Assembly: GCF_001998885.1 (NCBI RefSeq)
Contig: NZ_CP019609.1
Span: forward strand, 434,001-498,000
Reading direction: 5' to 3'
Length of the DNA stretch: 64,000 bases
DNA from: Vagococcus penaei
GTDB taxonomy: Bacteria; Bacillota; Bacilli; Lactobacillales; Vagococcaceae
Shown: in pieces, positions 1 through 64,000 of the stretch
Layout of the letters: every line of letters starts with the position of its first letter
Position numbering within the stretch: the stretch's first letter is position 1
Made by a program: the position numbers and the translations under genes
The notes under the pieces: generated by a model
Seen by the model: the letters and a program-made list of their open reading frames with translations, nothing else
What the model was told of the DNA's origin: nothing
The model's database searches: none

Positions 1-1
1 A

Positions 2-949
2 AATATCTTCCGTGACCAAATGGATCGTTACGGTGAAATTTATACGACCTATCAATTAATTGTCGATGGTGCAAGTCAGTCACCTGATGCGACAATTTTA
101 ATGAATGGAGATTTACCAATCTTTAATTCGATTGATACCGTCAATAAGCGTGAATACTATGGCTTTAATCACGAGCTAGACCACGAACAGATGGCACACT
201 ATAATACCGATGGTGTCCTATGTCCTAAATGTCAACATATTCTACATTATAAAATGATTACTTATAGCAACTTAGGTAAGTATTATTGTCCAAATTGTGA
301 TTTTAAACGCCCGGAATTAGATGTTGCCTTAACGGAATTACATGAAATCACCAATACTTCAGCGTCATTTTCAATTGAAGGTGACACATATGGTATCGAG
401 GTTGGTGGTTTGTATAATATCTATAATGCCTTAGCTGCCACTGCTGTTGCTAAGCACTATGATATTTCAACTGATGCTATTCGAAAAGGCTTAGCTTATG
501 ATGAGAAAGTTTTTGGTCGTCAGGAAGTAATTAATATTAATGGTAAAAAATGCACCCTTGTTTTAGTCAAAAATCCTGTTGGTCTCAATCAGGTTATTGA
601 AACGATGAAATTGGCACCCTATAATTTCTCATTAGTTGCTTTATTAAACGCGAATTATGCTGATGGTATTGATATTAGTTGGATTTGGGATAGTCAACTC
701 GAAGAATTAGCTGCTTTAGATATCCCAGAAGTTGTTTCTGGTGGCGAACGCCATAGAGATATGACTTTACGTTTAAAAGTAGCCGGAATCTCTGAAGACC
801 GTCTAACAGAAGTCACTTCTTTATCTGATGTTATTAAAAAAATTGACGATTTTTCTAGTGATCATGTTTATATTTTAGCTACTTATACTGCCGTCTTAGG
901 GCTTCGTAAAGAATTAACACAACAAGGTTTTATTAAGGAGGACAACTAA
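2..949 (+). CDS. murT: Lipid II isoglutaminyl synthase subunit MurT (5' truncated by window edge)
   Basis: MurT is the Mur-ligase-like subunit that, with GatD, amidates D-Glu of lipid II to D-isoglutamine in the cytoplasm. The frame is open from the window edge ([12 protein letters not shown]), so the true start lies upstream and the methionine at position 20 is internal. A four-cysteine zinc ribbon is visible (CPKC starting at base 221, then CPNC about 60 bases later). The C-terminal domain carries the [11 protein letters not shown] segment typical of MurT. It ends one base before gatD, whose ribosome site AAGGAGG lies inside its 3' end, so the two genes are translated as a pair. The family assignment is strong; only the C-terminal two thirds are present. 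Confidence 0.93.
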
Positions 950-950
950 G

Positions 951-1619
951 ATGACACAACCTAACTTAAAAGTTTGCCACCTTTATGGTAACTTATTAAA
1001 TACATATGGTGATAATGGGAATTTATTGGTATTAAGCTACTTAGCTAAAAAAAGACAAATCAATATGGATATTGAGATTGTTAGTATTTATGAAGAATTC
1101 GACCCGAAAAAATACGACTTCGTCTTTTTCGGTGGTGGACAAGATTACGAACAAGTCGTTGTCTCGCGTGACATTCAATCAAAAAAACAAGCCTTAATTG
1201 ATTATATTGAAAATGATGGTGTCTTATTAGCTATTTGTGGAGGCTTTCAATTTTTAGGTGAGTATTATATTGGTGCTAAAGGCGAAAAAATTATGGGCAT
1301 CCACGCCCTCCCTCACTACACAATTAGTCAAGAAAACAATCGCTTCATTGGTGATATTGAAATCTATAACGAAGAATTCGATGAAACATACTACGGTTTT
1401 GAAAATCATAATGGTATGACCTTTTTAGGAAAAGGCGAACGACCTTTAGGAATTGTCAAAAAAGGAAACGGTAATAATGATCAAGATAACACAGAAGGTG
1501 TGCGCTATAAAAACGTCTTCGGCTCTTACTTCCACGGGCCATTGCTTGCGCGCAATGAGAACTTAGCCAAACGTTTACTTGATTTAATTGTGACTAAAAA
1601 ACAAGAAAAACTGTCTTGA
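951..1619 (+). CDS. gatD: Lipid II isoglutaminyl synthase glutaminase subunit GatD
   Basis: GatD is a class I glutamine amidotransferase (CobB/CobQ-like) that releases ammonia from glutamine for MurT. The 222-residue protein has the nucleophile motif AICGGFQ with Cys96 and the conserved histidine in [11 protein letters not shown] (His195), both at the positions expected for the family. Unlike many amidotransferases it has no fused synthetase. The start ATG follows AAGGAGGACAACTAAG. The operon ends at the hairpin just downstream. Confidence 0.95.
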
Positions 1620-1653
1620 TCGAACTTTTTTATTATATAGAAACCCAACTATT

Positions 1654-1695
1654 ACGCTAAAAACAGATTCAAACGTCTGTTTTTAGCGTTCTTTA
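1654..1695 (+). terminator. Rho-independent terminator of murT-gatD
   Basis: There is a perfect 14-bp stem (1654-1667 with 1676-1689) and an 8-base loop, followed by a short T-rich run. It lies 35 bases after the gatD stop. Confidence 0.85.
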
Positions 1696-1728
1696 TTGAG
1701 CTTTGAGACTTTTAAAAAATAATATGTG

Positions 1729-1737
1729 TGATATAAT
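1729..1737 (+). promoter_or_regulatory. Extended -10 promoter of ald
   Basis: TGATATAAT gives a consensus TATAAT at 1732-1737 with an upstream TG. No good -35 sits at 17 bp (nearest TTGAGA is 23 bp away), as expected for an extended -10 promoter. It is 44 bases before the ald start. Confidence 0.55.
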
Positions 1738-1781
1738 TAAAGAGTATTAAATAAACTAACTATTAGAAAAGGTGTGAAACG

Positions 1782-2897
1782 ATGAAAATCGGAATTCCAA
1801 AAGAAATTAAAAGCAATGAAGATCGCGTATCACTAACTCCCCCATTTGTTGGAGAACTTGTTGCGAAAAAGCATGAGGTATTCGTTGAAGCAGGCGCTGG
1901 CGTTGGTGCTGGTTTTGCTGATGACGCTTATCAAAAACAAGGAGCAACGATTGTTAACTCGGCTAAAGAAGCTTGGAATGTTGATATGGTTCTGAAAGTT
2001 AAGGAACCTTTACCATCTGAATATACCTATTTTAAAGAAGATTTAATTTTATTTACCTATTTACATTTAGCTCCTCAAAATGAATTGACTGATGAATTAT
2101 TAAATAAAAAAGTTAATTCAATCGCTTATGAAACAGTTGAATTACCAAATGGTAGCCTACCATTACTAACACCAATGTCTGAAATTGCTGGTCGGATGGC
2201 TCCTCAATCAGGTGCTTACTTCTTGCAAAAAATGAATGGCGGTTCTGGTGTCTTACTAGCTTCAATTCCTGGTGTTGCTAAAGGAAATGTCGTCATTATT
2301 GGTGGTGGTAACGCTGGTATGAATGCTGCAAAAGTTGCTATCGGTCTAGGTGCCAAAGTCCGTATTCTAGATGTTAACCAAGCTCGTTTAGCTCAACTCG
2401 ATAATATTTTTGGTAACCAAATTGAAACAGTTATGTCAAATGCTGTCAACATTGAAGAGTCTGTTAAAATGGCTGACTTAGTTATTGGCGCTGTATTAAT
2501 TCCTGGACATAAAGCGCCAATTCTTGTAACAGAAGATATAATTAAACAAATGAAACCTGGATCAGTTTTAATTGATATTGCCATTGACCAAGGTGGGATT
2601 TTCGAAACAACTGATAAAATCACAACCCTTCAAGATCCAGTTTACATTAAACATGGTGTTGTCCATTATGCTGTTGCTAATATGCCCGGTGCTGTTCCAA
2701 AAACAGCTACTTTAGCATTAACAAATAATACTTTGCCATATATCATTCAATTAGCAGATAAAGGCTTTAAACAAGCTGTGATTGATAATGCTGCCTTAGC
2801 ACATGGTGTGACAACTTATCAAGGTCATCTAACGAACGAAGCAGTCGCAAAAGATCAAGATAAACCTTATACACCAGTTGATAAATTAATAAAATAA
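1782..2897 (+). CDS. ald: Alanine dehydrogenase
   Basis: This enzyme interconverts L-alanine and pyruvate plus ammonia with NAD. At 371 residues it is the normal family length. The N-terminus [20 protein letters not shown] is the AlaDH/PNT signature. The NAD-binding glycine-rich loop [13 protein letters not shown] is near residue 172, and the second signature with DIAIDQGG follows near 265. The start is supported by AAGGTG eight bases upstream. It stands alone between two terminators with its own extended -10 promoter. Confidence 0.95.
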
Positions 2898-2911
2898 TTA
2901 GTTGACTATGA

Positions 2912-2955
2912 AAAAGATGAACCAAACAGTATCGTGTTTGGTTCATCTTTTTTCA
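2912..2955. terminator. Bidirectional terminator between ald and manA
   Basis: A 16-bp perfect stem (2912-2927 with 2936-2951) has A-rich and T-rich flanks on both sides. It can serve the convergent ald and manA transcripts. Confidence 0.9.
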
Positions 2956-2966
2956 TATTTTTCTTT

Positions 2967-3932
2967 TTAGCGATTTTTAAGTCCAGGTTCTGACGCAATC
3001 AACTTTAAGTCACCTTCAAAACGCCAGCTATTAATTGTATTAGGCAGAATAAAATGAATGCCTTTAGCCAATTCATAAGGACTTGGGTCATCATCACAAT
3101 ACAGATAACCAAAACCATCAATGACACTCACAAGTGTATATGGTGCCGATTTTGTTAACTGTAAAATACCTTGAACGTCCCATTCAAAGACATTGAAATA
3201 GTCCGATTCAATATATTTAGTAATACTTGATGACATAATATTTAATTGATTAATCGCTAACTCTGGGACTTGATTAGGAACAGTCGTTACATCAAGCGAT
3301 TGCTCAATATGGAGTTCGCGTGGATTACCCGCATCGTCTAATCGATTGTAATCATAGACACGATAAGTTGTGTCACTACTTTGTTGTGTCTCTAAAATCA
3401 TAATTCCTTTACCAATTGCATGAATTGTCCCACTTGGAACAAAAAAGAAATCGCCACGTTTGACTGGTACACGACGCAATAAGGCATCCCACTCACCAGA
3501 ATCAATCATTTCGCTTAATTCCTCTTTTGTTTGTGCGTGGTGACCATAAATAATTTCTGCACCTGGGTCGGCATCAATGATATACCAACATTCTGTTTTA
3601 CCTAACTCTCCCTCATGCTTTTGTCCATAAGCATCATCAGGATGGACTTGAACCGATAAATCATCTTCCGCATCTAAAATTTTGGTTAAGAGTGGGAAAA
3701 CTGGTTCACTTGAATTACCAAATAATTCTTGATGATTCTTCCATAAATCATCTAATCGTTGGTCCTGGAATTCACCATTTAAGACTGTACAAACTCCATG
3801 TGGATGTGCGCTAATTGCCCAACACTCTCCAATAGGACCAGTTGGTAATTGATAATGAAATTCCGTTTCTAATTTACGCCCGCCCCAAATTTTTTCTTGA
3901 AAGACAGGTTTTAAAAATAATGGTTCGTTCAT
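2967..3932 (-). CDS. manA: Mannose-6-phosphate isomerase, class I
   Basis: ManA interconverts mannose 6-phosphate and fructose 6-phosphate. The cupin-type zinc isomerase is recognised by LSVQVHPDDAYG, the following KTECWYI segment and the IPSGTIHAIG-like block (VPSGTIHAIGKG). The frame opens at GTG (3941), but AGAGGTG is itself the ribosome site for the ATG at 3932 (MNEPLF), so the shorter 321-residue form is preferred. It follows the serine hydrolase gene by 47 bases and is probably co-transcribed with it. Confidence 0.93.
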   Translation of the reverse strand: MNEPLFLKPVFQEKIWGGRKLETEFHYQLPTGPIGECWAISAHPHGVCTVLNGEFQDQRLDDLWKNHQELFGNSSEPVFPLLTKILDAEDDLSVQVHPDDAYGQKHEGELGKTECWYIIDADPGAEIIYGHHAQTKEELSEMIDSGEWDALLRRVPVKRGDFFFVPSGTIHAIGKGIMILETQQSSDTTYRVYDYNRLDDAGNPRELHIEQSLDVTTVPNQVPELAINQLNIMSSSITKYIESDYFNVFEWDVQGILQLTKSAPYTLVSVIDGFGYLYCDDDPSPYELAKGIHFILPNTINSWRFEGDLKLIASEPGLKNR

Positions 3933-3979
3933 CTTCGTCACCTCTTCTATAAAATCACTTACAGTATAACACGCTTTCT

Positions 3980-4999
3980 TTAGTCAGTCTTTCTTTTTTT
4001 GTATAGACCAATCAATTCATCACGTTTAGCTAAATAATCCAAGCGCTTATCAACCGGATGGACACGATTAGACAAAAAAATAAAAGCTTCTTGACACGCT
4101 AAATCAACTATCATAAACGTACCGGTATATCCTGTATGATATAAAACATTATGTCCTTTATGATCATCAAATAATAAATCCCAACCTAATGATCTATGTC
4201 CTTGTCGTGTGGGTGTCCAATCCTGATAAAGTCCCTCAATCGTTTTAGCTTGTAAAAAAACTGCCCCATCTGGCAATTGACCTCGTTTTAACAACATGTC
4301 GACAAATTTTATACTATCTTCTAACGTACTAAATAAACCAGCACTACCGCAAGAATCTTCTAGTACAAAAGCCTTTGGATCATGCACATCACCTTGAATT
4401 AACCCCCTATTTGCAGTTAATTCAGTCGGTGCCGCAAGTGTCTTGTCAACTAATTTAAATCCACTCTGAGTCATGTTAAGCGGTCTTAAAACCTCATCTA
4501 TAAAAATTTGCTGTACTGGTTTTTGATATAACTGTTCAAGTAAAAAGCCAATTAATAACGTACCAGTATCGGTATAAACAACTTTTTGACCAATACTATC
4601 TCCCGATTTTAATTGTAACAAGGCTTGACGTAACTCTTGCTTATCTAGCTGAGCACGATTCTTAATATAAGGATTGATATCAGACGTATGTGTCAATAAA
4701 TGACGCAACGTCACAGCAGAATCTGTCCAACCTGCTAGATAATTTGTTAGTGGCCGATTTAAATCAATCTGTTCGCTTTCTAAAAGCTTTAACAGGACAG
4801 TCGTTGTACAAACAACCTTAGTCAATGATGCCATATCATACCTAATATTGGGTGCAATTGGTTTTGGCACTGGTAAAATTTGTTTTAGCCCCTCATAATG
4901 ACAATCAATTGTTGCGCCTTTAATAACAGCATAAGACGCTCCAGGAAATACTCCGTCATGACATAATTCTTTAATTTTTTGTTGAATTATAGGATACAT
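3980..4999 (-). CDS. Serine hydrolase of the beta-lactamase/esterase (class C-like) family
   Basis: This 339-residue penicillin-binding-protein-like hydrolase carries the SxxK motif in DMASLTKVV, a Tyr motif VVYTDTGTLL (YxN-like, here Tyr-Thr-Asp) and an HTGYTG triad near the C-terminus. There is no signal peptide or membrane segment at the N-terminus (MYPIIQQKIKEL), so it should be cytoplasmic. Substrates of this group include D-amino peptides and esters; none can be assigned here. It is the first gene before manA. Confidence 0.8.
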   Translation of the reverse strand: MYPIIQQKIKELCHDGVFPGASYAVIKGATIDCHYEGLKQILPVPKPIAPNIRYDMASLTKVVCTTTVLLKLLESEQIDLNRPLTNYLAGWTDSAVTLRHLLTHTSDINPYIKNRAQLDKQELRQALLQLKSGDSIGQKVVYTDTGTLLIGFLLEQLYQKPVQQIFIDEVLRPLNMTQSGFKLVDKTLAAPTELTANRGLIQGDVHDPKAFVLEDSCGSAGLFSTLEDSIKFVDMLLKRGQLPDGAVFLQAKTIEGLYQDWTPTRQGHRSLGWDLLFDDHKGHNVLYHTGYTGTFMIVDLACQEAFIFLSNRVHPVDKRLDYLAKRDELIGLYKKRKTD

Positions 5000-5067
5000 A
5001 TACTTTACTCCAATCAGTCATTATATTTATGTGACTATTTTTACACAAATTAAGTAAAATACCAACT

Positions 5068-5106
5068 AAAAACCTGAATTCATAGTTGACTAGAATTCAG
5101 GTTTTT
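5068..5106. terminator. Terminator downstream of add
   Basis: A perfect 14-bp stem (5068-5081 with 5093-5106) lies between the add stop codon and the upstream region of the serine hydrolase. Confidence 0.85.
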
Positions 5107-5119
5107 TAGGTAAAACGGT

Positions 5120-6127
5120 TTAATCAAGATAATCTTGGTAACTTTGGCTTATTTTTGCCAAAACTGTCGCCTTAGTCAGTGAATCTGCAAATGAGTACGT
5201 CATTGCGCACTGATTAATCTCCATCATTTCACGATAAGTTAAGCCGAAATGTGTCGCTAAAAGCATGTATTCATCAGTCAGTGTTGTATTTGATACTGTT
5301 CGATTGTCTGTACTAATCATAAAAGGCACCTGCTTGGCAAAAAAAGTACGCAAGGGAAACTCATCTAAAGATTGAATGGCTTTACTTTGTAAGTTACTAG
5401 TTGGGCACATCTCCAATAATACTTTTTCTTTGGCACAAAGCGCCATCGCTTCCTCACTGTCTTTAATTGCTATCCCATGACCAATACGTTTTGCCCCTAA
5501 TTTTACAGCCTCAATAACATTTTGGTAACAGCCACATTCACCTGCATGTAAGGTTAAATTAAGACCGGATTGATGGACGACGGAAATACTAGGTGCAATT
5601 GATAAAGTATCGTGAGCCGCTTCATCACCTGCAAAATCAAATCCAACAATTGACTCTTTTGTACTAGCTAAAACGTCTGCCAACAAAGCTTCATGTTCTT
5701 GATGAGTATGATGACGCATTCCAATAATTAAAAGGTTAGTTTTCGTTAAATACTGCGTACGACCTTGTTCGACTCCTAAAACGACTGCATCAATCACTTC
5801 GGTTAGACTGAGCCCAGCTTGCTGATGCAATAGCGGTGCTACACGGATTTCAAGATAGGCAACATTCTCTAAAGCAGCTTGACGTATAACATCAAGAGTT
5901 GCCAAAGTAAGATTTTCCGCACTTTGTAAAAAAGGTAAGATGTGCTCGAAACAAGATAAATATTCTTTTAAACTGGTGCAATCATGGCTTGTCTGGACAC
6001 TCTTAGGATCAAAACCTGCCACACCATCTTTTTGAGCTAACTCTTGTAACAATTCAACACTAACTGATCCATCTAAATGACAATGCAACTCGATTTTAGG
6101 TAATTCTTTCACAATACGATAGTCCAT
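5120..6127 (-). CDS. add: Adenosine deaminase
   Basis: Add deaminates (deoxy)adenosine to inosine for purine salvage. The 335-residue amidohydrolase TIM barrel shows the metal-binding HCHLDGS (His15, His17), the HAGECG block, GHGIAI and STDNRTVS with the metal Asp. GAGG lies nine bases before the start. The gene is monocistronic, between its own promoter/operator and a terminator. Confidence 0.95.
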   Translation of the reverse strand: MDYRIVKELPKIELHCHLDGSVSVELLQELAQKDGVAGFDPKSVQTSHDCTSLKEYLSCFEHILPFLQSAENLTLATLDVIRQAALENVAYLEIRVAPLLHQQAGLSLTEVIDAVVLGVEQGRTQYLTKTNLLIIGMRHHTHQEHEALLADVLASTKESIVGFDFAGDEAAHDTLSIAPSISVVHQSGLNLTLHAGECGCYQNVIEAVKLGAKRIGHGIAIKDSEEAMALCAKEKVLLEMCPTSNLQSKAIQSLDEFPLRTFFAKQVPFMISTDNRTVSNTTLTDEYMLLATHFGLTYREMMEINQCAMTYSFADSLTKATVLAKISQSYQDYLD

Positions 6128-6150
6128 TAATATACCTCACTCCATTTTTG

Positions 6151-6169
6151 ATTTGTAAACGCTACAAAT
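6151..6169. promoter_or_regulatory. Palindromic operator candidate in the add leader
   Basis: ATTTGTA-AACGC-TACAAAT is a perfect 7-5-7 palindrome with a central CG, immediately downstream of the predicted add start site. It resembles a cre/LacI-type site but is one base shorter than the usual cre, so the binding protein is uncertain. Confidence 0.5.
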
Positions 6170-6176
6170 TTTATTT

Positions 6177-6205
6177 ATTATAGCATTCTCTATGGCTTGG
6201 GACAA
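6177..6205 (-). promoter_or_regulatory. Promoter of add
   Basis: Reading the minus strand, -35 TTGTCC (6200-6205), a 17-bp spacer and -10 TATAAT (6177-6182) point at add. The predicted start site near 6170 is beside the palindrome at 6151-6169. Confidence 0.75.
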
Positions 6206-6227
6206 ATTAAAAATGAATAAAAAAACC

Positions 6228-6244
6228 AGGACAAAATTTGTCCT
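6228..6244 (-). terminator. Terminator of the O-methyltransferase gene
   Basis: A hairpin AGGACA / TGTCCT is followed on the minus strand by GG and seven T residues, just after the stop codon of the methyltransferase gene. Confidence 0.7.
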
Positions 6245-6249
6245 AGCTT

Positions 6250-6945
6250 CTAATCATTAATTGTTATGTCCACACTGTCTTTATCTTTAGCAATCATTAA
6301 AACACCATCACCTAGAGGCAAGATTGTTACGGTTAAATCTGGATGTGCTAATACAGTATCATAAAGTAAGTTTAATTTCCGATGAATCGTGCGTTGACTT
6401 TTAGGTATCTCAGAACGCTCGTGCATGACAGTACCTGCTTGAAAGATATCATCAATCATAACAACACCATCTTTTTTTAATAATCGTAAACATTCTGGTA
6501 AAAATTCAATGTATTTTGATTTGGCACTATCCATAAAAATAAAATCATATGGCCCTTCTAATGTAGGTAACACATCCTTTGCGTCACCTTCAAGTAGTGT
6601 TACTTGTTTTGCAACACCTAATTTTTCAAAATTGGCTTTTGCTTTACGAATCATTACATCAAACCGGTCAATCGTATCAACGTGTCCATCTGGGCTCATG
6701 GCTAATGCCATTAAACTACCAGAAAAACCTACTGCTGTTCCGATTTCTAAGACGTTCTTTGCTTTAATTTGTTTGACGAAAAAATTTAAAAAGGTTGCTG
6801 TTTCATTTGGTATAATTGGCACACCATCTGCAGTTGCCTGTGCTTGAAGTTCTCCAAGTTGACCAGGCATACCTGGTTGACGGTGACGCATTAATGTTAA
6901 AACGTCCTCTTGAATGACTGGACGATGCATCATTTCATTTCTCAT
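6250..6945 (-). CDS. SAM-dependent O-methyltransferase (TrmR/YrrM-like)
   Basis: This is a class I methyltransferase of the family-3 O-methyltransferase type, 231 residues. The SAM-binding motif VLEIGTAVGFSGSLMA is near residue 62 and the metal/substrate Asp block is FIFMDSAKSKY. The B. subtilis relative TrmR methylates 5-hydroxyuridine in tRNA wobble positions; that role is inferred from similarity in length and motifs. AAAGGAAG lies upstream of the start. It appears monocistronic. Confidence 0.82.
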   Translation of the reverse strand: MRNEMMHRPVIQEDVLTLMRHRQPGMPGQLGELQAQATADGVPIIPNETATFLNFFVKQIKAKNVLEIGTAVGFSGSLMALAMSPDGHVDTIDRFDVMIRKAKANFEKLGVAKQVTLLEGDAKDVLPTLEGPYDFIFMDSAKSKYIEFLPECLRLLKKDGVVMIDDIFQAGTVMHERSEIPKSQRTIHRKLNLLYDTVLAHPDLTVTILPLGDGVLMIAKDKDSVDITIND

Positions 6946-7027
6946 GTGATTACGTTCTTCCTTTCTCTGATTCCCTCACTGATTATACAAATTTTCGCCA
7001 CGTAATTCAAATTTCTTAGCTAAAAAA

Positions 7028-7057
7028 TTGGTATATTTAAATTAAATGATGTATCAT
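7028..7057 (+). promoter_or_regulatory. Promoter of fbp
   Basis: TTGGTA (7028-7033), an 18-bp spacer and TATCAT (7052-7057) precede fbp by about 40 bases. Confidence 0.5.
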
Positions 7058-7098
7058 TGTTTTTGTAAACAAATAAAAAGAAGAGGTATAGTTTCATT

Positions 7099-9012
7099 AT
7101 GAAAAAGGATAAGTATTATGAGTTACTAAAAAAACAATATCCAACGAAAAATGATATTGTAAGCGAAATCATTAATTTGAAAGCGATTTTAAATTTACCG
7201 AAAGGGACGGAGCATTTTGTTAGTGACATTCATGGGGAATATCGGGCCTTTCAGCACATTTTGCGGAATGGTTCTGGTAATATCAAAGCAAAAATTCACG
7301 ATTTATTTAAAGGTGAATTGAGTGATGTTGCTCAAGGCGAGCTGGCAACTTTAGTGTACTATCCTGAAAAAATACTGGATATGAACCAATATGATGATGA
7401 CTGGTACAAAGTAAAAATCGACCAACTTGTTCGTCTAACTCATTTTTCATCTTCAAAATATACGCGTTCTAAGTTGCGTAAATCAATTCCAAAACGCTTT
7501 TCTTATATTATTCAAGAATTACTTTATCAAAGCATGAGTTCTGAAGATAAAGCAGATTATTATGAACAAATCATCCAAACAATCATTGATTTAGGACAAG
7601 CAGATGCAATTATTATTGATTTAAGTTATATGATTCAAAAATTAGTAGTTGATCATTTACATGTTGTAGGCGATATCTATGACCGTGGACCAGAACCGGA
7701 TAAAATCATTGAAGAACTGATTCATCATCACTCAGTGGATATTCAATGGGGAAACCATGATATTATCTGGATGGGAGCAGCCGCTGGGTCACCTATTTGT
7801 ATGATGAATACGATTCGAATTTCTGCTCGCTATAATAACCTTGACATTATTGAAGACGTTTATGGAATTAATCTACGTCCATTGCTAACCTACGCAGAAA
7901 AATATTATGAAGATAACCCAGCCTTTCGCCCTAAATTAAGTGGCGAGTGTCAGGTTAGTGAAGAAGAGTTACTTGAAACCACAAAAATTCATCAAGCTGC
8001 AGCTGTTTTACAATTTAAACTAGAGGAGCGTTTGGTTAAACGTCGCCCAGAATTTAAAATGGAGCACAGACAATTACTGAGCCGGACTAACTTTGATACA
8101 ATGGAAGTTGAGATTAAAGGGCAAACCTATCCGCTAACAAATACTTGTTTTACAACAGTTAATCCTGACAATGTGGAAGAATTAACTGTTGAAGAATTTG
8201 ACGTGATTCAACGCTTACTAAAAAACTTTATTAATTCGGAAAAATTAAAACGTCACATCGACTTTTTATTTGAAAAAGGCAATATGTATCTCGTCTATAA
8301 TGATAATTTACTGGTACATGGCTGTATTCCATTGAAAGAGGATGGTAGTTTTAAAGCCTTCCCAGTTGATGGCATTCATTACGCTGGTAAAGAGCTCTTA
8401 GACTTATTTGAATATTCACTACGTAAAGCCTATAAACAGCCCGATGTCATGAATGATTTTGACACCGATTTAATTTGGTATTTATGGTCTGGCGAATGTT
8501 CATCTTTATTTGGTAAGAAAGAAATGACTACTTTCGAGCGTTACTTTATTGAAGACAAAGAAACCCATCTCGAACCAAAAAATCCTTATTATGCTTTACG
8601 TGAAAATCCTGAGATTATTCATCGTATTTTAAATGAGTTCGGTTTAAATAGTCCCGATAGTCACTTGATTAGTGGCCATACTCCTGTCAAAGAAATTAAA
8701 GGTGAAAATCCAATTAAAGCTAATGGGAAAATGCTTGTAATTGATGGTGGCTTTTCTAAACCATATCAAAAAACAACTGGTCTAGCTGGTTACACTCTGC
8801 TCTATAATTCATATGGGATGCAACTAGCAGCGCATAAGTCATTTTCAACTATTGATACAATTTTTACTGATCATGATGATGTAATTTCTGTTCGCCGTGT
8901 GGTTGACAAGCCACTTAAACGAAAAAAAGTCCGTGATACCACTATTGGGCGTCAGCTACTAGAAGAAATTCGTGATTTAGAGAATTTACTTGCCTACGAA
9001 AATAGACGCTAA
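7099..9012 (+). CDS. fbp: Fructose-1,6-bisphosphatase, class III
   Basis: This is the Firmicutes-type Fbp that dephosphorylates fructose 1,6-bisphosphate in gluconeogenesis. Its 637-residue length is typical and unrelated to class I/II enzymes. The metallophosphoesterase motifs are visible: FVSDIHGEYRAF near residue 41, VVGDIYDRGPEPD near 190, WGNHDIIWMG near 217 and, near the end, LISGHTPVKEIKG. AGAGG lies 12 bases upstream of the start. It is monocistronic with a strong terminator shared with pncB. Confidence 0.96.
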   Translation: MKKDKYYELLKKQYPTKNDIVSEIINLKAILNLPKGTEHFVSDIHGEYRAFQHILRNGSGNIKAKIHDLFKGELSDVAQGELATLVYYPEKILDMNQYDDDWYKVKIDQLVRLTHFSSSKYTRSKLRKSIPKRFSYIIQELLYQSMSSEDKADYYEQIIQTIIDLGQADAIIIDLSYMIQKLVVDHLHVVGDIYDRGPEPDKIIEELIHHHSVDIQWGNHDIIWMGAAAGSPICMMNTIRISARYNNLDIIEDVYGINLRPLLTYAEKYYEDNPAFRPKLSGECQVSEEELLETTKIHQAAAVLQFKLEERLVKRRPEFKMEHRQLLSRTNFDTMEVEIKGQTYPLTNTCFTTVNPDNVEELTVEEFDVIQRLLKNFINSEKLKRHIDFLFEKGNMYLVYNDNLLVHGCIPLKEDGSFKAFPVDGIHYAGKELLDLFEYSLRKAYKQPDVMNDFDTDLIWYLWSGECSSLFGKKEMTTFERYFIEDKETHLEPKNPYYALRENPEIIHRILNEFGLNSPDSHLISGHTPVKEIKGENPIKANGKMLVIDGGFSKPYQKTTGLAGYTLLYNSYGMQLAAHKSFSTIDTIFTDHDDVISVRRVVDKPLKRKKVRDTTIGRQLLEEIRDLENLLAYENRR

Positions 9013-9059
9013 AAAAGTAACGACTAACTGACAAACTGTCAACTAGTCGTTACTTTTTT
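9011..9059. terminator. Bidirectional terminator between fbp and pncB
   Basis: A perfect 16-bp stem (9011-9026 with 9044-9059) has A and T runs as its base. It abuts both stop codons of the convergent genes. Confidence 0.92.
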
Positions 9060-10512
9060 ACTTAACTGATTTTTTCACTTCATTGATTGTATTCATTTTA
9101 TGTTCCCAACACTTAGGAGACAAATCAACTGGGTATTTTTGTGGGTTTAAATTCCGCTTGTATTCTTCCCATAATGATTCTTGGTTAGCGGTTGCCCGTT
9201 GTTTAATTTCTTCGATATTTGGTAGTTTGTAAATTCGCTCTCCATTCACATAAATATCTTGTAAAATCGGACGAGCTTCAAAATTAGTCACTGTTTTGTT
9301 TATAAATGTATGGATCGGGTGGAACATGTACAGCTCTTCTTGCTCACGAGGGTCTTCTTCCCATAGAGTAATATAATCTCCTTCAGACTTACCATCATCT
9401 TTACCAGTAATACGCCAGACTTGTTTTTTTCCTGGTGTTGAAACTTTTTCAGCATTATTCGATAATTTAATCGTATCGACCATTTTACCTCTTTTATTTT
9501 CAATTGACACTAATTTATAAACGGCACCAAGAGCTGGTTGATCATAGGCTGTGATTAACTTCGTCCCCACACCCCAAACATCAATTTTAGCGCGTTGCAT
9601 CTTTAAGTTTAAAATCGTTGACTCATCTAAGTCATTTGAAGCATAGATTTTGGCTTCAGTGTAACCAGCTTCATCTAATTGTTCGCGTACACGTTTTGAA
9701 ATATAGGCCATATCACCACTATCAATACGTACACCTAAAAAGTTAATCTTATCGCCCATCTCATTTGCTACGCGAATCGCATTAGGAACACCTGACTTCA
9801 AAGTATCATAAGTATCGACTAAAAAGACACAATTTTTATGAGTTTGAGCATATGCCTTGAATCCTTCGTAGTCATCACGATATGCTTGGATTAAACTATG
9901 TGCATGTGTCCCTGAGATTGGAATGTTAAATAGCTTACCTGCTCGAACGTTACTAGTAGCATCAAAGCCACCAATATAAGCCGCTCTGGTACCCCAAATT
10001 GCAGCATCCATCTCTTGTGCTCGGCGCGTGCCAAACTCCATTAAAGCGTCATTCTCACATACTGCACGAATTCTTGCAGCTTTAGTCGCAATTAAAGTTT
10101 GGTAATTAATAATATTTAAAATAGCTGTTTCAACTAACTGACATTGTGCTAAGGGCCCTTCCACTTGTAAAATAGGTTCATTATTGAAAACCATTTCGCC
10201 TTCTAGCGCTGAGCGAACAGTACATCGGAATTTAAGCTCTTTTAAATAGGTTAAAAATTCTTCAGGATAATCTGTGACACTACGTAGATAGTCGATATCA
10301 CTCTCACTAAATTTTAAATTATCTAAATAATGTATCACACGTTCTAATCCGGCATAAATGACGTAACCGTGTTTAAATGGCATCTGTCTAAAATAACATT
10401 CGAACACTGCATTTATGTTATCATTACCTAACTCCCAATAAGTTTTCATCATATTTAATTGGTAAAAGTCCGTGTGTAAAGCAAGACTGTCATCGCTGTA
10501 ATTTTGAGTCAT
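9058..10512 (-). CDS. pncB: Nicotinate phosphoribosyltransferase
   Basis: PncB joins nicotinate and PRPP to make nicotinate mononucleotide in NAD salvage. The long Firmicutes form is seen, with TDFYQLNM at the N-terminus, the EFGTRRAQ block near residue 165, GTHAHS, and the RIDSGDM phosphate site. The frame opens at TTG (10524), but GGAG is correctly spaced from the ATG at 10512 (MTQNYSDD), giving 484 residues. It is divergent from the DUF92 gene across 120 bases. Confidence 0.94.
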   Translation of the reverse strand: MTQNYSDDSLALHTDFYQLNMMKTYWELGNDNINAVFECYFRQMPFKHGYVIYAGLERVIHYLDNLKFSESDIDYLRSVTDYPEEFLTYLKELKFRCTVRSALEGEMVFNNEPILQVEGPLAQCQLVETAILNIINYQTLIATKAARIRAVCENDALMEFGTRRAQEMDAAIWGTRAAYIGGFDATSNVRAGKLFNIPISGTHAHSLIQAYRDDYEGFKAYAQTHKNCVFLVDTYDTLKSGVPNAIRVANEMGDKINFLGVRIDSGDMAYISKRVREQLDEAGYTEAKIYASNDLDESTILNLKMQRAKIDVWGVGTKLITAYDQPALGAVYKLVSIENKRGKMVDTIKLSNNAEKVSTPGKKQVWRITGKDDGKSEGDYITLWEEDPREQEELYMFHPIHTFINKTVTNFEARPILQDIYVNGERIYKLPNIEEIKQRATANQESLWEEYKRNLNPQKYPVDLSPKCWEHKMNTINEVKKSVK

Positions 10513-10632
10513 ATCTTTCTCCAACCTTTATTATTTATATACGTTCCATTTTACGTGTCTTTTTAAACTTTCTCAACCTTTTTCGCTTTTTTTACAAGTA
10601 TCTGTCCCTAATCTTTTAAAGGAGGTTATTTT

Positions 10633-11442
10633 ATGTTACTCTATTTCATAATTGGTCTATGTGGTAGTAGTTTTATTAGTTTTATAGGTTATAAGCTAAA
10701 TGCTTTAACCACAACAGGTGCATTAGCAACCATTTTCACTGGAACTATGGTCGCAACTTTTGGTACTATTACAACATGGGGAATTATTATTTTATTTTTT
10801 GGTGGTTCTTTAGCTATCAAATTATTAAAAAAAATATTAAGAGCTACAATACAACCCGACACTATTACAGAAAAAAGTGGTGCACGCGACGCTTCACAAG
10901 TTTTCGCTAATAGTCTTGTGGCAATTATTAGTTTAATTTTTGCGACTATTTTTAAAGATATTAATTTTTTCGTCATTTATACAGCAATTTTAGCTGGATC
11001 AACGGCCGATACCTTAGGTTCAGAAATTGGCGCTTGGTTCAAAGGGAAGACGTATAATCTCCTTACATTTGAGCCATTAACACCTGGCGTTTCAGGTGGT
11101 GTTAGTGTAATTGGGAGTTTGGCATCAATGGTTGGGAGTGCCTTGATAGCTTGTGCCTTCGGAATATTGCAATGGTTATTTCAGGATCCTGTTAGTTGGA
11201 GTGACTTACTCATTATTTTCCTATCTGGGTGCTTTACGTCACTCATCGACAGTCTACTAGGTGCAAGTGTTCAAGCACTCTATCTTGACTCAAAAACCAA
11301 TCAACCGACTGAAAAACGTGATAATCACTACAAACAACCCAATAAATTAATTAAAGGGTGGCCTTGGATGACTAATGATACGGTCAATTTTTTAAGTACT
11401 GTTTTGACTTTCTTCTTAGCTTATTTACTACTAACTATTTAA
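10633..11442 (+). CDS. DUF92 family integral membrane protein
   Basis: This is a 269-residue polytopic membrane protein of the TIGR00297/DUF92 family (plant VTE6-like). Five to seven hydrophobic segments are visible, with the family signatures KSGARDASQVFANS near residue 80, GSTADTLGSEIGAW near 120, and GVSGGVSVIGS. The plant member is a phytyl-phosphate kinase; the bacterial substrate is not known, perhaps a prenyl phosphate. AAAGGAGG lies eight bases before the start. Monocistronic. Confidence 0.8.
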   Translation: MLLYFIIGLCGSSFISFIGYKLNALTTTGALATIFTGTMVATFGTITTWGIIILFFGGSLAIKLLKKILRATIQPDTITEKSGARDASQVFANSLVAIISLIFATIFKDINFFVIYTAILAGSTADTLGSEIGAWFKGKTYNLLTFEPLTPGVSGGVSVIGSLASMVGSALIACAFGILQWLFQDPVSWSDLLIIFLSGCFTSLIDSLLGASVQALYLDSKTNQPTEKRDNHYKQPNKLIKGWPWMTNDTVNFLSTVLTFFLAYLLLTI

Positions 11443-11454
11443 AATTAATTAAAA

Positions 11455-11501
11455 AAAGACTCACAAAAGTTAAGCCAACGCGCCAACCTTTGTGGGTCTT
11501 T
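11455..11501. terminator. Bidirectional terminator between the DUF92 gene and dhaL
   Basis: A 13-bp stem (11455-11467 with 11489-11501, one T-G wobble) has A/T runs on both sides. It lies between convergent genes. Confidence 0.85.
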
Positions 11502-11541
11502 ATAATTAGTAACTCTATTTGTCACTCTAAAATTAAATGAC

Positions 11542-12156
11542 TCAGCGTGTTATTGATTCATCTAAGATAACTTTTAAACAATCAAATAATATCGCACTTG
11601 ATGCTGCTCCTGGGTCAATATGACCAATTGCTCGTTCACCTAGGTAAGAAGCCCGGCCTTTTTTAGCGACTAAATCTTTGGTATGATTTTTGGCTGCCAG
11701 GATGGTTTCTGTGGTTAAACGTCCTTGCAATAATTCATTCACAACCGGTTCCCACACATCAACCATTGTTTTATCATCAAATTCAGCCTTACCGCGAGCC
11801 TTGATACCTTCTAAACCAGCTTGAACTACTTGGCCTAACTCTTCAACAGAAGTCATTGTTGTCAACCCTTGACTAGCTTTTGCCATCGCCATAAAAGCTG
11901 AGCCATACAATGGTCCAGAAGCTCCACCAACTTTCGAAATTAACGCCATTGAGAGAACTTTAAATGTCTCACTGATTGTTGTTGGATGATTCTTTACTAA
12001 AGCTTCTTGGTATGCGGCCACACCTCGCGCCATATTATTTCCATGATCACCATCGCCAATCGATGAATCTAAATCACTGAGATAAGTTTTATTTGCTTCA
12101 ATTTCAGCAGAAAAATTATTGAGCCATTTTTGGCTATCTGTTACCGTAAACTCCAA
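11542..12156 (-). CDS. dhaL: Dihydroxyacetone kinase ADP-binding subunit DhaL
   Basis: DhaL carries a tightly bound ADP that is re-phosphorylated by DhaM and passes phosphate to dihydroxyacetone on DhaK. The 204-residue protein shows the Mg/ADP site DSSIGDGDHGNNM near residue 30 and the GGASGPLYG loop near 80, and ends with the typical HIDPGAASS helix. It is the last gene of gldA-dhaM-dhaK-dhaL, 20 bases after dhaK. Confidence 0.93.
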   Translation of the reverse strand: MEFTVTDSQKWLNNFSAEIEANKTYLSDLDSSIGDGDHGNNMARGVAAYQEALVKNHPTTISETFKVLSMALISKVGGASGPLYGSAFMAMAKASQGLTTMTSVEELGQVVQAGLEGIKARGKAEFDDKTMVDVWEPVVNELLQGRLTTETILAAKNHTKDLVAKKGRASYLGERAIGHIDPGAASSAILFDCLKVILDESITR

Positions 12157-12176
12157 TTGTCGTCATCCCTTCTTAT

Positions 12177-13160
12177 TTACCATGAAATCGTATTTACTTG
12201 ACTATCTAAGGCATCTAACCAGTCAGTCTCTGACAAGTTAATAATAGTCAGTGATAGCCCTTGCATATCAAGGGAAGTCATATAATTACCTACCTTATGA
12301 AAGACAACATCAACCCCGCGCTCAGATAATAAACGTAAACAATCATTCATATAAACAAACTGTTCCATTAAAGGTGTACCACCCATACCATTCACCAATA
12401 CACCAATACGTGTTGGCACTGTTTCATAATCAGCTAAAATTTTATCTAGCATATTCTGAGCCAGAATTCGTGATGGTTGGATTTTTTCACGGTGATACCC
12501 TGGTTCACCATGAATTCCTACCCCATATTCAATGTCATCATCTGCTAAGTCAAAACCTGGCTTTCCTACTTCTGGTACAGTCGCTGCTTTTAAGGCAATA
12601 CCAATTGTTTTAATTTCTTTTACTACTTGCTCACCAATAGTTTTTAGTTCTGATAGGGATGTCCCTTGGCGTGCTAAATGTCCTAAAATTTTATGAACTA
12701 AAATAGTCCCCGCAACACCACGTTTACCAGCTGTATAAGTGCTGTTTTCAACAGCAATGTCATCGTCGACAACGATTATCTCAACAGCGATATCTTCCAT
12801 CTCAGCCATATCTAGAGCCATTTCAAAGTTTAGGCAGTCACCCGTATAATTTTTGACAATTAATAAGACACCTTGCCCTTGATTTGCTTCTTGAATAGCT
12901 AGTAGAATTTGATCCGGTGTTGGTGACGTGAAAACATCTCCAAGAACAGCTGCACTAAGCATGCCTTCACCAATAAAGCCGGCATGAGCAGGTTCGTGTC
13001 CACTACCACCGCCTGAGACTAGTCCAACTTGTTTCTTTGCTTGATTTTTGGCAATTACTCGCGAGTCAGCTACGCGATGGACAAGTGACGCATAGGATTG
13101 AACGATTCCTTCAAGCATTTCTTCTATAAGCGATGCGGGATGATTCATAATTTTTTTCAT
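12177..13160 (-). CDS. dhaK: Dihydroxyacetone kinase substrate-binding subunit DhaK
   Basis: DhaK binds dihydroxyacetone covalently through a histidine and delivers it for phosphorylation. Visible features are GLVSGGGSGHEPAHAGF near residue 45, the DD-rich centre, and YGVGIHGEPG, which carries the substrate-binding His near residue 215. The frame extends upstream to 13220, but GGTGGAG precedes the ATG at 13160 (MKKIMNHPA), giving 327 residues. That start is one base past the dhaM stop, so translation is coupled. Confidence 0.94.
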   Translation of the reverse strand: MKKIMNHPASLIEEMLEGIVQSYASLVHRVADSRVIAKNQAKKQVGLVSGGGSGHEPAHAGFIGEGMLSAAVLGDVFTSPTPDQILLAIQEANQGQGVLLIVKNYTGDCLNFEMALDMAEMEDIAVEIIVVDDDIAVENSTYTAGKRGVAGTILVHKILGHLARQGTSLSELKTIGEQVVKEIKTIGIALKAATVPEVGKPGFDLADDDIEYGVGIHGEPGYHREKIQPSRILAQNMLDKILADYETVPTRIGVLVNGMGGTPLMEQFVYMNDCLRLLSERGVDVVFHKVGNYMTSLDMQGLSLTIINLSETDWLDALDSQVNTISW

Positions 13161-13161
13161 C

Positions 13162-13560
13162 TTAACTCCACCCTTTTTCTCCAGCATTTTTTGCTTCGTG
13201 AATAATTTGCTCAATATCATCTGTTACTCCTGCTGTAATTGCTGCAGCAAAAGCGCCTTCGACTAAAGGAGCATCAACTAAAATATAACGTGCTCTTTTT
13301 TCTTCATCAATCATGTCTACCACCATTTCGACATTCATCACGGCACTACCTAAGTCCGCAAAAGCAAAAAATATATCAGTAGTATCAAGTGTGTCTAATG
13401 CATCTAAAATCAACGTCGGATCTGAACCCAATTCACCATCTGCCGTTCCGCCAAGAGACAAGACTTCGACTTGATCCGTCTGACTCATTTGGTCAATCAT
13501 TTCTTTAAGACCATCTGTGATTTTTTTGCTATGTGAGACTAAACCTATTATTTTACGCAT
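13162..13560 (-). CDS. dhaM: PTS-dependent dihydroxyacetone kinase phosphotransferase subunit DhaM
   Basis: This is a mannose-family EIIA-like domain that passes phosphate from HPr to ADP on DhaL. The protein is the short single-domain form, without fused HPr or EI domains. The phosphorylatable His is in GLVSHSKK (His10) when translation starts at MRKIIG (13560). An alternative ATG at 13572 has AAGGA directly abutting it and is less likely. It sits between gldA and dhaK. Confidence 0.88.
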   Translation of the reverse strand: MRKIIGLVSHSKKITDGLKEMIDQMSQTDQVEVLSLGGTADGELGSDPTLILDALDTLDTTDIFFAFADLGSAVMNVEMVVDMIDEEKRARYILVDAPLVEGAFAAAITAGVTDDIEQIIHEAKNAGEKGWS

Positions 13561-13602
13561 ATTATGTATCATTCCTTATACATTAGAATTTTAGTAACTT
13601 AA

Positions 13603-14745
13603 TTATGATAGTCCATTACGATTTTTGTAGTCATGACCTAATTTATCAGCCACAATAATAGCATTTGCTACTTCTTCTTCCACAATTGGGAATGGCATTG
13701 AGTGAATTGATTCTTCAGGAATACACGCAATTTTGGCTACTGCTAATGCTTCTTCATAGGTAATAGATTCAACACCTAAATCTGCTAAAGTCATTGGTAA
13801 TCCAATGGAAGCGCAGAAAGCTAAAACAGCGTCTAACTCATTTTTATCTGCATCTTCTAATACTAATTGAGCGATTGTGGCAAATGCTACTTTTTCACCA
13901 TGTAAGGCGCCATGTGCACCATGTAAAACTGTCATACCATTATGAATTGCATGTGCAGCCGCTAAACCACCACTTTCAAAACCTAAGCCTGACAATAAAA
14001 TATTTGTTTCAATAATTTTATTAAACGCCTCAGTGACAAGACCAGCATCACAGGCAATTTTTGCTTGAAGGCCATCTTCTTGTAGATATTTCCAACATAA
14101 ATGTGCCATTTCAAGTGCAGCATATGTACCACTTGCATTAGGTGTTAAACCTTCGCGTGATCCCATTGGTAAACTAGCATTAACACGTGAATATGAATTA
14201 TGTGTTGCTCTTGCTTCAAAATAAGTTGATAGCGCATCACCCATACCAGCCACTAAGAAACGTGTTGGTGCTTTAGCCACAACTTTAGTATCAACTAAGA
14301 CAACACTTGGACTTTGTTTAAAATAAGCATAATCATCAAACGATCCATCTGCATGATATAAAACAGCTGAGTGAGATGTTGGTGCATCTTGAGCAGCAAT
14401 TGTTGGTACGACAATTAAGTTTTCACCCTCAGCAACGACTTTAGATGCATCAATTGCCTTACCTCCACCTAAACCAATCACACAATCTGTTTTTTCTTTT
14501 TTAGCTACTTCTTGTAATCGTTTGGTCTCTTCACGTGTTACTTCACCACCGAAACCGCCTTCAACAAAGCGAATACTAAATTTTTTAGCTGTTGCTTCTA
14601 ACTGTGGGCGCACACGCTCAACATCACTTGGGTGTCCAATTAATAAAGCGGATTCACCAAACGTTGAAACAAAATAACCTAGATTTAGTAATTCATCTTC
14701 CCCTTGAACATATTTAGTTGGTAAAATTAGTGCTTTTCTCATCAT
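13603..14745 (-). CDS. gldA: Glycerol dehydrogenase
   Basis: GldA is an NAD-dependent, zinc-containing enzyme of the iron-ADH superfamily that oxidises glycerol to dihydroxyacetone, the substrate of the DhaKLM genes behind it. In its 380 residues I see the NAD loop GLGGGKAIDASK near residue 95 and the metal ligands in GMGDALSTYFEAR, AAHAIHNGMT and HGALHGEKVAF. AGGGAG precedes tandem ATGs (14745 and 14742); either may be used. It is the first gene of the operon and divergent from the PocR regulator. Confidence 0.95.
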   Translation of the reverse strand: MMRKALILPTKYVQGEDELLNLGYFVSTFGESALLIGHPSDVERVRPQLEATAKKFSIRFVEGGFGGEVTREETKRLQEVAKKEKTDCVIGLGGGKAIDASKVVAEGENLIVVPTIAAQDAPTSHSAVLYHADGSFDDYAYFKQSPSVVLVDTKVVAKAPTRFLVAGMGDALSTYFEARATHNSYSRVNASLPMGSREGLTPNASGTYAALEMAHLCWKYLQEDGLQAKIACDAGLVTEAFNKIIETNILLSGLGFESGGLAAAHAIHNGMTVLHGAHGALHGEKVAFATIAQLVLEDADKNELDAVLAFCASIGLPMTLADLGVESITYEEALAVAKIACIPEESIHSMPFPIVEEEVANAIIVADKLGHDYKNRNGLS

Positions 14746-14769
14746 TTATCTCCCTTTCTTGTTGACATC

Positions 14770-14789
14770 TTTATAATAAAACGTTTTCA
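14770..14789 (-). promoter_or_regulatory. cre-like site and -10 of gldA
   Basis: On the minus strand TGAAAACGTTTTAT (14776-14789) matches the CcpA cre pattern except at its 3' end. It lies inside the spacer of a weak promoter, TTAATT then 16 bp then TATAAA (14770-14775). CcpA repression of glycerol use would fit but is an inference. Confidence 0.5.
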
Positions 14790-14804
14790 CTAATTAATCA
14801 TTGG

Positions 14805-14835
14805 ATTCTATTGTCACTTTCTTATACAATAGAAT
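14805..14835. repeat. 10-11-10 inverted repeat in the gldA/PocR divergent promoter
   Basis: ATTCTATTGT (14805-14814) and its perfect reverse complement ACAATAGAAT (14826-14835) are separated by 11 bases, so the half-sites are 21 bp apart, two helical turns. It is the best operator candidate for the adjacent PocR/AraC regulator. Confidence 0.7.
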
Positions 14836-14909
14836 TGACTTATATTGCTAAATAGCATTAATTTGCTTTTTGTGAAATAAATATCAAAAAGAGGGTAAGG
14901 TGAAAATTA

Positions 14910-15944
14910 ATGGGAATGACTTTTGAACTAAAAAAGGTGTTAGATTTAGAAAAGTGGGAAAAAGTTCAAGAATCAATTGCGATTGCTACTCAATTAGCCA
15001 TTATTTTAGTAGATTACAAGGGGAAACCAGTCACACAGCATAGTCAAGTTCAACCTTTTTGTCAATTAGCTAGGCAAACACCAGAACTAGCAAAATTCTG
15101 TGAAAAATGTGATGCTCGAGGTGGCTTAGAAGCCGTACGAACTGGGCAACCTTTTATTTATCGTTGTCATTTTGACATTATTGATATGGCCATACCAATC
15201 ATTTTAAACGGGGATTACGTTGGTGCCATTATGGCAGGTGAGATTCACTTAGAAGATGGACATGAACAGTTAGAACAAGTCTTAACACTTCCTGATAATA
15301 AAGTGCTACAAGATTTTAAACTAGCGCATCAAGATCTTTATCAACTTTACCCAAAATTATCATTGGATGATTTAAAAAAGAGTGCTAATATGCTCGAAAG
15401 AATCAGCGAATACATCGTATCAGAAGCTATAAAAAAAGACTATTTAGTTAACGCTTATAAGCATAGCCTTCATCTAAGTTCAACTAATGATATTAGCGAT
15501 ATGGACTCATTGCATACTGAGTCACTAGAATTTTTAAAGAAAGATATCGATGCAACACTACTAGATCAAAAATTAAAAACACAACGAGATAGCATCAAAG
15601 TCAGTAATCAGCAATTGCAACCAGCAATTGATTATCTCTATGTGAATAAATCAAAACTGGTCAGTTTAAATGATTTAGCGACTATCACACATCTCAGTCC
15701 TAGCTATCTAAGTCGTTTACTAAAAGAAGAACTAGGTGAATCTTTTCAAGTTGCTTATATTAAATTAAAACTTAGTTGGGCAAAAGAACTACTCGAAACA
15801 ACGTCTCTTCCAGTCCAATCAATTAGCGATAGTTTAGGGTATATTGACACCAGTTATTTTGTTCGCTTATTCAAAAAACACTTAGGCGTGACACCATTAG
15901 CCTATCGTAAGCTACACAAAAAAAGCCTAACTACACGAATGTAG
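14910..15944 (+). CDS. AraC family regulator with PocR sensory domain
   Basis: The N-terminal part (about residues 8-160) is a PocR ligand domain with the family cysteines in PFCQLARQTPELAKFCEKC and an IIDMAIPIILNGDYVGAIMAG core. The C-terminal 100 residues are an AraC double helix-turn-helix (LNDLATITHLSPSYLSRLLKE and IDTSYFVRLFKKHLGVTPLAY). PocR domains sense small diols and hydrocarbons. Divergence from gldA-dhaMKL suggests it activates glycerol use. The stop codon lies inside the terminator hairpin shared with rplL. Confidence 0.88.
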   Translation: MGMTFELKKVLDLEKWEKVQESIAIATQLAIILVDYKGKPVTQHSQVQPFCQLARQTPELAKFCEKCDARGGLEAVRTGQPFIYRCHFDIIDMAIPIILNGDYVGAIMAGEIHLEDGHEQLEQVLTLPDNKVLQDFKLAHQDLYQLYPKLSLDDLKKSANMLERISEYIVSEAIKKDYLVNAYKHSLHLSSTNDISDMDSLHTESLEFLKKDIDATLLDQKLKTQRDSIKVSNQQLQPAIDYLYVNKSKLVSLNDLATITHLSPSYLSRLLKEELGESFQVAYIKLKLSWAKELLETTSLPVQSISDSLGYIDTSYFVRLFKKHLGVTPLAYRKLHKKSLTTRM

Positions 15945-15952
15945 TTAGGCTT
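15917..15952. terminator. Terminator of rplJ-rplL overlapping the PocR regulator stop codon
   Basis: A perfect 12-bp stem (15923-15934 with 15941-15952) has a six-base loop. On the minus strand it is followed by seven T residues, so it ends the rplJ-rplL transcript. The TAG stop of the convergent regulator (15942-15944) is inside the stem. Confidence 0.88.
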
Positions 15953-15969
15953 ATATTCTTTAATAAGAA

Positions 15970-16335
15970 TTATTTTACAGTGATTGAAGCGCCAACTTCT
16001 TCTAAAGAAGCTTTTAATGCTTCAGCTTCGTCTTTAGAAATACCTTCTTTTAATGCCGCAGGAGCGCCATCAACTAAAGCTTTAGCTTCTTTTAATCCTA
16101 AACCAGTTGCTTCACGAACTGCTTTGATTACTTTAACTTTTTGGTCGCCAGCAGCTGTTAATTCAACAGTAAATTCAGTTTGCTCAGCAGCAGCTTCAGC
16201 AGCTCCACCAGCAGCAGCTACAGGAGCAGCAGCAGATACACCAAATTCTTCTTCAATAGCTTTAACTAAGTCATTTAATTCTAAAATAGTTGATTCTTTT
16301 AAATCAGCAATAATTTGTTCAATATTTAATGCCAT
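15970..16335 (-). CDS. rplL: 50S ribosomal protein L7/L12
   Basis: This is the stalk protein that recruits translational GTPases. Its 121 residues comprise an N-terminal dimerisation helix ([31 protein letters not shown]), an Ala-rich hinge around residues 35-52, and the C-terminal domain with [19 protein letters not shown]. Its start follows GGAGGAAACTATA. It follows rplJ by 60 bases in one operon. Confidence 0.98.
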
Positions 16336-16395
16336 TATAGTTTCCTCCGTAAATAATCTTTAGATTATTGTTTATTTTTTTGTTTTAGGCAGCAA

Positions 16396-16899
16396 TTAAG
16401 CTACTTCTTCTTCTTTTGCTTCTGCAACAGCATTGACAGCGTAAGCCACATTGCGTACAGGTGCTTGTAGTACAGATAGTAACATAGAAAGTAAACCTTC
16501 GCGGTTTGGTAATTTTGCCAAAGCGATAATTTCTTCGATTGAAGAAACGTCTCCTTCGATAACGCCACCTTTGATTTCTAATGCTTCTGCAGTTTTAGCA
16601 AAATCATTCATGATTTTAGCTGGTGCTACAACATCTTCGTTACTGAAAGCTACGGCAGTTGGTCCTACGAAAGATTCGTTTAAACCAGATAAACCAGCTT
16701 GTTCAGCAGCACGACGTAAGATACCATTTTTGATAACTTTCATCTCAACGTTTGCGTCACGCAATTGTTTACGTAATTCTGTTACTTGTTCTACTGTTAA
16801 TCCACGGTAGTCAACGACTACTACAGATGCAGCTTCTTTAAACTTAGCAGCGATTACTTCAACTTCTTGCGCTTTTTTAGCGATTGATGCTTCACTCAT
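16396..16899 (-). CDS. rplJ: 50S ribosomal protein L10
   Basis: L10 anchors L7/L12 dimers on the 50S subunit and normally represses its own operon. The 167-residue protein contains [21 protein letters not shown] and the [13 protein letters not shown] block, with the C-terminal helix that binds L7/L12. CAGGAGG lies seven bases before the start. It is preceded by a 160-base leader. Confidence 0.98.
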
Positions 16900-17062
16900 T
16901 ATATTTTCACCTCCTGAATTAATAGATGGTGAGATTTTTCAACAAAAAAAACCCCATGCCACCGTTGACATAGAGGGACTATTGATTTCATTCAATATGG
17001 TCCTCGGTAGGAAATTAAGACTTGCGTCACCTACTGTCTTCGGCTAGTTATTAAGATTAACC
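16900..17062 (-). ncRNA. L10 leader of rplJ-rplL
   Basis: The 160-base untranslated leader between the rplJ promoter and its start is rich in local complementarity, as in ribosomal L10 leaders that bind L10-L12. Near its end a hairpin (CCC..ATG pairing with CAT.GGG, 16952-16977) is followed on the minus strand by eight T residues and could act as an attenuator. Identification rests on position and general form, not on an alignment. Confidence 0.65.
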
Positions 17063-17068
17063 TAGGTA

Positions 17069-17097
17069 ACTATACCATAGCTAGTTACCTAAGTCAA
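17069..17097 (-). promoter_or_regulatory. Promoter of rplJ-rplL
   Basis: On the minus strand TTGACT (17092-17097), a 17-bp spacer and TATAGT (17069-17074) form a near-consensus promoter. A 9-bp inverted repeat (17064-17072 with 17082-17090) is embedded in it. Confidence 0.8.
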
Positions 17098-17115
17098 ACT
17101 ATTTTCAGTTAATTT

Positions 17116-17805
17116 TTAGAAAGAAAATTTATCTACTTTGACACCAGGTCCAAAAGTAGTCGTGATTGTTAAGTTAGTGATATATTGTCCTTTAGTTGCA
17201 GCTGGTTTAGCTTTAAGGATTACATCGTTAATTGTGCGGAAGTTTTCGATTAATTTATCATCTTCAAATGATACTTTACCGATTGGTACATGGATGTTAC
17301 CTTGTTTGTCAACACGGTAAGTTACTTTACCTGCTTTTACATCTTCAACAGCTTTTGTTACATCCATAGTAACAGTTCCAGTTTTCGGGTTTGGCATTAA
17401 GCCTTTAGGTCCTAAAACACGTCCTAATTGACCAACTTGTGCCATCATGTCTGGTGTTGCAACGATAACGTCGAATTCAAACCAGCCACCTTTAATTTTT
17501 TCAACTAAGTCTACATCACCAACGAAATCAGCGCCAGCAGCTTCTGCTTCTTTTGCTTTTTCGCCTTTAGCAAATACTAAAACTTTTTGAGTTTTACCAG
17601 TACCGTTTGGTAGTACAACAGCACCACGAATTTGTTGGTCAGCTTTCTTAGGGTCAACATTTAAGTTGTAAGCAACTTCAACTGTTGCGTCAAATTTTGC
17701 AATGTTTGTATCTTTAGCTAAGGCTACAGCCTCCGCTAATGCGTATTCTTTAGTTGTATCTACTTTTTTTAATGCTTCTTGCATTTTTTTACTCTTTTTA
17801 GCCAT
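17116..17805 (-). CDS. rplA: 50S ribosomal protein L1
   Basis: L1 binds 23S rRNA at the E-site stalk and can bind mRNA. The 229-residue protein begins [13 protein letters not shown] and shows the family signature [28 protein letters not shown] in two overlapping parts around residue 125. The frame extends to 17856, but AAGGAGG precedes the ATG at 17805. It follows rplK with a structured 110-base gap. Confidence 0.97.
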
Positions 17806-17844
17806 GTTTGTGTTTCCTCCTTGATTGTGGTTATAGCGGCTTAA

Positions 17845-17854
17845 CCTCCCACGC
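17845..17854 (-). promoter_or_regulatory. GCGTGGGAGG motif before rplA (possible L1 binding site)
   Basis: On the minus strand GCGTGGGAGG stands about 40 bases before the rplA start. The same ten bases occur in the rplK leader. GGGAGG-type motifs mimic the 23S rRNA target of L1, so autogenous control is likely. Confidence 0.55.
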
Positions 17855-17914
17855 ATTTATATTTTTCAATATAAATCGACTGAGAAGCTACTTCTAGGTT
17901 AGTCGTTAGACTGA

Positions 17915-18337
17915 TTACTCAACAACGATACCCATGCTTCGTGCAGTACCTTCTACCATGCGCATAGCTGCTTCAACGTCAGCTGCGTTTAGGTCTTGCA
18001 TCTTAGATTCAGCAATTTCTTTTACTTGATCTTTTGTTACAGTTGCAACTTTTTTAGAGTTTGGCTCACCAGAACCTTTGTCAATTTTAGCTACTTTTTT
18101 CAATAAAACTGCAGCTGGTGGAGTTTTTGTAATAAATGTAAATGAACGGTCTTCATATACAGAGATTACAACTGGAATAATTAAACCTGCTTGGTCTGCT
18201 GTACGAGCATTGAATTCTTTAGTGAATCCCATAATGTTGATACCGGCTTGACCTAAAGCTGGACCTACTGGTGGAGCTGGAGTTGCTTTCCCTGCAGGAA
18301 TTTGTAATTTAACTAATTTTTCTACTTTCTTTGCCAC
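17915..18337 (-). CDS. rplK: 50S ribosomal protein L11
   Basis: L11 forms the base of the GTPase-associated centre. The sequence [29 protein letters not shown] is unmistakable, with the [14 protein letters not shown] block and the C-terminal RNA-binding domain. The start is a GTG at 18337 preceded by AAGGAGG at eight bases; the upstream open frame (to 18418) is leader. It is the first gene of rplK-rplA. Confidence 0.97.
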
Positions 18338-18389
18338 GAGACATACCTCCTTGAGTCCGTGATGTGGTTTAATGGAGATGAAAATTTCT

Positions 18390-18399
18390 CCTCCCACGC
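18390..18399 (-). promoter_or_regulatory. GCGTGGGAGG motif in the rplK leader (possible L1 binding site)
   Basis: This is the second copy of the ten-base motif, in a leader stem-loop (GGAGA-AATTTTCA-TCTCC) about 55 bases before the rplK start. Confidence 0.6.
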
Positions 18400-18409
18400 T
18401 TCCATAAAA

Positions 18410-18440
18410 AAGAAGCACGTGTCATTACACGCACTTCATA
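18410..18440 (-). terminator. Hairpin with U-tract at the 5' end of the rplK transcript
   Basis: On the minus strand an 11-bp stem (GAAGTGCGTGT pairing with ACACGTGCTTC, two wobbles) with an AATG loop is followed by six T residues. It starts only a few bases after the rplK -10 box. It could end sacA-operon read-through or attenuate rplKA. Confidence 0.7.
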
Positions 18441-18469
18441 ATTATATCTGACAAAATCCAAAATGGCAA
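18441..18469 (-). promoter_or_regulatory. Promoter of rplK-rplA
   Basis: On the minus strand TTGCCA (18464-18469), a 17-bp spacer and consensus TATAAT (18441-18446). The -35 box begins five bases after the stop codon of the GH32 gene. Confidence 0.82.
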
Positions 18470-18473
18470 GAGT

Positions 18474-19961
18474 TTAATTTGCTTTTCCACAATTTATTTT
18501 AGCAATTTTTGCCTGTTTCAGAATAACACCTTGATTACTTGTTAATTCTAGATTTTGACCAACCTCTTTTTGATAGAACGTAAAAGTCATAGCATCACGA
18601 TTATTAATGAATAACTCAATCGAAGCATTATCACGGACAAATTCCAATGTTAATTTTCCATCAACTAAAGACGCACTCATTGATCGTTCAAACAACGGTT
18701 CTTGTTCCGCACCAATAATCTCGTAACCTAATTTCCCTCGATTCACAGTTAAAATTTCATTCGTTACATCGTAGGTCACCAATAATTCATCACGATCAAT
18801 CGCAAATAAACGTAAGTTAACTTCTGTAGACATTTCTGGTTGAATCACTAATTTAGCATAACTTTGGGTACTTAGTAGTGGCGCACTTACCCACTTATCT
18901 TCACTTGACAGCACACGATTTTCTTCCTCTTCACCGACTATTAGTTGATTATAGAGGCTTTCTACCGGTCGCTGACAAAGACGATTGTTGATAACTGATA
19001 ACTCTCTAGCAAATGTCATTGCTCCAGCCCAACCATGGCCTAAATCATGTGTTGGAATATTACGTTTCCACATTTGCATCCAGGCAATCATGATACGTTG
19101 ACCTTTATCATTCTGACACGTTTGTGGTGCATAAAAGTCTAATCCACCATCAATTTCATGATAATTCTCAACCGCTAATGTCCCTTTTTCCCAGTCCATT
19201 TGACCGATAAAAGCCACTGTTGAACTCATATTGTGATAACTATGGCCATCTTCTTCCATTTCAATTGGTGACATAATCAAAACATCTTTTCCATCTAAAT
19301 GGAATAAATCAGGACATTCCCACATAATGCCTTGATGAGACTCACCCTCTAAAACAACAGAATAAAAAGTCCAATTTAACAAATCTTTCGACTGGAACAT
19401 CAAAATTCGACCACGTTCATTTTCAGTTTTTGTGGCAACTACGGTAAAATAACTTTCTCCTCGTTGAAATACTTTAGGATCGCGAAATTCTTGAATATCA
19501 CCATAATTTTTTAATTGTCGCTCGTCAATCACCGGATTACTAGCAATTTTTTCAAAGTGAATCCCATCATCTGAAACAGCTAAACATTGAACTTCACGAC
19601 GTTTGCCTTCTCGTTCATAATGGCCTGTATACATCAAATATAAACGGTCATCTTTAACAATGGCACTACCTGAAAAACACCCATCAAGTTCATAATCTAA
19701 CTCTGGCGCTAGAGCAACAGGCAATTCTTCCCAGTGAATTAAATCCTTTGACTTTGAGTGTCCCCAGTGCATTGGTCCCCATTCACTTGCATAAGGATAA
19801 AATTGATAAAATAAATGATACTCCTCTCGAAAGTAAACAAAACCATTGGGATCATTTAACCATCCTATTGGTGGCATAACGTGAAATGCGTGACGATAGG
19901 TATCAACCACTTTTTCACGTTCAGCATTGATATACTGATTGGCTTTTTCTAATAAATTCAT
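18474..19961 (-). CDS. Glycoside hydrolase family 32 beta-fructosidase (sucrose/fructo-oligosaccharide hydrolase)
   Basis: This GH32 enzyme cleaves terminal beta-fructosyl bonds. In its 495 residues the three catalytic blocks are clear: GWLNDPNGFVYF with the nucleophile Asp near residue 37, EFRDPKVF, and MWECPDLF with the acid/base Glu. There is no signal peptide, so it acts in the cytoplasm on imported sugar. It is encoded with an ABC sugar transporter rather than a PTS, which argues for unphosphorylated sucrose or fructo-oligosaccharides. It is the last gene of the operon. Confidence 0.9.
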   Translation of the reverse strand: MNLLEKANQYINAEREKVVDTYRHAFHVMPPIGWLNDPNGFVYFREEYHLFYQFYPYASEWGPMHWGHSKSKDLIHWEELPVALAPELDYELDGCFSGSAIVKDDRLYLMYTGHYEREGKRREVQCLAVSDDGIHFEKIASNPVIDERQLKNYGDIQEFRDPKVFQRGESYFTVVATKTENERGRILMFQSKDLLNWTFYSVVLEGESHQGIMWECPDLFHLDGKDVLIMSPIEMEEDGHSYHNMSSTVAFIGQMDWEKGTLAVENYHEIDGGLDFYAPQTCQNDKGQRIMIAWMQMWKRNIPTHDLGHGWAGAMTFARELSVINNRLCQRPVESLYNQLIVGEEEENRVLSSEDKWVSAPLLSTQSYAKLVIQPEMSTEVNLRLFAIDRDELLVTYDVTNEILTVNRGKLGYEIIGAEQEPLFERSMSASLVDGKLTLEFVRDNASIELFINNRDAMTFTFYQKEVGQNLELTSNQGVILKQAKIAKINCGKAN

Positions 19962-19989
19962 TCATTATTCATCCTTTCACCGGCAAACT

Positions 19990-20838
19990 TTATTTAATTC
20001 CTGTTCCTGATCCACCTAAACCATCTAAAATATATTTTTGTGCCACAATATAAACAATAATTAATGGAATAGTCGAAATTGTTAAGACCGCCATTACTTG
20101 ATTGATTAAGACCGGTTGCGTTGTATTAATTGTGGTAATCGCGACTTGTATTGAAAATTTACTTTTATCGGTTAACACCATTAGTGGCCAAATATAATCA
20201 TTCCAACTTGTAATGAAAGACAAGACACCTACTGTGGCAATTGCTGGTTTAGCCATTGGTAACATAATTCTAAAGAAAATTTGGACAATTGATGCACCAT
20301 CTAATTTTGCTGATTCGATGATTTCTTCTGGAATCGCGATAAAGAAGTTTCTAAATAGATAGATATTAAAAGCACTCGCCATCGCTGGTAAAATGACTGC
20401 TAGGCGCGTATTAACTAAACCTAAAGCATTCACTACCGTAAATTGTGAAATCAAAATCGTTTCAACTGGAACAATTAAAAGTGCTAATAGTAAACCAAAA
20501 ATCACTTTTTTACCAACGAAATTAATTTTTGCAAAAGCAAATCCCGCTAGTGAGTTAACTAAAATCGACCCTAAGGCAAACGTTGTACCGTAAAAAATAC
20601 TATTTAATAGATAAGTACCCACACTAAAGCGACTAACGACTTCTTCATACGTTTTAAACCAATTAGCAGGATTAAAACTAGGTAAAAAAGCTTTAATGGA
20701 AGTTAAATTATGGTACACATCGGCTTCTGGTTTCATTGACGACACAATCATCCAAATCATTGGAAATAAAAACAGGGCTACTATTAAGAATAATAACACA
20801 TATTCTAATATTTTTGTCGGTTTAATTCGCTTTTTCAT
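19990..20838 (-). CDS. ABC sugar transporter permease, MsmG/MalG type
   Basis: This 282-residue inner permease has about six membrane segments. The cytoplasmic EAA loop reads EIIESAKLDGASIVQIFFRIMLP, which contacts the ATPase. It shares its start region with the preceding permease (one-base overlap at 20838). It pairs with the upstream permease for a carbohydrate importer of the CUT1 class. Confidence 0.93.
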   Translation of the reverse strand: MKKRIKPTKILEYVLLFLIVALFLFPMIWMIVSSMKPEADVYHNLTSIKAFLPSFNPANWFKTYEEVVSRFSVGTYLLNSIFYGTTFALGSILVNSLAGFAFAKINFVGKKVIFGLLLALLIVPVETILISQFTVVNALGLVNTRLAVILPAMASAFNIYLFRNFFIAIPEEIIESAKLDGASIVQIFFRIMLPMAKPAIATVGVLSFITSWNDYIWPLMVLTDKSKFSIQVAITTINTTQPVLINQVMAVLTISTIPLIIVYIVAQKYILDGLGGSGTGIK

Positions 20839-21719
20839 TAGTCTTTATCCTCCTTAATCAGTTTTCGTTGCGTAATAGTAATCAAGCCAATTAATGTCGT
20901 AAAGACTAAAGCTATTGAGCTTGAATAGCCAACTAGACGGTCGGTAAATCCTGTTTGGTAAATATAGTACACCATCGTCATTGTTGAGTTCATTGGTCCA
21001 CCTTGAGTCATAATCATTGGTTGAACAATCAGCTTAAATGCTGAAATTAGTGTTGTTAACAAGACGAAAATAGCAGTTGGTTTAAGTAATGGTAGGGTAA
21101 TGTACCGAAATTGTTGGAACTTTGTGAAGCCATCCAATTCTGCTGCTTCATAGACATCTTGCGGAATATTTTGCATACCACCCAATAGTAATAACATTTG
21201 ATAGCCTGCTCCTTGCCATGCTGATACAAACACAATTGTATACATTGATTGACTTGGACTAGTTAAGAACGGTAAAGACTCAATTCCAAAACGATTTAAA
21301 ATCGCATTAATCAATCCTTCATTTGGGTTCAACAAATATAACCAAAGAATCGAAATAACAACTAAAGACATAACAACTGGTGCAAAGAATGCAACTTTGA
21401 AGAACATATTACCTTTACGCTTTTTATTGATTAATAGAGCCATTCCTAGGGCTGCACCTAATTGAACTGGAATAATCCAAATTACAAATTTCGCTGTGTT
21501 AAAAATACTTTTCAAGAAAATCGGATCGCCAATTAACCTTTTGAAATTATCTAAACCAATAAACTGGCGAGCATCAGGTGTTAATAAATAATAATCAGTA
21601 AAAGCATAGTAGAAAACCATTCCTACTGGAATAATTAAAAAGATAGTCAATAAAATCAATGCCGGGGCTAAAAAACCATAGCCAATCAAATTTTCTTTTA
21701 GTGTTGATTTTTCTCGCAT
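20838..21719 (-). CDS. ABC sugar transporter permease, MsmF/MalF type
   Basis: This 293-residue CUT1 permease has six membrane segments and the EAA loop DVYEAAELDGFTKFQQFRYITLP. The start follows AAGGAGG. It is the partner of the next permease; both are downstream of the binding lipoprotein gene. Confidence 0.93.
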   Translation of the reverse strand: MREKSTLKENLIGYGFLAPALILLTIFLIIPVGMVFYYAFTDYYLLTPDARQFIGLDNFKRLIGDPIFLKSIFNTAKFVIWIIPVQLGAALGMALLINKKRKGNMFFKVAFFAPVVMSLVVISILWLYLLNPNEGLINAILNRFGIESLPFLTSPSQSMYTIVFVSAWQGAGYQMLLLLGGMQNIPQDVYEAAELDGFTKFQQFRYITLPLLKPTAIFVLLTTLISAFKLIVQPMIMTQGGPMNSTMTMVYYIYQTGFTDRLVGYSSSIALVFTTLIGLITITQRKLIKEDKD

Positions 21720-21765
21720 GATAATCCTCCTTGACTGAACAACCCTAAAACTTTTTCGTTCAGTA

Positions 21766-23088
21766 TTATTTGTTTAATAAATTATTAATTGCTTGTTGCA
21801 TCTCTTTCGCCCGAATATCCGCTACTGCTTGAATATCAGGATTTTCTTTATAGTACGTAATATCTTGAATCGACTGTTGGAAGGCTCTTGACACTTGTGG
21901 ATAAGCCACGACAACTGGTCTAGCACGTCCAGATACTTGATTTTGTTCCATTAACATCTTCATACCTTCTGGAACGTCATTTTTAATTAAATCAATCGTT
22001 GAATTTCTGATTGGTAAGACACTGTTACCTAAGCTCATAATCTTACTTGACTCAGTACTTGTAGCAAATTTAATAAATTCAGCAGATGCATCTTTTTTCT
22101 CCGTATTCGTCGTCATCCCTAAAGCCCAACTACCTGTTGGTGACACTAATTTTTTCGTCTTATCTGACACTGGGTAAGGTAGAATACCATAATCGATGTC
22201 TTTATAATTGCCTTCTAAATCAGCCATTGTCCATGAACCACTTAGTAACATTGGGTATTTACCCGTTTCAAAACCTTTTTCTACTGGGGTCACAGGAACA
22301 TAATCATTTTTGATTAATTCTTGAATATAGCTTAAAGCGCCAACTGTTTCTTTTGAATTATAATAGCCTATTGTTTCTGTCCCTTCTTTATTTACAATGC
22401 TTCCACCATTTGACCAGATGAATGGTGTATAAGCATACGTTAACATCTCATCTTTATTGGCTAACTGCATATTAAAGACCGGTGCTTCAAACTCCTTATG
22501 CAAGCGTTCTAGCACATCTTGAAACTCTGTCCATGTCCATGGATTATCTAAAGTTGGTAATTCAGAGTCTTTAATGCCAGCTTGCTTAAACATTTTTTTA
22601 TTATAATAAAGACCAACACTCGATTCAGAATAACCAAAGGCATAGAATTTTCCATTATATGTTCCTTGCTGTTTAATACTTGGCAGAACATCAGCCATAT
22701 CATCATCATCCAAATACTCATCTAACGGTTCTAGTACTTTGGAATGTGCATAAGCTGCTGTATTCGGTCCGTCTAGTGTAATCACATCTGGTAAAGTCTT
22801 TGTTGTGATTGCAGCATTCACTTTATCTTCATAACCGCCACCACTCCCACTTCTAGGAATGTATTCTGTGACCGCCTTATATTTACCATTGAACTCTTGA
22901 TTAAAATTATCTACAATTTCTTGCCAAGCAGCTCCTTCAGCAGTCTCATCCGAAAATTGTACCCATACTTTAATTTCGCCTGGGTCTGAACTCGTATTGC
23001 TTTGATTACCTTTTTTACCACAGGCAGAAAGTCCACCTAAAACTAACGCAACCGTCGCAGAAAATAACACTAGCTTTTTCATTTTCAT
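21766..23088 (-). CDS. ABC sugar transporter extracellular binding lipoprotein
   Basis: This 440-residue CUT1 solute-binding protein is tethered to the outer face of the membrane. The signal peptide MKMKKLVLFSATVALVLGG leads to the lipobox LSAC. The mature part starts with a Ser/Asn-rich linker and has the WxQF-type start of domain I and the YNKKMFKQAGI block of family 1. It is the first gene of the operon and follows the operator array directly. Confidence 0.93.
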   Translation of the reverse strand: MKMKKLVLFSATVALVLGGLSACGKKGNQSNTSSDPGEIKVWVQFSDETAEGAAWQEIVDNFNQEFNGKYKAVTEYIPRSGSGGGYEDKVNAAITTKTLPDVITLDGPNTAAYAHSKVLEPLDEYLDDDDMADVLPSIKQQGTYNGKFYAFGYSESSVGLYYNKKMFKQAGIKDSELPTLDNPWTWTEFQDVLERLHKEFEAPVFNMQLANKDEMLTYAYTPFIWSNGGSIVNKEGTETIGYYNSKETVGALSYIQELIKNDYVPVTPVEKGFETGKYPMLLSGSWTMADLEGNYKDIDYGILPYPVSDKTKKLVSPTGSWALGMTTNTEKKDASAEFIKFATSTESSKIMSLGNSVLPIRNSTIDLIKNDVPEGMKMLMEQNQVSGRARPVVVAYPQVSRAFQQSIQDITYYKENPDIQAVADIRAKEMQQAINNLLNK

Positions 23089-23105
23089 TCTCCTTTTATC
23101 TAAAT

Positions 23106-23215
23106 TTGGAACGTTTTAAATATCTTGACCTAAAAATTGGAACGTTTCAATTATTTTATTCAAAAAATAGGAAACGTTTCAATTATTTCGCACTAGAAAA
23201 TTTGGAAACGTTTCC
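23106..23215. promoter_or_regulatory. Array of four LacI-type operators and promoter of the fructoside operon
   Basis: Four near-identical palindromes share the core AACGTT: TTGGAACGTTTTAA (23106), TTGGAACGTTTCAA (23137), GGAAACGTTTCAA (23170) and GGAAACGTTTCC (23204). Core centres are 31, 32 and 34 bp apart, close to three helical turns each. A promoter on the minus strand (TTGAAA 23177-23182, 18 bp, TAAAAT 23153-23158) has its -35 in operator 3 and its start site in operator 2. The downstream LacI product is the probable ligand-responsive repressor; CcpA could also bind. Confidence 0.85.
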
Positions 23216-23253
23216 TTTTTATGATATAAAATTAACACCCTTTTTATTGGATG

Positions 23254-24246
23254 TCAATCTTTTTTTATCATTTTTTCAAAAGTTGTTTTACCTTCATGAA
23301 AAGTAACGGGTAAAACCGAACGTTTAATAACTTCCTCACCGGAGATTAGTTTTAAAATATTTTTAACAGACACTTTTGCCAACTCTTGGACTGGTTGTGC
23401 AATTGTCGATAGCAACTTGCTACGTCCTTTAACTAAACTAGCACCATCAAATCCAATAATTTGAATTGTCTCACCAATCTTTTGATTCGTCTCAAGCATT
23501 AAATAATCAATCACATCAACTGCCATCAAATCATTCATCACAAACAACCCATCTAGTGAAGGATTCGCAGTAAAAAAATCAGTCACTTGCTGTTCAAAAT
23601 CATTAATTGGTTCGATCATTTCGAGAACAGCGTAATCAATAGCATTTCCTTCACAATATTCCTTAAATCCTGACAAACGTTTAGTCGTTTCATTGTGATG
23701 AGCAGAGATACTACCAATAAAACCAATTTTTTTCGATCCACGTGTGATTAATTCTTTTGCAGCTAACTGACCTCCTGCAAAATTATTCGATGTTACATAG
23801 CACACATCCTCAGTAAAATGGCGGTCAATGCTAACAATCGGTAAATCTGCTGAGACAAAAGGGTCAATATCCGAATAAGTAATAGCAATTAAGCCATCAA
23901 CTTTATTTTGCTTGACCATTTGAATGTAGTCTCGTTCTTTTGCCAAATCATCATCGGCATTGCATAGTAGCATTTTATAATTTGATTTTGTCAATTCTGT
24001 CTCAACATAATAAGCATATTCTGAAAAAAAAGGATGCCAAATCGTTGGCAAAATTAATGCGACTGTATTCGTGCGATTCGTTTTCAGGCCTCTTGCATAC
24101 TCATTAGGCTCATAGTTCAACTCTGCGATGGCTGCTTCAACTTTTTCTCGAGTAACATCTTTTACTTTCACGCCATTAATAACACGTGATACAGTCCCCA
24201 GCCCGACATTTGCTAAAGCGGCAACGTCTTTCATGGTTGCTTTCAT
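23254..24246 (-). CDS. LacI family transcriptional regulator of the fructoside operon
   Basis: The 330-residue protein begins with the LacI helix-turn-helix TMKDVAALANVGLGTVSRVING and hinge helix, followed by a periplasmic-binding-protein-like sugar sensor (VALILPTIWHPFFSEYAYYVE). It lies upstream of the ABC/GH32 operon on the same strand, with the four operators between. Repression relieved by imported sucrose or a related sugar is the likely mode. Confidence 0.92.
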   Translation of the reverse strand: MKATMKDVAALANVGLGTVSRVINGVKVKDVTREKVEAAIAELNYEPNEYARGLKTNRTNTVALILPTIWHPFFSEYAYYVETELTKSNYKMLLCNADDDLAKERDYIQMVKQNKVDGLIAITYSDIDPFVSADLPIVSIDRHFTEDVCYVTSNNFAGGQLAAKELITRGSKKIGFIGSISAHHNETTKRLSGFKEYCEGNAIDYAVLEMIEPINDFEQQVTDFFTANPSLDGLFVMNDLMAVDVIDYLMLETNQKIGETIQIIGFDGASLVKGRSKLLSTIAQPVQELAKVSVKNILKLISGEEVIKRSVLPVTFHEGKTTFEKMIKKD

Positions 24247-24479
24247 TTTATCACCTACAGTTTTTTAATGTAGTAACTATACGACTATTGTATAACAGAA
24301 CACAACAAATTAATATTAATTTTAAGTTTAACAGATATTTCCAATAATATTTTTTCTATTTTTGAAATCATAACAAAAATTACTATCTATTTTTATTTTA
24401 ACCAATATTTTTCATAATGTTTGCCCTTTTTTTGAGGGCGTGATAGAGTTGATTAGTATAAATTTTAGGAGGATGTTAC

Positions 24480-25049
24480 ATGATTCGACAAGCTCAACCA
24501 AAAGATGTCACAGATGTGATTAACTTAGTTATGATTATTTTAAAAGATATGGAATTGGCTGTTTTTGATAAGCTATCTGATGAAGAAGTTCTAAACTTAC
24601 TCGAAGAAGCCTATACTAAATATCCAACTTATCGTTACGGGTACCAAACAATGATCGTTAAAGAAATTGATGGTCAAGTTGCTGGAATTGCTGTGGGTTA
24701 TCCAGATAAACGCGAAAAAACAATTGATGCTGATTTTATCACCTTACTAAATGAACATGGTTTATCCGATGATTATCGTTTCTTTACTGAAATAGAAGCA
24801 TTTCCAAACGAATGGTACCTCGATACTTTGGTAACGTCACCTGATTTTCGTCGTCAAGGAGTAGCAAACTCATTATTAGATGCTTTACCCGAAATTGCAC
24901 GTCAACAAGGATGTGATAAGATTGGTTTAAATTGTGATCAAATCAATCAACAAGCACAACAAGTTTATTTAAAAAAAGGCTTTAAAAAAATGGGCGAAAC
25001 AACCCTATCAAACCATCGCTATGACCATTTACAATGGCTTATAAACTAA
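24480..25049 (+). CDS. GNAT family N-acetyltransferase
   Basis: The 189-residue GNAT protein has the acetyl-CoA loop LVTSPDFRRQGVANSLLDALPE near residue 117 and the C-terminal QVYLKKGFKKMGE strand. The acceptor is unknown. AGGAGG lies seven bases before the start. The stop codon coincides with the first base of the IS1182-family element, so its native terminator has been replaced by the element's hairpin. Confidence 0.87.
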   Translation: MIRQAQPKDVTDVINLVMIILKDMELAVFDKLSDEEVLNLLEEAYTKYPTYRYGYQTMIVKEIDGQVAGIAVGYPDKREKTIDADFITLLNEHGLSDDYRFFTEIEAFPNEWYLDTLVTSPDFRRQGVANSLLDALPEIARQQGCDKIGLNCDQINQQAQQVYLKKGFKKMGETTLSNHRYDHLQWLIN

Positions 25050-25083
25050 AAAAGAGGCTGTGACATAAGTCTCTGAATAAAAC

Positions 25084-25134
25084 AAAAAAGCGATCAAATT
25101 TATGAGTAAAATTCATTTATTTGATCGCTTTTTT
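25084..25134. terminator. Insulating terminator at the left end of the IS1182-family element
   Basis: A perfect 16-bp stem (25084-25099 with 25119-25134) bounded by A and T runs. It would stop transcription entering from the GNAT gene. Confidence 0.85.
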
Positions 25135-25147
25135 TAGTTAAAATAAA

Positions 25148-25173
25148 AACGTACAGGTGACACCCTGTACGTT
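25148..25173 (+). other. Leader hairpin of the transposase gene
   Basis: A perfect 10-bp stem (AACGTACAGG with CCTGTACGTT) and six-base loop lie 30 bases before the transposase start. It probably folds in read-through RNA and limits translation. Confidence 0.6.
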
Positions 25174-25202
25174 AAGTCATTCTCCCGAAAGGAAAACTAA
25201 AA

Positions 25203-26897
25203 ATGTATACAAATTATAACATGAATCAACTTACTTTAGATATAACAACTTCTTATGTTCCTAAAAAAGATAACACCGCATGGTTTATTAATGAACTAGT
25301 TGAGTCACTGGAGCTTAGCGAACCATATCTATTTGGAAGACCTAGAAAATATGATTTAAAAGTAGTTCTTAAATTAACTTTATTTGCCTATACTAGAAGT
25401 GTTTTTACTAGTCGTAAAATTGAACAACTAGCAGAAGAAAGCCTACCGGCTCGTTGGTTAACTCAAGAACAAGTTCCGAGTTATCGGACAATTGCCCGTT
25501 TCAGAACATCTAACGATATTGATAAATTATTACAAAGAAGTTTAGACTCCTTAGTTACTTATTTACGTGAACAACAACTTATTAATGATGCTATTTTTAT
25601 TGATGGAACTAAACTATTAGCTGATGCCAATAAATATAGCTTTGTTTGGAAGAAAAGTACTATTAAGTTTGATCAAATGAATCGACAACAAATCATCAAC
25701 CTATCAGCTGAATTAAAAGAAGCATATGAGACAAGTTCTATACCAGAGGGATCACATTTAACTTTGGATATGGTAGATGAAATATTAACCCAATTAGAAC
25801 TTAGATTAGATGATTTAGAAGAAAAAGTTATCAAAACAGCTAAACTTTCACCTAACCCGTTTAAGGTAAAACGACGTACCTTAAAAAGTAAAAAAAGAAA
25901 GTTGAAAATTCGACGTGATAAAATGAATGAGCATCAGGATAAATTAGCTATTTGTGGTAATAGAAATAGTTATTCAAAAACCGATCATGACGCCACTTTT
26001 ATGAAAGTTAAAGAAGATCCGATGCAAAACGGTCAGTTAAAACCAGCATATAACTTACAAATAGCCACTAGTAATCAATACATTATTGGATATGATATCT
26101 TTCAAAATCCTACAGATACTAAGACACTTCAACCATTCTTAGAAAAGTTAAAAATAGAAAATAGAGTCCCTAAATACATTGTTGCAGATGCTGGATACGG
26201 ATCAGAATCAAACTATCGCTACCTAGAAGACAACTTTTCAGAACACATTGCAGTTATCCCTTATGGGACAATGCTTAAAGAAAAAAGTAAGAAATGGAAA
26301 ACGGATGAAAGAAAAGTCATGAATTGGAGCTATAATGATAAGGAAGATTATTACGTAGACCCGAAGGGAGTCCATTTTAACTTTATTGGGTATCGAAAAA
26401 GAACAGATAAAGATGGGTTTACTCGTGATTTTAAAGAATATCAAGCAGAAAGATATGATGAAAATAAAGATGTCATTCCTGAATCACTTACTCCAAAAGG
26501 CCACACTCGAAAAATAATGGTCAATCCTTCTTGGGAGTATCATAAAACTAAACAAAATGACCAACTTTCAAATGAAATAATCGCTAAGGTCTACAGCCAA
26601 AGAAAAATTGACGTTGAGCCAGTTTTTGGATGGATGAAGGCTTGTTTAGGCTTCAATCGATTTCATATTCGTGGGATCAACAACGTCAAAAAAGAATCAG
26701 GAATACTCGTATTAGCCTTAAATATAATGAAATTGGCTGTAAATCAGAAAAATAAGCCAATAGATAACATAAAAAAATCGGAATCCAAAAATCTTTTTAA
26801 GATTTTCGAATTTCGATTCTTTTATTTAAGAACTGTAACTACTTATGTCACAGCCTCTTTTTATTTTATGCAAGCTTACCAAAACATACCTACATAA
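25203..26897 (+). CDS. IS1182-family transposase
   Basis: The 564-residue DDE transposase begins MYTNYNMNQLTLDITTSYVP. The catalytic residues are likely in IFIDGTKLLAD, VADAGYGSES and VEPVFGWMK. The gene looks intact. Its frame runs through the right terminal repeat and stops about 35 bases outside the element, so the last eleven residues are coded by flanking DNA. GAAAGGA precedes the start. Confidence 0.88.
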   Translation: MYTNYNMNQLTLDITTSYVPKKDNTAWFINELVESLELSEPYLFGRPRKYDLKVVLKLTLFAYTRSVFTSRKIEQLAEESLPARWLTQEQVPSYRTIARFRTSNDIDKLLQRSLDSLVTYLREQQLINDAIFIDGTKLLADANKYSFVWKKSTIKFDQMNRQQIINLSAELKEAYETSSIPEGSHLTLDMVDEILTQLELRLDDLEEKVIKTAKLSPNPFKVKRRTLKSKKRKLKIRRDKMNEHQDKLAICGNRNSYSKTDHDATFMKVKEDPMQNGQLKPAYNLQIATSNQYIIGYDIFQNPTDTKTLQPFLEKLKIENRVPKYIVADAGYGSESNYRYLEDNFSEHIAVIPYGTMLKEKSKKWKTDERKVMNWSYNDKEDYYVDPKGVHFNFIGYRKRTDKDGFTRDFKEYQAERYDENKDVIPESLTPKGHTRKIMVNPSWEYHKTKQNDQLSNEIIAKVYSQRKIDVEPVFGWMKACLGFNRFHIRGINNVKKESGILVLALNIMKLAVNQKNKPIDNIKKSESKNLFKIFEFRFFYLRTVTTYVTASFYFMQAYQNIPT

Positions 26898-27143
26898 AAA
26901 AATAGGACAGAAGTAAGCTAATCGCTAGAAAAATAATTATGTAAAAAGTGATATAACATCAAATCACTAATCATGCCACCCAAAATAAACCAAATTAGAT
27001 TGGTTGCCTACTGTGACATCTCTTTATGAACAACTAGTGACAATATCAAACTAATAATCAGTGAAATTTGGAAACAATAAAACACCTATTAAGATAAAAA
27101 TCTTTTAACCATTTTTCCTAACGACACAAACATCTCAACTTTT

Positions 27144-28373
27144 CTATAGGGTAGTAATAAAATTGTCTAAGCGGTTCATACATATCGAATCTTCTTGTTC
27201 TAAACTCTGTACGACTTCACGGTTAGTTGCTTGTGATAAAACATACGCTCCGCAAGCATCAAACCAATTTGATTGACCATTAAAACCTTGTTTAACGAGC
27301 TGTCTTGCATGAGTTAAGCGTTCATCAGTAAAAATAATATAACCGGTATAAACCTCTTCATTTTTCCTTAAGGCAATAGCAATTTGATGTTCTAGCCCGT
27401 AATCATTAATCCATTTAGATACCACATAATCCATCGCATTTAATAATTCAAGCGGTTGACTGCTAGATAGAGAAAGAGCAGACTGATTCCAAATCAGTGA
27501 CCGAATAGTTACCGTTGGAAAGAGTGTTAACGTCATTAATTCGGCATTTTTAGCTGACTCGATTGGAAACAATTGATTAGCACCTTCTAAATAACTATGC
27601 TTCTCTATTAAATTCGAATCGGCTACTTCATCAAAACCAATCATGTAACTTGAAAAAACATCCACTAGTTGGATCATGCGACTTAATTTTTCACGTCGAG
27701 TAATCACACTGTGCTCTTCAGATAGAAAAATGGCTTGTTGTTTTTGATAGCTGACTGGCGCAAAACGGAAAAACCAACTATCACCTAGTAAATTTAAACG
27801 AATAAAACGCAATGCATGTTCAACTATCGGATAACGTTGAGTAGAGTATCCTTCATTTGTCATACATACTGAACATTTTGGATAGTCAGCATTCGTAATA
27901 GTGACTTTAGCTGGTAAGTCAGTTGATAAAGTCTTCAAATTTAAAGGATAAGGTGCTGTTAACTCGTCCGTTCGGCTAACGGATGGGACTTCAACTTGAT
28001 GATTTTGCAAGCAAATTGTATAAAAATAATCAAGTGCCACTTGTGGCTCGTCATTGTAATGTTGAGAAAACATAGCATTAACAACTGATGGTGGTGGTGT
28101 CAGAAAATCCATTAGTTGTGCAACAAATTGACTTTGTTCATTCGTTGCTGCCTCAATAGGTAATACGCCATTCTCTTTCGCAATAATGATAAATTGTTCC
28201 ACTAATTCCATTGCAACAGGTGGGATTTCTTTTGTGACTTGCGTTGCATCGAAAGTTGATTCATTTATTAAATCCATCAATCGATTTTGAAGATAAATAC
28301 GGTCCATCTCCATCCAACCACCGGATTGAATGGCCAATGTCACAAAATTTTCAATAACTTGATGTTTATTCAT
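27144..28373 (-). CDS. GalT-like protein (class II galactose-1-phosphate uridylyltransferase family, apparently inactive)
   Basis: Family membership is shown by the N-terminal helices, the YPKCSVCMTNEGY cysteine block and the following RFIRLNLLGDSWFFRFAPVSY region, which match class II GalT. Where active enzymes have the HDHFQGG nucleophile block, this protein has KHSYLEGAN before FPIESA, so the nucleophilic His appears to be Tyr. The protein is about 409 residues, some 80 shorter than usual, missing the C-terminal end. The GTG at 28385 is an alternative start. It follows galE by 24 bases. It may be decaying or have a new role. Confidence 0.75.
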   Translation of the reverse strand: MNKHQVIENFVTLAIQSGGWMEMDRIYLQNRLMDLINESTFDATQVTKEIPPVAMELVEQFIIIAKENGVLPIEAATNEQSQFVAQLMDFLTPPPSVVNAMFSQHYNDEPQVALDYFYTICLQNHQVEVPSVSRTDELTAPYPLNLKTLSTDLPAKVTITNADYPKCSVCMTNEGYSTQRYPIVEHALRFIRLNLLGDSWFFRFAPVSYQKQQAIFLSEEHSVITRREKLSRMIQLVDVFSSYMIGFDEVADSNLIEKHSYLEGANQLFPIESAKNAELMTLTLFPTVTIRSLIWNQSALSLSSSQPLELLNAMDYVVSKWINDYGLEHQIAIALRKNEEVYTGYIIFTDERLTHARQLVKQGFNGQSNWFDACGAYVLSQATNREVVQSLEQEDSICMNRLDNFITTL

Positions 28374-28397
28374 TTTACCTGACACATCCTTTTCTAT

Positions 28398-29387
28398 TTA
28401 TTTTGAATACCCATTAGGATGACTTGAATGCCATGCCCAAGCAGTCTTAAAAATATCAGTTAAGTTTGTATAAGTTGGTTTCCATCCAAGCACGCGACAC
28501 GCTTTTTCAGGTGTTGCCACTAAACTAGCTGGGTCACCAGCACGTCTTGGCCCGATAATTGATGGTATGTCACATTGCGTTAATTTTCGAGCTTCATCGA
28601 CCATTTCCTTTACAGAAAAACCATTGGCACTCCCTAAATTAAAGACGTCACTTGGATTACCTTCTTCTAAATAATCTAGCGCCAAGACATGAGCCTCGCT
28701 CAAATCGACGACATGAACATAATCACGAATACATGTACCATCTGGTGTTGGATAATCATCACCAAAAATCGTGATTTCAGTTCGTTGACCTAGAGCTGTT
28801 TGTAAAATAATTGGCACTAAATGTGTCTCTGGTAAATGGTCCTCACCAATTGAGCCGTCTAAGCTAGCACCTGCAACATTAAAATAGCGCAAAGCCACAT
28901 ATTTAATACCATATGCTTCATCACACCAGTGCATCATTTTCTCCATCATTAACTTACTTTCACCATATGGATTTTTAGGATTGGTTTGTGCCGTCTCATC
29001 AATCGGCACACGCTTGGGTTCACCATAAGTTGCTGCTGTCGAAGAAAAAACAATATGCTTAATCGCAAGCTCTTGCATTACTTCTAGCACAATTTGTGTC
29101 CCATGGACGTTATTATTAAAGTAGGTTAATGGTTTTCCAACAGATTCACCTACTAAAGAACTGGCTGCAAAGTGTACCACCCCACTAATGTTTTCCTCAC
29201 GAAAAACATCTAGTAAAAACGATTTATTACGGATATCTCCCTCATAAAACCGAACCGTATCATCTATAGCTTCACGGTGACCTGTCAGAAGGTTATCAAT
29301 CACAATAACGTCTCTTCCCGATTTTTTCAGTGCTTGAACAGCATGTGAACCGATATACCCTGCACCACCTAATACTGCAATTGTCAT
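28398..29387 (-). CDS. galE: UDP-glucose 4-epimerase
   Basis: GalE interconverts UDP-glucose and UDP-galactose. The 329-residue short-chain dehydrogenase-type protein has GGAGYIGSHAVQAL at the N-terminus, the HFAASSLVGESV block, the catalytic YGESK and the substrate loop GSIGEDHLPETHL. It is followed by the GalT-like gene; no galK is present in the window. Confidence 0.95.
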   Translation of the reverse strand: MTIAVLGGAGYIGSHAVQALKKSGRDVIVIDNLLTGHREAIDDTVRFYEGDIRNKSFLLDVFREENISGVVHFAASSLVGESVGKPLTYFNNNVHGTQIVLEVMQELAIKHIVFSSTAATYGEPKRVPIDETAQTNPKNPYGESKLMMEKMMHWCDEAYGIKYVALRYFNVAGASLDGSIGEDHLPETHLVPIILQTALGQRTEITIFGDDYPTPDGTCIRDYVHVVDLSEAHVLALDYLEEGNPSDVFNLGSANGFSVKEMVDEARKLTQCDIPSIIGPRRAGDPASLVATPEKACRVLGWKPTYTNLTDIFKTAWAWHSSHPNGYSK

Positions 29388-29456
29388 AAATCATTGACCT
29401 CCCTAATTATTTCTATTTGTCTATTCTACACTAATTCACTCAATAACTCTATTCAA

Positions 29457-29464
29457 ACAAAAAA
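29457..29464. repeat. Left copy of 8-bp target duplication of the ISL3 remnant
   Basis: ACAAAAAA directly precedes the left end of the ISL3-type element and is repeated at 31353-31360 after its right end. Eight bp is the usual ISL3 duplication. Confidence 0.85.
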
Positions 29465-29505
29465 GGCTCTATGTCAAATGATGTGGACAGATAAAATAAG
29501 TGCGT

Positions 29506-29677
29506 TTAAGCAGCGAAAGCCGATTGGCTTTTGTTGCTTATTTGTTTGTCTTTAAAACTGAGCAGTACTCTATATTTATAGTTTTGAAAGTTTCTGTATC
29601 CATACGCTATTCGCTTAATTAACTTGATTTTATTAATAGATCCTTCTAGCGGTCCATTAGAAAAAGTGGATAGGCTA
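29506..29677 (-). pseudogene. ISL3 transposase, C-terminal fragment
   Basis: The minus-strand frame encodes LSTFSNGPLEGSINKIKLIKR and YGYRNFQNYKYRVLLSF, the conserved C-terminus of ISL3 transposases. It is cut at the left border of the IS3-family element. Confidence 0.85.
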
Positions 29678-29740
29678 CACTTGACTAGACAGAAAAAATA
29701 AGGTGTGATGAGAATAAGAAAACACACTGGAGGAAATGTC

Positions 29741-30034
<294 letters not shown>

Positions 30035-30069
30035 TTAAAGCCAACAAACATAAATATTCTATATCAGCG

Positions 30070-30906
30070 ATGTGCCGAGTCCTTAAAATATCAAGACAAA
30101 CTTACTATTATCAGGAAAAGAAGCCATTACTAGAAAGTGAACTAGAAGAAATTGTGGAAATGATTTTTCGCCAAAATAAAAAAGCTTATGGCGCTCGTAA
30201 AATAAAAAAAGCACTTAGTTTAGAAGGCATCATTCTCAGTAGAAGAAAAATTAGAAGGATTATGCGACACAGAAACCTCGTTTCTGTGTATACGAAAGCT
30301 TATTTTAAGGTGGTATCTTCTAATGTGAATGAGTCTAAAATAACCAATCAATTAAAACGTCATTTTAACTCCGTTATGCCATTAGAAAAAGTTGTCGCCG
30401 ATTTAACTTATGTCAAGGTTGGCAATCGTTGGCACTATGTCTGTTTAATTCTTGATTTATTTAATCGAGAAATCATTGGATTTAGTTGTGGGGCATCAAA
30501 AGATGCCGAATTAGTTAAACAGGCATTTTATACGATTCCGTACGCCTTAACAAACATTCAGTTGTTTCATACTGATAGAGGAAAAGAATTTGATAACCAA
30601 GTGATTGATACCATACTAAATACATTTAATATCAAGCGATCGTTGAGTAGAAAAGGAAATCCCTGGGATAATGCCGTCGCCGAGTCAACTTATAAATCCT
30701 TTAAAGCAGAGTTCGTTTATCCCAATCAGTTTGAGACACTAAAAGAATTATCTGTGGCTCTTTATGACTATGTTCATTGGTGGAATCATTTCAGAATACA
30801 CGGAGCATTGAATTATGTCACTCCGCTTAGTATCAGAGCTCAGAGATTAGCGATAGCTTCCCTTGAGGATGAGTCAAACTGTGATACGTGTGAGATAGCG
30901 GGTTGA
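30070..30906 (+). CDS. IS3-family transposase OrfB (integrase catalytic part)
   Basis: This is the DDE catalytic subunit with an HTH_21 N-terminus (AYGARKIKKALSLEGI) and an rve domain: VVADLTYVKVG (first Asp), LFHTDRGKEFDN (second Asp) and GNPWDNAVAESTYKSFKAE (Glu). The frame is open well upstream of the ATG and overlaps orfA in -1 phase, so the main product is probably the frameshifted OrfAB. All catalytic residues are present. Confidence 0.92.
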   Translation: MCRVLKISRQTYYYQEKKPLLESELEEIVEMIFRQNKKAYGARKIKKALSLEGIILSRRKIRRIMRHRNLVSVYTKAYFKVVSSNVNESKITNQLKRHFNSVMPLEKVVADLTYVKVGNRWHYVCLILDLFNREIIGFSCGASKDAELVKQAFYTIPYALTNIQLFHTDRGKEFDNQVIDTILNTFNIKRSLSRKGNPWDNAVAESTYKSFKAEFVYPNQFETLKELSVALYDYVHWWNHFRIHGALNYVTPLSIRAQRLAIASLEDESNCDTCEIAG

Positions 30907-31021
30907 TTTTTATAAGTCAACACACCGCGAAAGAGTCACAGTTTGAGAGGCTCATGGTCAAGGGTAATCGGATAACAGTACCAATGTTTTGACACCTTAT
31001 AATATTTGTCAAAAAAAGTGT

Positions 31022-31228
31022 TGCCATTCCAAAACCATTTTTTACAATGGAATAGTCTTCATTTTTAATCCCGCAACAAGGACAAGCCAAAGGCTTATAC
31101 GTAAGTGTTCCTTTAAAGATTTTGGATTTAACTCCTTTAATGACATTTTCTTCGCAAAAAATAGAATCAAAATAAATATTTGTATCTTTCAAATCAAGTG
31201 ATATTCGTATACAATTGTTGTGAGACAT
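31022..31228 (-). pseudogene. ISL3 transposase, N-terminal fragment
   Basis: MSHNNCIRISLDLKDTNIYF followed by the zinc-ribbon region PLACPCCGIKN is the start of an ISL3 transposase. AGGAAG precedes the ATG. After KNGFGMAT the sequence enters the IS3 element. The central 300 or so residues are missing altogether. Confidence 0.83.
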
Positions 31229-31352
31229 ATGAATCTTCCTTTCTAAAATTGGGTTTGGTCACTTTAATTTTACCAGGAAAATTCGTATGTTTCTTTTTTT
31301 GTAAAAAAAGATGTAAATGAATTTCTTCATCCACATCAAAAATTATACAGCC

Positions 31353-31360
31353 ACAAAAAA
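31353..31360. repeat. Right copy of 8-bp target duplication of the ISL3 remnant
   Basis: ACAAAAAA repeats the bases at 29457-29464. It is the T-tract (minus strand) of the cold shock gene terminator. Confidence 0.85.
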
Positions 31361-31388
31361 AGCACCTGAGATAAAATATCTCAGATGC
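31354..31388. terminator. Terminator of the cold shock gene
   Basis: A 12-bp stem with one mismatch (31362-31373 with 31377-31388) is followed on the minus strand by seven T residues. The ISL3 element inserted at the end of this T-run. Confidence 0.85.
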
Positions 31389-31402
31389 TCAATAAGCAAG
31401 AA

Positions 31403-31603
31403 TTATGCTTTAACGATGTTTGTTGCTTGAGGTCCACGTTGACCATCTTCAACGTCGAAAGTCACTGCTTGACCTTCTTCTAAAGTTTTGAATCCGTCAC
31501 CTTGGATTGCTGAAAAGTGAGCGAATACGTCTGATCCGTCCTCTTGAGTGATAAATCCAAAACCTTTGTCTGCGTTAAACCATTTTACTGTACCTTGTGC
31601 CAT
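31403..31603 (-). CDS. Cold shock protein, CspA family
   Basis: This is a 66-residue single cold-shock domain that binds single-stranded RNA/DNA. The RNP1 motif KGFGFI and RNP2 motif VFAHF are intact, and the N-terminus [16 protein letters not shown] is typical. AAGGAGG lies eight bases before the start. A hairpin sits directly before the ribosome site in a leader of about 75 bases. Confidence 0.96.
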
Positions 31604-31619
31604 GTTGCTTCCTCCTTAT

Positions 31620-31638
31620 GCATACTCTTGTATGCGTA
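31620..31638 (-). other. Leader hairpin next to the csp ribosome binding site
   Basis: On the minus strand GCATAC-AAGA-GTATGC forms a 6-bp hairpin ending two bases before AAGGAGG. It could sense temperature by stacking on or freeing the ribosome site. Confidence 0.45.
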
Positions 31639-31685
31639 TTATGTTGCAATATATGTGATGCATAAAAAAGGAAACTATAAAACAA

Positions 31686-31714
31686 TATATATAATTATTC
31701 CTAATTTGTATCAA
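31686..31714 (-). promoter_or_regulatory. Promoter of the cold shock gene
   Basis: On the minus strand TTGATA (31709-31714), a 17-bp spacer and TATATA (31686-31691). Confidence 0.6.
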
Positions 31715-31778
31715 AATACTACATGAATTAATATACCATATGTTTTAGATTTAAGCAACCTTTTTTCAAAATCTTTTT

Positions 31779-32495
31779 TCAAATAATACGATTAAATTTT
31801 TTTGCTGCAGCTTCATCCACAATAATCGTCACATTAGGATGTAATTGTAAGACACTTGCAGGAACATCTTCTGTCACCGGACCTTTAACCGTTTGGTAGA
31901 TGGCGTCCGCTTTTTTATCACCAAATGCTAACAAAATAATTTTTTTCGCTTGCATAATTGATTTGATTCCCATAGAAATGGCTTGTGTCGGTACATCGTC
32001 AATTGACTCAAAATTTCGGCTATTGGCTTTGATTGTCGATTCTGTTAAAGCAACGTCACGTGTCACACTTCCAAATGGTGAACCTGGCTCATTAAAACCA
32101 ATATGACCATTCTCACCTATCCCCAAAATCTGAATATCAACTGGATGAGCAGCAAGAATTTCTTCATAGCGTTGACACTCAGCAGCAATATCTGTTGCTT
32201 GACCATTTGGTAAATAATTAACTTTAAATGGTTTGGCTTTAAATAAATGTTCCATCATAAAATAATGATAACTTTGTGGATCTGTTGGTGCTAAGCCAAT
32301 ATACTCATCTAAATTCACAGAGTTCATTGTACTAAAATCTAAATTACTTGCCACAAGCTCTTGATAAAGTGGTAATGGCGTACTACCAGTTGCTAGTCCT
32401 AATGTCTGAATATGATGATGAGTCATCGCATCAGCAATTATTTGATAAGCTTCTTTGCCACCTTGTGTTTGGTTTTCAACCTTAATAAGTTTCAT
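31779..32495 (-). CDS. nagB: Glucosamine-6-phosphate deaminase
   Basis: NagB converts glucosamine 6-phosphate to fructose 6-phosphate and ammonia, opposing GlmS, which is also in this window. The 238-residue protein shows [15 protein letters not shown] near residue 35, the NLDEYIGL block and [15 protein letters not shown] with the catalytic residues. The frame opens at 32528, but GAGGAGA supports the ATG at 32495 (MKLIKVEN). A NagR-type operator overlaps its start site. Confidence 0.95.
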
Positions 32496-32514
32496 ACGTT
32501 TTCTCCTCGCACTT

Positions 32515-32528
32515 TTGGTATAGTCCAA
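32515..32528. promoter_or_regulatory. NagR-type operator of nagB
   Basis: TTGGTATAGTCCAA is palindromic and agrees with the GntR-family NagR/DasR consensus TGGTATAGACCA at all but one position. It sits at the nagB transcription start. Confidence 0.65.
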
Positions 32529-32556
32529 TTATAACGCTTTAGCTTATTTTTGGCAA
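32528..32556 (-). promoter_or_regulatory. Promoter of nagB
   Basis: On the minus strand TTGCCA (32551-32556), a 17-bp spacer and consensus TATAAT (32528-32533). Confidence 0.8.
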
Positions 32557-32592
32557 CCGTTTTATATGAATTACTTGTCAACATATCGTTGA

Positions 32593-33381
32593 TTACTCTA
32601 CTAACTCTTGCGTTAATCGTGACCAAGTCGTCAATGCATCACGCATTCCTTTGACTTGATGAACACGAACAATATCAACTCCTTGAGACATTGCATATAA
32701 AGAAGCCGTTACAGAGCCGTAATCACGTTCTTTGGGACGACTTTCATCAATAATATGGGCAATGGTCCTTTTTCGCGAGACACCATATAACAATGGGTAT
32801 TCTTCAAATCGACATAGCTTTGGGTTAGCTAAAATAACTTGATTTTCCTCTAACGTCTTATGGAAACCAATACCTGGGTCAAAACAAATAAGTTCTGACG
32901 GCACACCTAATGACTGGCAAAGTTGCACTTTTTCTTGATAAAATTCTTGCAAATCAGTGATAACGTCAACATCAGAACGACGTTGTCTTGAGTGCATCAA
33001 AATGATTGGTGTTTGATAATGAGCAATAACTTCACCCATCCCAGGTGTATCAAATCCTTTAATATCATTTATAATACTAGCACCAGCTTGAATGACAGCT
33101 TCTGCGACACTTGGAAAATAAGTATCGACGGAGATCGGTATCTGACTTACTTTACGTAAAGCTTTAACAACTGGTAATACACGCGATAACTCTTCTTCCG
33201 CTGAAATTTCAGTATAACCAGGTCGTGTGGACTGCCCACCTAAATCAATAATATCTGCACCTTCTTCAATAAGGGTTAACGCATGGTTCACTGCCCGGTC
33301 CGTCTGACTAAAATCACCACCATCTGAAAATGAATCTGGTGTCACATTGACAATCCCCATAATTTGACCTTTATTAAACAT
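32593..33381 (-). CDS. folP: Dihydropteroate synthase
   Basis: FolP condenses p-aminobenzoate with dihydropterin pyrophosphate and is the sulfonamide target. The 262-residue TIM barrel has GIVNVTPDSFSDGGDF at the N-terminus, DLGGQSTRPGYTEI, ISVDTYFPSVAEAVIQAGA, and INDIKG. It overlaps the HAM1-like gene by eight bases and ends the folate operon; p-aminobenzoate would come from the divergent pabA-pabBC. Confidence 0.95.
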   Translation of the reverse strand: MFNKGQIMGIVNVTPDSFSDGGDFSQTDRAVNHALTLIEEGADIIDLGGQSTRPGYTEISAEEELSRVLPVVKALRKVSQIPISVDTYFPSVAEAVIQAGASIINDIKGFDTPGMGEVIAHYQTPIILMHSRQRRSDVDVITDLQEFYQEKVQLCQSLGVPSELICFDPGIGFHKTLEENQVILANPKLCRFEEYPLLYGVSRKRTIAHIIDESRPKERDYGSVTASLYAMSQGVDIVRVHQVKGMRDALTTWSRLTQELVE

Positions 33382-33955
33382 TTTCTTTCACCTTCTTAAT
33401 TAATTCCTGACAGGCTTGAATCCTTGGACTAAGCGTTTGACGAGTCTGTAAAGATAATTCAGCCAATGTCTTATTGTAACCATCTGGTACTAAAATAGTA
33501 TCAAAACCATACCCAGCCTGACCACGTTCTGACTGTGCAATCGTTCCTGTCAGATTTTTTTCAATAATGATTAGCGGTTTTTGTGGTACGTAATAAGCTA
33601 AAGTTGTATTGAGTGTGAAAGCCCGATTATCTGTTTCTTGGAGTAATGCTAAAATTTGTTGATTCATCTCACTATCAGATGAATTTTTTACAAAAAAACG
33701 TGCTGTTTTCACTCCTAATAAATCTGGAAAAGCAGCTAACATCAAGCCGCCATCATCACCAACTACGGGGCGATTTAACTGACTACCGATTTTTTCTGCC
33801 TTTAACTGTGCATTAGCAATAAAAGTATCACCTGTTTCTTGCACATGAATTTCTGGTGACATACAACGATAGGAAGAAAATTGTACCATTTCCGATAATT
33901 GCTGCATTTCTTGAATTTTTTGCAAATTATTACTTGCGACTAATAACTGTATCAT
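33374..33955 (-). CDS. HAM1/RdgB-like nucleotide pyrophosphatase in the folate operon
   Basis: The 193-residue protein has the ITPase fold signatures ASNNLQKIQEM, VVGDDGGLMLAAFPDLLGV and GYGFDTILVP. It departs from house-keeping RdgB: the usual DDSGL is DDGGL and the final SHR is SPR. HAM1-like genes occur in folate clusters of other lactic acid bacteria, where they are candidates for dihydroneopterin triphosphate pyrophosphatase, the otherwise missing step after FolE. That role here is an inference. It overlaps folE and folP. Confidence 0.8.
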   Translation of the reverse strand: MIQLLVASNNLQKIQEMQQLSEMVQFSSYRCMSPEIHVQETGDTFIANAQLKAEKIGSQLNRPVVGDDGGLMLAAFPDLLGVKTARFFVKNSSDSEMNQQILALLQETDNRAFTLNTTLAYYVPQKPLIIIEKNLTGTIAQSERGQAGYGFDTILVPDGYNKTLAELSLQTRQTLSPRIQACQELIKKVKENV

Positions 33956-34524
33956 TAATCTAACGCTCGTAAAAAGTCATTTTTTAATTCACGATCAGAT
34001 TTAAACGCACCTTGATAATGGAATGTTTTTGTCACACTACCTCTAGCCTTGGCCCCACGCATTGACATACACATGTGCTCCGCTTCAATAGATACAGCAA
34101 CTCCCTTAGTATTTACCTTTTCATTTAATAAATTGGCAATTTGAATAGTTAAATCTTCTTGAACATTTGGTCGTTTCGCACAAAAATCTACCATTCGTGC
34201 CACTTTACTTAAACCTAAGACTTTGTTATCGCTAGGTATATAAGCGACATGGGCTTTTCCATAAAATGGTAATAAATGATGCTCGCACATCGAATAAAAC
34301 TCAATATCTTTAACTAAAACCATGTCATCATCGTTCATACTTGGAAAAACTTTATAATTTGTAAACTCTTTTTCTCTCACTGAAGAAAAAACTTCTGCAT
34401 ACATTTTCGCCACTCGTTTGGGTGTTTCTTTTAATCCATCTCGATTAACATCTTCGCCAATTGCCTCTAAAATGACTTTGACTGCTTCTTCAATTGCTTG
34501 ATAGTTTTCTTGATTCATTGCCAT
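33955..34524 (-). CDS. folE: GTP cyclohydrolase I
   Basis: FolE converts GTP to dihydroneopterin triphosphate, the first step of folate synthesis. The 189-residue sequence has the zinc and active-site blocks [20 protein letters not shown] and [16 protein letters not shown]. It begins directly after folK and overlaps the HAM1-like gene by one base, a fully coupled operon. Confidence 0.96.
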
Positions 34525-35010
34525 TTACCAACTTTCATCTGTCTTTCTAACTTCATCTGCGTTACCACTTTCAGTAATCCACGTCTCCAATGTTTTTCCT
34601 AATAATTGCTCTTCAGAAAAAATATCTTGTAATGGAATTAATACAAAAGAGCGCTTGGTTAACTCTTTATGTGGAATAATTAATCGGTCAGTTGTTAACG
34701 TTACACCCGAAATCCACAAAATATCAATGTCAATCGTACGTGGTCCCCAACGGATGGTTCGTTCACGGCCTAAAGTCGCTTCAATGACATGAATTTTTTC
34801 CAGTAGCACGTCAGGTGATAAATCTGTTGTTATTTCAATCACACTATTTAAATAATTATCTTGTGGAACGGGCCCATAAGGATCTGTTTCATAAATTTTG
34901 GCTTTTTTCTGTACCTGAATCCCTGGTACAGCATTTAATAATATGACAGCTTGTTTTAAATAATCAAGACGATTATCTAAGTTACTGCCTAACGCTAGAT
35001 ATGCCTTCAT
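34525..35010 (-). CDS. folK: 6-hydroxymethyl-7,8-dihydropterin pyrophosphokinase
   Basis: FolK activates hydroxymethyl-dihydropterin with ATP before FolP. The 161-residue protein begins MKAYLALGSNLDNR and has RWGPRTIDIDIL, the metal and substrate signature. The frame extends upstream through folB, but the ATG at 35010 immediately follows the folB stop and matches family starts. Confidence 0.95.
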   Translation of the reverse strand: MKAYLALGSNLDNRLDYLKQAVILLNAVPGIQVQKKAKIYETDPYGPVPQDNYLNSVIEITTDLSPDVLLEKIHVIEATLGRERTIRWGPRTIDIDILWISGVTLTTDRLIIPHKELTKRSFVLIPLQDIFSEEQLLGKTLETWITESGNADEVRKTDESW

Positions 35011-35011
35011 T

Positions 35012-35374
35012 TTAGTAGTCGCGCTCCATTTCAACTTCAACGTTATCAAAAAAACCTGGGATTGGAACATGATATTTACGAACACGCACAAGTGCATGTG
35101 TCAATTGCTCACCATATTTTTCGCCTAATAAATCCAAGACATGATACGTTACTGCTTCAATCAAATCAAAAGATTGGCTTTCTAGATAAGTTTTTACATC
35201 TGTGTACACATCTGCATAACTAATTGTTTTAGTCAAATCATCATTTTTTCCTGCTTCTGACATTGGTAAAGTTAATTCAATATCCAACTCTAACTTTTGT
35301 CCTAAAACTTTTTCCTCACCTAATACACCATTGTATGTGTATACTAACATATTATTAATACGTACTTTCCCCAT
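35012..35374 (-). CDS. folB: Dihydroneopterin aldolase
   Basis: FolB cleaves dihydroneopterin to hydroxymethyl-dihydropterin. The 120-residue protein has VRINNMLVYTYNGVLGEEK, DYADV-like ISYADVYTDV, and the C-terminal VRVRKYHVPIPG. AAGGAG is eight bases before the ATG at 35374; the GTG at 35383 overlaps the ribosome site. It is the first gene of folB-folK-folE-HAM1-folP. Confidence 0.93.
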   Translation of the reverse strand: MGKVRINNMLVYTYNGVLGEEKVLGQKLELDIELTLPMSEAGKNDDLTKTISYADVYTDVKTYLESQSFDLIEAVTYHVLDLLGEKYGEQLTHALVRVRKYHVPIPGFFDNVEVEMERDY

Positions 35375-35586
35375 AAAAGTCACTCCTTCATATTTTTAAA
35401 TAAACCTCTTACAGTATAACTTTATTTTTATTTTTTTACATCTCAATGCTTAAAAAAAATCGCAAAAATGAATTTGTCTTAACTATTAACTAGTTATTTA
35501 TTAACTGACAAATATATGGTAATCTATCTTTGATTTCAATTTAATTCATTTAATATCGACCACTAAACGTAGCGTAGGAGGAAAAC

Positions 35587-36159
35587 ATGCTTTTAATCAT
35601 CGATCATTATGATTCATTTACTTATAATTTGTATCAATATTTTTTAGAATTAGATGAAAAGGTTTCCATTGTTCCTTATCATTTACTCAAAACACTAGAT
35701 AATTTCAATGATTATTCTGCGGTTATTTTATCACCTGGTCCAGGCAGTCCAACAGACTATCCTGATACCTTAAATTTTTTAAAGGAACATCTGACCAATT
35801 TTCCTATTTTAGGTGTCTGTCTTGGCCATCAAATGTTGGCAGAATTTTTTTCTGGAAAAGTCGTTCATTCCACTCAAGTTCAGCATGGAAAAAGGAGCCT
35901 AATCACTCATAACGGGGATTCTCAGTTATTCCAACAGTTACCGAACACTTTTTATGTTGGACGCTACCATTCGCTTATGGTCACAGACATTCAATCGCCA
36001 TTAGTTCCAACCGCTTGGACTTCTGATAACATTATCATGGCCATGGAACACGTCTCGCTACCAATTATGAGTGTACAATTTCACCCTGAATCAGTATTAA
36101 CTGAAAACGGACACGATCTATTAAGAAACTTTTTAACTACTAGGAGGCAAGCATGTTAA
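35587..36159 (+). CDS. pabA: Aminodeoxychorismate synthase component 2 (glutamine amidotransferase)
   Basis: PabA supplies ammonia to PabB for 4-amino-4-deoxychorismate. The 190-residue class I amidotransferase has Cys78 in LGVCLGHQML and the catalytic His/Glu in VQFHPESVL. Genes for PabB and TrpG-type partners look alike, but the adjacent pabB fusion and divergent folate operon settle the pathway. It overlaps pabBC by seven bases. Confidence 0.93.
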   Translation: MLLIIDHYDSFTYNLYQYFLELDEKVSIVPYHLLKTLDNFNDYSAVILSPGPGSPTDYPDTLNFLKEHLTNFPILGVCLGHQMLAEFFSGKVVHSTQVQHGKRSLITHNGDSQLFQQLPNTFYVGRYHSLMVTDIQSPLVPTAWTSDNIIMAMEHVSLPIMSVQFHPESVLTENGHDLLRNFLTTRRQAC

Positions 36160-37889
36160 ATACGGTACGATTAGATTTTGAAAATGAACTATTCGATTTT
36201 AAAGAACCTATTGCTGTTCTAAGTGCCAAAACGCTTAATGATGTTAGCACGCTTTTTAACCAACTAACAGATTACCAAGAACAAGGTTACTATATTGCTG
36301 GCTTCGTCAGTTATGAAGCAGCTAGCGCTTTCAACCCTAATTTAAAAACACACCAATCTCTATCCGATTTCCCATTAGCATTGTTTGGTATCTACGCCGA
36401 TAAAACTTGTCCAGATCCACAACAGTTAACTAGCAACGACAGTCCATTTTTCTTTGAGAAAGATACTGATTTTACTAATTATCAGCAAAAAATCAAGCGA
36501 ATTCACAATGAAATCAAAGATGGTAACACCTACCAAACGAATTATACCATCCGTCTGAATAGTCAAGTATTCACTGACTATGATGGACTAAGTGTTTACC
36601 ATGATTTATTAAAACATAGTGCCGTCAAATATTCATCTTTTTTTGATTTGGATAATCACCAAATTTTGTCAGCCTCACCTGAATTATTTTTTAAAGTGAC
36701 CAATCAAACGATTGAAACTCGCCCGATGAAAGGGACTGTCAGACGTGATTCAAATCCCGAAATTGACCAGAAGAATCAACAATTTTTAGCAGCCGATGAA
36801 AAAAATCGTTCAGAAAATATTATGATTGTTGACCTTTTAAGAAACGATCTCGGACAGATTGCTCAACCTGGGAGTGTTTCAGTCACTAAGTTATGTACGA
36901 TTGAACCTTATCCTACCGTTTGGCAAATGACTTCAACTATTAAGGCATCTATTACGCCAACAACAACTATCTTAGACTTATTTAAAGCACTATTTCCATG
37001 TGGTTCGATTACTGGTGCACCAAAGAAAACTACAATGGATTTAATTACTGAATTAGAAGATAGCCCACGTGGCGTTTATTGTGGAGCAATTGGTGTCATC
37101 AAACCAAATGGTGACATGATTTTCAGTGTTCCTATCCGAACAATTCAAGTCGATAAAAAAGCACAAACAGCTCGTTATGGGGTTGGCGGAGGCATTACGT
37201 GGGAATCAACTGCACATGATGAATTTGATGAAATTTCAGCTAAAGCAAACGTACTATCGACTATATTTCCTCAAATTAAGCTAATTGAATCTTTAAGACT
37301 AGAAAACGGTACATTAAAACGTCTAGAAAAACATCTCGATCGTTTAGAATCGAGTGCCAAACAGTTTAACTTTCCTTTTAATCGAGAAAAGACAAGGTCC
37401 CAATGGTTAAAAGCTATCAAACCTTATCAAGACGGTCTATTTAAGTTTCGTTGTGAATTATCAAGCGATGGTAACAAAGTCACTGAAGTCCTTCCTCTAA
37501 CTTCTGATACAACGATAAAGACTGCCCATTTAGCCAAGAAAGCTGTATCTAAGACAATTTTACTAGCACATAAAACATCTTATCGACATCTTTACACAGT
37601 TCATCAAGAAAAGCCCATGGTGGAAACAATCTTATGGCAAGCAGATGGTCGACTAACAGAATTAATGACAGGGAATTTAGTTGTGCAATTGGAGGGAGTG
37701 CTCTACACGCCAAGACTAAATCACCATATTTTACCTGGTGTCATGCGCCAAGAACTGTTAGCCCAACAAAAAATTGTTGAAAAGGATTTAACGGTTGATG
37801 ATTTAAATCAAGCAGAAGCACTCTATCTCATCAACAGCGTTCGCGAATGGGTTCCAATCCAATTAATCACAAACGATGATTCTCTGTAA
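36153..37889 (+). CDS. pabBC: Aminodeoxychorismate synthase component 1 fused to aminodeoxychorismate lyase
   Basis: Residues 1 to about 375 are the chorismate-binding PabB domain (ETRPMKGTVRRDSNPE, LRNDLGQIAQPGSV, FPCGSITGAPKK, GVYCGAIGVI). Residues from about 378 to 578 are a class IV aminotransferase-fold PabC domain (LIESLRLENGTLKRLEKHLDRL, ELMTGNLVVQ). One polypeptide thus converts chorismate to p-aminobenzoate. In the PabC part a Lys is visible in FKFRCE/HLAKKAV regions, but I cannot place the PLP lysine with certainty. Confidence 0.92.
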   Translation: MLNTVRLDFENELFDFKEPIAVLSAKTLNDVSTLFNQLTDYQEQGYYIAGFVSYEAASAFNPNLKTHQSLSDFPLALFGIYADKTCPDPQQLTSNDSPFFFEKDTDFTNYQQKIKRIHNEIKDGNTYQTNYTIRLNSQVFTDYDGLSVYHDLLKHSAVKYSSFFDLDNHQILSASPELFFKVTNQTIETRPMKGTVRRDSNPEIDQKNQQFLAADEKNRSENIMIVDLLRNDLGQIAQPGSVSVTKLCTIEPYPTVWQMTSTIKASITPTTTILDLFKALFPCGSITGAPKKTTMDLITELEDSPRGVYCGAIGVIKPNGDMIFSVPIRTIQVDKKAQTARYGVGGGITWESTAHDEFDEISAKANVLSTIFPQIKLIESLRLENGTLKRLEKHLDRLESSAKQFNFPFNREKTRSQWLKAIKPYQDGLFKFRCELSSDGNKVTEVLPLTSDTTIKTAHLAKKAVSKTILLAHKTSYRHLYTVHQEKPMVETILWQADGRLTELMTGNLVVQLEGVLYTPRLNHHILPGVMRQELLAQQKIVEKDLTVDDLNQAEALYLINSVREWVPIQLITNDDSL

Positions 37890-37898
37890 TCACACAAC

Positions 37899-37938
37899 AA
37901 AAAAACCGTTTGGCACATATTGCCAAGCGGATTTTTTG
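37899..37938. terminator. Bidirectional terminator between pabBC and the ABC ATPase gene
   Basis: CCGTTTGGCA and TGCCAAGCGG pair with one wobble (37906-37915 with 37921-37930), flanked by A and T runs. Confidence 0.88.
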
Positions 37939-37977
37939 TTAACTCACTTTTTTATCTTAATTAGTACCATTACCATC

Positions 37978-38730
37978 TTATATACCAATGATTTGCATTT
38001 GTTTAAGTACCCTTTCCATGCGTTCATCCATCGGTAACATCTCCGGCAATGACAACTCGCTAACCAATTGACCATCTAACATAAACAGCACTCGTTTTGA
38101 ACGGGCTGCAACTTTTGCATCATGGGTTACTAAAACAACCGTTGTCCCTGCTTGATTAATTTTTGTTAGCACATCTAAAATATCATCTGCTACTTTTGAA
38201 TTTAAAGCACCAGTTGGTTCATCGCCAAAAATAATAGCTGGATTTGCCATTAATGCTCGGCAAATACCCGCTCGTTGTAATTGTCCACCCGAAACTTCTG
38301 TTAGTCGACGATTAGCAAGTTCACCAATTCCCACCTGATTCATTAATTCCTGGGCACGTTTTAACAATTGATTTCGCTGCCGGCGATTGTCGCGCATAGT
38401 TGGTAAAATAATATTATCAATCAAATTTAAATTAGCTAACAAAGTTGGTTGCTGAAAAATAAATCCCATTTGTTGACGTCGAATATCAGCTAAAGCTTGT
38501 TCACTAAGTCCAGTCAAATCTGTACCAAGAAATTCGACAGCACCACTATCAAAAGTATCCATACCACTTAGAACATACATCAAGGTTGATTTACCAGACC
38601 CAGATGGTCCCATAATAGATACAAATTCACCTTCAAAAACATCTAATGAGATGGAGTCTAAAACCGTATTCTTTTTGTCAGTCATAGCGTACGTCTTAAT
38701 AATATCTTGTGCTGTTATTATTTTTTTCAT
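37978..38730 (-). CDS. ABC transporter ATP-binding protein, MacB/LolD type
   Basis: The 250-residue ATPase has Walker A GPSGSGKST, signature VSGGQLQRAG and Walker B IIFGDEPTGAL. It belongs to the group that partners FtsX-like permeases in peptide or drug export. Its permease gene directly upstream (four bases) is broken, so it may have no working partner. It ends the tetR-MFS-permease-ATPase operon. Confidence 0.9.
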   Translation of the reverse strand: MKKIITAQDIIKTYAMTDKKNTVLDSISLDVFEGEFVSIMGPSGSGKSTLMYVLSGMDTFDSGAVEFLGTDLTGLSEQALADIRRQQMGFIFQQPTLLANLNLIDNIILPTMRDNRRQRNQLLKRAQELMNQVGIGELANRRLTEVSGGQLQRAGICRALMANPAIIFGDEPTGALNSKVADDILDVLTKINQAGTTVVLVTHDAKVAARSKRVLFMLDGQLVSELSLPEMLPMDERMERVLKQMQIIGI

Positions 38731-38733
38731 TGT

Positions 38734-41073
38734 TTACTCCCTCATGCTTTCGCAAATTTTAATCTGTTTAATGCTTAAAGTACCAAGCAATGTCGCTATA
38801 ACAACCGAACATAAAATAATTAGAGGACCAATTAAATACGTCATAACTGGTTGGATGCTAAGGTCAAATGCTGATGCTCCAAACGACCCAATCACTAAGC
38901 CAATCAGACGTTCACCCAATATATTTGCTAGAACTACACCACTGACTAGTGCGATTATAGCGATAAAGACTGTTCGTGTTAAATACTGCTTGATAATATC
39001 CGTTGTCGTAAAACCAAGTGCTTTTAGTGCTCCAATAGTCGGTGTTTCTTGGCTAATAAGAAGTCTAGTAAATAAAGTTGTTACTAAAAGCGTTATCAAA
39101 ATAGCAATCATCCCACCGATATACGCTGCTCGATTCACTGAATGAATCGTTGATTGGAATGTTTGCTGAATAAATTTGTTAATGCTTGTCGTTTTCGCAA
39201 ATGGAAACTGTTGTGTATAATCTATCGTCAACTCTTCAATCAGCTCTTTATCCACTAGATTTACGTAAATAACACTCCACATCGTATCATCAGAACTAGT
39301 GGTGAAAGCTGCTTTCGCTGTTTTTCCACCATTTGTAATATCAGAGTACGTCCCACACACGACCATCTCACGTGCTTGATTATCAACAACCAAAGTTAAC
39401 GTGTCGCCAACTTTTTTACCTAACTCCTCTGCACTGATGACTGAGAGTGCTATCTCGTGTTCCTTTTGAGGTGCCTTACCTTCCGCATAGGTCAACGGAA
39501 AAACTTGATGATTCCCTAATTCAACTTTTAAGCGCTCATCTAACCCATTCGAACCTTTAGTTTTAAGCATTTTGGTCGTTAAAACTGTTTGCTTATCCAC
39601 TCTTGAATCTTGTGCTAATGATTGAGAAATTTTCGTTGCCCGATCAGGAATATCATTTATTTGTTGTAAATCGATACGGATGTCACTATCCCCAATTCCC
39701 ATATACGTCACAAACTCTTTTGAGGCAATGGTATGCTTTAAATTTTGCGGTACAATCATCATGAATAAAGCCATTATCATGACGAATAATAACGTTACAT
39801 ATAAACGTTTTTGCGCAAAAATATCTTTTATACCTAAATAAACGGTTGTCGGTACAACTGACGATTGTGTCACATACACTCGTTGACGCTTTTTAAATCT
39901 AACAGGAACTTGACCAAATCGTAGTGCATCAACTGCAGACAATTTACGGAAGCGATTTAATAAATGATTGACATATAAACTGTTAATTAGAAAGACCATT
40001 AAAATACCGAGAGCACCAACTAAAAAAATCGGCGTTTGTGATGTCATATGCCCCATAAATAATTGACTATTCGCCAATAATTTCCCTTTAAAAACCAATG
40101 AGCCTACCAAACCAATAAAACTACCAAACCAATAAAACTACCAAACCAATAAAACTACCCAAAGCAATCATTGTCACGTATTTAGCCAAATAAATTTTTT
40201 TAATATCCGTCACACGTAAACCTATCGCTTTCATCACACCAATTTCTCGATAATCGGCTGCTATCCGAGCTAAAAGTGTAAAACGAATGCACATAAACGC
40301 AATCAAGACAACTAATAAACTAACAAAAATAAGCACTGTAATCACTAGACCATCAGAAATCGCATTCAATAATTTAAACAATGGATATGTTAATGTCGGA
40401 CCGTTAGCTTCCAAACCTGCTGTGGCATAAACTGATTCAAACGCACCTAACTGTGCTAGATCATGTAATCTAAACTCAATTAATTGTTCACTAGTACCGT
40501 ACTTTTTTAGCGAATTGAACTCTTGCTCAGCAACTAAAAAACGCTTTGACGACGCTAACAGAGAGTTCATCTGTGAATCACGTAAAAACCCCGCAACAAG
40601 TAAAGTCGTATCACCTATTTGAATATTATCGCCTATTTGAATGGCATTATTTTGACTATAATTAACTGGTACATAAACCTCGCCTGCATTCACTTGAATG
40701 ACTTGGCCAGTTAAATCTAACAAATAATCAAATTGCTCGCTTTGAGTACTAAAACCATTGTCTTGGCCTGTCCCTACAAACGGTTTACCATTTACCTTAA
40801 ACTGAGACTCGTCAATATTCACAAATTCTTGTACTTGATGCAGTGCAATTTCAGAATTCTGTTCAACAAATTTTTTTAGACGTTCTTGATTAATTTCACC
40901 CTGATGCATTTGCATAAAATGAGGTGTTTTAGCTTCTTCCATTAAGGTATCAATCGAAGAAGTCACTGTACTGATAAAGACACGAGCATCGCTGCAACGG
41001 CAACAAACATCGTCATAATCAGTGTGATTACCTTACTTTTCGCAATATCTTCTTTAATTAGCCTATAATACAT
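38734..41073 (-). pseudogene. FtsX-family ABC transporter permease, disrupted
   Basis: The gene is in three pieces. MYYRLIKEDIAKSKVITLIM starts at 41073 and runs into a stop near 40964, where loss of one base (SLSV then TSSIDTLM in the next frame) fits a frameshift. The second piece ends at 40121 in a 17-bp tandem triplication; the third continues from there to 38734 (GFIGLVGSLVFKG). Removing two repeat units restores the frame. The intact form would be about 770 residues with extracellular MacB-like domain and two FtsX domains. Its start overlaps the MFS gene's 3' end. Confidence 0.85.
40105..40155. repeat. Three tandem copies of a 17-bp unit in the permease pseudogene
   Basis: TACCAAACCAATAAAAC occurs at 40105-40121, 40122-40138 and 40139-40155, followed by four bases of a fourth copy. 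One or four copies keep the permease frame; two or three break it. Confidence 0.95.
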
Positions 41074-42364
41074 ACGTCACCTCTTTTTCTAACTGTTTAA
41101 TTGACTGTAATCGATAAATAACTAGAGCTAAAATACAAAGGAATAATCCTGCTGTCATAATGAGTAAGCCCATACCACGCCCTTGACCAGTACCAATTAA
41201 TTGCCCTAGGCTACTTGCTAAAGCGCCATCTTCAAGTAATAACGGAGTAAAGACATAATCAGCTAATAGTCCAGAAAAAGCATAAGCAGCCACAAACCCT
41301 AATTGTGAAACTACTCCAATCAGAGACCAAACTCGTCCTTGTAGCGATGGAGAAACGTTAACACGAATCAAAAAATCCAAAGTTGTATTCGCAAAAGGCA
41401 TCATAGCAAAAAATAAAAAACCGGATAGACACAAAAGAAAAATACTTTCACGCCAGCCAAAAAGAATCATAAAGAATCCTTCACCAAATAACGACCATGC
41501 TAAATATTTTGTAAATGATTTTTTTATGGGTACAATACTTAGCAATACACTTGAAACAAGCATACCAGTTGCGACTATGGCTTCAATAGTTCCAACTACG
41601 GCAGTATTAGCAAATGATAAAATCATCGGGACCGATAATAATTCAATAAAGCCTAATAAAAAAGTTAAAATAGCAGATAATAAGACTAAAATAACCAGTC
41701 CAGATTGTTGAGTAATCGCTTGCCAAGCTAACTTAAGATCAGCACTCACCGTTGAATGCTCGTATGATTTATCGATCTTCAGTCCTTTACGAACAACCAT
41801 TGTAGTAAAAATTGTCATAATAATTGTGCCACTATCTAAAAGAATTAATAACTCAATATTTGCAATCGTTAATAGTAATCCTGCAATCACCGGTGAAATT
41901 AGGTACTTTGCAGAACTTGTCAACTGCATTAATCCGCTCGCTTTTGTATAATCCTCAGCTAATAGCATATCAGAAACAGTTGCTTTATATGCTGGCTCAA
42001 TTAACGTAGAAAAAGTCGCACTGATCATAACTCCCAAACAAATTTTCCAAAGAGTCACATTAGGCGATTGAACAACAACTAGCAAATAAATCAGACCAAT
42101 TAATGAAAGACTATCACCTAAAATCATGAGTAAGCGACGGTCATAACGATCAGCTAGTACACCCGCTAGTGGGCTTAAAATGAGCATTGGAATGAATCCA
42201 CACAATGTCACAAGTGCCATTAACGATGCTTTGTTAGTCTGTTCATACACGTAGATACCTAGACCAAACGACGTTAAACCACTCCCAATAGCAGAAATAA
42301 ACTGCCCCACCCATAGCAATAAAAAGCGGCTAAATGTCTGCTGACCACCTTTTTTTGTTGTCAT
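41063..42364 (-). CDS. MFS transporter (drug efflux type)
   Basis: The 433-residue major facilitator protein has twelve hydrophobic segments and the motif A loop GVLADRYDRRLLMILGD between segments 2 and 3, of the kind found in MefA-like exporters. GGAGGTG supports the ATG at 42364 (MTTKKGGQ); the frame opens at 42388. The start is one base past tetR and its stop overlaps the permease start, so the set is one operon under TetR control. The substrate is unknown. Confidence 0.88.
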   Translation of the reverse strand: MTTKKGGQQTFSRFLLLWVGQFISAIGSGLTSFGLGIYVYEQTNKASLMALVTLCGFIPMLILSPLAGVLADRYDRRLLMILGDSLSLIGLIYLLVVVQSPNVTLWKICLGVMISATFSTLIEPAYKATVSDMLLAEDYTKASGLMQLTSSAKYLISPVIAGLLLTIANIELLILLDSGTIIMTIFTTMVVRKGLKIDKSYEHSTVSADLKLAWQAITQQSGLVILVLLSAILTFLLGFIELLSVPMILSFANTAVVGTIEAIVATGMLVSSVLLSIVPIKKSFTKYLAWSLFGEGFFMILFGWRESIFLLCLSGFLFFAMMPFANTTLDFLIRVNVSPSLQGRVWSLIGVVSQLGFVAAYAFSGLLADYVFTPLLLEDGALASSLGQLIGTGQGRGMGLLIMTAGLFLCILALVIYRLQSIKQLEKEVTYVL

Positions 42365-42365
42365 A

Positions 42366-43004
42366 TTACTTGTCACCTCCAGTATCAAACATTGTCATCA
42401 TGTGTGTTAGACTCCCTTGTTCAACACCTAATAGGCGTTCGATATTAAACATCAAAGCTTGAATACGTGACATAATATCCGCTCCTGTTAACTCAATCAT
42501 GTCAGTATCAAAAATCGTATCTGTATAAATAACAATCATCTCCATACATTCATACGGATAAGGTGTATCAAACAAACCTTGTTCAACTCCCTCGCAAATA
42601 ATATCAGCTAAAATTGGTGGAATAACCGTAATCATCGCTCTTTGAATTTTTTGATGCATGAGAGCATTTTGCGGTTGATGAATGTGTTCCATGACCTCAT
42701 TACTTGGTCCATCTTGACTATTTAGGGACATCACCACTCGAATAATTCGCTCATGAACGGGAATTGTCCGGTCTTGACCGATGTGTTTTGCTTTTTTCAA
42801 TAGTTGCTCTGTATAGCGTTCAATCAAAGCATCCATAATATCTTCTTTTGATTTAAAATGGTAGTACAGCGTACCACGCGCAATACCAACCGTTTCAAGA
42901 ATGTCATTTGTACTTGTTCCATCAAAGCCTTTTTGTTCAAATAATTCATTAGCAGCATCTAAAATAGCATTTTTACGTTTTTCGGCTTTTGTCATGTCTT
43001 TCAT
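42366..43004 (-). CDS. TetR family transcriptional regulator
   Basis: The 212-residue repressor has an N-terminal helix-turn-helix (STNDILETVGIARGTLYYHFKSKED) and a divergent ligand domain. AAGGAG precedes the ATG at 43004; the longer open frame upstream is not coding. A palindromic operator lies at 43025-43041, so it probably represses itself and the efflux genes behind it. Confidence 0.92.
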   Translation of the reverse strand: MKDMTKAEKRKNAILDAANELFEQKGFDGTSTNDILETVGIARGTLYYHFKSKEDIMDALIERYTEQLLKKAKHIGQDRTIPVHERIIRVVMSLNSQDGPSNEVMEHIHQPQNALMHQKIQRAMITVIPPILADIICEGVEQGLFDTPYPYECMEMIVIYTDTIFDTDMIELTGADIMSRIQALMFNIERLLGVEQGSLTHMMTMFDTGGDK

Positions 43005-43024
43005 TAAATCAACTCCTTTTATCG

Positions 43025-43041
43025 ACCGACTGTCTGTCGGT
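43025..43041. promoter_or_regulatory. TetR-type operator
   Basis: ACCGACTGTCTGTCGGT is a 6-5-6 palindrome 20 bases before the tetR start, of the form bound by many TetR-family efflux regulators. Confidence 0.75.
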
Positions 43042-43376
43042 TTTATAATTATCATAATAGCACATCTGTTTCTTAAAGAAAAGACTCTTTTAAAATAAAA
43101 CAACGGCTCATTTAAGTAATAAGGCTTTATCGGTATTTCTTCATCTTGAAAACAAAAAAACAATCTTATCAGAGACGTTCTCATCAAAGATTGTTTCATT
43201 TATTTACTTTTGGACAAACTAATGTTAGTTTAAAATAAAGTTTGATCAAAATACGTAGGTTTGATTTTTGTATGGGTTTAGAATTTATAAAAAAGATTGA
43301 TTAAAATTTATCCCTTCTAAAGCTACCTATTAATTAGTAACGAAATTTAGATTATAAATACTTCTTAAATTACGTT

Positions 43377-43811
43377 TCATATCCCGAATATTTTTTTCTG
43401 TTCTTGTGAAGTCAACTTTAATTGTTCTTCTAATATCTCACGTGCATTATCTATGTATATTTTTGCATCTTGAGAAGTAGATTTCTTAAAATACTCTAGA
43501 GCCGGTTCTGCATATTTTTTTGCATGATAGGCTTTGCGTTGAGAGTCAGATATACATTTTTCTAATATCTCCATACTTTGTTGTGATTGCTTTATCACAG
43601 CTACATTAGTGAAATCTTTCCCTATATTTGCTTTAAATAAGATTGTTGCATAAACATTTTGTATAGAAAAAATTGGGTTACTACTTTTACTGATTTCTTT
43701 ATCCATATATTTAAATGCAGATTCAAAATCACCTTTTAAACTAGCATACAGAGCTGCGTGTTGATGAGTATTGAATTGGCAACACTTTTCTGTACAAAAA
43801 TTATAAGGTCT
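43377..43811 (-). pseudogene. C-terminal fragment of an unrecognised helical (TPR-like) protein
   Basis: The frame is open from 43811 (RPYNFCTEKCCQFNTHQHAAL) to 43377 with no plausible start before the ATG at 43706 and no ribosome site there. The product is all helical with repeats such as AALYASLKGDFESAFKYM and AEPALEYFKKSTSQDAKIYI, resembling TPR-type proteins. It is probably the tail of a larger lost gene. I do not recognise the family. Confidence 0.5.
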
Positions 43812-43871
43812 TTATTTTAAACGGTACGACTTTATTTCAAATCAACAACTAATCAATTATCAAAAATCTAT

Positions 43872-45680
43872 CTACTCAACTGTTACACTTTTAGCTAGAT
43901 TTCTTGGTTTATCTACATCTAAACCACGTTGTAAACTAGCATAATACGCAATTAACTGCAAAGGAACGACACTAACAAGTGGTGTTAGTAGTTCATGAAT
44001 AGTAGGAAGAACGATTTGATCCTGTGCTCTGTCTAGTCCATCCATTGAGATGACCACAGTGTTTGCGCCACGGCTTTCAACTTCTTTTAAGTTACCGCGT
44101 GTATGATTAGCAGTCATTTTGTTCGTGATAATTGCTAAAACTGGTGTCCCTTCTTCAATTAAAGCGATGGTACCATGTTTTAGTTCACCAGCTGCAAAAC
44201 CTTCTGTTTGGATATAAGAAATTTCTTTTAATTTTAACGCTCCTTCTAAAGATACAGCGTAGTCTAAGCCACGTCCAATGTAGAATGCGTTACGTGTTTT
44301 TTCTAAGTAATCTTGACTAATTGCAGCAATTTGTTCTTTTTCTGCTACTAATGTATCCATCGCTGCTGCGACTAAACCTAATTCGTGTGCCACATCTAAT
44401 TCACTAGCCTGATTAATTTGTTTTTTAACCCCAATTGCTTTCGCTAAAAATAGCATGACAGCAATTTGAGATGTATAAGCTTTTGTTGAAGCAACAGCTA
44501 TTTCAGGCCCAGCATGTAATAATAAGGTATCATCGGCTTCACGTGATAACGTTGAGCCTTTAACATTCGTAATTGTTAACGATGGCAACCCTAATTCATT
44601 CACTTTTACTAAGACTTGACGACTATCAGCTGTTTCACCACTTTGACTGATAAAAATGAAATATGGTTTTTCTGATAATAATGGCATATCATAACCAACT
44701 TCACTCGCTAAATGAACCTCAACTGGAATTTGCGCTAATTTTTCAAGCATTTTAGCCCCAACTAGACCAGCATGCCAGCTCGTTCCGCAGGCTACGATAT
44801 AAATACGATCGCTATCAGAAATACGATTAATTAATTCAGAATTGATTACAATATTTCCAGCTTCGTCTACATAATTTTCAACTAATTTACGCATAACAGA
44901 TGGTTGCTCATCAATTTCTTTTAACATATAGTGTGGATATAGGCCTTTTTCAGTGTCATTTGCATCAATTTCAGCAATATAATAATCGCGAGTTTTAACC
45001 TCTAACTCTTTACTATAAATTGTCATTGAATCTTTGGTTAAAACAATCCGTTCGCCATCCATAATTTCCACAAATTTATCTGTTTCATTTATCATTGCCA
45101 TCGCATCACTACCAACTAAATTATAACCATCCGCTAAACCAACTAGTAATGGGCTTTTATTTTTCGCTAAAAATAGTGTATCGCGGTCTTCTAAGTCAAT
45201 CAAGGCAAATGCATACGAACCTTCGACAACTTTTAGCATACTATTAAACGCATCAAAAGCTGATTGTCCTTGGCGTGCAAAATAATCAACAACTTCAACA
45301 ATCACTTCACTATCTGTATCACCGACTAAAACGATATCTGATAAGTAATCCATTTTTAATTGCTCAAAATTTTCAATTACACCGTTATGTACTAAACCAA
45401 AACGACCACTTTTTGAGACATGTGGGTGCGCATTATTTTCACTTGGTGCACCATGTGTCGCCCAACGTGTGTGCCCAATACCAGTTCCATTACTAGCTTT
45501 ATTAGCCACTAAGGCTTCTAATTCAGCGACACGACCTGGTGTTTTGACAACATAAGCCTCATTAGTATTAGCTACCATAATTCCCGCTGAATCATAACCA
45601 CGGTATTCTAATTTATGTAAACCATTTAATAAGATTTCTTTTGCTTGATTACTTCCAACTACTCCGACAATTCCACACAT
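43872..45680 (-). CDS. glmS: Glutamine-fructose-6-phosphate aminotransferase (isomerizing)
   Basis: GlmS makes glucosamine 6-phosphate, the entry to amino sugar and peptidoglycan synthesis. The 602-residue protein starts MCGIVGVVG, so Cys1 becomes the N-terminal nucleophile after Met removal; the TTG at 45692 would block this. The glutaminase domain (HTRWATHGAPSENNAHPH) is followed by two SIS domains (CGTSWHAGLVGAK, ISQSGETADS, ASTKAYTSQ) and ends DKPRNLAKSVTVE. It is preceded by a glmS ribozyme. Confidence 0.97.
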   Translation of the reverse strand: MCGIVGVVGSNQAKEILLNGLHKLEYRGYDSAGIMVANTNEAYVVKTPGRVAELEALVANKASNGTGIGHTRWATHGAPSENNAHPHVSKSGRFGLVHNGVIENFEQLKMDYLSDIVLVGDTDSEVIVEVVDYFARQGQSAFDAFNSMLKVVEGSYAFALIDLEDRDTLFLAKNKSPLLVGLADGYNLVGSDAMAMINETDKFVEIMDGERIVLTKDSMTIYSKELEVKTRDYYIAEIDANDTEKGLYPHYMLKEIDEQPSVMRKLVENYVDEAGNIVINSELINRISDSDRIYIVACGTSWHAGLVGAKMLEKLAQIPVEVHLASEVGYDMPLLSEKPYFIFISQSGETADSRQVLVKVNELGLPSLTITNVKGSTLSREADDTLLLHAGPEIAVASTKAYTSQIAVMLFLAKAIGVKKQINQASELDVAHELGLVAAAMDTLVAEKEQIAAISQDYLEKTRNAFYIGRGLDYAVSLEGALKLKEISYIQTEGFAAGELKHGTIALIEEGTPVLAIITNKMTANHTRGNLKEVESRGANTVVISMDGLDRAQDQIVLPTIHELLTPLVSVVPLQLIAYYASLQRGLDVDKPRNLAKSVTVE

Positions 45681-45727
45681 TTTACTTTCCAACTTTCCTA
45701 AGTTCTCAAATTAAGTTGTTTCTATCT

Positions 45728-45885
45728 GCTCGAGTCACTGTTCTGTTATAGTGTCACCACTAACTTTTTACCATGCTCTTTAAGAGTGCAGACCCTTAGG
45801 ACCACCCGCCGAATACTCGATAAGCCCTATCCTCGTCACCTGTACTAAAACAGGTCTGGCGCTATCCATTATTGGTATATATCTA
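45728..45885 (-). ncRNA. glmS ribozyme: glmS ribozyme/riboswitch
   Basis: On the minus strand the transcript contains AGCGCCAGACCTG, GACGAGGATAGGG, TTATCGA, TTCGGCGGGTGGTCC and GCATGGTAAAAAGTT in the order of glmS ribozymes. Cleavage is expected between A at 45863 and G at 45862. Binding of glucosamine 6-phosphate triggers self-cleavage and loss of glmS mRNA. The 3' border is approximate. Confidence 0.93.
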
Positions 45886-45919
45886 TCCCCCTATAAAATA
45901 ATTCAATAGAAACAAGAAT

Positions 45920-45948
45920 ATAGTACTATTTTACCTAAATAATGTCAA
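45920..45948 (-). promoter_or_regulatory. Promoter of glmS
   Basis: On the minus strand consensus TTGACA (45943-45948), a 17-bp spacer and TACTAT (45920-45925), about 50 bases before the ribozyme cleavage site. Confidence 0.8.
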
Positions 45949-46000
45949 TCATTTTATCAAATACCTTAATTAACGTCTGATTGGTATAGTTATAAAAATA

Positions 46001-46048
46001 AAAAGAAGGAAAGTGTAAGCTATGTCTCGCCTACACTTTCCTTCTTTT
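46001..46048. terminator. Terminator of cdaA-cdaR-glmM
   Basis: A perfect 17-bp stem (46001-46017 with 46032-46048) ends in A/T runs. Confidence 0.92.
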
Positions 46049-46061
46049 TCAACTTTTTTAT

Positions 46062-47417
46062 CTATAGACCAATTTCTTCGACAACAACTGCTGCAATCTT
46101 ATCAACATAATAATTAACTTTTTCAACCGTTGGTGCTTCAGCCATTACACGTAATAAAGGTTCAGTCCCTGAAGGTCTTACTAAGATACGACCATCACCA
46201 TCCATCTCAGCTTCTGCTTCTTCAATAACAGCCTTAATCGCTGGAACATCCATTGCACCATATTTATTGGATACTTTGATGTTAACTAACTTTTGAGGAT
46301 ACTCATCCACATCACTAGCTAATTCAGATAATGTTTTTCCAGTTTTCTTCATGACGTTCATCAACTGAATACCAGATAATAATCCATCACCAGTTGTATT
46401 GTAATCTAAGAAAATGATGTGACCCGATTGTTCGCCACCTAGATTATAACCAGATTTTTTCATTTCCTCAACAACATAACGGTCACCAACTTTAGTTGCT
46501 AATGTTTTCATACCAGCCACTTCAACTGCTTTGTGGAAACCTAAGTTACTCATGACAGTTGCAACAATTGTGTTATCGTTTAATTGATTGTGTTCTGATA
46601 AATATTTACCGCAAATATATAAGATTTTATCACCATCAACGATATTACCTTTTTCATCAATGGCAATTACACGGTCGCCATCGCCATCAAAAGCTAAACC
46701 TAATGATGCCCCTTTTTCAACGACAAATTCAGCTAATTTTTCAGGATGTGTTGAGCCAACACCGTCGTTAATATTTAAGCCATCTGGTTTAACACCCATC
46801 GTACTAAATTCAGCGTCTAAATCAGCGAATAGTAAGTTAACGATTGGTGTTGTTGCGCCATTAGCACCATCTAGACAAACATATAAATCAGATAAATCAC
46901 CATCAATCGTTCCTTTTAAGAATTCGACATATTTTTGTAAGCCTTCAGGATATTCATTAACCGTTCCTAATCCTTTAGCTGATGGACGTGGTAAGGTATC
47001 CGTTTCTGCATCTAATAATGCTTCAATTTCTGCCTCTTCAGCGTCTTCTAATTTAAAGCCATCTGGACCAAAAAACTTAATCCCATTGTCTTCAGCAGGA
47101 TTATGTGAAGCAGAAATCATTACACCAGCTGCCGCTTTTTGTGTACGTGTTAAGTAAGCAACACCGGGTGTCGAGATAACACCTAATTGTAAAACTTCAA
47201 TACCAACAGATGTTAAACCAGCAATTAACGCTTGTTCTAACATTTGACCAGAAATACGTGTGTCGCGTCCAACTAAGACTTGAGGCTTTTTGTCTACATC
47301 AGTATTATGCTGACAAAGGACATATCCTCCACAACGGCCAACTTTAAATGCTAATTCTGGTGTTAGCTCCTGATTAGCAATTCCTCTAACTCCATCTGTT
47401 CCAAAATATTTACCCAT
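46062..47417 (-). CDS. glmM: Phosphoglucosamine mutase
   Basis: GlmM converts glucosamine 6-phosphate to glucosamine 1-phosphate after GlmS. The 451-residue protein has [10 protein letters not shown] at the N-terminus, the phosphoserine site [13 protein letters not shown] near residue 100, the metal loop DGDGDRV near 240 and [10 protein letters not shown] near the end. It is third in cdaA-cdaR-glmM, an arrangement through which GlmM can bind and restrain CdaA. Confidence 0.97.
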
Positions 47418-47449
47418 AATTTATCTGTCTCCTAACTTCTTATTAAACA

Positions 47450-48475
47450 CTAATTGATTTTATCAGTCGATTTACTCTGACTTTTTTTCTCTGACTCTTC
47501 AGACTTACTACTCTTATCAGAATCAGATTTATTTGGTGTGACTGTCACAAAAACCGTCTCAGGACTAACTTTAACATTTTTTGGTACAACCACCACATAC
47601 GAGCCACTCAACGTTTCACGAATATTACTTGTATCAATTTTCAAATCAATCCCGCTAATCTCATCAATTATCGATTTTGGTCCTTCAATCTCAACCTCAT
47701 TATCCTTAATCGAAAATGTATAATCTTTAATGCCTTGAGGAATCGTTCCAGACTGAACTGGATTAACTTTAACTTTTTTACGTGGGGCCGTCACAACAAC
47801 ATTTACTTTAACTTCATCCGGTTTAATTTGAACATCTAGTGTTTCGCCTTTTTTATTGATTGCATAAAGTTTCACTGTTTCAGAAAAGTCACTAGAGATA
47901 TTTTCTTTGTCACTCACACCAGCAATCACTCGGTCAACCTGACTGAGTGTCCCGTCTCCAGCTGATAATTCCACAATTGGTGGATCAGTAGTTGCTTCTT
48001 CTAATTCGTAGCCTGTTGCAAAAATATTACTATCAATTGCTGGCTCCACTTGGAACGTATTTTGTTTCCGTTTTTCAATGGTGACATGAATTTTGGCTGG
48101 TTGCACACTCGCTTTAACGGAAGCTGGTTTACCAACTACTTCTAAAGGCACTTCATAAGTTCCTTCTTTATAGTTGGTCAAGTCCATCACAACAGAAAAA
48201 GTTCTCGTCTCAGAATTCGATTCTTTATCCAGTAAAATTTTATTCGCACTTGTCAATTTTACACTAACTGCTTTCTTATAACCAGAAATAAAATATTTAT
48301 CTTGATTATAAGTGACATTAACTGGCACATTGATGGCTGTTGCTTCTAAATCATTTAGACCAACCGTCGGCTCTCCTCCTTGGTTAGAGGTATTTGCATT
48401 AAAATATAACAGGATTGCAAAAAATAAAGAAAGAATTTTTAATAGCCATGGTAGGCGTTCTTTAGATTTCATCAT
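47450..48475 (-). CDS. cdaR: CdaA regulatory protein CdaR (YbbR domains)
   Basis: CdaR is an extracytoplasmic regulator of the diadenylate cyclase. The 341-residue protein has one N-terminal membrane anchor (LPWLLKILSLFFAILLYFNA) and a series of YbbR beta-domains, then a charged tail rich in Ser, Lys and Glu (DSDKSSKSEESEKKSQSK). It overlaps cdaA by four bases. Confidence 0.92.
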   Translation of the reverse strand: MMKSKERLPWLLKILSLFFAILLYFNANTSNQGGEPTVGLNDLEATAINVPVNVTYNQDKYFISGYKKAVSVKLTSANKILLDKESNSETRTFSVVMDLTNYKEGTYEVPLEVVGKPASVKASVQPAKIHVTIEKRKQNTFQVEPAIDSNIFATGYELEEATTDPPIVELSAGDGTLSQVDRVIAGVSDKENISSDFSETVKLYAINKKGETLDVQIKPDEVKVNVVVTAPRKKVKVNPVQSGTIPQGIKDYTFSIKDNEVEIEGPKSIIDEISGIDLKIDTSNIRETLSGSYVVVVPKNVKVSPETVFVTVTPNKSDSDKSSKSEESEKKSQSKSTDKIN

Positions 48476-49353
48476 TTTTTACCTCCTTTTGAAATAGAAA
48501 AACTTTCAAAAAATTGGTATAAACTCGATTTTTTCATTTCTTTATCATCACTAATTAATTCTTCACGCAAAATTTTTAAATACTGTTCACGTGTCAAATG
48601 CGGCTTGAAGTGATTACGATACGTTAAACTAACGTCACCGGTTTCTTCGGAAACAACAATCGTTAAAGCATCTGTTACCTCGCTCAAACCAATTGCTGCC
48701 CGATGCCTAGTCCCAAATTCTTTAGGAATACGCATACTATCTGATAACGGTAAATAAGAACAAGCAGAAGCGACTTTATCCCCTTGAATGATTACAGCTC
48801 CATCATGTAATGGTGTATTAGGAATGAAAATATTGATTAATAATTGATTGGAAATATCTGAATCTAAAGGAATACCAGTATCAATGTATTCATTTAAGCT
48901 ACTATCCTGTTCAATCGAAATTAACGCACCAATTTTACGTTTCGACATGTACTGAATAGCTTCATCTAAATCATCAATTAATTTATCTTTATAATCAGTT
49001 TCTTTAACAGAAGGTCGGAGTAGCGCACCTCGTCCCAGATGTTCTAGCCCACGACGGACTTCTGGCTGAAAAATAACGATTGCTGCAATTGCTCCATATG
49101 TGATGACTTGACTCATTAACCAAGAAACAGTATTAAGACCAATCCAACCACTAATAATCCGGATAACAATAATAATGGCAATCCCTTTAAATACTTGAAT
49201 AGCTTTTGTTCCATTCAATAATTGTAATAATTTATAGATAAAGTACCACACAACCACAATATCTAATAAATGAACTAGGGTTTTCCATGACAACAGATTA
49301 TCTAACAGACTTTGCCAACTCATTGATTTTACTATATCTAATAATTGAATCAT
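48472..49353 (-). CDS. cdaA: Diadenylate cyclase CdaA
   Basis: CdaA makes cyclic di-AMP from two ATP. Three membrane segments occupy roughly residues 20-100, followed by the DAC domain with the DGA motif in TPLHDGAVIIQG and GTRHRAAIGLSEV. It opens the cdaA-cdaR-glmM operon, conserved in Firmicutes, which links c-di-AMP to cell wall precursor synthesis. Confidence 0.95.
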   Translation of the reverse strand: MIQLLDIVKSMSWQSLLDNLLSWKTLVHLLDIVVVWYFIYKLLQLLNGTKAIQVFKGIAIIIVIRIISGWIGLNTVSWLMSQVITYGAIAAIVIFQPEVRRGLEHLGRGALLRPSVKETDYKDKLIDDLDEAIQYMSKRKIGALISIEQDSSLNEYIDTGIPLDSDISNQLLINIFIPNTPLHDGAVIIQGDKVASACSYLPLSDSMRIPKEFGTRHRAAIGLSEVTDALTIVVSEETGDVSLTYRNHFKPHLTREQYLKILREELISDDKEMKKSSLYQFFESFSISKGGKK

Positions 49354-49410
49354 TTTATCCCCCTTCCTTAGCTATTTGATTTTTATGCGGTCTAACTTAT
49401 TTGTTAAAAA

Positions 49411-49455
49411 AGACAAAGTTCAGCTATCTTCACAAGGAAAACAGTGTCTTTGTCT
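49411..49455 (-). terminator. Terminator of efp
   Basis: AGACAAAG (49411-49418) pairs with CTTTGTCT (49448-49455) around a long loop; on the minus strand it is followed by six T residues. Confidence 0.55.
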
Positions 49456-49461
49456 CAATTA

Positions 49462-50025
49462 TTAATTTTTAGCACGTTTAAGGTAAGTACCTTCTGATGT
49501 ATTAATTTCTAGTTTTTCGCCAACTTCAATAAAGTCAGGTACATTGACCACTAAACCAGTTTCCATTGTTGCTGGTTTACCAGAACCAGTCACAGTTGCT
49601 CCTTTAATTGACGGTTGTGTTTCAACAACTTCAAGCACAACAGAAGTCGGCAAACTAACACCAACTACTTCGTCACCGTAGAATTGAATTTTTACTTCCA
49701 TGTTATCAAGTAAATATTTTAATTCTTCTTCAATCACTGCAACAGGAATTTCATATTGTTCATAAGTTGATAAATCCATAAAGACTGCAACATCTTCTTG
49801 TGTATACAAGTATTGAACAGACTTACTGTCAATATGCGCTTTTTTCACTTTTTCATCTGGGCGCATTGTTGTATCAGTTGTTGAACCAGAACGAACATCT
49901 CTCAGTTTCAAACGCATAACAGTATTACCTTTTCCAGGTTTGTGGTGGCTAGATTCAATTACTTTAATTAATTTACCATCTTTCTCAAACGTCATTCCTG
50001 CTCTTAAATCTGCTGCTGATATCAT
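49462..50025 (-). CDS. efp: Elongation factor P
   Basis: EF-P relieves ribosome stalling at proline runs. The 187-residue protein has three OB-like domains; the loop [14 protein letters not shown] carries the lysine (in PGKG) that is modified in many bacteria. No modification gene is seen in the window. It is monocistronic. Confidence 0.96.
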
Positions 50026-50169
50026 ATTAAAATCTTCCTTTCATTGAAATACTTTATAATTGTACCATAAAACTAGGCTTTTTGACTGAAATATCGAAAA
50101 AATTTACGAATCTATTACCAATTTTACTCCATTTACGTCACCTTTTTAAGACTTTCTTAAAGAACACAC

Positions 50170-50203
50170 AAAAAAAATGAGAGGGGTGTCTCTCATCTTT
50201 TTT
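50170..50203. terminator. Terminator of glnR-glnA
   Basis: ATGAGAG (50177-50183) pairs with CTCTCAT (50190-50196), with A and T runs on either side. Confidence 0.85.
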
Positions 50204-50235
50204 AGTTGCTATTTTTAATTTTAATTGGTGTTTTT

Positions 50236-51573
50236 TTAATATTGTTCTAAATATTGTTCACGTTCCCATTCAGAGACTTGTTCTCTAAATGCTGACCACT
50301 CCATTTGTTTTGCTGCCACAAAGTTACGATAAATATGATTTCCTAAAGCTTCTTGGACCACTTCATCTTCGCGTAATGCTTTAACAGCATTGTGTAATGT
50401 TGATGGTAAGTCAGTAATGTGAGCTTCACGTCGTTCTTCTTCTGTCATGACATAGATATTACGGTTAACTTCAGCTGGTGGTGTTAATTTTCTCTCAACG
50501 CCATCTAAACCAGCTCGTAATAATGTTGCCATTGCAAGATAAGGATTAGCTGTTGGGTCAACAGAACGTAATTCTAAACGTGTTGACATGCCTCGTGAAC
50601 TTGGAACACGAACTAATGGTGAACGATTTTTACCGCTCCAAGCCACATAAACAGGTGCTTCATAACCAGGAACTAACCGCTTATATGAGTTAACGATTGG
50701 GTTACAAATTGCTGTATATCCACGTGCGTGTTCTAATAAGCCAGCTAAGAAATGATAAGCCGTTTGACTTAATCCATCCTGACCATTCTCATCGTAGAAC
50801 GCATTACCATCTTGATTGAATAGGGACATATTAATATGCATGCCTGAACCAGCAATTCCGTGTAATGGTTTTGGCATAAATGTCGCGTGTAGACCATGTT
50901 TACGAGCAATTGTTCGGACAACTAATTCAAAGGTTTGAATTTTATCACATGCTTCAACAGCATCAGCATATTTAAAATCGATTTCGTGTTGACCTGGCGC
51001 ACATTCATGGTGAGAAGCTTCAACTTCAAATCCTAAACTTTCTAACTCAAGTACAATGTCACGACGACAATTTTCACCTAAATCGATTGGGGCATAGTCA
51101 AAATAACCACCATTGTCATTTAATTGATTAGTTGGGCGATTGTTTTCATCCATTTTAAATAAAAAGAATTCTGGCTCAGGTCCAATGTTAAATTCAGTAA
51201 AGCCCATTGCCTTCATATCTCTGATAATACGTTTTAAATTACCACGTGGGTCACCTTCAAACGGTGTACCATCTGGTTTGTACACGTCACAAATCAGACG
51301 AGCTACCTTGCCTTTTTCGCTTTCCCAAGGGAAGACCATCCAAGTAGAAAAGTCTGGATATAAATACATGTCGCTTTCTTCAATTCGAACGAACCCTTCG
51401 ATTGACGACCCATCAAACATCATCTTGTTATCTAATACTTTTTCAATCTGACTGATTGGCACTTCCACATTTTTAATCCGTCCTAAAATGTCGGTAAACA
51501 TTAATCGTAAAAATCGAACATTCTCTTGTTTAGATGCCTCAATAATTTGTTCTTTTGTCGTATACTTGCTCAT
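50236..51573 (-). CDS. glnA: Glutamine synthetase, type I (GSI-alpha)
   Basis: GlnA makes glutamine from glutamate and ammonia. The 445-residue protein shows [32 protein letters not shown], the ATP site [17 protein letters not shown] and [21 protein letters not shown]. It lacks the adenylylation-site insertion, as in Gram-positive enzymes controlled by feedback and GlnR. The ATG at 51573 (MSKYTTKEQ) is preferred to 51594, though its ribosome site (GGGAC) is weak. Confidence 0.96.
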
Positions 51574-51601
51574 GTACGTGTCCCATCTTTCCATTATAGA
51601 T

Positions 51602-51943
51602 TTAAAATTTTTTCTGTTGGTTTAACCCACTTTCACGCAATAAATCATTATACAGAGCAATTCGAATCTTTTCTTCAGACACTGCTTCCTGTTTTTTCTT
51701 AACAGCATCTAGCTCTTGATTGATTTCTTTCAACGTAAAACCAGACTCAATCATCTCTTTGATTTCCAGTAATTGGTCAATGTCCTTTAAAGAAAATAGA
51801 CGATTGTTTCCCGCATTGCGCTCTGGTTTGATTAATCCTTGTGCTTCATAATAACGAATTTGCCGAGCCGTTAATTCGGTTAACGTCATCACCGAACCCA
51901 TTGGGAAGACAGCCATTGTCCGCCTAAATTCTTTATTAACCAT
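51602..51943 (-). CDS. glnR: Glutamine synthetase repressor GlnR (MerR family)
   Basis: GlnR is the nitrogen regulator that represses its own glnRA operon when glutamine is plentiful. The 113-residue protein has the MerR helix-turn-helix [21 protein letters not shown] and the dimer helix, with the short C-terminal tail that feedback-inhibited GlnA stabilises. It is 28 bases before glnA. Confidence 0.94.
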
Positions 51944-52005
51944 CTATACCACTTCTTTCGTATCAAAGGTTATACAGATAATAACAATCATCAAAAAAAA
52001 GTCAA

Positions 52006-52036
52006 CAACTCATGTCAGATAATCTAACATGAGTTG
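52006..52036 (-). terminator. Terminator of hflX, enclosing the GlnR box
   Basis: CAACTCATGT (52006-52015) pairs perfectly with ACATGAGTTG (52027-52036); on the minus strand a run of eight T residues begins six bases later. Confidence 0.75.
52013..52029. promoter_or_regulatory. GlnR/TnrA box upstream of glnRA
   Basis: TGTCAGATAATCTAACA matches the TGTNA-N7-TNACA consensus exactly. It lies eight bp upstream of a minus-strand -35 box TTGACT (52000-52005). A second, imperfect site (TGTTATTATCTGTATAAC, minus strand) covers the -10 region at about 51968-51985. Confidence 0.85.
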
Positions 52037-52049
52037 CAACTTTTTTTGA

Positions 52050-53285
52050 TTACTGTTGATAAAACTGCTCATTTAGCCATTTCGAGCCACTTTTAGCGTA
52101 CCCATTAACAAGATAAGTACCAGTTTCTTCTTGATATTCCCAATGGTCAACAATTGTCTTCAAAGTCATTTCATTTAACAAATAAGCCTTATCCTCACTT
52201 AATTCAGCTTGATAAGGTACTAAGACCAATTTCATTTCTTTAATAATTGCCGTTTTCAACTCATCGGCATCTGCGGGGTTCAAAGCCGAAATTAAACAAC
52301 TTGGAAAAAGTGTCGGAACAAAACTATCTTGGTCACACAAATCGGCTTTATTATACACTGTCAAAACAGGTATTTCTTCCATATCTAACTGTTTCAATAA
52401 GTGTAATACCGTCTGTTCTTGTTGCAAACGGTCGGTCGAACTAGCATCGACAACATGAAGCAATAAATCCATTCCACGACTTTCTTCAAGTGTTGATTGA
52501 AAAGCTTCAATTAACTGTGTTGGTAAGTCTTGAATAAAGCCAACAGTATCTGTTAACGTCATTTGCATGCCACTTGGTAGCGTCCATTTTTTAGTCAACG
52601 GATCAAGTGTCGCAAACAATTGGTTCATGGAATACGTATTTGCTTCTGTAATCAGATTCATAATTGTTGACTTACCTGCATTAGTATAACCAATTAAGCC
52701 AATTTGAAAGACTTCTGATTCTTGTCGTTTCTGACGAATACGACCACGATGGGCAGCAATTTCTTTTAGTTCATGTTTAATTTGTGTCATTTTACTTCGA
52801 ATATGTCGACGGTCAGTTTCTAATTTTGTTTCACCTGGACCTCTAGTCCCAATACCACCACCTAAACGAGACATTGCGATTCCTTGACCGGTTAATCGTG
52901 GCAAAAGGTAATTTAACTGTGCTAACTCAACTTGTAATTGCCCCTCTTTGGAGCGTGCACGCAAAGCAAAAATATCTAAAATTAATTGAACACGGTCGAT
53001 TACTTTAACTTGAACGGCTGCTTCTATTTGTGAAGCTTGTCTTGCAGTTAACTCATGATTAAAAATGACAATATCGGCTTCACGCGCAAGTACTAACTGA
53101 TTCAATTCTTCTAGCTTGCCTTTACCAACAATTGTTTTATTACTGACAGATGGTAATTTTTGGGTTAATTCACCAACTACTTCACCTTGTGCTGTCTCTG
53201 TTAAATTAACTAATTCTTTCATTGATTCGGTAAACACTTGGTAATTATCTTGTGTTTCAACACCGACTACTATTACTCGTTCGAT
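52050..53285 (-). CDS. hflX: GTPase HflX
   Basis: HflX is a ribosome-splitting GTPase. The N-terminal domain precedes the coiled region (TKLETDRRHIRSKMTQIKHEL) and the G domain with GYTNAGKST, DTVGFIQDLP and NKADL. The first canonical start in frame is GTG at 53237, but it has no ribosome site, and the frame upstream encodes ERVIVVGVETQDNYQVFTES, which matches the conserved HflX N-terminus. The only room for a start after the in-frame stop is ATC at 53285, next to the miaA stop. Confidence 0.9.
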   Translation of the reverse strand: MERVIVVGVETQDNYQVFTESMKELVNLTETAQGEVVGELTQKLPSVSNKTIVGKGKLEELNQLVLAREADIVIFNHELTARQASQIEAAVQVKVIDRVQLILDIFALRARSKEGQLQVELAQLNYLLPRLTGQGIAMSRLGGGIGTRGPGETKLETDRRHIRSKMTQIKHELKEIAAHRGRIRQKRQESEVFQIGLIGYTNAGKSTIMNLITEANTYSMNQLFATLDPLTKKWTLPSGMQMTLTDTVGFIQDLPTQLIEAFQSTLEESRGMDLLLHVVDASSTDRLQQEQTVLHLLKQLDMEEIPVLTVYNKADLCDQDSFVPTLFPSCLISALNPADADELKTAIIKEMKLVLVPYQAELSEDKAYLLNEMTLKTIVDHWEYQEETGTYLVNGYAKSGSKWLNEQFYQQ

Positions 53286-53291
53286 AAGCTA

Positions 53292-54248
53292 TCACTCTCT
53301 TTCGTTGTCTACAACCCAAGTTGCGACATCTTTTTTAATCTCATCTTGTTGCTCTGGATGTTGAATGATGTCCCACCATTCGACAGGCATGCGGTTTCTA
53401 AACCATGTTAATTGGCGCTTAGCATACTTTCTTGAATGCTGTTTCACTAAGTCGACTGCATCATTAAGTATCATTTCACCAGTGAAATAAGGGAAAAACT
53501 CTTTGTACCCAATTCCTTGTTTAGCTTGGACATCACCTAACTGATAGACATATTCTGCTTCTGCTAATAGTCCATTGCCCATCATCTCATCCACACGTAA
53601 ATTAATCCGGTCATATAAAACAGAACGATCACTTGTTAAACCAATAATTTTACAGTCATATTGACTCTGTGATAAATCAGTCAAATCAAGTTGTTGTTGA
53701 GCGGTAATACTAACACCAGTTATGTCAAAAACTTCTAACGCTCGAATCACACGCTTTTGATTATTAGGATGAATAACTGCTGCAGCCGAAGGATCCATCT
53801 CTTGCAAAGTTAACCAAAGTCTTTCTGCCCCGTGTGTAGCAGCGAAACTTTCCCACTTTTTACGACACTCTTTTTCAAATGACGTTAAGTCTTTTTTCCC
53901 TAAGTTAAAATCAAATAATAGTGATTGAATATACATTCCAGTCCCACCAACAATGATTGGCAATTTACCACGGCGACTTATTTCATCAATTTTTTGTTCC
54001 GCCATACATTTAAAATCATGTGCGGTGTATGACGCATCTGGCTCAATAATATCAATCAAAAAATGTGGAATACCTTGCATTTCTTCTTCAGTCACTTTCG
54101 CTGTCCCAATATTTAACTGTCGATAGACTTGTAGGGAGTCACCACTAATTATTTCTCCGTCAAATTTTTGAGCCAATTGAATACTAAGTGCAGTCTTACC
54201 CACACCAGTTGGTCCGACAATGACTAATACTTGTTGTTTTTCGTTCAT
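53292..54248 (-). CDS. miaA: tRNA dimethylallyltransferase
   Basis: MiaA adds a dimethylallyl group to A37 of tRNAs reading UNN codons. The 318-residue protein has the P-loop VGPTGVGKTALS, the ISGDSLQVYRQLNIGTAK block and IIVGGTGMYIQSL. Its ATG directly follows the GDPD stop codon, and hflX follows, the usual miaA-hflX order. Confidence 0.95.
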   Translation of the reverse strand: MNEKQQVLVIVGPTGVGKTALSIQLAQKFDGEIISGDSLQVYRQLNIGTAKVTEEEMQGIPHFLIDIIEPDASYTAHDFKCMAEQKIDEISRRGKLPIIVGGTGMYIQSLLFDFNLGKKDLTSFEKECRKKWESFAATHGAERLWLTLQEMDPSAAAVIHPNNQKRVIRALEVFDITGVSITAQQQLDLTDLSQSQYDCKIIGLTSDRSVLYDRINLRVDEMMGNGLLAEAEYVYQLGDVQAKQGIGYKEFFPYFTGEMILNDAVDLVKQHSRKYAKRQLTWFRNRMPVEWWDIIQHPEQQDEIKKDVATWVVDNERE

Positions 54249-54980
54249 TTAATTTCCTCGTTCTCTTAATTTAAGTGCTCTCTCTGGAAAATCCGTGTGA
54301 CAGCCCGCTAATTGCAATTTAAAACAGGTTAACAATTCAGCCTCACTATTAACAGTCCAAGGACGTACCGACTTTGGTGACTGTTTAGCTAAATCCAGAT
54401 GAGCTTCAACCCATGCCATCGATGGGTGAAATCCTTCATATTTTGACTCACTTAATGCTAAATTAATTTTAGCTTGAGATTGCCCCATAATCAATGCTTT
54501 CGGGTAGGATTGGTTATTTTCTGATAAACGGTCTATCGTTTCAGAATTAAAGCTTGATAACATAATCGCTCCCTTTTCAAAACGATTAGCAATTGTTTCT
54601 AAAACGAAGTCTTCAATTCCATAATACGCAAATTTATCTGTTTTTAATTCAATATTTAATAAACCTGTGTACTCCAAATCTTCTAATAACGTTAACACCT
54701 CAACCAATGTTGGTACACGTTCACCGGTAAAACACTTTGAAAACCATGCACCGGCATCTAACTCTTTTAATTCTGCTAATGTCAATTCTTTAATCAGACC
54801 CGACCCATTTGTCGTACGGTTGACCTCTTCATCATGCATCACAATCAAATGATTATCCTTTGTCAATTGAACATCCAACTCAATTCCATCACTTTGAACG
54901 ATACACGCTTCTTTGAAGGCTGAGAGTGTATTTTCTGGATGTGTCCCTTTACTTCCACGGTGTGCAATAATTTTTGTCAT
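54249..54980 (-). CDS. Glycerophosphodiester phosphodiesterase
   Basis: This enzyme hydrolyses glycerophosphodiesters to glycerol 3-phosphate and an alcohol. The 243-residue TIM barrel has KIIAHRGSKGTHPENTLSAF, GIELDVQLTKDNHLIVMHDE and NIELKT, the metal-binding residues. No signal peptide is present, so it is cytoplasmic (GlpQ1/UgpQ-like). The frame opens at 55052 but GAGGGGGAT precedes the ATG at 54980. It precedes miaA directly. Confidence 0.9.
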   Translation of the reverse strand: MTKIIAHRGSKGTHPENTLSAFKEACIVQSDGIELDVQLTKDNHLIVMHDEEVNRTTNGSGLIKELTLAELKELDAGAWFSKCFTGERVPTLVEVLTLLEDLEYTGLLNIELKTDKFAYYGIEDFVLETIANRFEKGAIMLSSFNSETIDRLSENNQSYPKALIMGQSQAKINLALSESKYEGFHPSMAWVEAHLDLAKQSPKSVRPWTVNSEAELLTCFKLQLAGCHTDFPERALKLRERGN

Positions 54981-55110
54981 GACGAAATCCCCCTCTTTAA
55001 TTTTACCATTTAATCCAAAAAATAAATGGAAAACACTCCAAAATATGTCCATTTTATGTTAAACTTACTGTATAGTCTTAGTTATTACTTTGAAAGGATG
55101 ATGAGTGTCC

Positions 55111-55278
55111 ATGAAAAAATTTACAACAGGTTACTTAGTAGGAACAGCTGTAACATTAGCAGCATTAACTAGTTTAGCTTACGGTTTAAAGAAAATTGTA
55201 ATTGAACCAGTTGAAGAAAAAGAAGCAATGATTGACGATAGTCGCAAAAAAGCGATGCGTAAAAGTCGCGCACGATAA
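55111..55278 (+). CDS. DUF3042 family small membrane protein
   Basis: This 55-residue protein starts MKKFTTGYLVGTAVTLAAL, with one N-terminal membrane helix and a charged, basic C-terminus (DDSRKKAMRKSRAR). AAAGGATG lies about ten bases upstream. It resembles the DUF3042 family common in Lactobacillales; function unknown. It is followed directly by a terminator. Confidence 0.8.
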   Translation: MKKFTTGYLVGTAVTLAALTSLAYGLKKIVIEPVEEKEAMIDDSRKKAMRKSRAR

Positions 55279-55288
55279 AAATAAAAAG

Positions 55289-55318
55289 AAAAACTACTTC
55301 AAGCGAAGTAGTTTTTTT
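55289..55318. terminator. Bidirectional terminator after the DUF3042 gene
   Basis: A perfect 12-bp stem (55289-55300 with 55305-55316) with AAGC loop and T-run. Confidence 0.92.
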
Positions 55319-55718
55319 ATTTTTTCTTGGTTTTCCCAGTCCAGTTACTGTAGCCACCTTTTAATACGTAAATATCTGTATAGCCTTCTTTTTTCAATAA
55401 GCTAGCCATATTAATTGAGAATACTTTTTTATTGTCATAAAGATAGACAGGTGAATCTTTACGAATAGCCGTTAGATACTCTTTATGTGCTCGAGCAATA
55501 GTATAAGGTACACTACGAGCCCCTAAAATATGCCCACGATTAAATTCTTCTTTTTCACGAACATCAATCAACTGTCCCTTACGCATATTCTCTTGCAATT
55601 CTTCTTGCGTAATATACTTAGCAGAAGCTTTCAATTTTAAATAAAAATATAATTGATACAATCCAATCCCGATTAGTGTGATGATAATGATTGCATTAAG
55701 TGTGTAAATAAAGCCCAT
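55317..55718 (-). CDS. Membrane-anchored rhodanese-like protein without catalytic cysteine
   Basis: The 133-residue protein has an N-terminal membrane helix (LNAIIIITLIGIGLYQLYFYL) and a rhodanese domain (LIDVREKEEFNRGHILGARSVPY). At the active-site loop, where sulfurtransferases have Cys, the sequence reads VYLYDNKKVFSINMA with no cysteine in the whole domain, so sulfur transfer is unlikely. It may be a binding module. It is upstream-linked to glcK. Confidence 0.85.
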   Translation of the reverse strand: MGFIYTLNAIIIITLIGIGLYQLYFYLKLKASAKYITQEELQENMRKGQLIDVREKEEFNRGHILGARSVPYTIARAHKEYLTAIRKDSPVYLYDNKKVFSINMASLLKKEGYTDIYVLKGGYSNWTGKTKKK

Positions 55719-55747
55719 AATACTTAAAAACCTCTTTCATAAAATTT

Positions 55748-56713
55748 TTATTTGAAAATCAATGCTAGTGAAGCAGCACCGATAACTCCTGCTTCATTAC
55801 CTAATTGAGCAAGTTTTATTTGTGTCGACTCTGTCACTTGAGGGTATGAAAACTCATTAAAATAGGCTTGAACCCGTTCTAATAAAAACTCACCCGCAGC
55901 AGAAACACCGCCACCAATCACAATATCACTTGGATTTAAAATGTTTCCTAAATGACCACATGCTAGACCTAAATAGTAACATACTTTATCAACAACGGAT
56001 AGAGCAAAATGATCGTTTGCAACCGCTAAATCAAAAACATCTTTACTCGAAACTTCTTGGCCATCATCAATCATAAATTTCAATTTAGAATCGCCTGCAT
56101 ACTCTTCAGACATTGTTCGTGCTAAACGTACTACACCTGTCGCGCTAGCAACCGTTTCTAAACAACCTTTTCGTCCACACGTACATTGAAAACCATCTTT
56201 AGGTTCAACTACCATGTGCCCAATTTCTCCACCAGCACCTGTTACCCCGTGTACTAACGACCCATTGGTAATAATCCCACCACCAACGCCAGTTCCTAGC
56301 GTAATAAAAGAGACATCGGCCGAATTTTCACCAGCACCACGCCATTGCTCACCAAGTGCTGCAACGTTTGCATCATTATCTAACGTAAAAGGAATATTTA
56401 ATGCTTCTTCTATTGGTGCTTTGACTTGTTGTAATTCTCGCCAATTTAAATTATAGGCTCCAATAACCGTTCCTAATTCACGATCAACCGTTCCAGGTGT
56501 TCCCATTCCAATACCGATAAATTCATCTGAAGTCATGTTGTATAAATTCAGACGATGTTTAATAGATGCAATGATATCTGGTACAATGTGTGATCCTTGA
56601 TCGTTAATATTTGTTGGTATACTCCAGCGCTGTTGGATTTCGCCATCTGCTGTTAAAATAGCAAATTTTGCTGTTGTTCCACCTAAATCAATACCGATTA
56701 ATTTTTTATCCAT
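55748..56713 (-). CDS. glcK: Glucokinase (ROK family)
   Basis: GlcK phosphorylates cytoplasmic glucose, for example that released by the GH32 enzyme. The 321-residue ROK protein has the phosphate loop IGIDLGGTTAKFAIL, the sugar site DNDANVAALGE, and the zinc motif CTCGRKGCLET. Its start overlaps the stop codon of the YqgQ gene, a conserved gene pair. Confidence 0.95.
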   Translation of the reverse strand: MDKKLIGIDLGGTTAKFAILTADGEIQQRWSIPTNINDQGSHIVPDIIASIKHRLNLYNMTSDEFIGIGMGTPGTVDRELGTVIGAYNLNWRELQQVKAPIEEALNIPFTLDNDANVAALGEQWRGAGENSADVSFITLGTGVGGGIITNGSLVHGVTGAGGEIGHMVVEPKDGFQCTCGRKGCLETVASATGVVRLARTMSEEYAGDSKLKFMIDDGQEVSSKDVFDLAVANDHFALSVVDKVCYYLGLACGHLGNILNPSDIVIGGGVSAAGEFLLERVQAYFNEFSYPQVTESTQIKLAQLGNEAGVIGAASLALIFK

Positions 56714-56922
56714 TACGATTCCTCCTGATACAGAATTTCACGATAGTGTTCCTCCTTGAGTACTGCCATCGCTAAAAGATACGTTTGGCGCTCAATGACC
56801 GTTGCTTGATATAAATGTTTGAGTTCAATCATCATGAGTTCAATATCCCACAAGCGATTACCTACATAAACAAAAATACCAAAGCGTTTTAATAATTGTT
56901 GCACATCATATAACGTTTTCAT
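56713..56922 (-). CDS. YqgQ family protein (DUF910)
   Basis: This 69-residue protein of the YqgQ family is a small three-helix bundle (MKTLYDVQQLLKRFGIFVYVG) of unknown function. It is always found near glcK and the rhomboid gene in Firmicutes. It overlaps glcK by four bases. Confidence 0.9.
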   Translation of the reverse strand: MKTLYDVQQLLKRFGIFVYVGNRLWDIELMMIELKHLYQATVIERQTYLLAMAVLKEEHYREILYQEES

Positions 56923-57026
56923 CGAAACACTTCCTACACTATTATAACGGTAACCCCTTTAAAATCATAGAGTGTTTTTAGTCTTTCTAGTAAGTTACCG
57001 TTACCAATATTTCATTTTTGAACCAT

Positions 57027-57755
57027 TTACTTAAATTTAAACCCATAAAATAAGCAGAATACCGTCACAAAAACAAAGATGATTCCTGCTAAAATGCGAA
57101 TATGTGGGTTCATTTTTTCTTGATAATGACGTATATTTTTCGGTACACCTACAATCACCATCAACAAGACACCGCCAATTACACCGCCAATATGACCTAA
57201 AATATCAACTCCAGAACTAAAAACGTTCATCCCCAAATTCAATACGATAAGTAATAACATATTACGACTCACCTGACGAATAATTGGTTGGTTTGGAAAA
57301 AGTCTTCCTAAAACAATAAAGGCTGCAAATAATCCAAAAAGCGATGTGCTAGCTCCAGCAGAAATTGACAATGGACTACTAAAAGCAAAACTGACTAAAT
57401 TACCCATAATACCACTTAATAAATACAAAATAAAAAAGCGTGTATGACCAATTAACGGTTCCAATAAGCGTCCGGCCAAAAATAAAGTCAAAGAGTTCAC
57501 CGCTAAATGTACTAAGCCAATATGAATAAAAATCGGTGTAACGAAACGCCAAAACTCATGATTATAAATGACATCACCCGCAACCATGGCACCAAACTGT
57601 TGTAAAATAGCGCCATTCTCTGAACCAGAAAAAATCCCTTGCCTAATTCCTTGAAATTCCATTAATAAAAAGACAATAATTTGAATGCTTAAAAACAGAT
57701 ACGTGATATATGGTCCATCTTTAATTTTATCCCACTGCGTTTGTCGTTGATACAT
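57027..57755 (-). CDS. Rhomboid family intramembrane serine protease (GluP-like)
   Basis: The 242-residue protein has seven hydrophobic segments. The catalytic serine is in SAGASTSLFGLF and the histidine in VDILGHIGGVIGG. A rhomboid with Thr-Ser after GAS is a variant of the usual GASGA. The ATG at 57755 follows AAAGGATG, which overlaps the stop of the 5-FCL gene, so translation is coupled. Confidence 0.88.
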   Translation of the reverse strand: MYQRQTQWDKIKDGPYITYLFLSIQIIVFLLMEFQGIRQGIFSGSENGAILQQFGAMVAGDVIYNHEFWRFVTPIFIHIGLVHLAVNSLTLFLAGRLLEPLIGHTRFFILYLLSGIMGNLVSFAFSSPLSISAGASTSLFGLFAAFIVLGRLFPNQPIIRQVSRNMLLLIVLNLGMNVFSSGVDILGHIGGVIGGVLLMVIVGVPKNIRHYQEKMNPHIRILAGIIFVFVTVFCLFYGFKFK

Positions 57756-57759
57756 TGTA

Positions 57760-58299
57760 TCATCCTTTCTGATACTGATAAATTTTTTGAACTGCTCGAT
57801 CATATTTTTCTGGCTCCCAATCATTACTCAGCTGAAGATCAAAAACTAAACTACAAGTTGACTGTTGATAACCATCTAAATAGCGATCATAAAAGCCACC
57901 ACCATAACCAATTCGGTAACCAGCATCTGAAAAAACCACTCCAGGTACAATAATTAAATCTAAATCATTTTGGGCAATTGTTATTGGATTATTTGGTTCT
58001 AGAACTCCAAACGAAGATTCTACTAAGCTATCACCAAGCCGATAAGGATGGAACGTCATTAATCCCTTACCAACAACTTTCGGTAGGTAAATTTGTTTCC
58101 CCATTGACAGAGCTTGCTTAATCAATGGATAAGTATCAAATTCATGTGACATTGGCAAAGTCATTGCGATAGTCGTTGCTGATTGCCAGGTAGCACTAGT
58201 AACTAATTGAGATTGAATATTTTGTTCATACTCACTCTTCAGTTCTGGATTGTCAATTGCTAAACGCCTCATTGCTGCTAATGTTGTTTGTCTTAACAC
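57760..58299 (-). CDS. 5-formyltetrahydrofolate cyclo-ligase
   Basis: This enzyme converts 5-formyl-THF to 5,10-methenyl-THF with ATP. The 179-residue protein has the signature GYRIGYGGGFYDRYL and the VPGVVFS strand. The only in-frame start is GTG at 58299 with no strong ribosome site nearby. It joins the rhomboid-YqgQ-glcK gene set. Confidence 0.88.
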   Translation of the reverse strand: MLRQTTLAAMRRLAIDNPELKSEYEQNIQSQLVTSATWQSATTIAMTLPMSHEFDTYPLIKQALSMGKQIYLPKVVGKGLMTFHPYRLGDSLVESSFGVLEPNNPITIAQNDLDLIIVPGVVFSDAGYRIGYGGGFYDRYLDGYQQSTCSLVFDLQLSNDWEPEKYDRAVQKIYQYQKG

Positions 58300-58505
58300 T
58301 TTTTTGGCATAATCCCATCCCCTTCTACATGAAAACTAAAGTGTGTTTATTATATCATGAATTACCACTCAAAAAATATTTTCACTAGACGAATACCGAT
58401 TTTTTTAATTTTTCCTAATAGTTCATAAGGGGCATAATACGTTAAGACACAAATAAACACCGTAGAAATTAGATAATCTCCATGGCGTTTATTATTCTCT
58501 AAATA

Positions 58506-59441
58506 TTATCGTGCTAAGTCTGTTAAATAATCAAAGAAAGCATCATGTGCAACATCGTGAACCAACTCAACCGGCCGACCAGTAGACTGACGAATCGTTC
58601 GACCTTGACTAATCCCAGTGGCAATGACACTAGATTGAACACACTCAGATTGAACTAAATCAGGTTGCCCAAATGCAATCGCCGTTAATACATCCCATAA
58701 AAAATAAGTTGAATTCGTTTGAAAATGGACTAATGGTGGGACAATTGCATAACATTGCCCTAAAAAATCAATTCCTTCATAACGTCGTTGACTAGCCCAC
58801 ATTTGACGAATATCATTTGTCAATGGAACTTTATTGGTGCTCTCTAATGCAACTAAACTAATTGGAATCTTACTGTTCCAAACAGTAGCGACCGCTTCAG
58901 GATCCCAAAAAGCATTCCATTCCGCCGTACCATCATGTTCTGGTTCCTCGACATTACCTTTATCTAAAAAGGTACCTCCCATCCAATATAGACGTCTGAT
59001 TTTTGTTTGGATACTTGCATCTTCTAATAATGCCCGTGCTAAATCGGTTAATGGACCTACAAACACTAAATCGAGTGGTTCTTCATTAGCATGTAATGTT
59101 TCAATTAGATGACGATGTGCTGGTAAAGATGATAGTGGCGTATTAATTTCACCAGATTCATTGAGAATCGGTAAGGCATCAACAGTAAATGCATGCATCT
59201 GCCAATCTTTCGGAAATGGATTAACTGGACGCGAGTTAGATGCTGCTACTTCAATCTTATGTTGACTAGGGCCAAACTTATCAATAATTTTCCGGCTCGC
59301 AGACACTGCCGGTTCTAAATAACAATCTGCTGGAATTACTCCAACACCAGTTAATTCAACATTTTCCATTTTTAATAATAAAAATAGTGATACTAAGTCA
59401 TCCACACCACCATCGTGATTTAAATATACCTTTCTGACCAT
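58506..59441 (-). CDS. Nucleoside hydrolase (IunH/RihA-C family)
   Basis: The 311-residue enzyme hydrolyses ribonucleosides to base and ribose. The calcium site is NHDGGVDDLVSLF at the N-terminus, a variant of DTDPGxDD in which the first Asp is Asn-His. The DLVFVGPLTDLARAL block and NAFWDPEAVATV match the family. It follows the BMP lipoprotein gene by 12 bases, so imported nucleosides are the likely substrate. Confidence 0.85.
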   Translation of the reverse strand: MVRKVYLNHDGGVDDLVSLFLLLKMENVELTGVGVIPADCYLEPAVSASRKIIDKFGPSQHKIEVAASNSRPVNPFPKDWQMHAFTVDALPILNESGEINTPLSSLPAHRHLIETLHANEEPLDLVFVGPLTDLARALLEDASIQTKIRRLYWMGGTFLDKGNVEEPEHDGTAEWNAFWDPEAVATVWNSKIPISLVALESTNKVPLTNDIRQMWASQRRYEGIDFLGQCYAIVPPLVHFQTNSTYFLWDVLTAIAFGQPDLVQSECVQSSVIATGISQGRTIRQSTGRPVELVHDVAHDAFFDYLTDLAR

Positions 59442-59453
59442 CTTCTCATCTCC

Positions 59454-60527
59454 TTATTTTTTACTTGGAACAATCAAGTCACCAGCAATAATTTTATCTT
59501 TTGCTTGTTTTACTGCTTGAATCGTCTTGTCGTCCATATTACCATCAATTAATTCTAAACCATCATTTGACAGTCCGTATTCCAAATGTTCACCACCAGG
59601 AAACTCACCATCATTCGCTTTATTAGCAATATCTTTCAATGCGGATCCGACTCGTTTCACTGCAGAAGTCAACGTTAAATTATCTGCTTTTCCAGATTTA
59701 TTTTTATAATTACCATCTTCTGTTTGATCTTTATCCGCACCAATTATCCAAACTTTTTTATCTGCACTTGATTCATTTAAAGCTTTTGCTTCCTGAAAGA
59801 CACCAGCACCAGTTCCACCAGATGCGTGGTAGATAATATCCGCACCATCTTGATAAATACGTGCTGCTAACATTTTACCTTTTGCTGGATCAGCAAAAGA
59901 TGCTGCATATTTTACATCCACTTTAACTGATTTATTCAATGCTTCTGCAGCATCTTGTACTCCTTTTTTAAAACCAACTTCAAAGCGGTCAATAATCGCA
60001 CCTTCTTCTCCACCAATAAACCCAACGTGATTTGTTGTTGTCGTATATGCCGCTGCAATTCCGGCTAAGTAGGCCACTTCACCATCTCTAAATGTGGCTG
60101 AAACAACATTATTTTTACCTTCAATCACAGAATCAATAATCGCAAACTGCTGTCTAGGGTGTTGAGTTGCAACAGTTTCAATCGCATCACGAATTAAAAA
60201 GCCGACGCCAGCGATAGTATTGAATTCTGCTGTCAGAGCTTGATCAATGTTCGTGGTAAATTCTGAGGCATCATTTGATTGAATATAATCATAACCTGTC
60301 GTTCCTTTTTTAGCGCCCGTTTCTTTCCCCCAATCAACTAATCCTTCCCATGCTGATTGATTGAATGACTTATCATCAACACCATTGGCATCAGTCACCA
60401 TGACAATTGATTTAACTTTCGTTTCATTTGCTTCAACTTGCTTTGCTTCTTTTGCTCCGCAAGCAGTTAGTAGCATAGCTGAACCCATTAAACTGATAGA
60501 TGTGATAACTTTCGATAGTGATTTCAT
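59454..60527 (-). CDS. BMP family nucleoside-binding lipoprotein
   Basis: The 357-residue protein has a signal peptide ending at the lipobox LLTACG and the Bmp/PnrA fold (VMVTDANGVDDKSFNQSAWEG, FAIIDSVIEGKNNVVSATF, IYHASGGTGAGVFQEA). Such lipoproteins bind purine and pyrimidine nucleosides for ABC import. No ATPase or permease genes are next to it; they must lie elsewhere or be shared. It leads a two-gene operon with the nucleoside hydrolase. Confidence 0.93.
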   Translation of the reverse strand: MKSLSKVITSISLMGSAMLLTACGAKEAKQVEANETKVKSIVMVTDANGVDDKSFNQSAWEGLVDWGKETGAKKGTTGYDYIQSNDASEFTTNIDQALTAEFNTIAGVGFLIRDAIETVATQHPRQQFAIIDSVIEGKNNVVSATFRDGEVAYLAGIAAAYTTTTNHVGFIGGEEGAIIDRFEVGFKKGVQDAAEALNKSVKVDVKYAASFADPAKGKMLAARIYQDGADIIYHASGGTGAGVFQEAKALNESSADKKVWIIGADKDQTEDGNYKNKSGKADNLTLTSAVKRVGSALKDIANKANDGEFPGGEHLEYGLSNDGLELIDGNMDDKTIQAVKQAKDKIIAGDLIVPSKK

Positions 60528-60595
60528 TAGTTTCTCCTTTTTAAAAACACGAACATTTTTATTTATTTTTATTTAAATTGTTAATTTATAATATG

Positions 60596-60624
60596 ATTAT
60601 ATGTATAAAAAAGAATTATTACAA
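60596..60624 (-). promoter_or_regulatory. Promoter of the BMP lipoprotein-nucleoside hydrolase operon
   Basis: On the minus strand TTGTAA (60619-60624), a 17-bp spacer and consensus TATAAT (60596-60601), downstream of the terminator at 60667-60690. Confidence 0.75.
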
Positions 60625-60653
60625 GTATTTTTTTATTTTTTACAAAAAATGAC

Positions 60654-60904
60654 GAATAATAAAAAAAGCAGAAGATTATAATCTTCTGCTTAATTGACAA
60701 TAGCCACCTTTTAAAAGGTGGCTATCTAACTAATTTTTTATTTATATTTAAAGTGTTCCAAAACTATTACTCGATTATAAATTTTTTCTCGTTCAAACAG
60801 TGCAAACCCAACCTCTTAAGCACCTTCTGTAGTTCCTTAACTACGCCAAAAAGAATAAACTTCTTAAAATAAACTTACATGTTGCGTATAAATATCATTA
60901 ATAT
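60654..60904 (-). ncRNA. Candidate small RNA gene
   Basis: The roughly 250-base stretch between an extended -10 promoter and a strong terminator has no reading frame of note. It includes the run GGCGTAGTTAAGGAACTAC, in which TAGTT and AACTA pair, then a 24-base perfect palindrome (60701-60724), then the terminator stem. It might instead be the 3' tail of the AEC transporter transcript. Not matched to a known RNA family by eye. Confidence 0.45.
60667..60690 (-). terminator. Terminator upstream of the BMP operon
   Basis: AGCAGAAGAT (60667-60676) pairs with ATCTTCTGCT (60681-60690) around TATA; on the minus strand seven T residues follow. Confidence 0.88.
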
Positions 60905-60910
60905 GTATTT

Positions 60911-60919
60911 ATTATACCA
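60911..60919 (-). promoter_or_regulatory. Extended -10 promoter of the candidate small RNA
   Basis: TGGTATAAT on the minus strand gives a consensus -10 (60911-60916) with the TGN extension. No clear -35 is seen. Confidence 0.5.
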
Positions 60920-60954
60920 TACTATTACGTGATTACCTAATGACACTATTTTAA

Positions 60955-61908
60955 CTAAATAAAGAAAAGGTCAATTAATTTCATTAATACAGGGAAAATA
61001 ACAAGATAAGCAAGCAATGAATACGTTAAAGATGAATCCGTCACATCCACGTCAATATTCCGTTCACCAGTTAAAATAGCGACTGAATTAGAAACTGGTA
61101 AACTGGCTTGAATCAGGCAAACTGCTGCCATCATTGAGGAAACATTTAGTAATTTCGCAAATACTACAACAATGATTGGTGCTACAATAAAACGTCCAAC
61201 TAGAATACCTAAAACTTCTTTTGTAAATTTCAACTTGCTGAGACCAATTTCATAAATTGACATACCAATAAAAAGCATAGCGAGTGGTGAGGTTGTTTCA
61301 CCAATATAGTTAAAGAATGTTTGACCAATTGTAGGTAAGTGCCAACCCATAAAAACAAAAATACCCGCTATAATAAAGGCTATTACTGGGGCACTGAAAA
61401 CTTCTTTGACCAACTTCATCACACTAAATGTTGTTTTAGTACCATTAATTCGGTCGCCGTCCTTATTTATCAATGTGACACCAACTGTCCATGTCGCAAG
61501 ACTAGTCAAAATATAATAGAGTAACGCATAAGGCAAACCTCGGTCGCCATACAATCCTAATATAATTGGAAAACCGATAAAAGCAGCACTCGGTGAAGCA
61601 AAGCACAGAATAAAACCACCAGACGTTTGATTTCCTTTATTAAAAATTTTTGCTAAAAAGAAACCAGATAGAAACAATAAGATAATAACTAATAAAGGCA
61701 ACAAAGCATCCTTAAAAACAGCAATGAGATCATTCTTGGTAAATTCACGTGTAATCCTTAAAAAAATTTCTGCAGGTAAAGAAAACGTAATAACAAAGAA
61801 AGACATCGCTGCGCTAATTTCTTTAGTAAATTTCTTCTTTCTAGCAATTAGATAGCCCATAGCGATAATTGCAAATAAAACAATAATCGTTGAGTAATTA
61901 GCAAGCAT
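60955..61908 (-). CDS. AEC family transporter (auxin efflux carrier/malate permease type)
   Basis: The 317-residue membrane protein has about ten segments in two five-helix halves, with GYLIARKKKFTKEISAAMSFFV at the start of the first half. Members move organic acids such as malate. AAGGAAG precedes the ATG at 61908 (MLANYSTIIVL); the longer frame from 61944 lacks a better site. No malic or malolactic enzyme gene is adjacent, so the substrate is open. Confidence 0.85.
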   Translation of the reverse strand: MLANYSTIIVLFAIIAMGYLIARKKKFTKEISAAMSFFVITFSLPAEIFLRITREFTKNDLIAVFKDALLPLLVIILLFLSGFFLAKIFNKGNQTSGGFILCFASPSAAFIGFPIILGLYGDRGLPYALLYYILTSLATWTVGVTLINKDGDRINGTKTTFSVMKLVKEVFSAPVIAFIIAGIFVFMGWHLPTIGQTFFNYIGETTSPLAMLFIGMSIYEIGLSKLKFTKEVLGILVGRFIVAPIIVVVFAKLLNVSSMMAAVCLIQASLPVSNSVAILTGERNIDVDVTDSSLTYSLLAYLVIFPVLMKLIDLFFI

Positions 61909-61944
61909 ATAAAAGTCACTTCCTTTTCTGAACTTAAAACACAT

Positions 61945-62532
61945 CTTGTTTAAAGGTTAAAATGTGTATAACAGCTTAAAAAAACAACACCTAAATAATT
62001 AAACAAAAATATTCAAACCACTAATAATCTGTTGTTTTCTCATAAAACTAATTGATAACACCTTCTTTCATAAACTATTTAATCTACTACAATTTTAACA
62101 ATTAAATAGATGTTTGTCTAAAAAACGATAAGAAATATTTCAAATTATCAATTAGTATCGTAATCTATTTAGAAAATAAATCCTTCTAATATCTAAACCA
62201 GTTAAATTTTGCGATTAGCCAATTACGTCTTTTGTCATGATGCTATTGTCTATCTTGACTATAATAACCCTAAACCCATCAGCACAATGATTGCTTGGCG
62301 TTTAAATTTCACTACTATTTAGGATAATGATAAGAAAAAAGTCAATAAATCAGAGTCTATCGGACTAAACAATCACGCATTTTTACTTCTCAGCTAGAGG
62401 AAATTAAAGAGGGAAAAATAGGTTAAAATACCTAGAAATTAATTGGAAAAGAATTTGGTGACGCAACATGCAACAATTAAGTAATTATCAGTTGCTTTAA
62501 ACGTTACTTTTTATAAATTAAGCAAAAAAAAT
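61945..62532. other. Long AT-rich stretch without a recognisable gene
   Basis: About 590 bases contain no frame with a ribosome site. A short plus-strand frame near 62200-62326 (VFCHDAIVYLDYNNPKPIS) looks faintly like the tail of a transposase but is not convincing. It may be decayed DNA or promoter region of the AEC gene. Confidence 0.4.
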
Positions 62533-62565
62533 AGCTAGAAACCTTATTAAAAAAGGCTTCTAGCT
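62533..62565 (-). terminator. Terminator of the PBP-rpmG unit
   Basis: AGCTAGAAGCCTT and AAGGTTTCTAGCT (minus strand) pair around a T-rich loop with one mismatch, followed by eight T residues. Confidence 0.85.
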
Positions 62566-62580
62566 TATTATCTACACTGA

Positions 62581-62730
62581 TTATTTAGTTTCACGGTGTA
62601 AAGTAACTTTACGTTCACGTGGACAATATTTTTTAACTTCTAAACGGTCAGGGTTGTTACGTTTGTTTTTATTTGAAAGATAGTTTCTTTCTTTACATTC
62701 TGTACATTCTAAAGTAATGTTTACGCGCAT
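62581..62730 (-). CDS. rpmG: 50S ribosomal protein L33
   Basis: The 49-residue L33 begins [17 protein letters not shown] and contains [21 protein letters not shown]. It has Cys-X2-Cys plus a single later Cys, so the second half of the zinc knuckle is incomplete. GGAGG lies seven bases before the ATG at 62730; the upstream open frame is leader. It lies just behind the PBP gene, as in enterococci. Confidence 0.95.
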
Positions 62731-62751
62731 GTTAATTTCCTCCATATATGA

Positions 62752-62781
62752 ATATTCAAGTATCACTTGACACTTGAATAT
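62752..62781. repeat. 10-10-10 inverted repeat in the rpmG leader
   Basis: ATATTCAAGT (62752-62761) and ACTTGAATAT (62772-62781) are perfect complements separated by ten bases. The repeat lies between an extended -10 box (TGATATGAT, minus strand, about 62780-62790) and the ribosome site. It could be an operator or a leader hairpin. Confidence 0.6.
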
Positions 62782-62851
62782 CATATCATCTTTTAAATGA
62801 AATTTCTACCCTTTTCCCAAAATTTGTTAAGTAGTTTTACTTTACAAATTT

Positions 62852-64000
62852 TTAATCTTTTTTTGACTCAACTGCAATTGGTGTCGGATTTGCTTGAATT
62901 TCAAAATAAGCATTGATAACGTCTCTTAAAATATCAGCATTTACCCCATAGTCATCATTTGTCAAATTAGGAATCACAATACTTACAGCAATCTCTGGAT
63001 TGTCTAAAGGTGCATAACCAACGATTGTACTATTGATTGTCGAAATAAACTCTTTGGAGTTATTCGGATTAGCGATAACCGTTTCAGCAGTCCCAGTTTT
63101 CGCAGCAATTGGCTGAATGGTCGCACCATTTAGTTTATTAGCCGTCCCCATTGGACCTGTAATAACCCGACGCATACCATTTTGAATAATTTCAAACTCT
63201 TTATCCCTACCCTCAATAGTACTCATTACCTTAGGTTCAACTTTACTTTTCAACTTACCAATTGTCCCATCATTTGCAGTGTCATAAACACCTTCAACAA
63301 TATGTGGAGCAACTCGTTTACCACCGTTAGCAACAGTTGATACATATTGATTTAACTGCATCGGTGTATAAGTATCATAGTTTCCATAAGATAAATCGAG
63401 TAAGTTCCCCATAATACCAGGAATATAATTACCATTTTTATCTTTATACGTTTTATTAATTACCCCAACTGTTTCGTTAGGTAAATCGATACCTGTTGGC
63501 ACACCGAGACCAAACTCTTCATATGTTTTTCGTAATTTTCCATAAACATCGGTTCTCATTGGTAACGAAAAATTAGGAACATACTCTGTATCCATCATAC
63601 CTAAAGCAATTTTCATCATATAAGTATTTGAGGAGACTTCCAAAGCTTGTTCAGTTGTTAATGGAACAGAGCCATATGGGTTAAATAGTGACGACTTGAC
63701 TTGTCCACCATCTAAAATAATTGGTTCATCAATCATTGTTTGATTGCCTTTGATTACACCATTCTCATATCCAGACATAATTGTAGCTGCCTTAATTGAT
63801 GATCCAGGAACATATGCTTTATTAAAAGTACCAATTGTATCATCCGTCAAATTTCCACTTTTAATATCATGATTTAATCCTACCATCGATAGGATATTAC
63901 CATTTTGTGGATTAGTCACAACCACATAAATACCATCTGAATATTTAGCTTGTCCAGATGCAATCAAGCCATTATAATATTGTTTCGTGATAGCTTCCAC
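62852..64000 (-). CDS. Class B penicillin-binding protein, transpeptidase domain (5' part outside the window)
   Basis: The C-terminal 382 residues of a PBP2B/PBP3-type transpeptidase are present. The active-site motifs are YVPGSSIKAATIM (SxxK), EVSSNTYMM (SxN) and AAKTGTAETV (KTG). The extracytoplasmic enzyme crosslinks peptidoglycan during septal or side-wall growth. The N-terminal anchor and dimer domain lie beyond base 64000. rpmG follows by 120 bases. Confidence 0.9.
   Translation of the reverse strand: MEAITKQYYNGLIASGQAKYSDGIYVVVTNPQNGNILSMVGLNHDIKSGNLTDDTIGTFNKAYVPGSSIKAATIMSGYENGVIKGNQTMIDEPIILDGGQVKSSLFNPYGSVPLTTEQALEVSSNTYMMKIALGMMDTEYVPNFSLPMRTDVYGKLRKTYEEFGLGVPTGIDLPNETVGVINKTYKDKNGNYIPGIMGNLLDLSYGNYDTYTPMQLNQYVSTVANGGKRVAPHIVEGVYDTANDGTIGKLKSKVEPKVMSTIEGRDKEFEIIQNGMRRVITGPMGTANKLNGATIQPIAAKTGTAETVIANPNNSKEFISTINSTIVGYAPLDNPEIAVSIVIPNLTNDDYGVNADILRDVINAYFEIQANPTPIAVESKKD

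What the first reader, a model, noticed from the sequence alone, without database searches (positions are those of the whole stretch)
27144..28373. GalT-like protein that seems to have lost its catalytic histidine, kept in operon with galE
The YPKCSVCMTNEGY block and downstream region place it in class II GalT, but the position of the HDHFQGG nucleophile block reads KHSYLEGAN, so the nucleophile His aligns with Tyr. The C-terminal 80 residues are missing. The frame is otherwise clean with no stops, which suggests it is maintained. It may be a non-catalytic regulator or an early pseudogene. A second, active galT would be expected elsewhere if the organism uses galactose.
Basis: partly seen in the sequence, partly recalled or inferred. 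Interest (0 to 1): 0.7.

Follow-up and report, generated by a model that had tools for sequence, protein, structure and literature searches.

The report
Retained, catalytically dead galactose enzyme remnant
A bacterial protein built from the galactose enzyme GalT has lost the parts that do the chemistry, yet related bacteria keep it intact, even some in which no galactose pathway was found, so it probably does another job that has not been named.

Summary
The 409-aa frame at 27144-28373 (-), directly behind galE, is a class II GalT relative whose nucleophile His is Tyr. An intact galT (HDHFQGG, with galK) lies elsewhere in the same genome. It does not look like an early pseudogene. Short GalT-like proteins occur in 20 of 29 genomes of the family and 13 of 14 of the genus (Vagococcus, inferred from named relatives). 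Eleven of those 20 have no other GalT match and no galactokinase over cut-off. Of 27 short copies compared, 24 lost the nucleophile and 26 keep the four zinc-ligand positions known from E. coli GalT; the 26 tested all lack the UDP loop and hexose block. dN/dS is 0.11-0.28 in 11 pairs (0.11-0.18 in the five unsaturated ones). Conservation is inverted: the N-terminal helical domain is the better kept part in short copies, the catalytic part in full enzymes. Most short genes sit beside the neighbours of the native galK-galE-galT-galR operon, so I read them as remnants of the native galT. A further-reduced 210-aa relative is in 118 of 118 genomes of a genus taken to be Streptococcus. Best reading: a zinc-stabilised pseudoenzyme doing a non-catalytic job through its N-terminal domain. 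The partner is unknown.

The parts
27144..28373 (-). Short GalT-like protein (409 aa from ATG; GTG at 28385 gives 413 aa)
   Evidence: ORF and translation; class II GalT models; AF2 model pLDDT 86.2, pTM 0.87
27999..28373 (-). N-terminal all-helical domain, residues 1-125, the better conserved part in short copies
   Evidence: Model secondary structure, six helices to residue 123; pairwise identity by part
27864..27875 (-). CxxC, residues 167-170, first two putative zinc ligands (E. coli GalT Cys52, Cys55)
   Evidence: Alignment columns; E. coli ligands from passages of PMC5081055; correspondence by motif order is inferred
27711..27713 (-). His221, third putative zinc ligand (E. coli His115)
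   Evidence: correspondence inferred
27576..27602 (-). KHSYLEGAN, residues 258-266: first His of HxH kept (H259, putative zinc ligand, E. coli His164); nucleophile position is Tyr261 (E. coli His166)
28398..29387 (-). galE, UDP-glucose 4-epimerase, directly upstream
   Evidence: TIGR01179 429 bits, over cut-off 262
31779..32528 (-). nagB, upstream neighbour that also flanks the native gal operon in two of the 11 native-type loci read
   Evidence: TIGR00502 246.5 bits, over cut-off 236.9; gene order in relatives
29667..31031 (+). IS3-type element between nagB and galE (two transposase frames; 40-nt imperfect inverted repeats, 73%)
25049..26897 (+). Transposase gene (DDE_Tnp_1) downstream of the short gene with 22-nt perfect inverted repeats at 25049-25070/26841-26862; lies where V. 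vulneris has the CPBP protease gene

Best explanation
The gene is the surviving, catalytically dead form of the lineage's native class II galT. After galK and galR were lost from the native operon (and, in some species, a different full gal operon took over elsewhere), the galT reading frame lost its nucleophile His, its UDP loop and its hexose-binding block. It kept the zinc-ligand positions that should hold the HIT-like body together and, best of all, the N-terminal helical domain. I propose that it works without chemistry, as a zinc-stabilised protein whose N-terminal domain binds a partner. Shown here: loss of catalytic parts, retention of zinc positions, purifying selection on the short copies as a group, retention where no Leloir pathway was found. 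Inferred: descent in place from the native galT. Proposed only: zinc binding and partner binding; the partner is not known.
For: Of 27 short copies the nucleophile column is not His in 24, while all four zinc columns are intact in 26; in 36 full GalTs the nucleophile is His in 36. UDP loop and hexose block: 0 of 26 short, 36 of 36 full. dN/dS 0.106-0.282 in 11 pairs. Identity N-domain against catalytic part: short 0.41/0.29, native-type full 0.54/0.70, other full 0.38/0.60. 11 of 29 family genomes hold a short copy but no other class II match, no GalK over cut-off and no class I GalT. All 27 short copies are nearer to native-type than to other full GalTs, and 15 of 15 nearer to the native-type mean than to their own genome's full GalT. 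22 of 24 short loci read have at least one neighbour found beside native gal operons: TsaB downstream 16, the 322-133 aa gene pair 4, nagB alone 2. Confident model whose body matches Apa2 (Z 15.8) and E. coli GalT (Z 7.6). A 210-aa derivative in 118 of 118 genomes of another genus keeps the same N-domain.
Against: Three short copies (G023, G027, G028) still have HxH, and one (G093) has lost the zinc positions as well. Of the 11 dN/dS pairs six have dS above 1.2 and are near or past saturation, three of the other five share genomes, and in all six genome pairs with a full GalT to compare the full gene is lower, so constraint on the short form is weaker than on the enzyme. The window gene's closest relative is only 53% identical (omega 0.23, dS 1.8). 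Short copies were collected as open frames, so broken ones could be under-counted. IS elements lie on both sides of the window's galE-galT-like pair and promoter matches are no more than chance, so expression here is unproven. One or several origins of the short form cannot be decided. Two of 24 short loci (G286, G028) show none of the native neighbours. No partner is identified.
Confidence: 0.66

Rival explanations
1. Slowly decaying pseudogene: the native galT lost its use and is still drifting, open by chance.
For: Loss of active site, variable length (337-443 aa), dN/dS higher than in the full GalT in six of six genome pairs; IS elements on both sides in the window.
Against: The 27 short copies are single open frames, though they were collected as such; dN/dS 0.11-0.18 in the five unsaturated pairs; zinc positions intact in 26 of 27 while the nucleophile is gone in 24. 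The one GalT found broken into two frames in the 29 family genomes is a full-type gene (G018), not a short one.
Confidence: 0.13
2. Regulatory subunit of galactose metabolism: a dead GalT that pairs with the active GalT or with GalE, or senses UDP-sugars.
For: Adjacent to galE in the window and some relatives; 9 of 29 family genomes hold both short and full copies.
Against: 11 of 29 genomes have the short copy with no other GalT and no GalK over cut-off; galE is not in the stretch read at many short loci; the UDP loop and hexose block are gone. GalE elsewhere in those genomes was not searched.
Confidence: 0.15
3. A different enzyme: the HIT-like body keeps a changed activity with another nucleophile or as a hydrolase or lyase.
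For: Three short copies keep HxH; the body's best structural match is the Ap4A phosphorylase Apa2.
Against: The nucleophile column is Y, F, S, C, R, V or Q in the other 24; conservation is lower in the catalytic part than in the N-domain.
Confidence: 0.06

Closest known systems
Class II GalT (TIGR01239, galT_2; Pfam PF01087/PF02744)
   Same: Sequence homology over residues 7-323, same N-terminal domain, CxxC...H...H positions, GalT-type body fold
   Different: No nucleophile His, no UDP loop, no hexose block, score 164 of the 650 cut-off, no PF02744 match under E 0.01
NCBIfam NF003637 (PRK05270.3-2, 404 positions, named UDP-glucose--hexose-1-phosphate uridylyltransferase)
   Same: Best matching model (205 bits). 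Its only match over cut-off among 295 order genomes, G286 (taken to be Enterococcus faecalis, inferred), is itself a short copy without the nucleophile
   Different: Window protein is far under the 860-bit cut-off. The model's enzyme name is not borne out by the residues of G286
Class I GalT of E. coli (1HXQ) and yeast Ap4A phosphorylase Apa2 (4I5T)
   Same: Body fold: Z 7.6 (rmsd 5.4, 200 aligned) and Z 15.8 (rmsd 3.7, 254 aligned); E. coli zinc ligands C52, C55, H115, H164 and nucleophile H166 as given in PMC5081055
   Different: Neither match reaches the first 100 residues; nucleophile absent. A Z of 7.6 alone would be middling
210-aa GalT-derived protein between hflX and rnz in the genus coded g11 (taken to be Streptococcus)
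   Same: Same N-terminal domain and R-x-N-L-x-G strand; profile match probability 99.8 over 185 columns
   Different: No CxxC and no HxH region; less than half the length of GalT; other locus

Membership tests
Active class II GalT | HxH nucleophile His | tested here: not met
   Tyr261 at the column that is His in 36 of 36 full GalTs
Active class II GalT | UDP loop (GSNADLPIVGGS) and hexose block (ENIGLIEVMG); their functions are assigned from class I by recall | tested here: not met
   Both patterns absent; present in 36 of 36 full GalTs
Active class II GalT | Score over the curated cut-off of TIGR01239 | tested here: not met
   164 of 650 bits; the other galT of the genome scores 705
Active class II GalT | Uridylyltransferase activity | not testable with these tools
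   Needs an assay
GalT homologue (family by descent) | Sequence and fold homology | tested here: met
   E 1e-60 to NF003637; fold matches. The profile comparison shares sequences on both sides and is not independent
GalT homologue (family by descent) | Zinc-ligand positions of bacterial GalT | tested here: met
   C167, C170, H221, H259 present; metal binding itself not tested, correspondence to E. coli inferred
NF003637 equivalog | Score over 860 bits | tested here: not met
   205.5 bits
Pseudoenzyme | Homologue of an enzyme, catalytic residues lost, maintained by selection | tested here: met
   for the window gene itself selection rests on one distant pair (omega 0.23, dS 1.8)
Pseudogene | Disrupted frame or neutral evolution | tested here: not met
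   Open frame; dN/dS well under 1 in 11 of 11 pairs, six of them with dS above 1.2

The most novel reading that the evidence does not exclude
The native class II GalT of these lactic acid bacteria carries a second, housekeeping function in its N-terminal helical domain, independent of galactose. When the enzyme function was dropped or taken over by a second gal operon, that domain was kept: as short zinc-bearing remnants in Vagococcus, Enterococcus and kin, and as a 210-aa stand-alone protein in all sampled genomes of a genus taken to be Streptococcus. Because remnants lie next to tRNA-modification or tRNA-processing genes (tsaB-rimI-tsaD; miaA-hflX-rnz), that function may concern tRNA maturation or translation.
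Probability: 0.3. Interest if true: 0.86.

Novelty: new variant of a known kind. Interest (0 to 1): 0.7.

Why it matters
It gives a case in which a textbook enzyme lost its chemistry but not its gene, in several genera, including genomes where no pathway for it to serve was found. It points to a non-catalytic role of the N-terminal domain of class II GalT and to a genus-wide conserved small gene with no domain match over curated cut-offs. It also shows that an annotation model (NF003637) names a copy without the nucleophile as an active transferase, so galactose use may be wrongly predicted from such calls.

Tried and rejected
Chance open frame: rejected by homology and dN/dS. HxH elsewhere in the protein: none seen. 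Truncation by the downstream IS: the C-terminal FIxTL aligns with the V. vulneris copy, so the IS did not cut the frame, although the CPBP gene that follows in V. vulneris is absent from the window. Partner of GalT or needed for galactose use: not general, 11 genomes lack another GalT and GalK. Derived from the genome's own full galT: not supported, 15 of 15 are nearer the native type, by as little as 0.007 in G335. Several independent origins: suggested by one N-domain tree with the 210-aa proteins included (3 changes; the G286 copy among native full GalTs, support 90), but the same tree without them puts the 27 short copies on one side (support 92), and the longer tree of 26 short copies does too (100); left open. 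Long branches and few columns make these trees weak; the split of native-type and other full GalTs has support 96 and 69.

Rows dropped: the two pieces of the G018 full galT (frame broken) from tree and counts; G015 (contig edge) and G014 were not fetched for the tree; of the 97 full-only genomes in the Enterococcus-type family five were used; in all 11 native-type and 25 other full GalTs. 'Native type' was assigned from the tree. Two short loci (G027, G342) end at a contig edge, so one side is unseen.

Structure: no solved relative by sequence. The listed PDB matches of the window model start at residue 90 or later; the helical domain was not predicted alone. The 210-aa model had no Foldseek match under E 0.001; its top second-look rows, Apa2 Z 6.9 and DUF4931 Z 6.8, are in the noise range. 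Promoter and terminator scans gave counts near chance. In the plasmid search the ten rows shown fall on the two transposase regions; 731 more were not listed.

In the 118-genome search 17 rows count one TAG inside the match; in the one read (L234) it is the gene's own stop, two codons before the match ends. One genome, G444, gave its match in two pieces (not followed up).

Papers: searches listed no paper on a short GalT-like protein or the 210-aa gene, and searches returned none; lists were capped (for example 20 of 390). I read listings and abstract starts only, plus passages of PMC5081055 and one passage of PMC11183247. The locus tags were guesses from memory.

Full report
What is there. 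The window frame 27144-28373 (-) codes for 409 residues with no stop and lies 24 bp behind galE (28398-29387, -). It matches class II GalT models strongly but far below their cut-offs. In alignment the full enzymes of the genus read SH[DN]H[FY]Q[GA]G and this protein reads KHSYLEGA: the first His is kept and the second, the nucleophile position, is Tyr. An intact galT of the HDHFQGG type, with galK and galE, lies elsewhere in the genome, and no class I GalT was found.

How widespread. In the genus 13 of 14 genomes carry a short copy; G010 has only a full one. In the family (29 genomes) 20 carry a short copy: 9 with and 11 without a second, full GalT; the other 9 have a full-type GalT only, counting G018 (broken frame) and G015 (cut at a contig edge). 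GalK over cut-off is present in 17 of 29, and in none of the 11 short-only genomes: G002, G004, G006, G007, G008, G011, G021, G023, G025, G027, G028. In the Enterococcus-type family 6 of 105 genomes carry a short copy, all six with a full one elsewhere; 2 of 105, both under 80% complete, have no match. A further short copy is in G033 of another family.

What was lost and what was kept. Of 26 short copies none has the UDP loop or the hexose block, and 3 have HxH; all 36 full copies have all three. With G033 added (27 short), the nucleophile column is His in 3, while C, C, H, H at the zinc positions are all present in 26; the exception is G093. Among full enzymes the nucleophile is His in 36 of 36, while 3 of the 25 'other full' ones have lost zinc positions, as human GALT has (passages of PMC5081055). 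E. coli zinc ligands C52, C55, H115, H164 and nucleophile H166 come from that paper; that they correspond to C167, C170, H221, H259 and Y261 is inferred from motif order and spacing, not from a superposition.

Selection. dN/dS (Nei-Gojobori) is 0.106-0.282 in 11 pairs of short copies. Five pairs have dS under 0.7 (omega 0.112-0.177), three of them among the same three genomes; six have dS of 1.2-3.2 and are near or past saturation. In the six genome pairs with a full GalT as well, the full gene is lower in each (0.046-0.178 against 0.106-0.282), so constraint on the short form is real but weaker. For the window gene the only usable pair is V. vulneris (omega 0.23, dS 1.8). Identity is higher in the N-domain than in the catalytic part among short copies (0.41 against 0.29) and lower among full ones (0.54 against 0.70 native type; 0.38 against 0.60 others). 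So the part under strongest constraint has switched.

Where it came from. In relatives the native operon galK-galE-galT-galR lies beside the t6A genes tsaB-rimI-tsaD (G017, G020, G022, G255, G030; in G294 without galK), 6 of 11 native-type loci with TsaB in the stretch read, two of them also with nagB on the other side (families). Of 24 short loci read (window included) 16 have TsaB downstream on the same strand; four more (G271, G335, G341, G342) have upstream the 322-133 aa gene pair that lies before the native operon in G030, G246, G255 and G349 (homology checked); two (G013 and the window) share only nagB; two (G286, G028) share none. None of the 24 shows GalK or GalR in the stretch read, two of them being cut by a contig edge. 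In the 15 genomes with both a short and a full copy, the full copy always falls in the other branch of the GalT tree, never among the native type. I take the short gene to be the native galT, decayed in place. Whether this happened once or several times is not resolved.

Structure. The window protein folds confidently in prediction (pLDDT 86.2, pTM 0.87): six helices to residue 123, then a GalT-like body. The body matches Apa2 (Z 15.8, rmsd 3.7, 254 residues), a DUF4931 protein (Z 9.3, rmsd 5.2, 181) and E. coli GalT (Z 7.6, rmsd 5.4, 200). The first 90 residues are not covered by the listed matches.

A smaller relative. The genus coded g11 in family f4 (taken to be Streptococcus from its size, genome sizes and gal gene order; no call names it) has a 207-217 aa protein with the same N-domain (TPPPSVxNAYFAE) and the R-x-N-L-x-G strand, without CxxC or HxH. 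It matched in 118 of 118 genomes, in two pieces in one, lies between hflX and rnz in 41 of 41 loci read, with miaA before hflX in 4 of 4 wider loci, and has dN/dS 0.03-0.20 in nine pairs. Five of the six g11 genomes, chosen because they had shown only a weak match, have it and no full GalT match. Profile comparison with the short family gives probability 99.8, E 1e-29 over 185 columns. In 295 genomes of the order no other genus gave a match better than E 4.6e-14, and those were GalT frames matched through the N-domain.

Mechanism. The protein cannot use the known GalT mechanism, which needs the nucleophile His. It need not serve galactose use, since it persists where no other GalT and no GalK was found. 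I propose a non-catalytic protein, its body held by zinc, acting through the N-domain on a partner. The neighbours of the remnants (t6A genes in one group; miaA, hflX, rnz in the other) make tRNA maturation or translation worth testing first, but the t6A neighbourhood is inherited from the native operon and is weak evidence by itself.

Known or new. Pseudoenzymes are a known kind; a GalT-derived one kept after loss of the pathway I did not find in the searches listed. NCBIfam's NF003637 names G286's short copy a transferase (960 bits against a cut-off of 860) although its nucleophile column is Tyr, so names from that model deserve a check.

Noticed in passing
L070:4200-5447 (G286): NCBIfam equivalog NF003637 scores this copy without a nucleophile over its cut-off, so it would be named an active GalT.
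   Followed up: partly
L195-L199, L201, L205-L245, L248-L251: Genus-wide 210-aa GalT-derived protein in the miaA-hflX-(this)-rnz cluster; no match over curated cut-offs in the three scanned against Pfam and NCBIfam.
   Followed up: yes
window 25049-26897 and 29667-31031: Two IS elements bracket galE and the short gene; the downstream one occupies the place of the CPBP protease gene of V. vulneris.
   Followed up: partly
L078:4059-5536 (G018): A full-type galT between galK and galR is broken into two frames (a real break or a sequencing error).
   Followed up: no
L083, L084, L085: In the 337-350 aa lineage the short gene overlaps a CPBP intramembrane protease gene by 4 bp, suggesting translational coupling.
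   Followed up: no
L178, L179 (G024, G026) and L158 (G093): Full GalTs that keep the nucleophile but lack the CxxC zinc motif, the opposite of the short copies.
   Followed up: partly
L247:2973-5447 (G048): galE and galT fused in one 824-aa frame.
   Followed up: no
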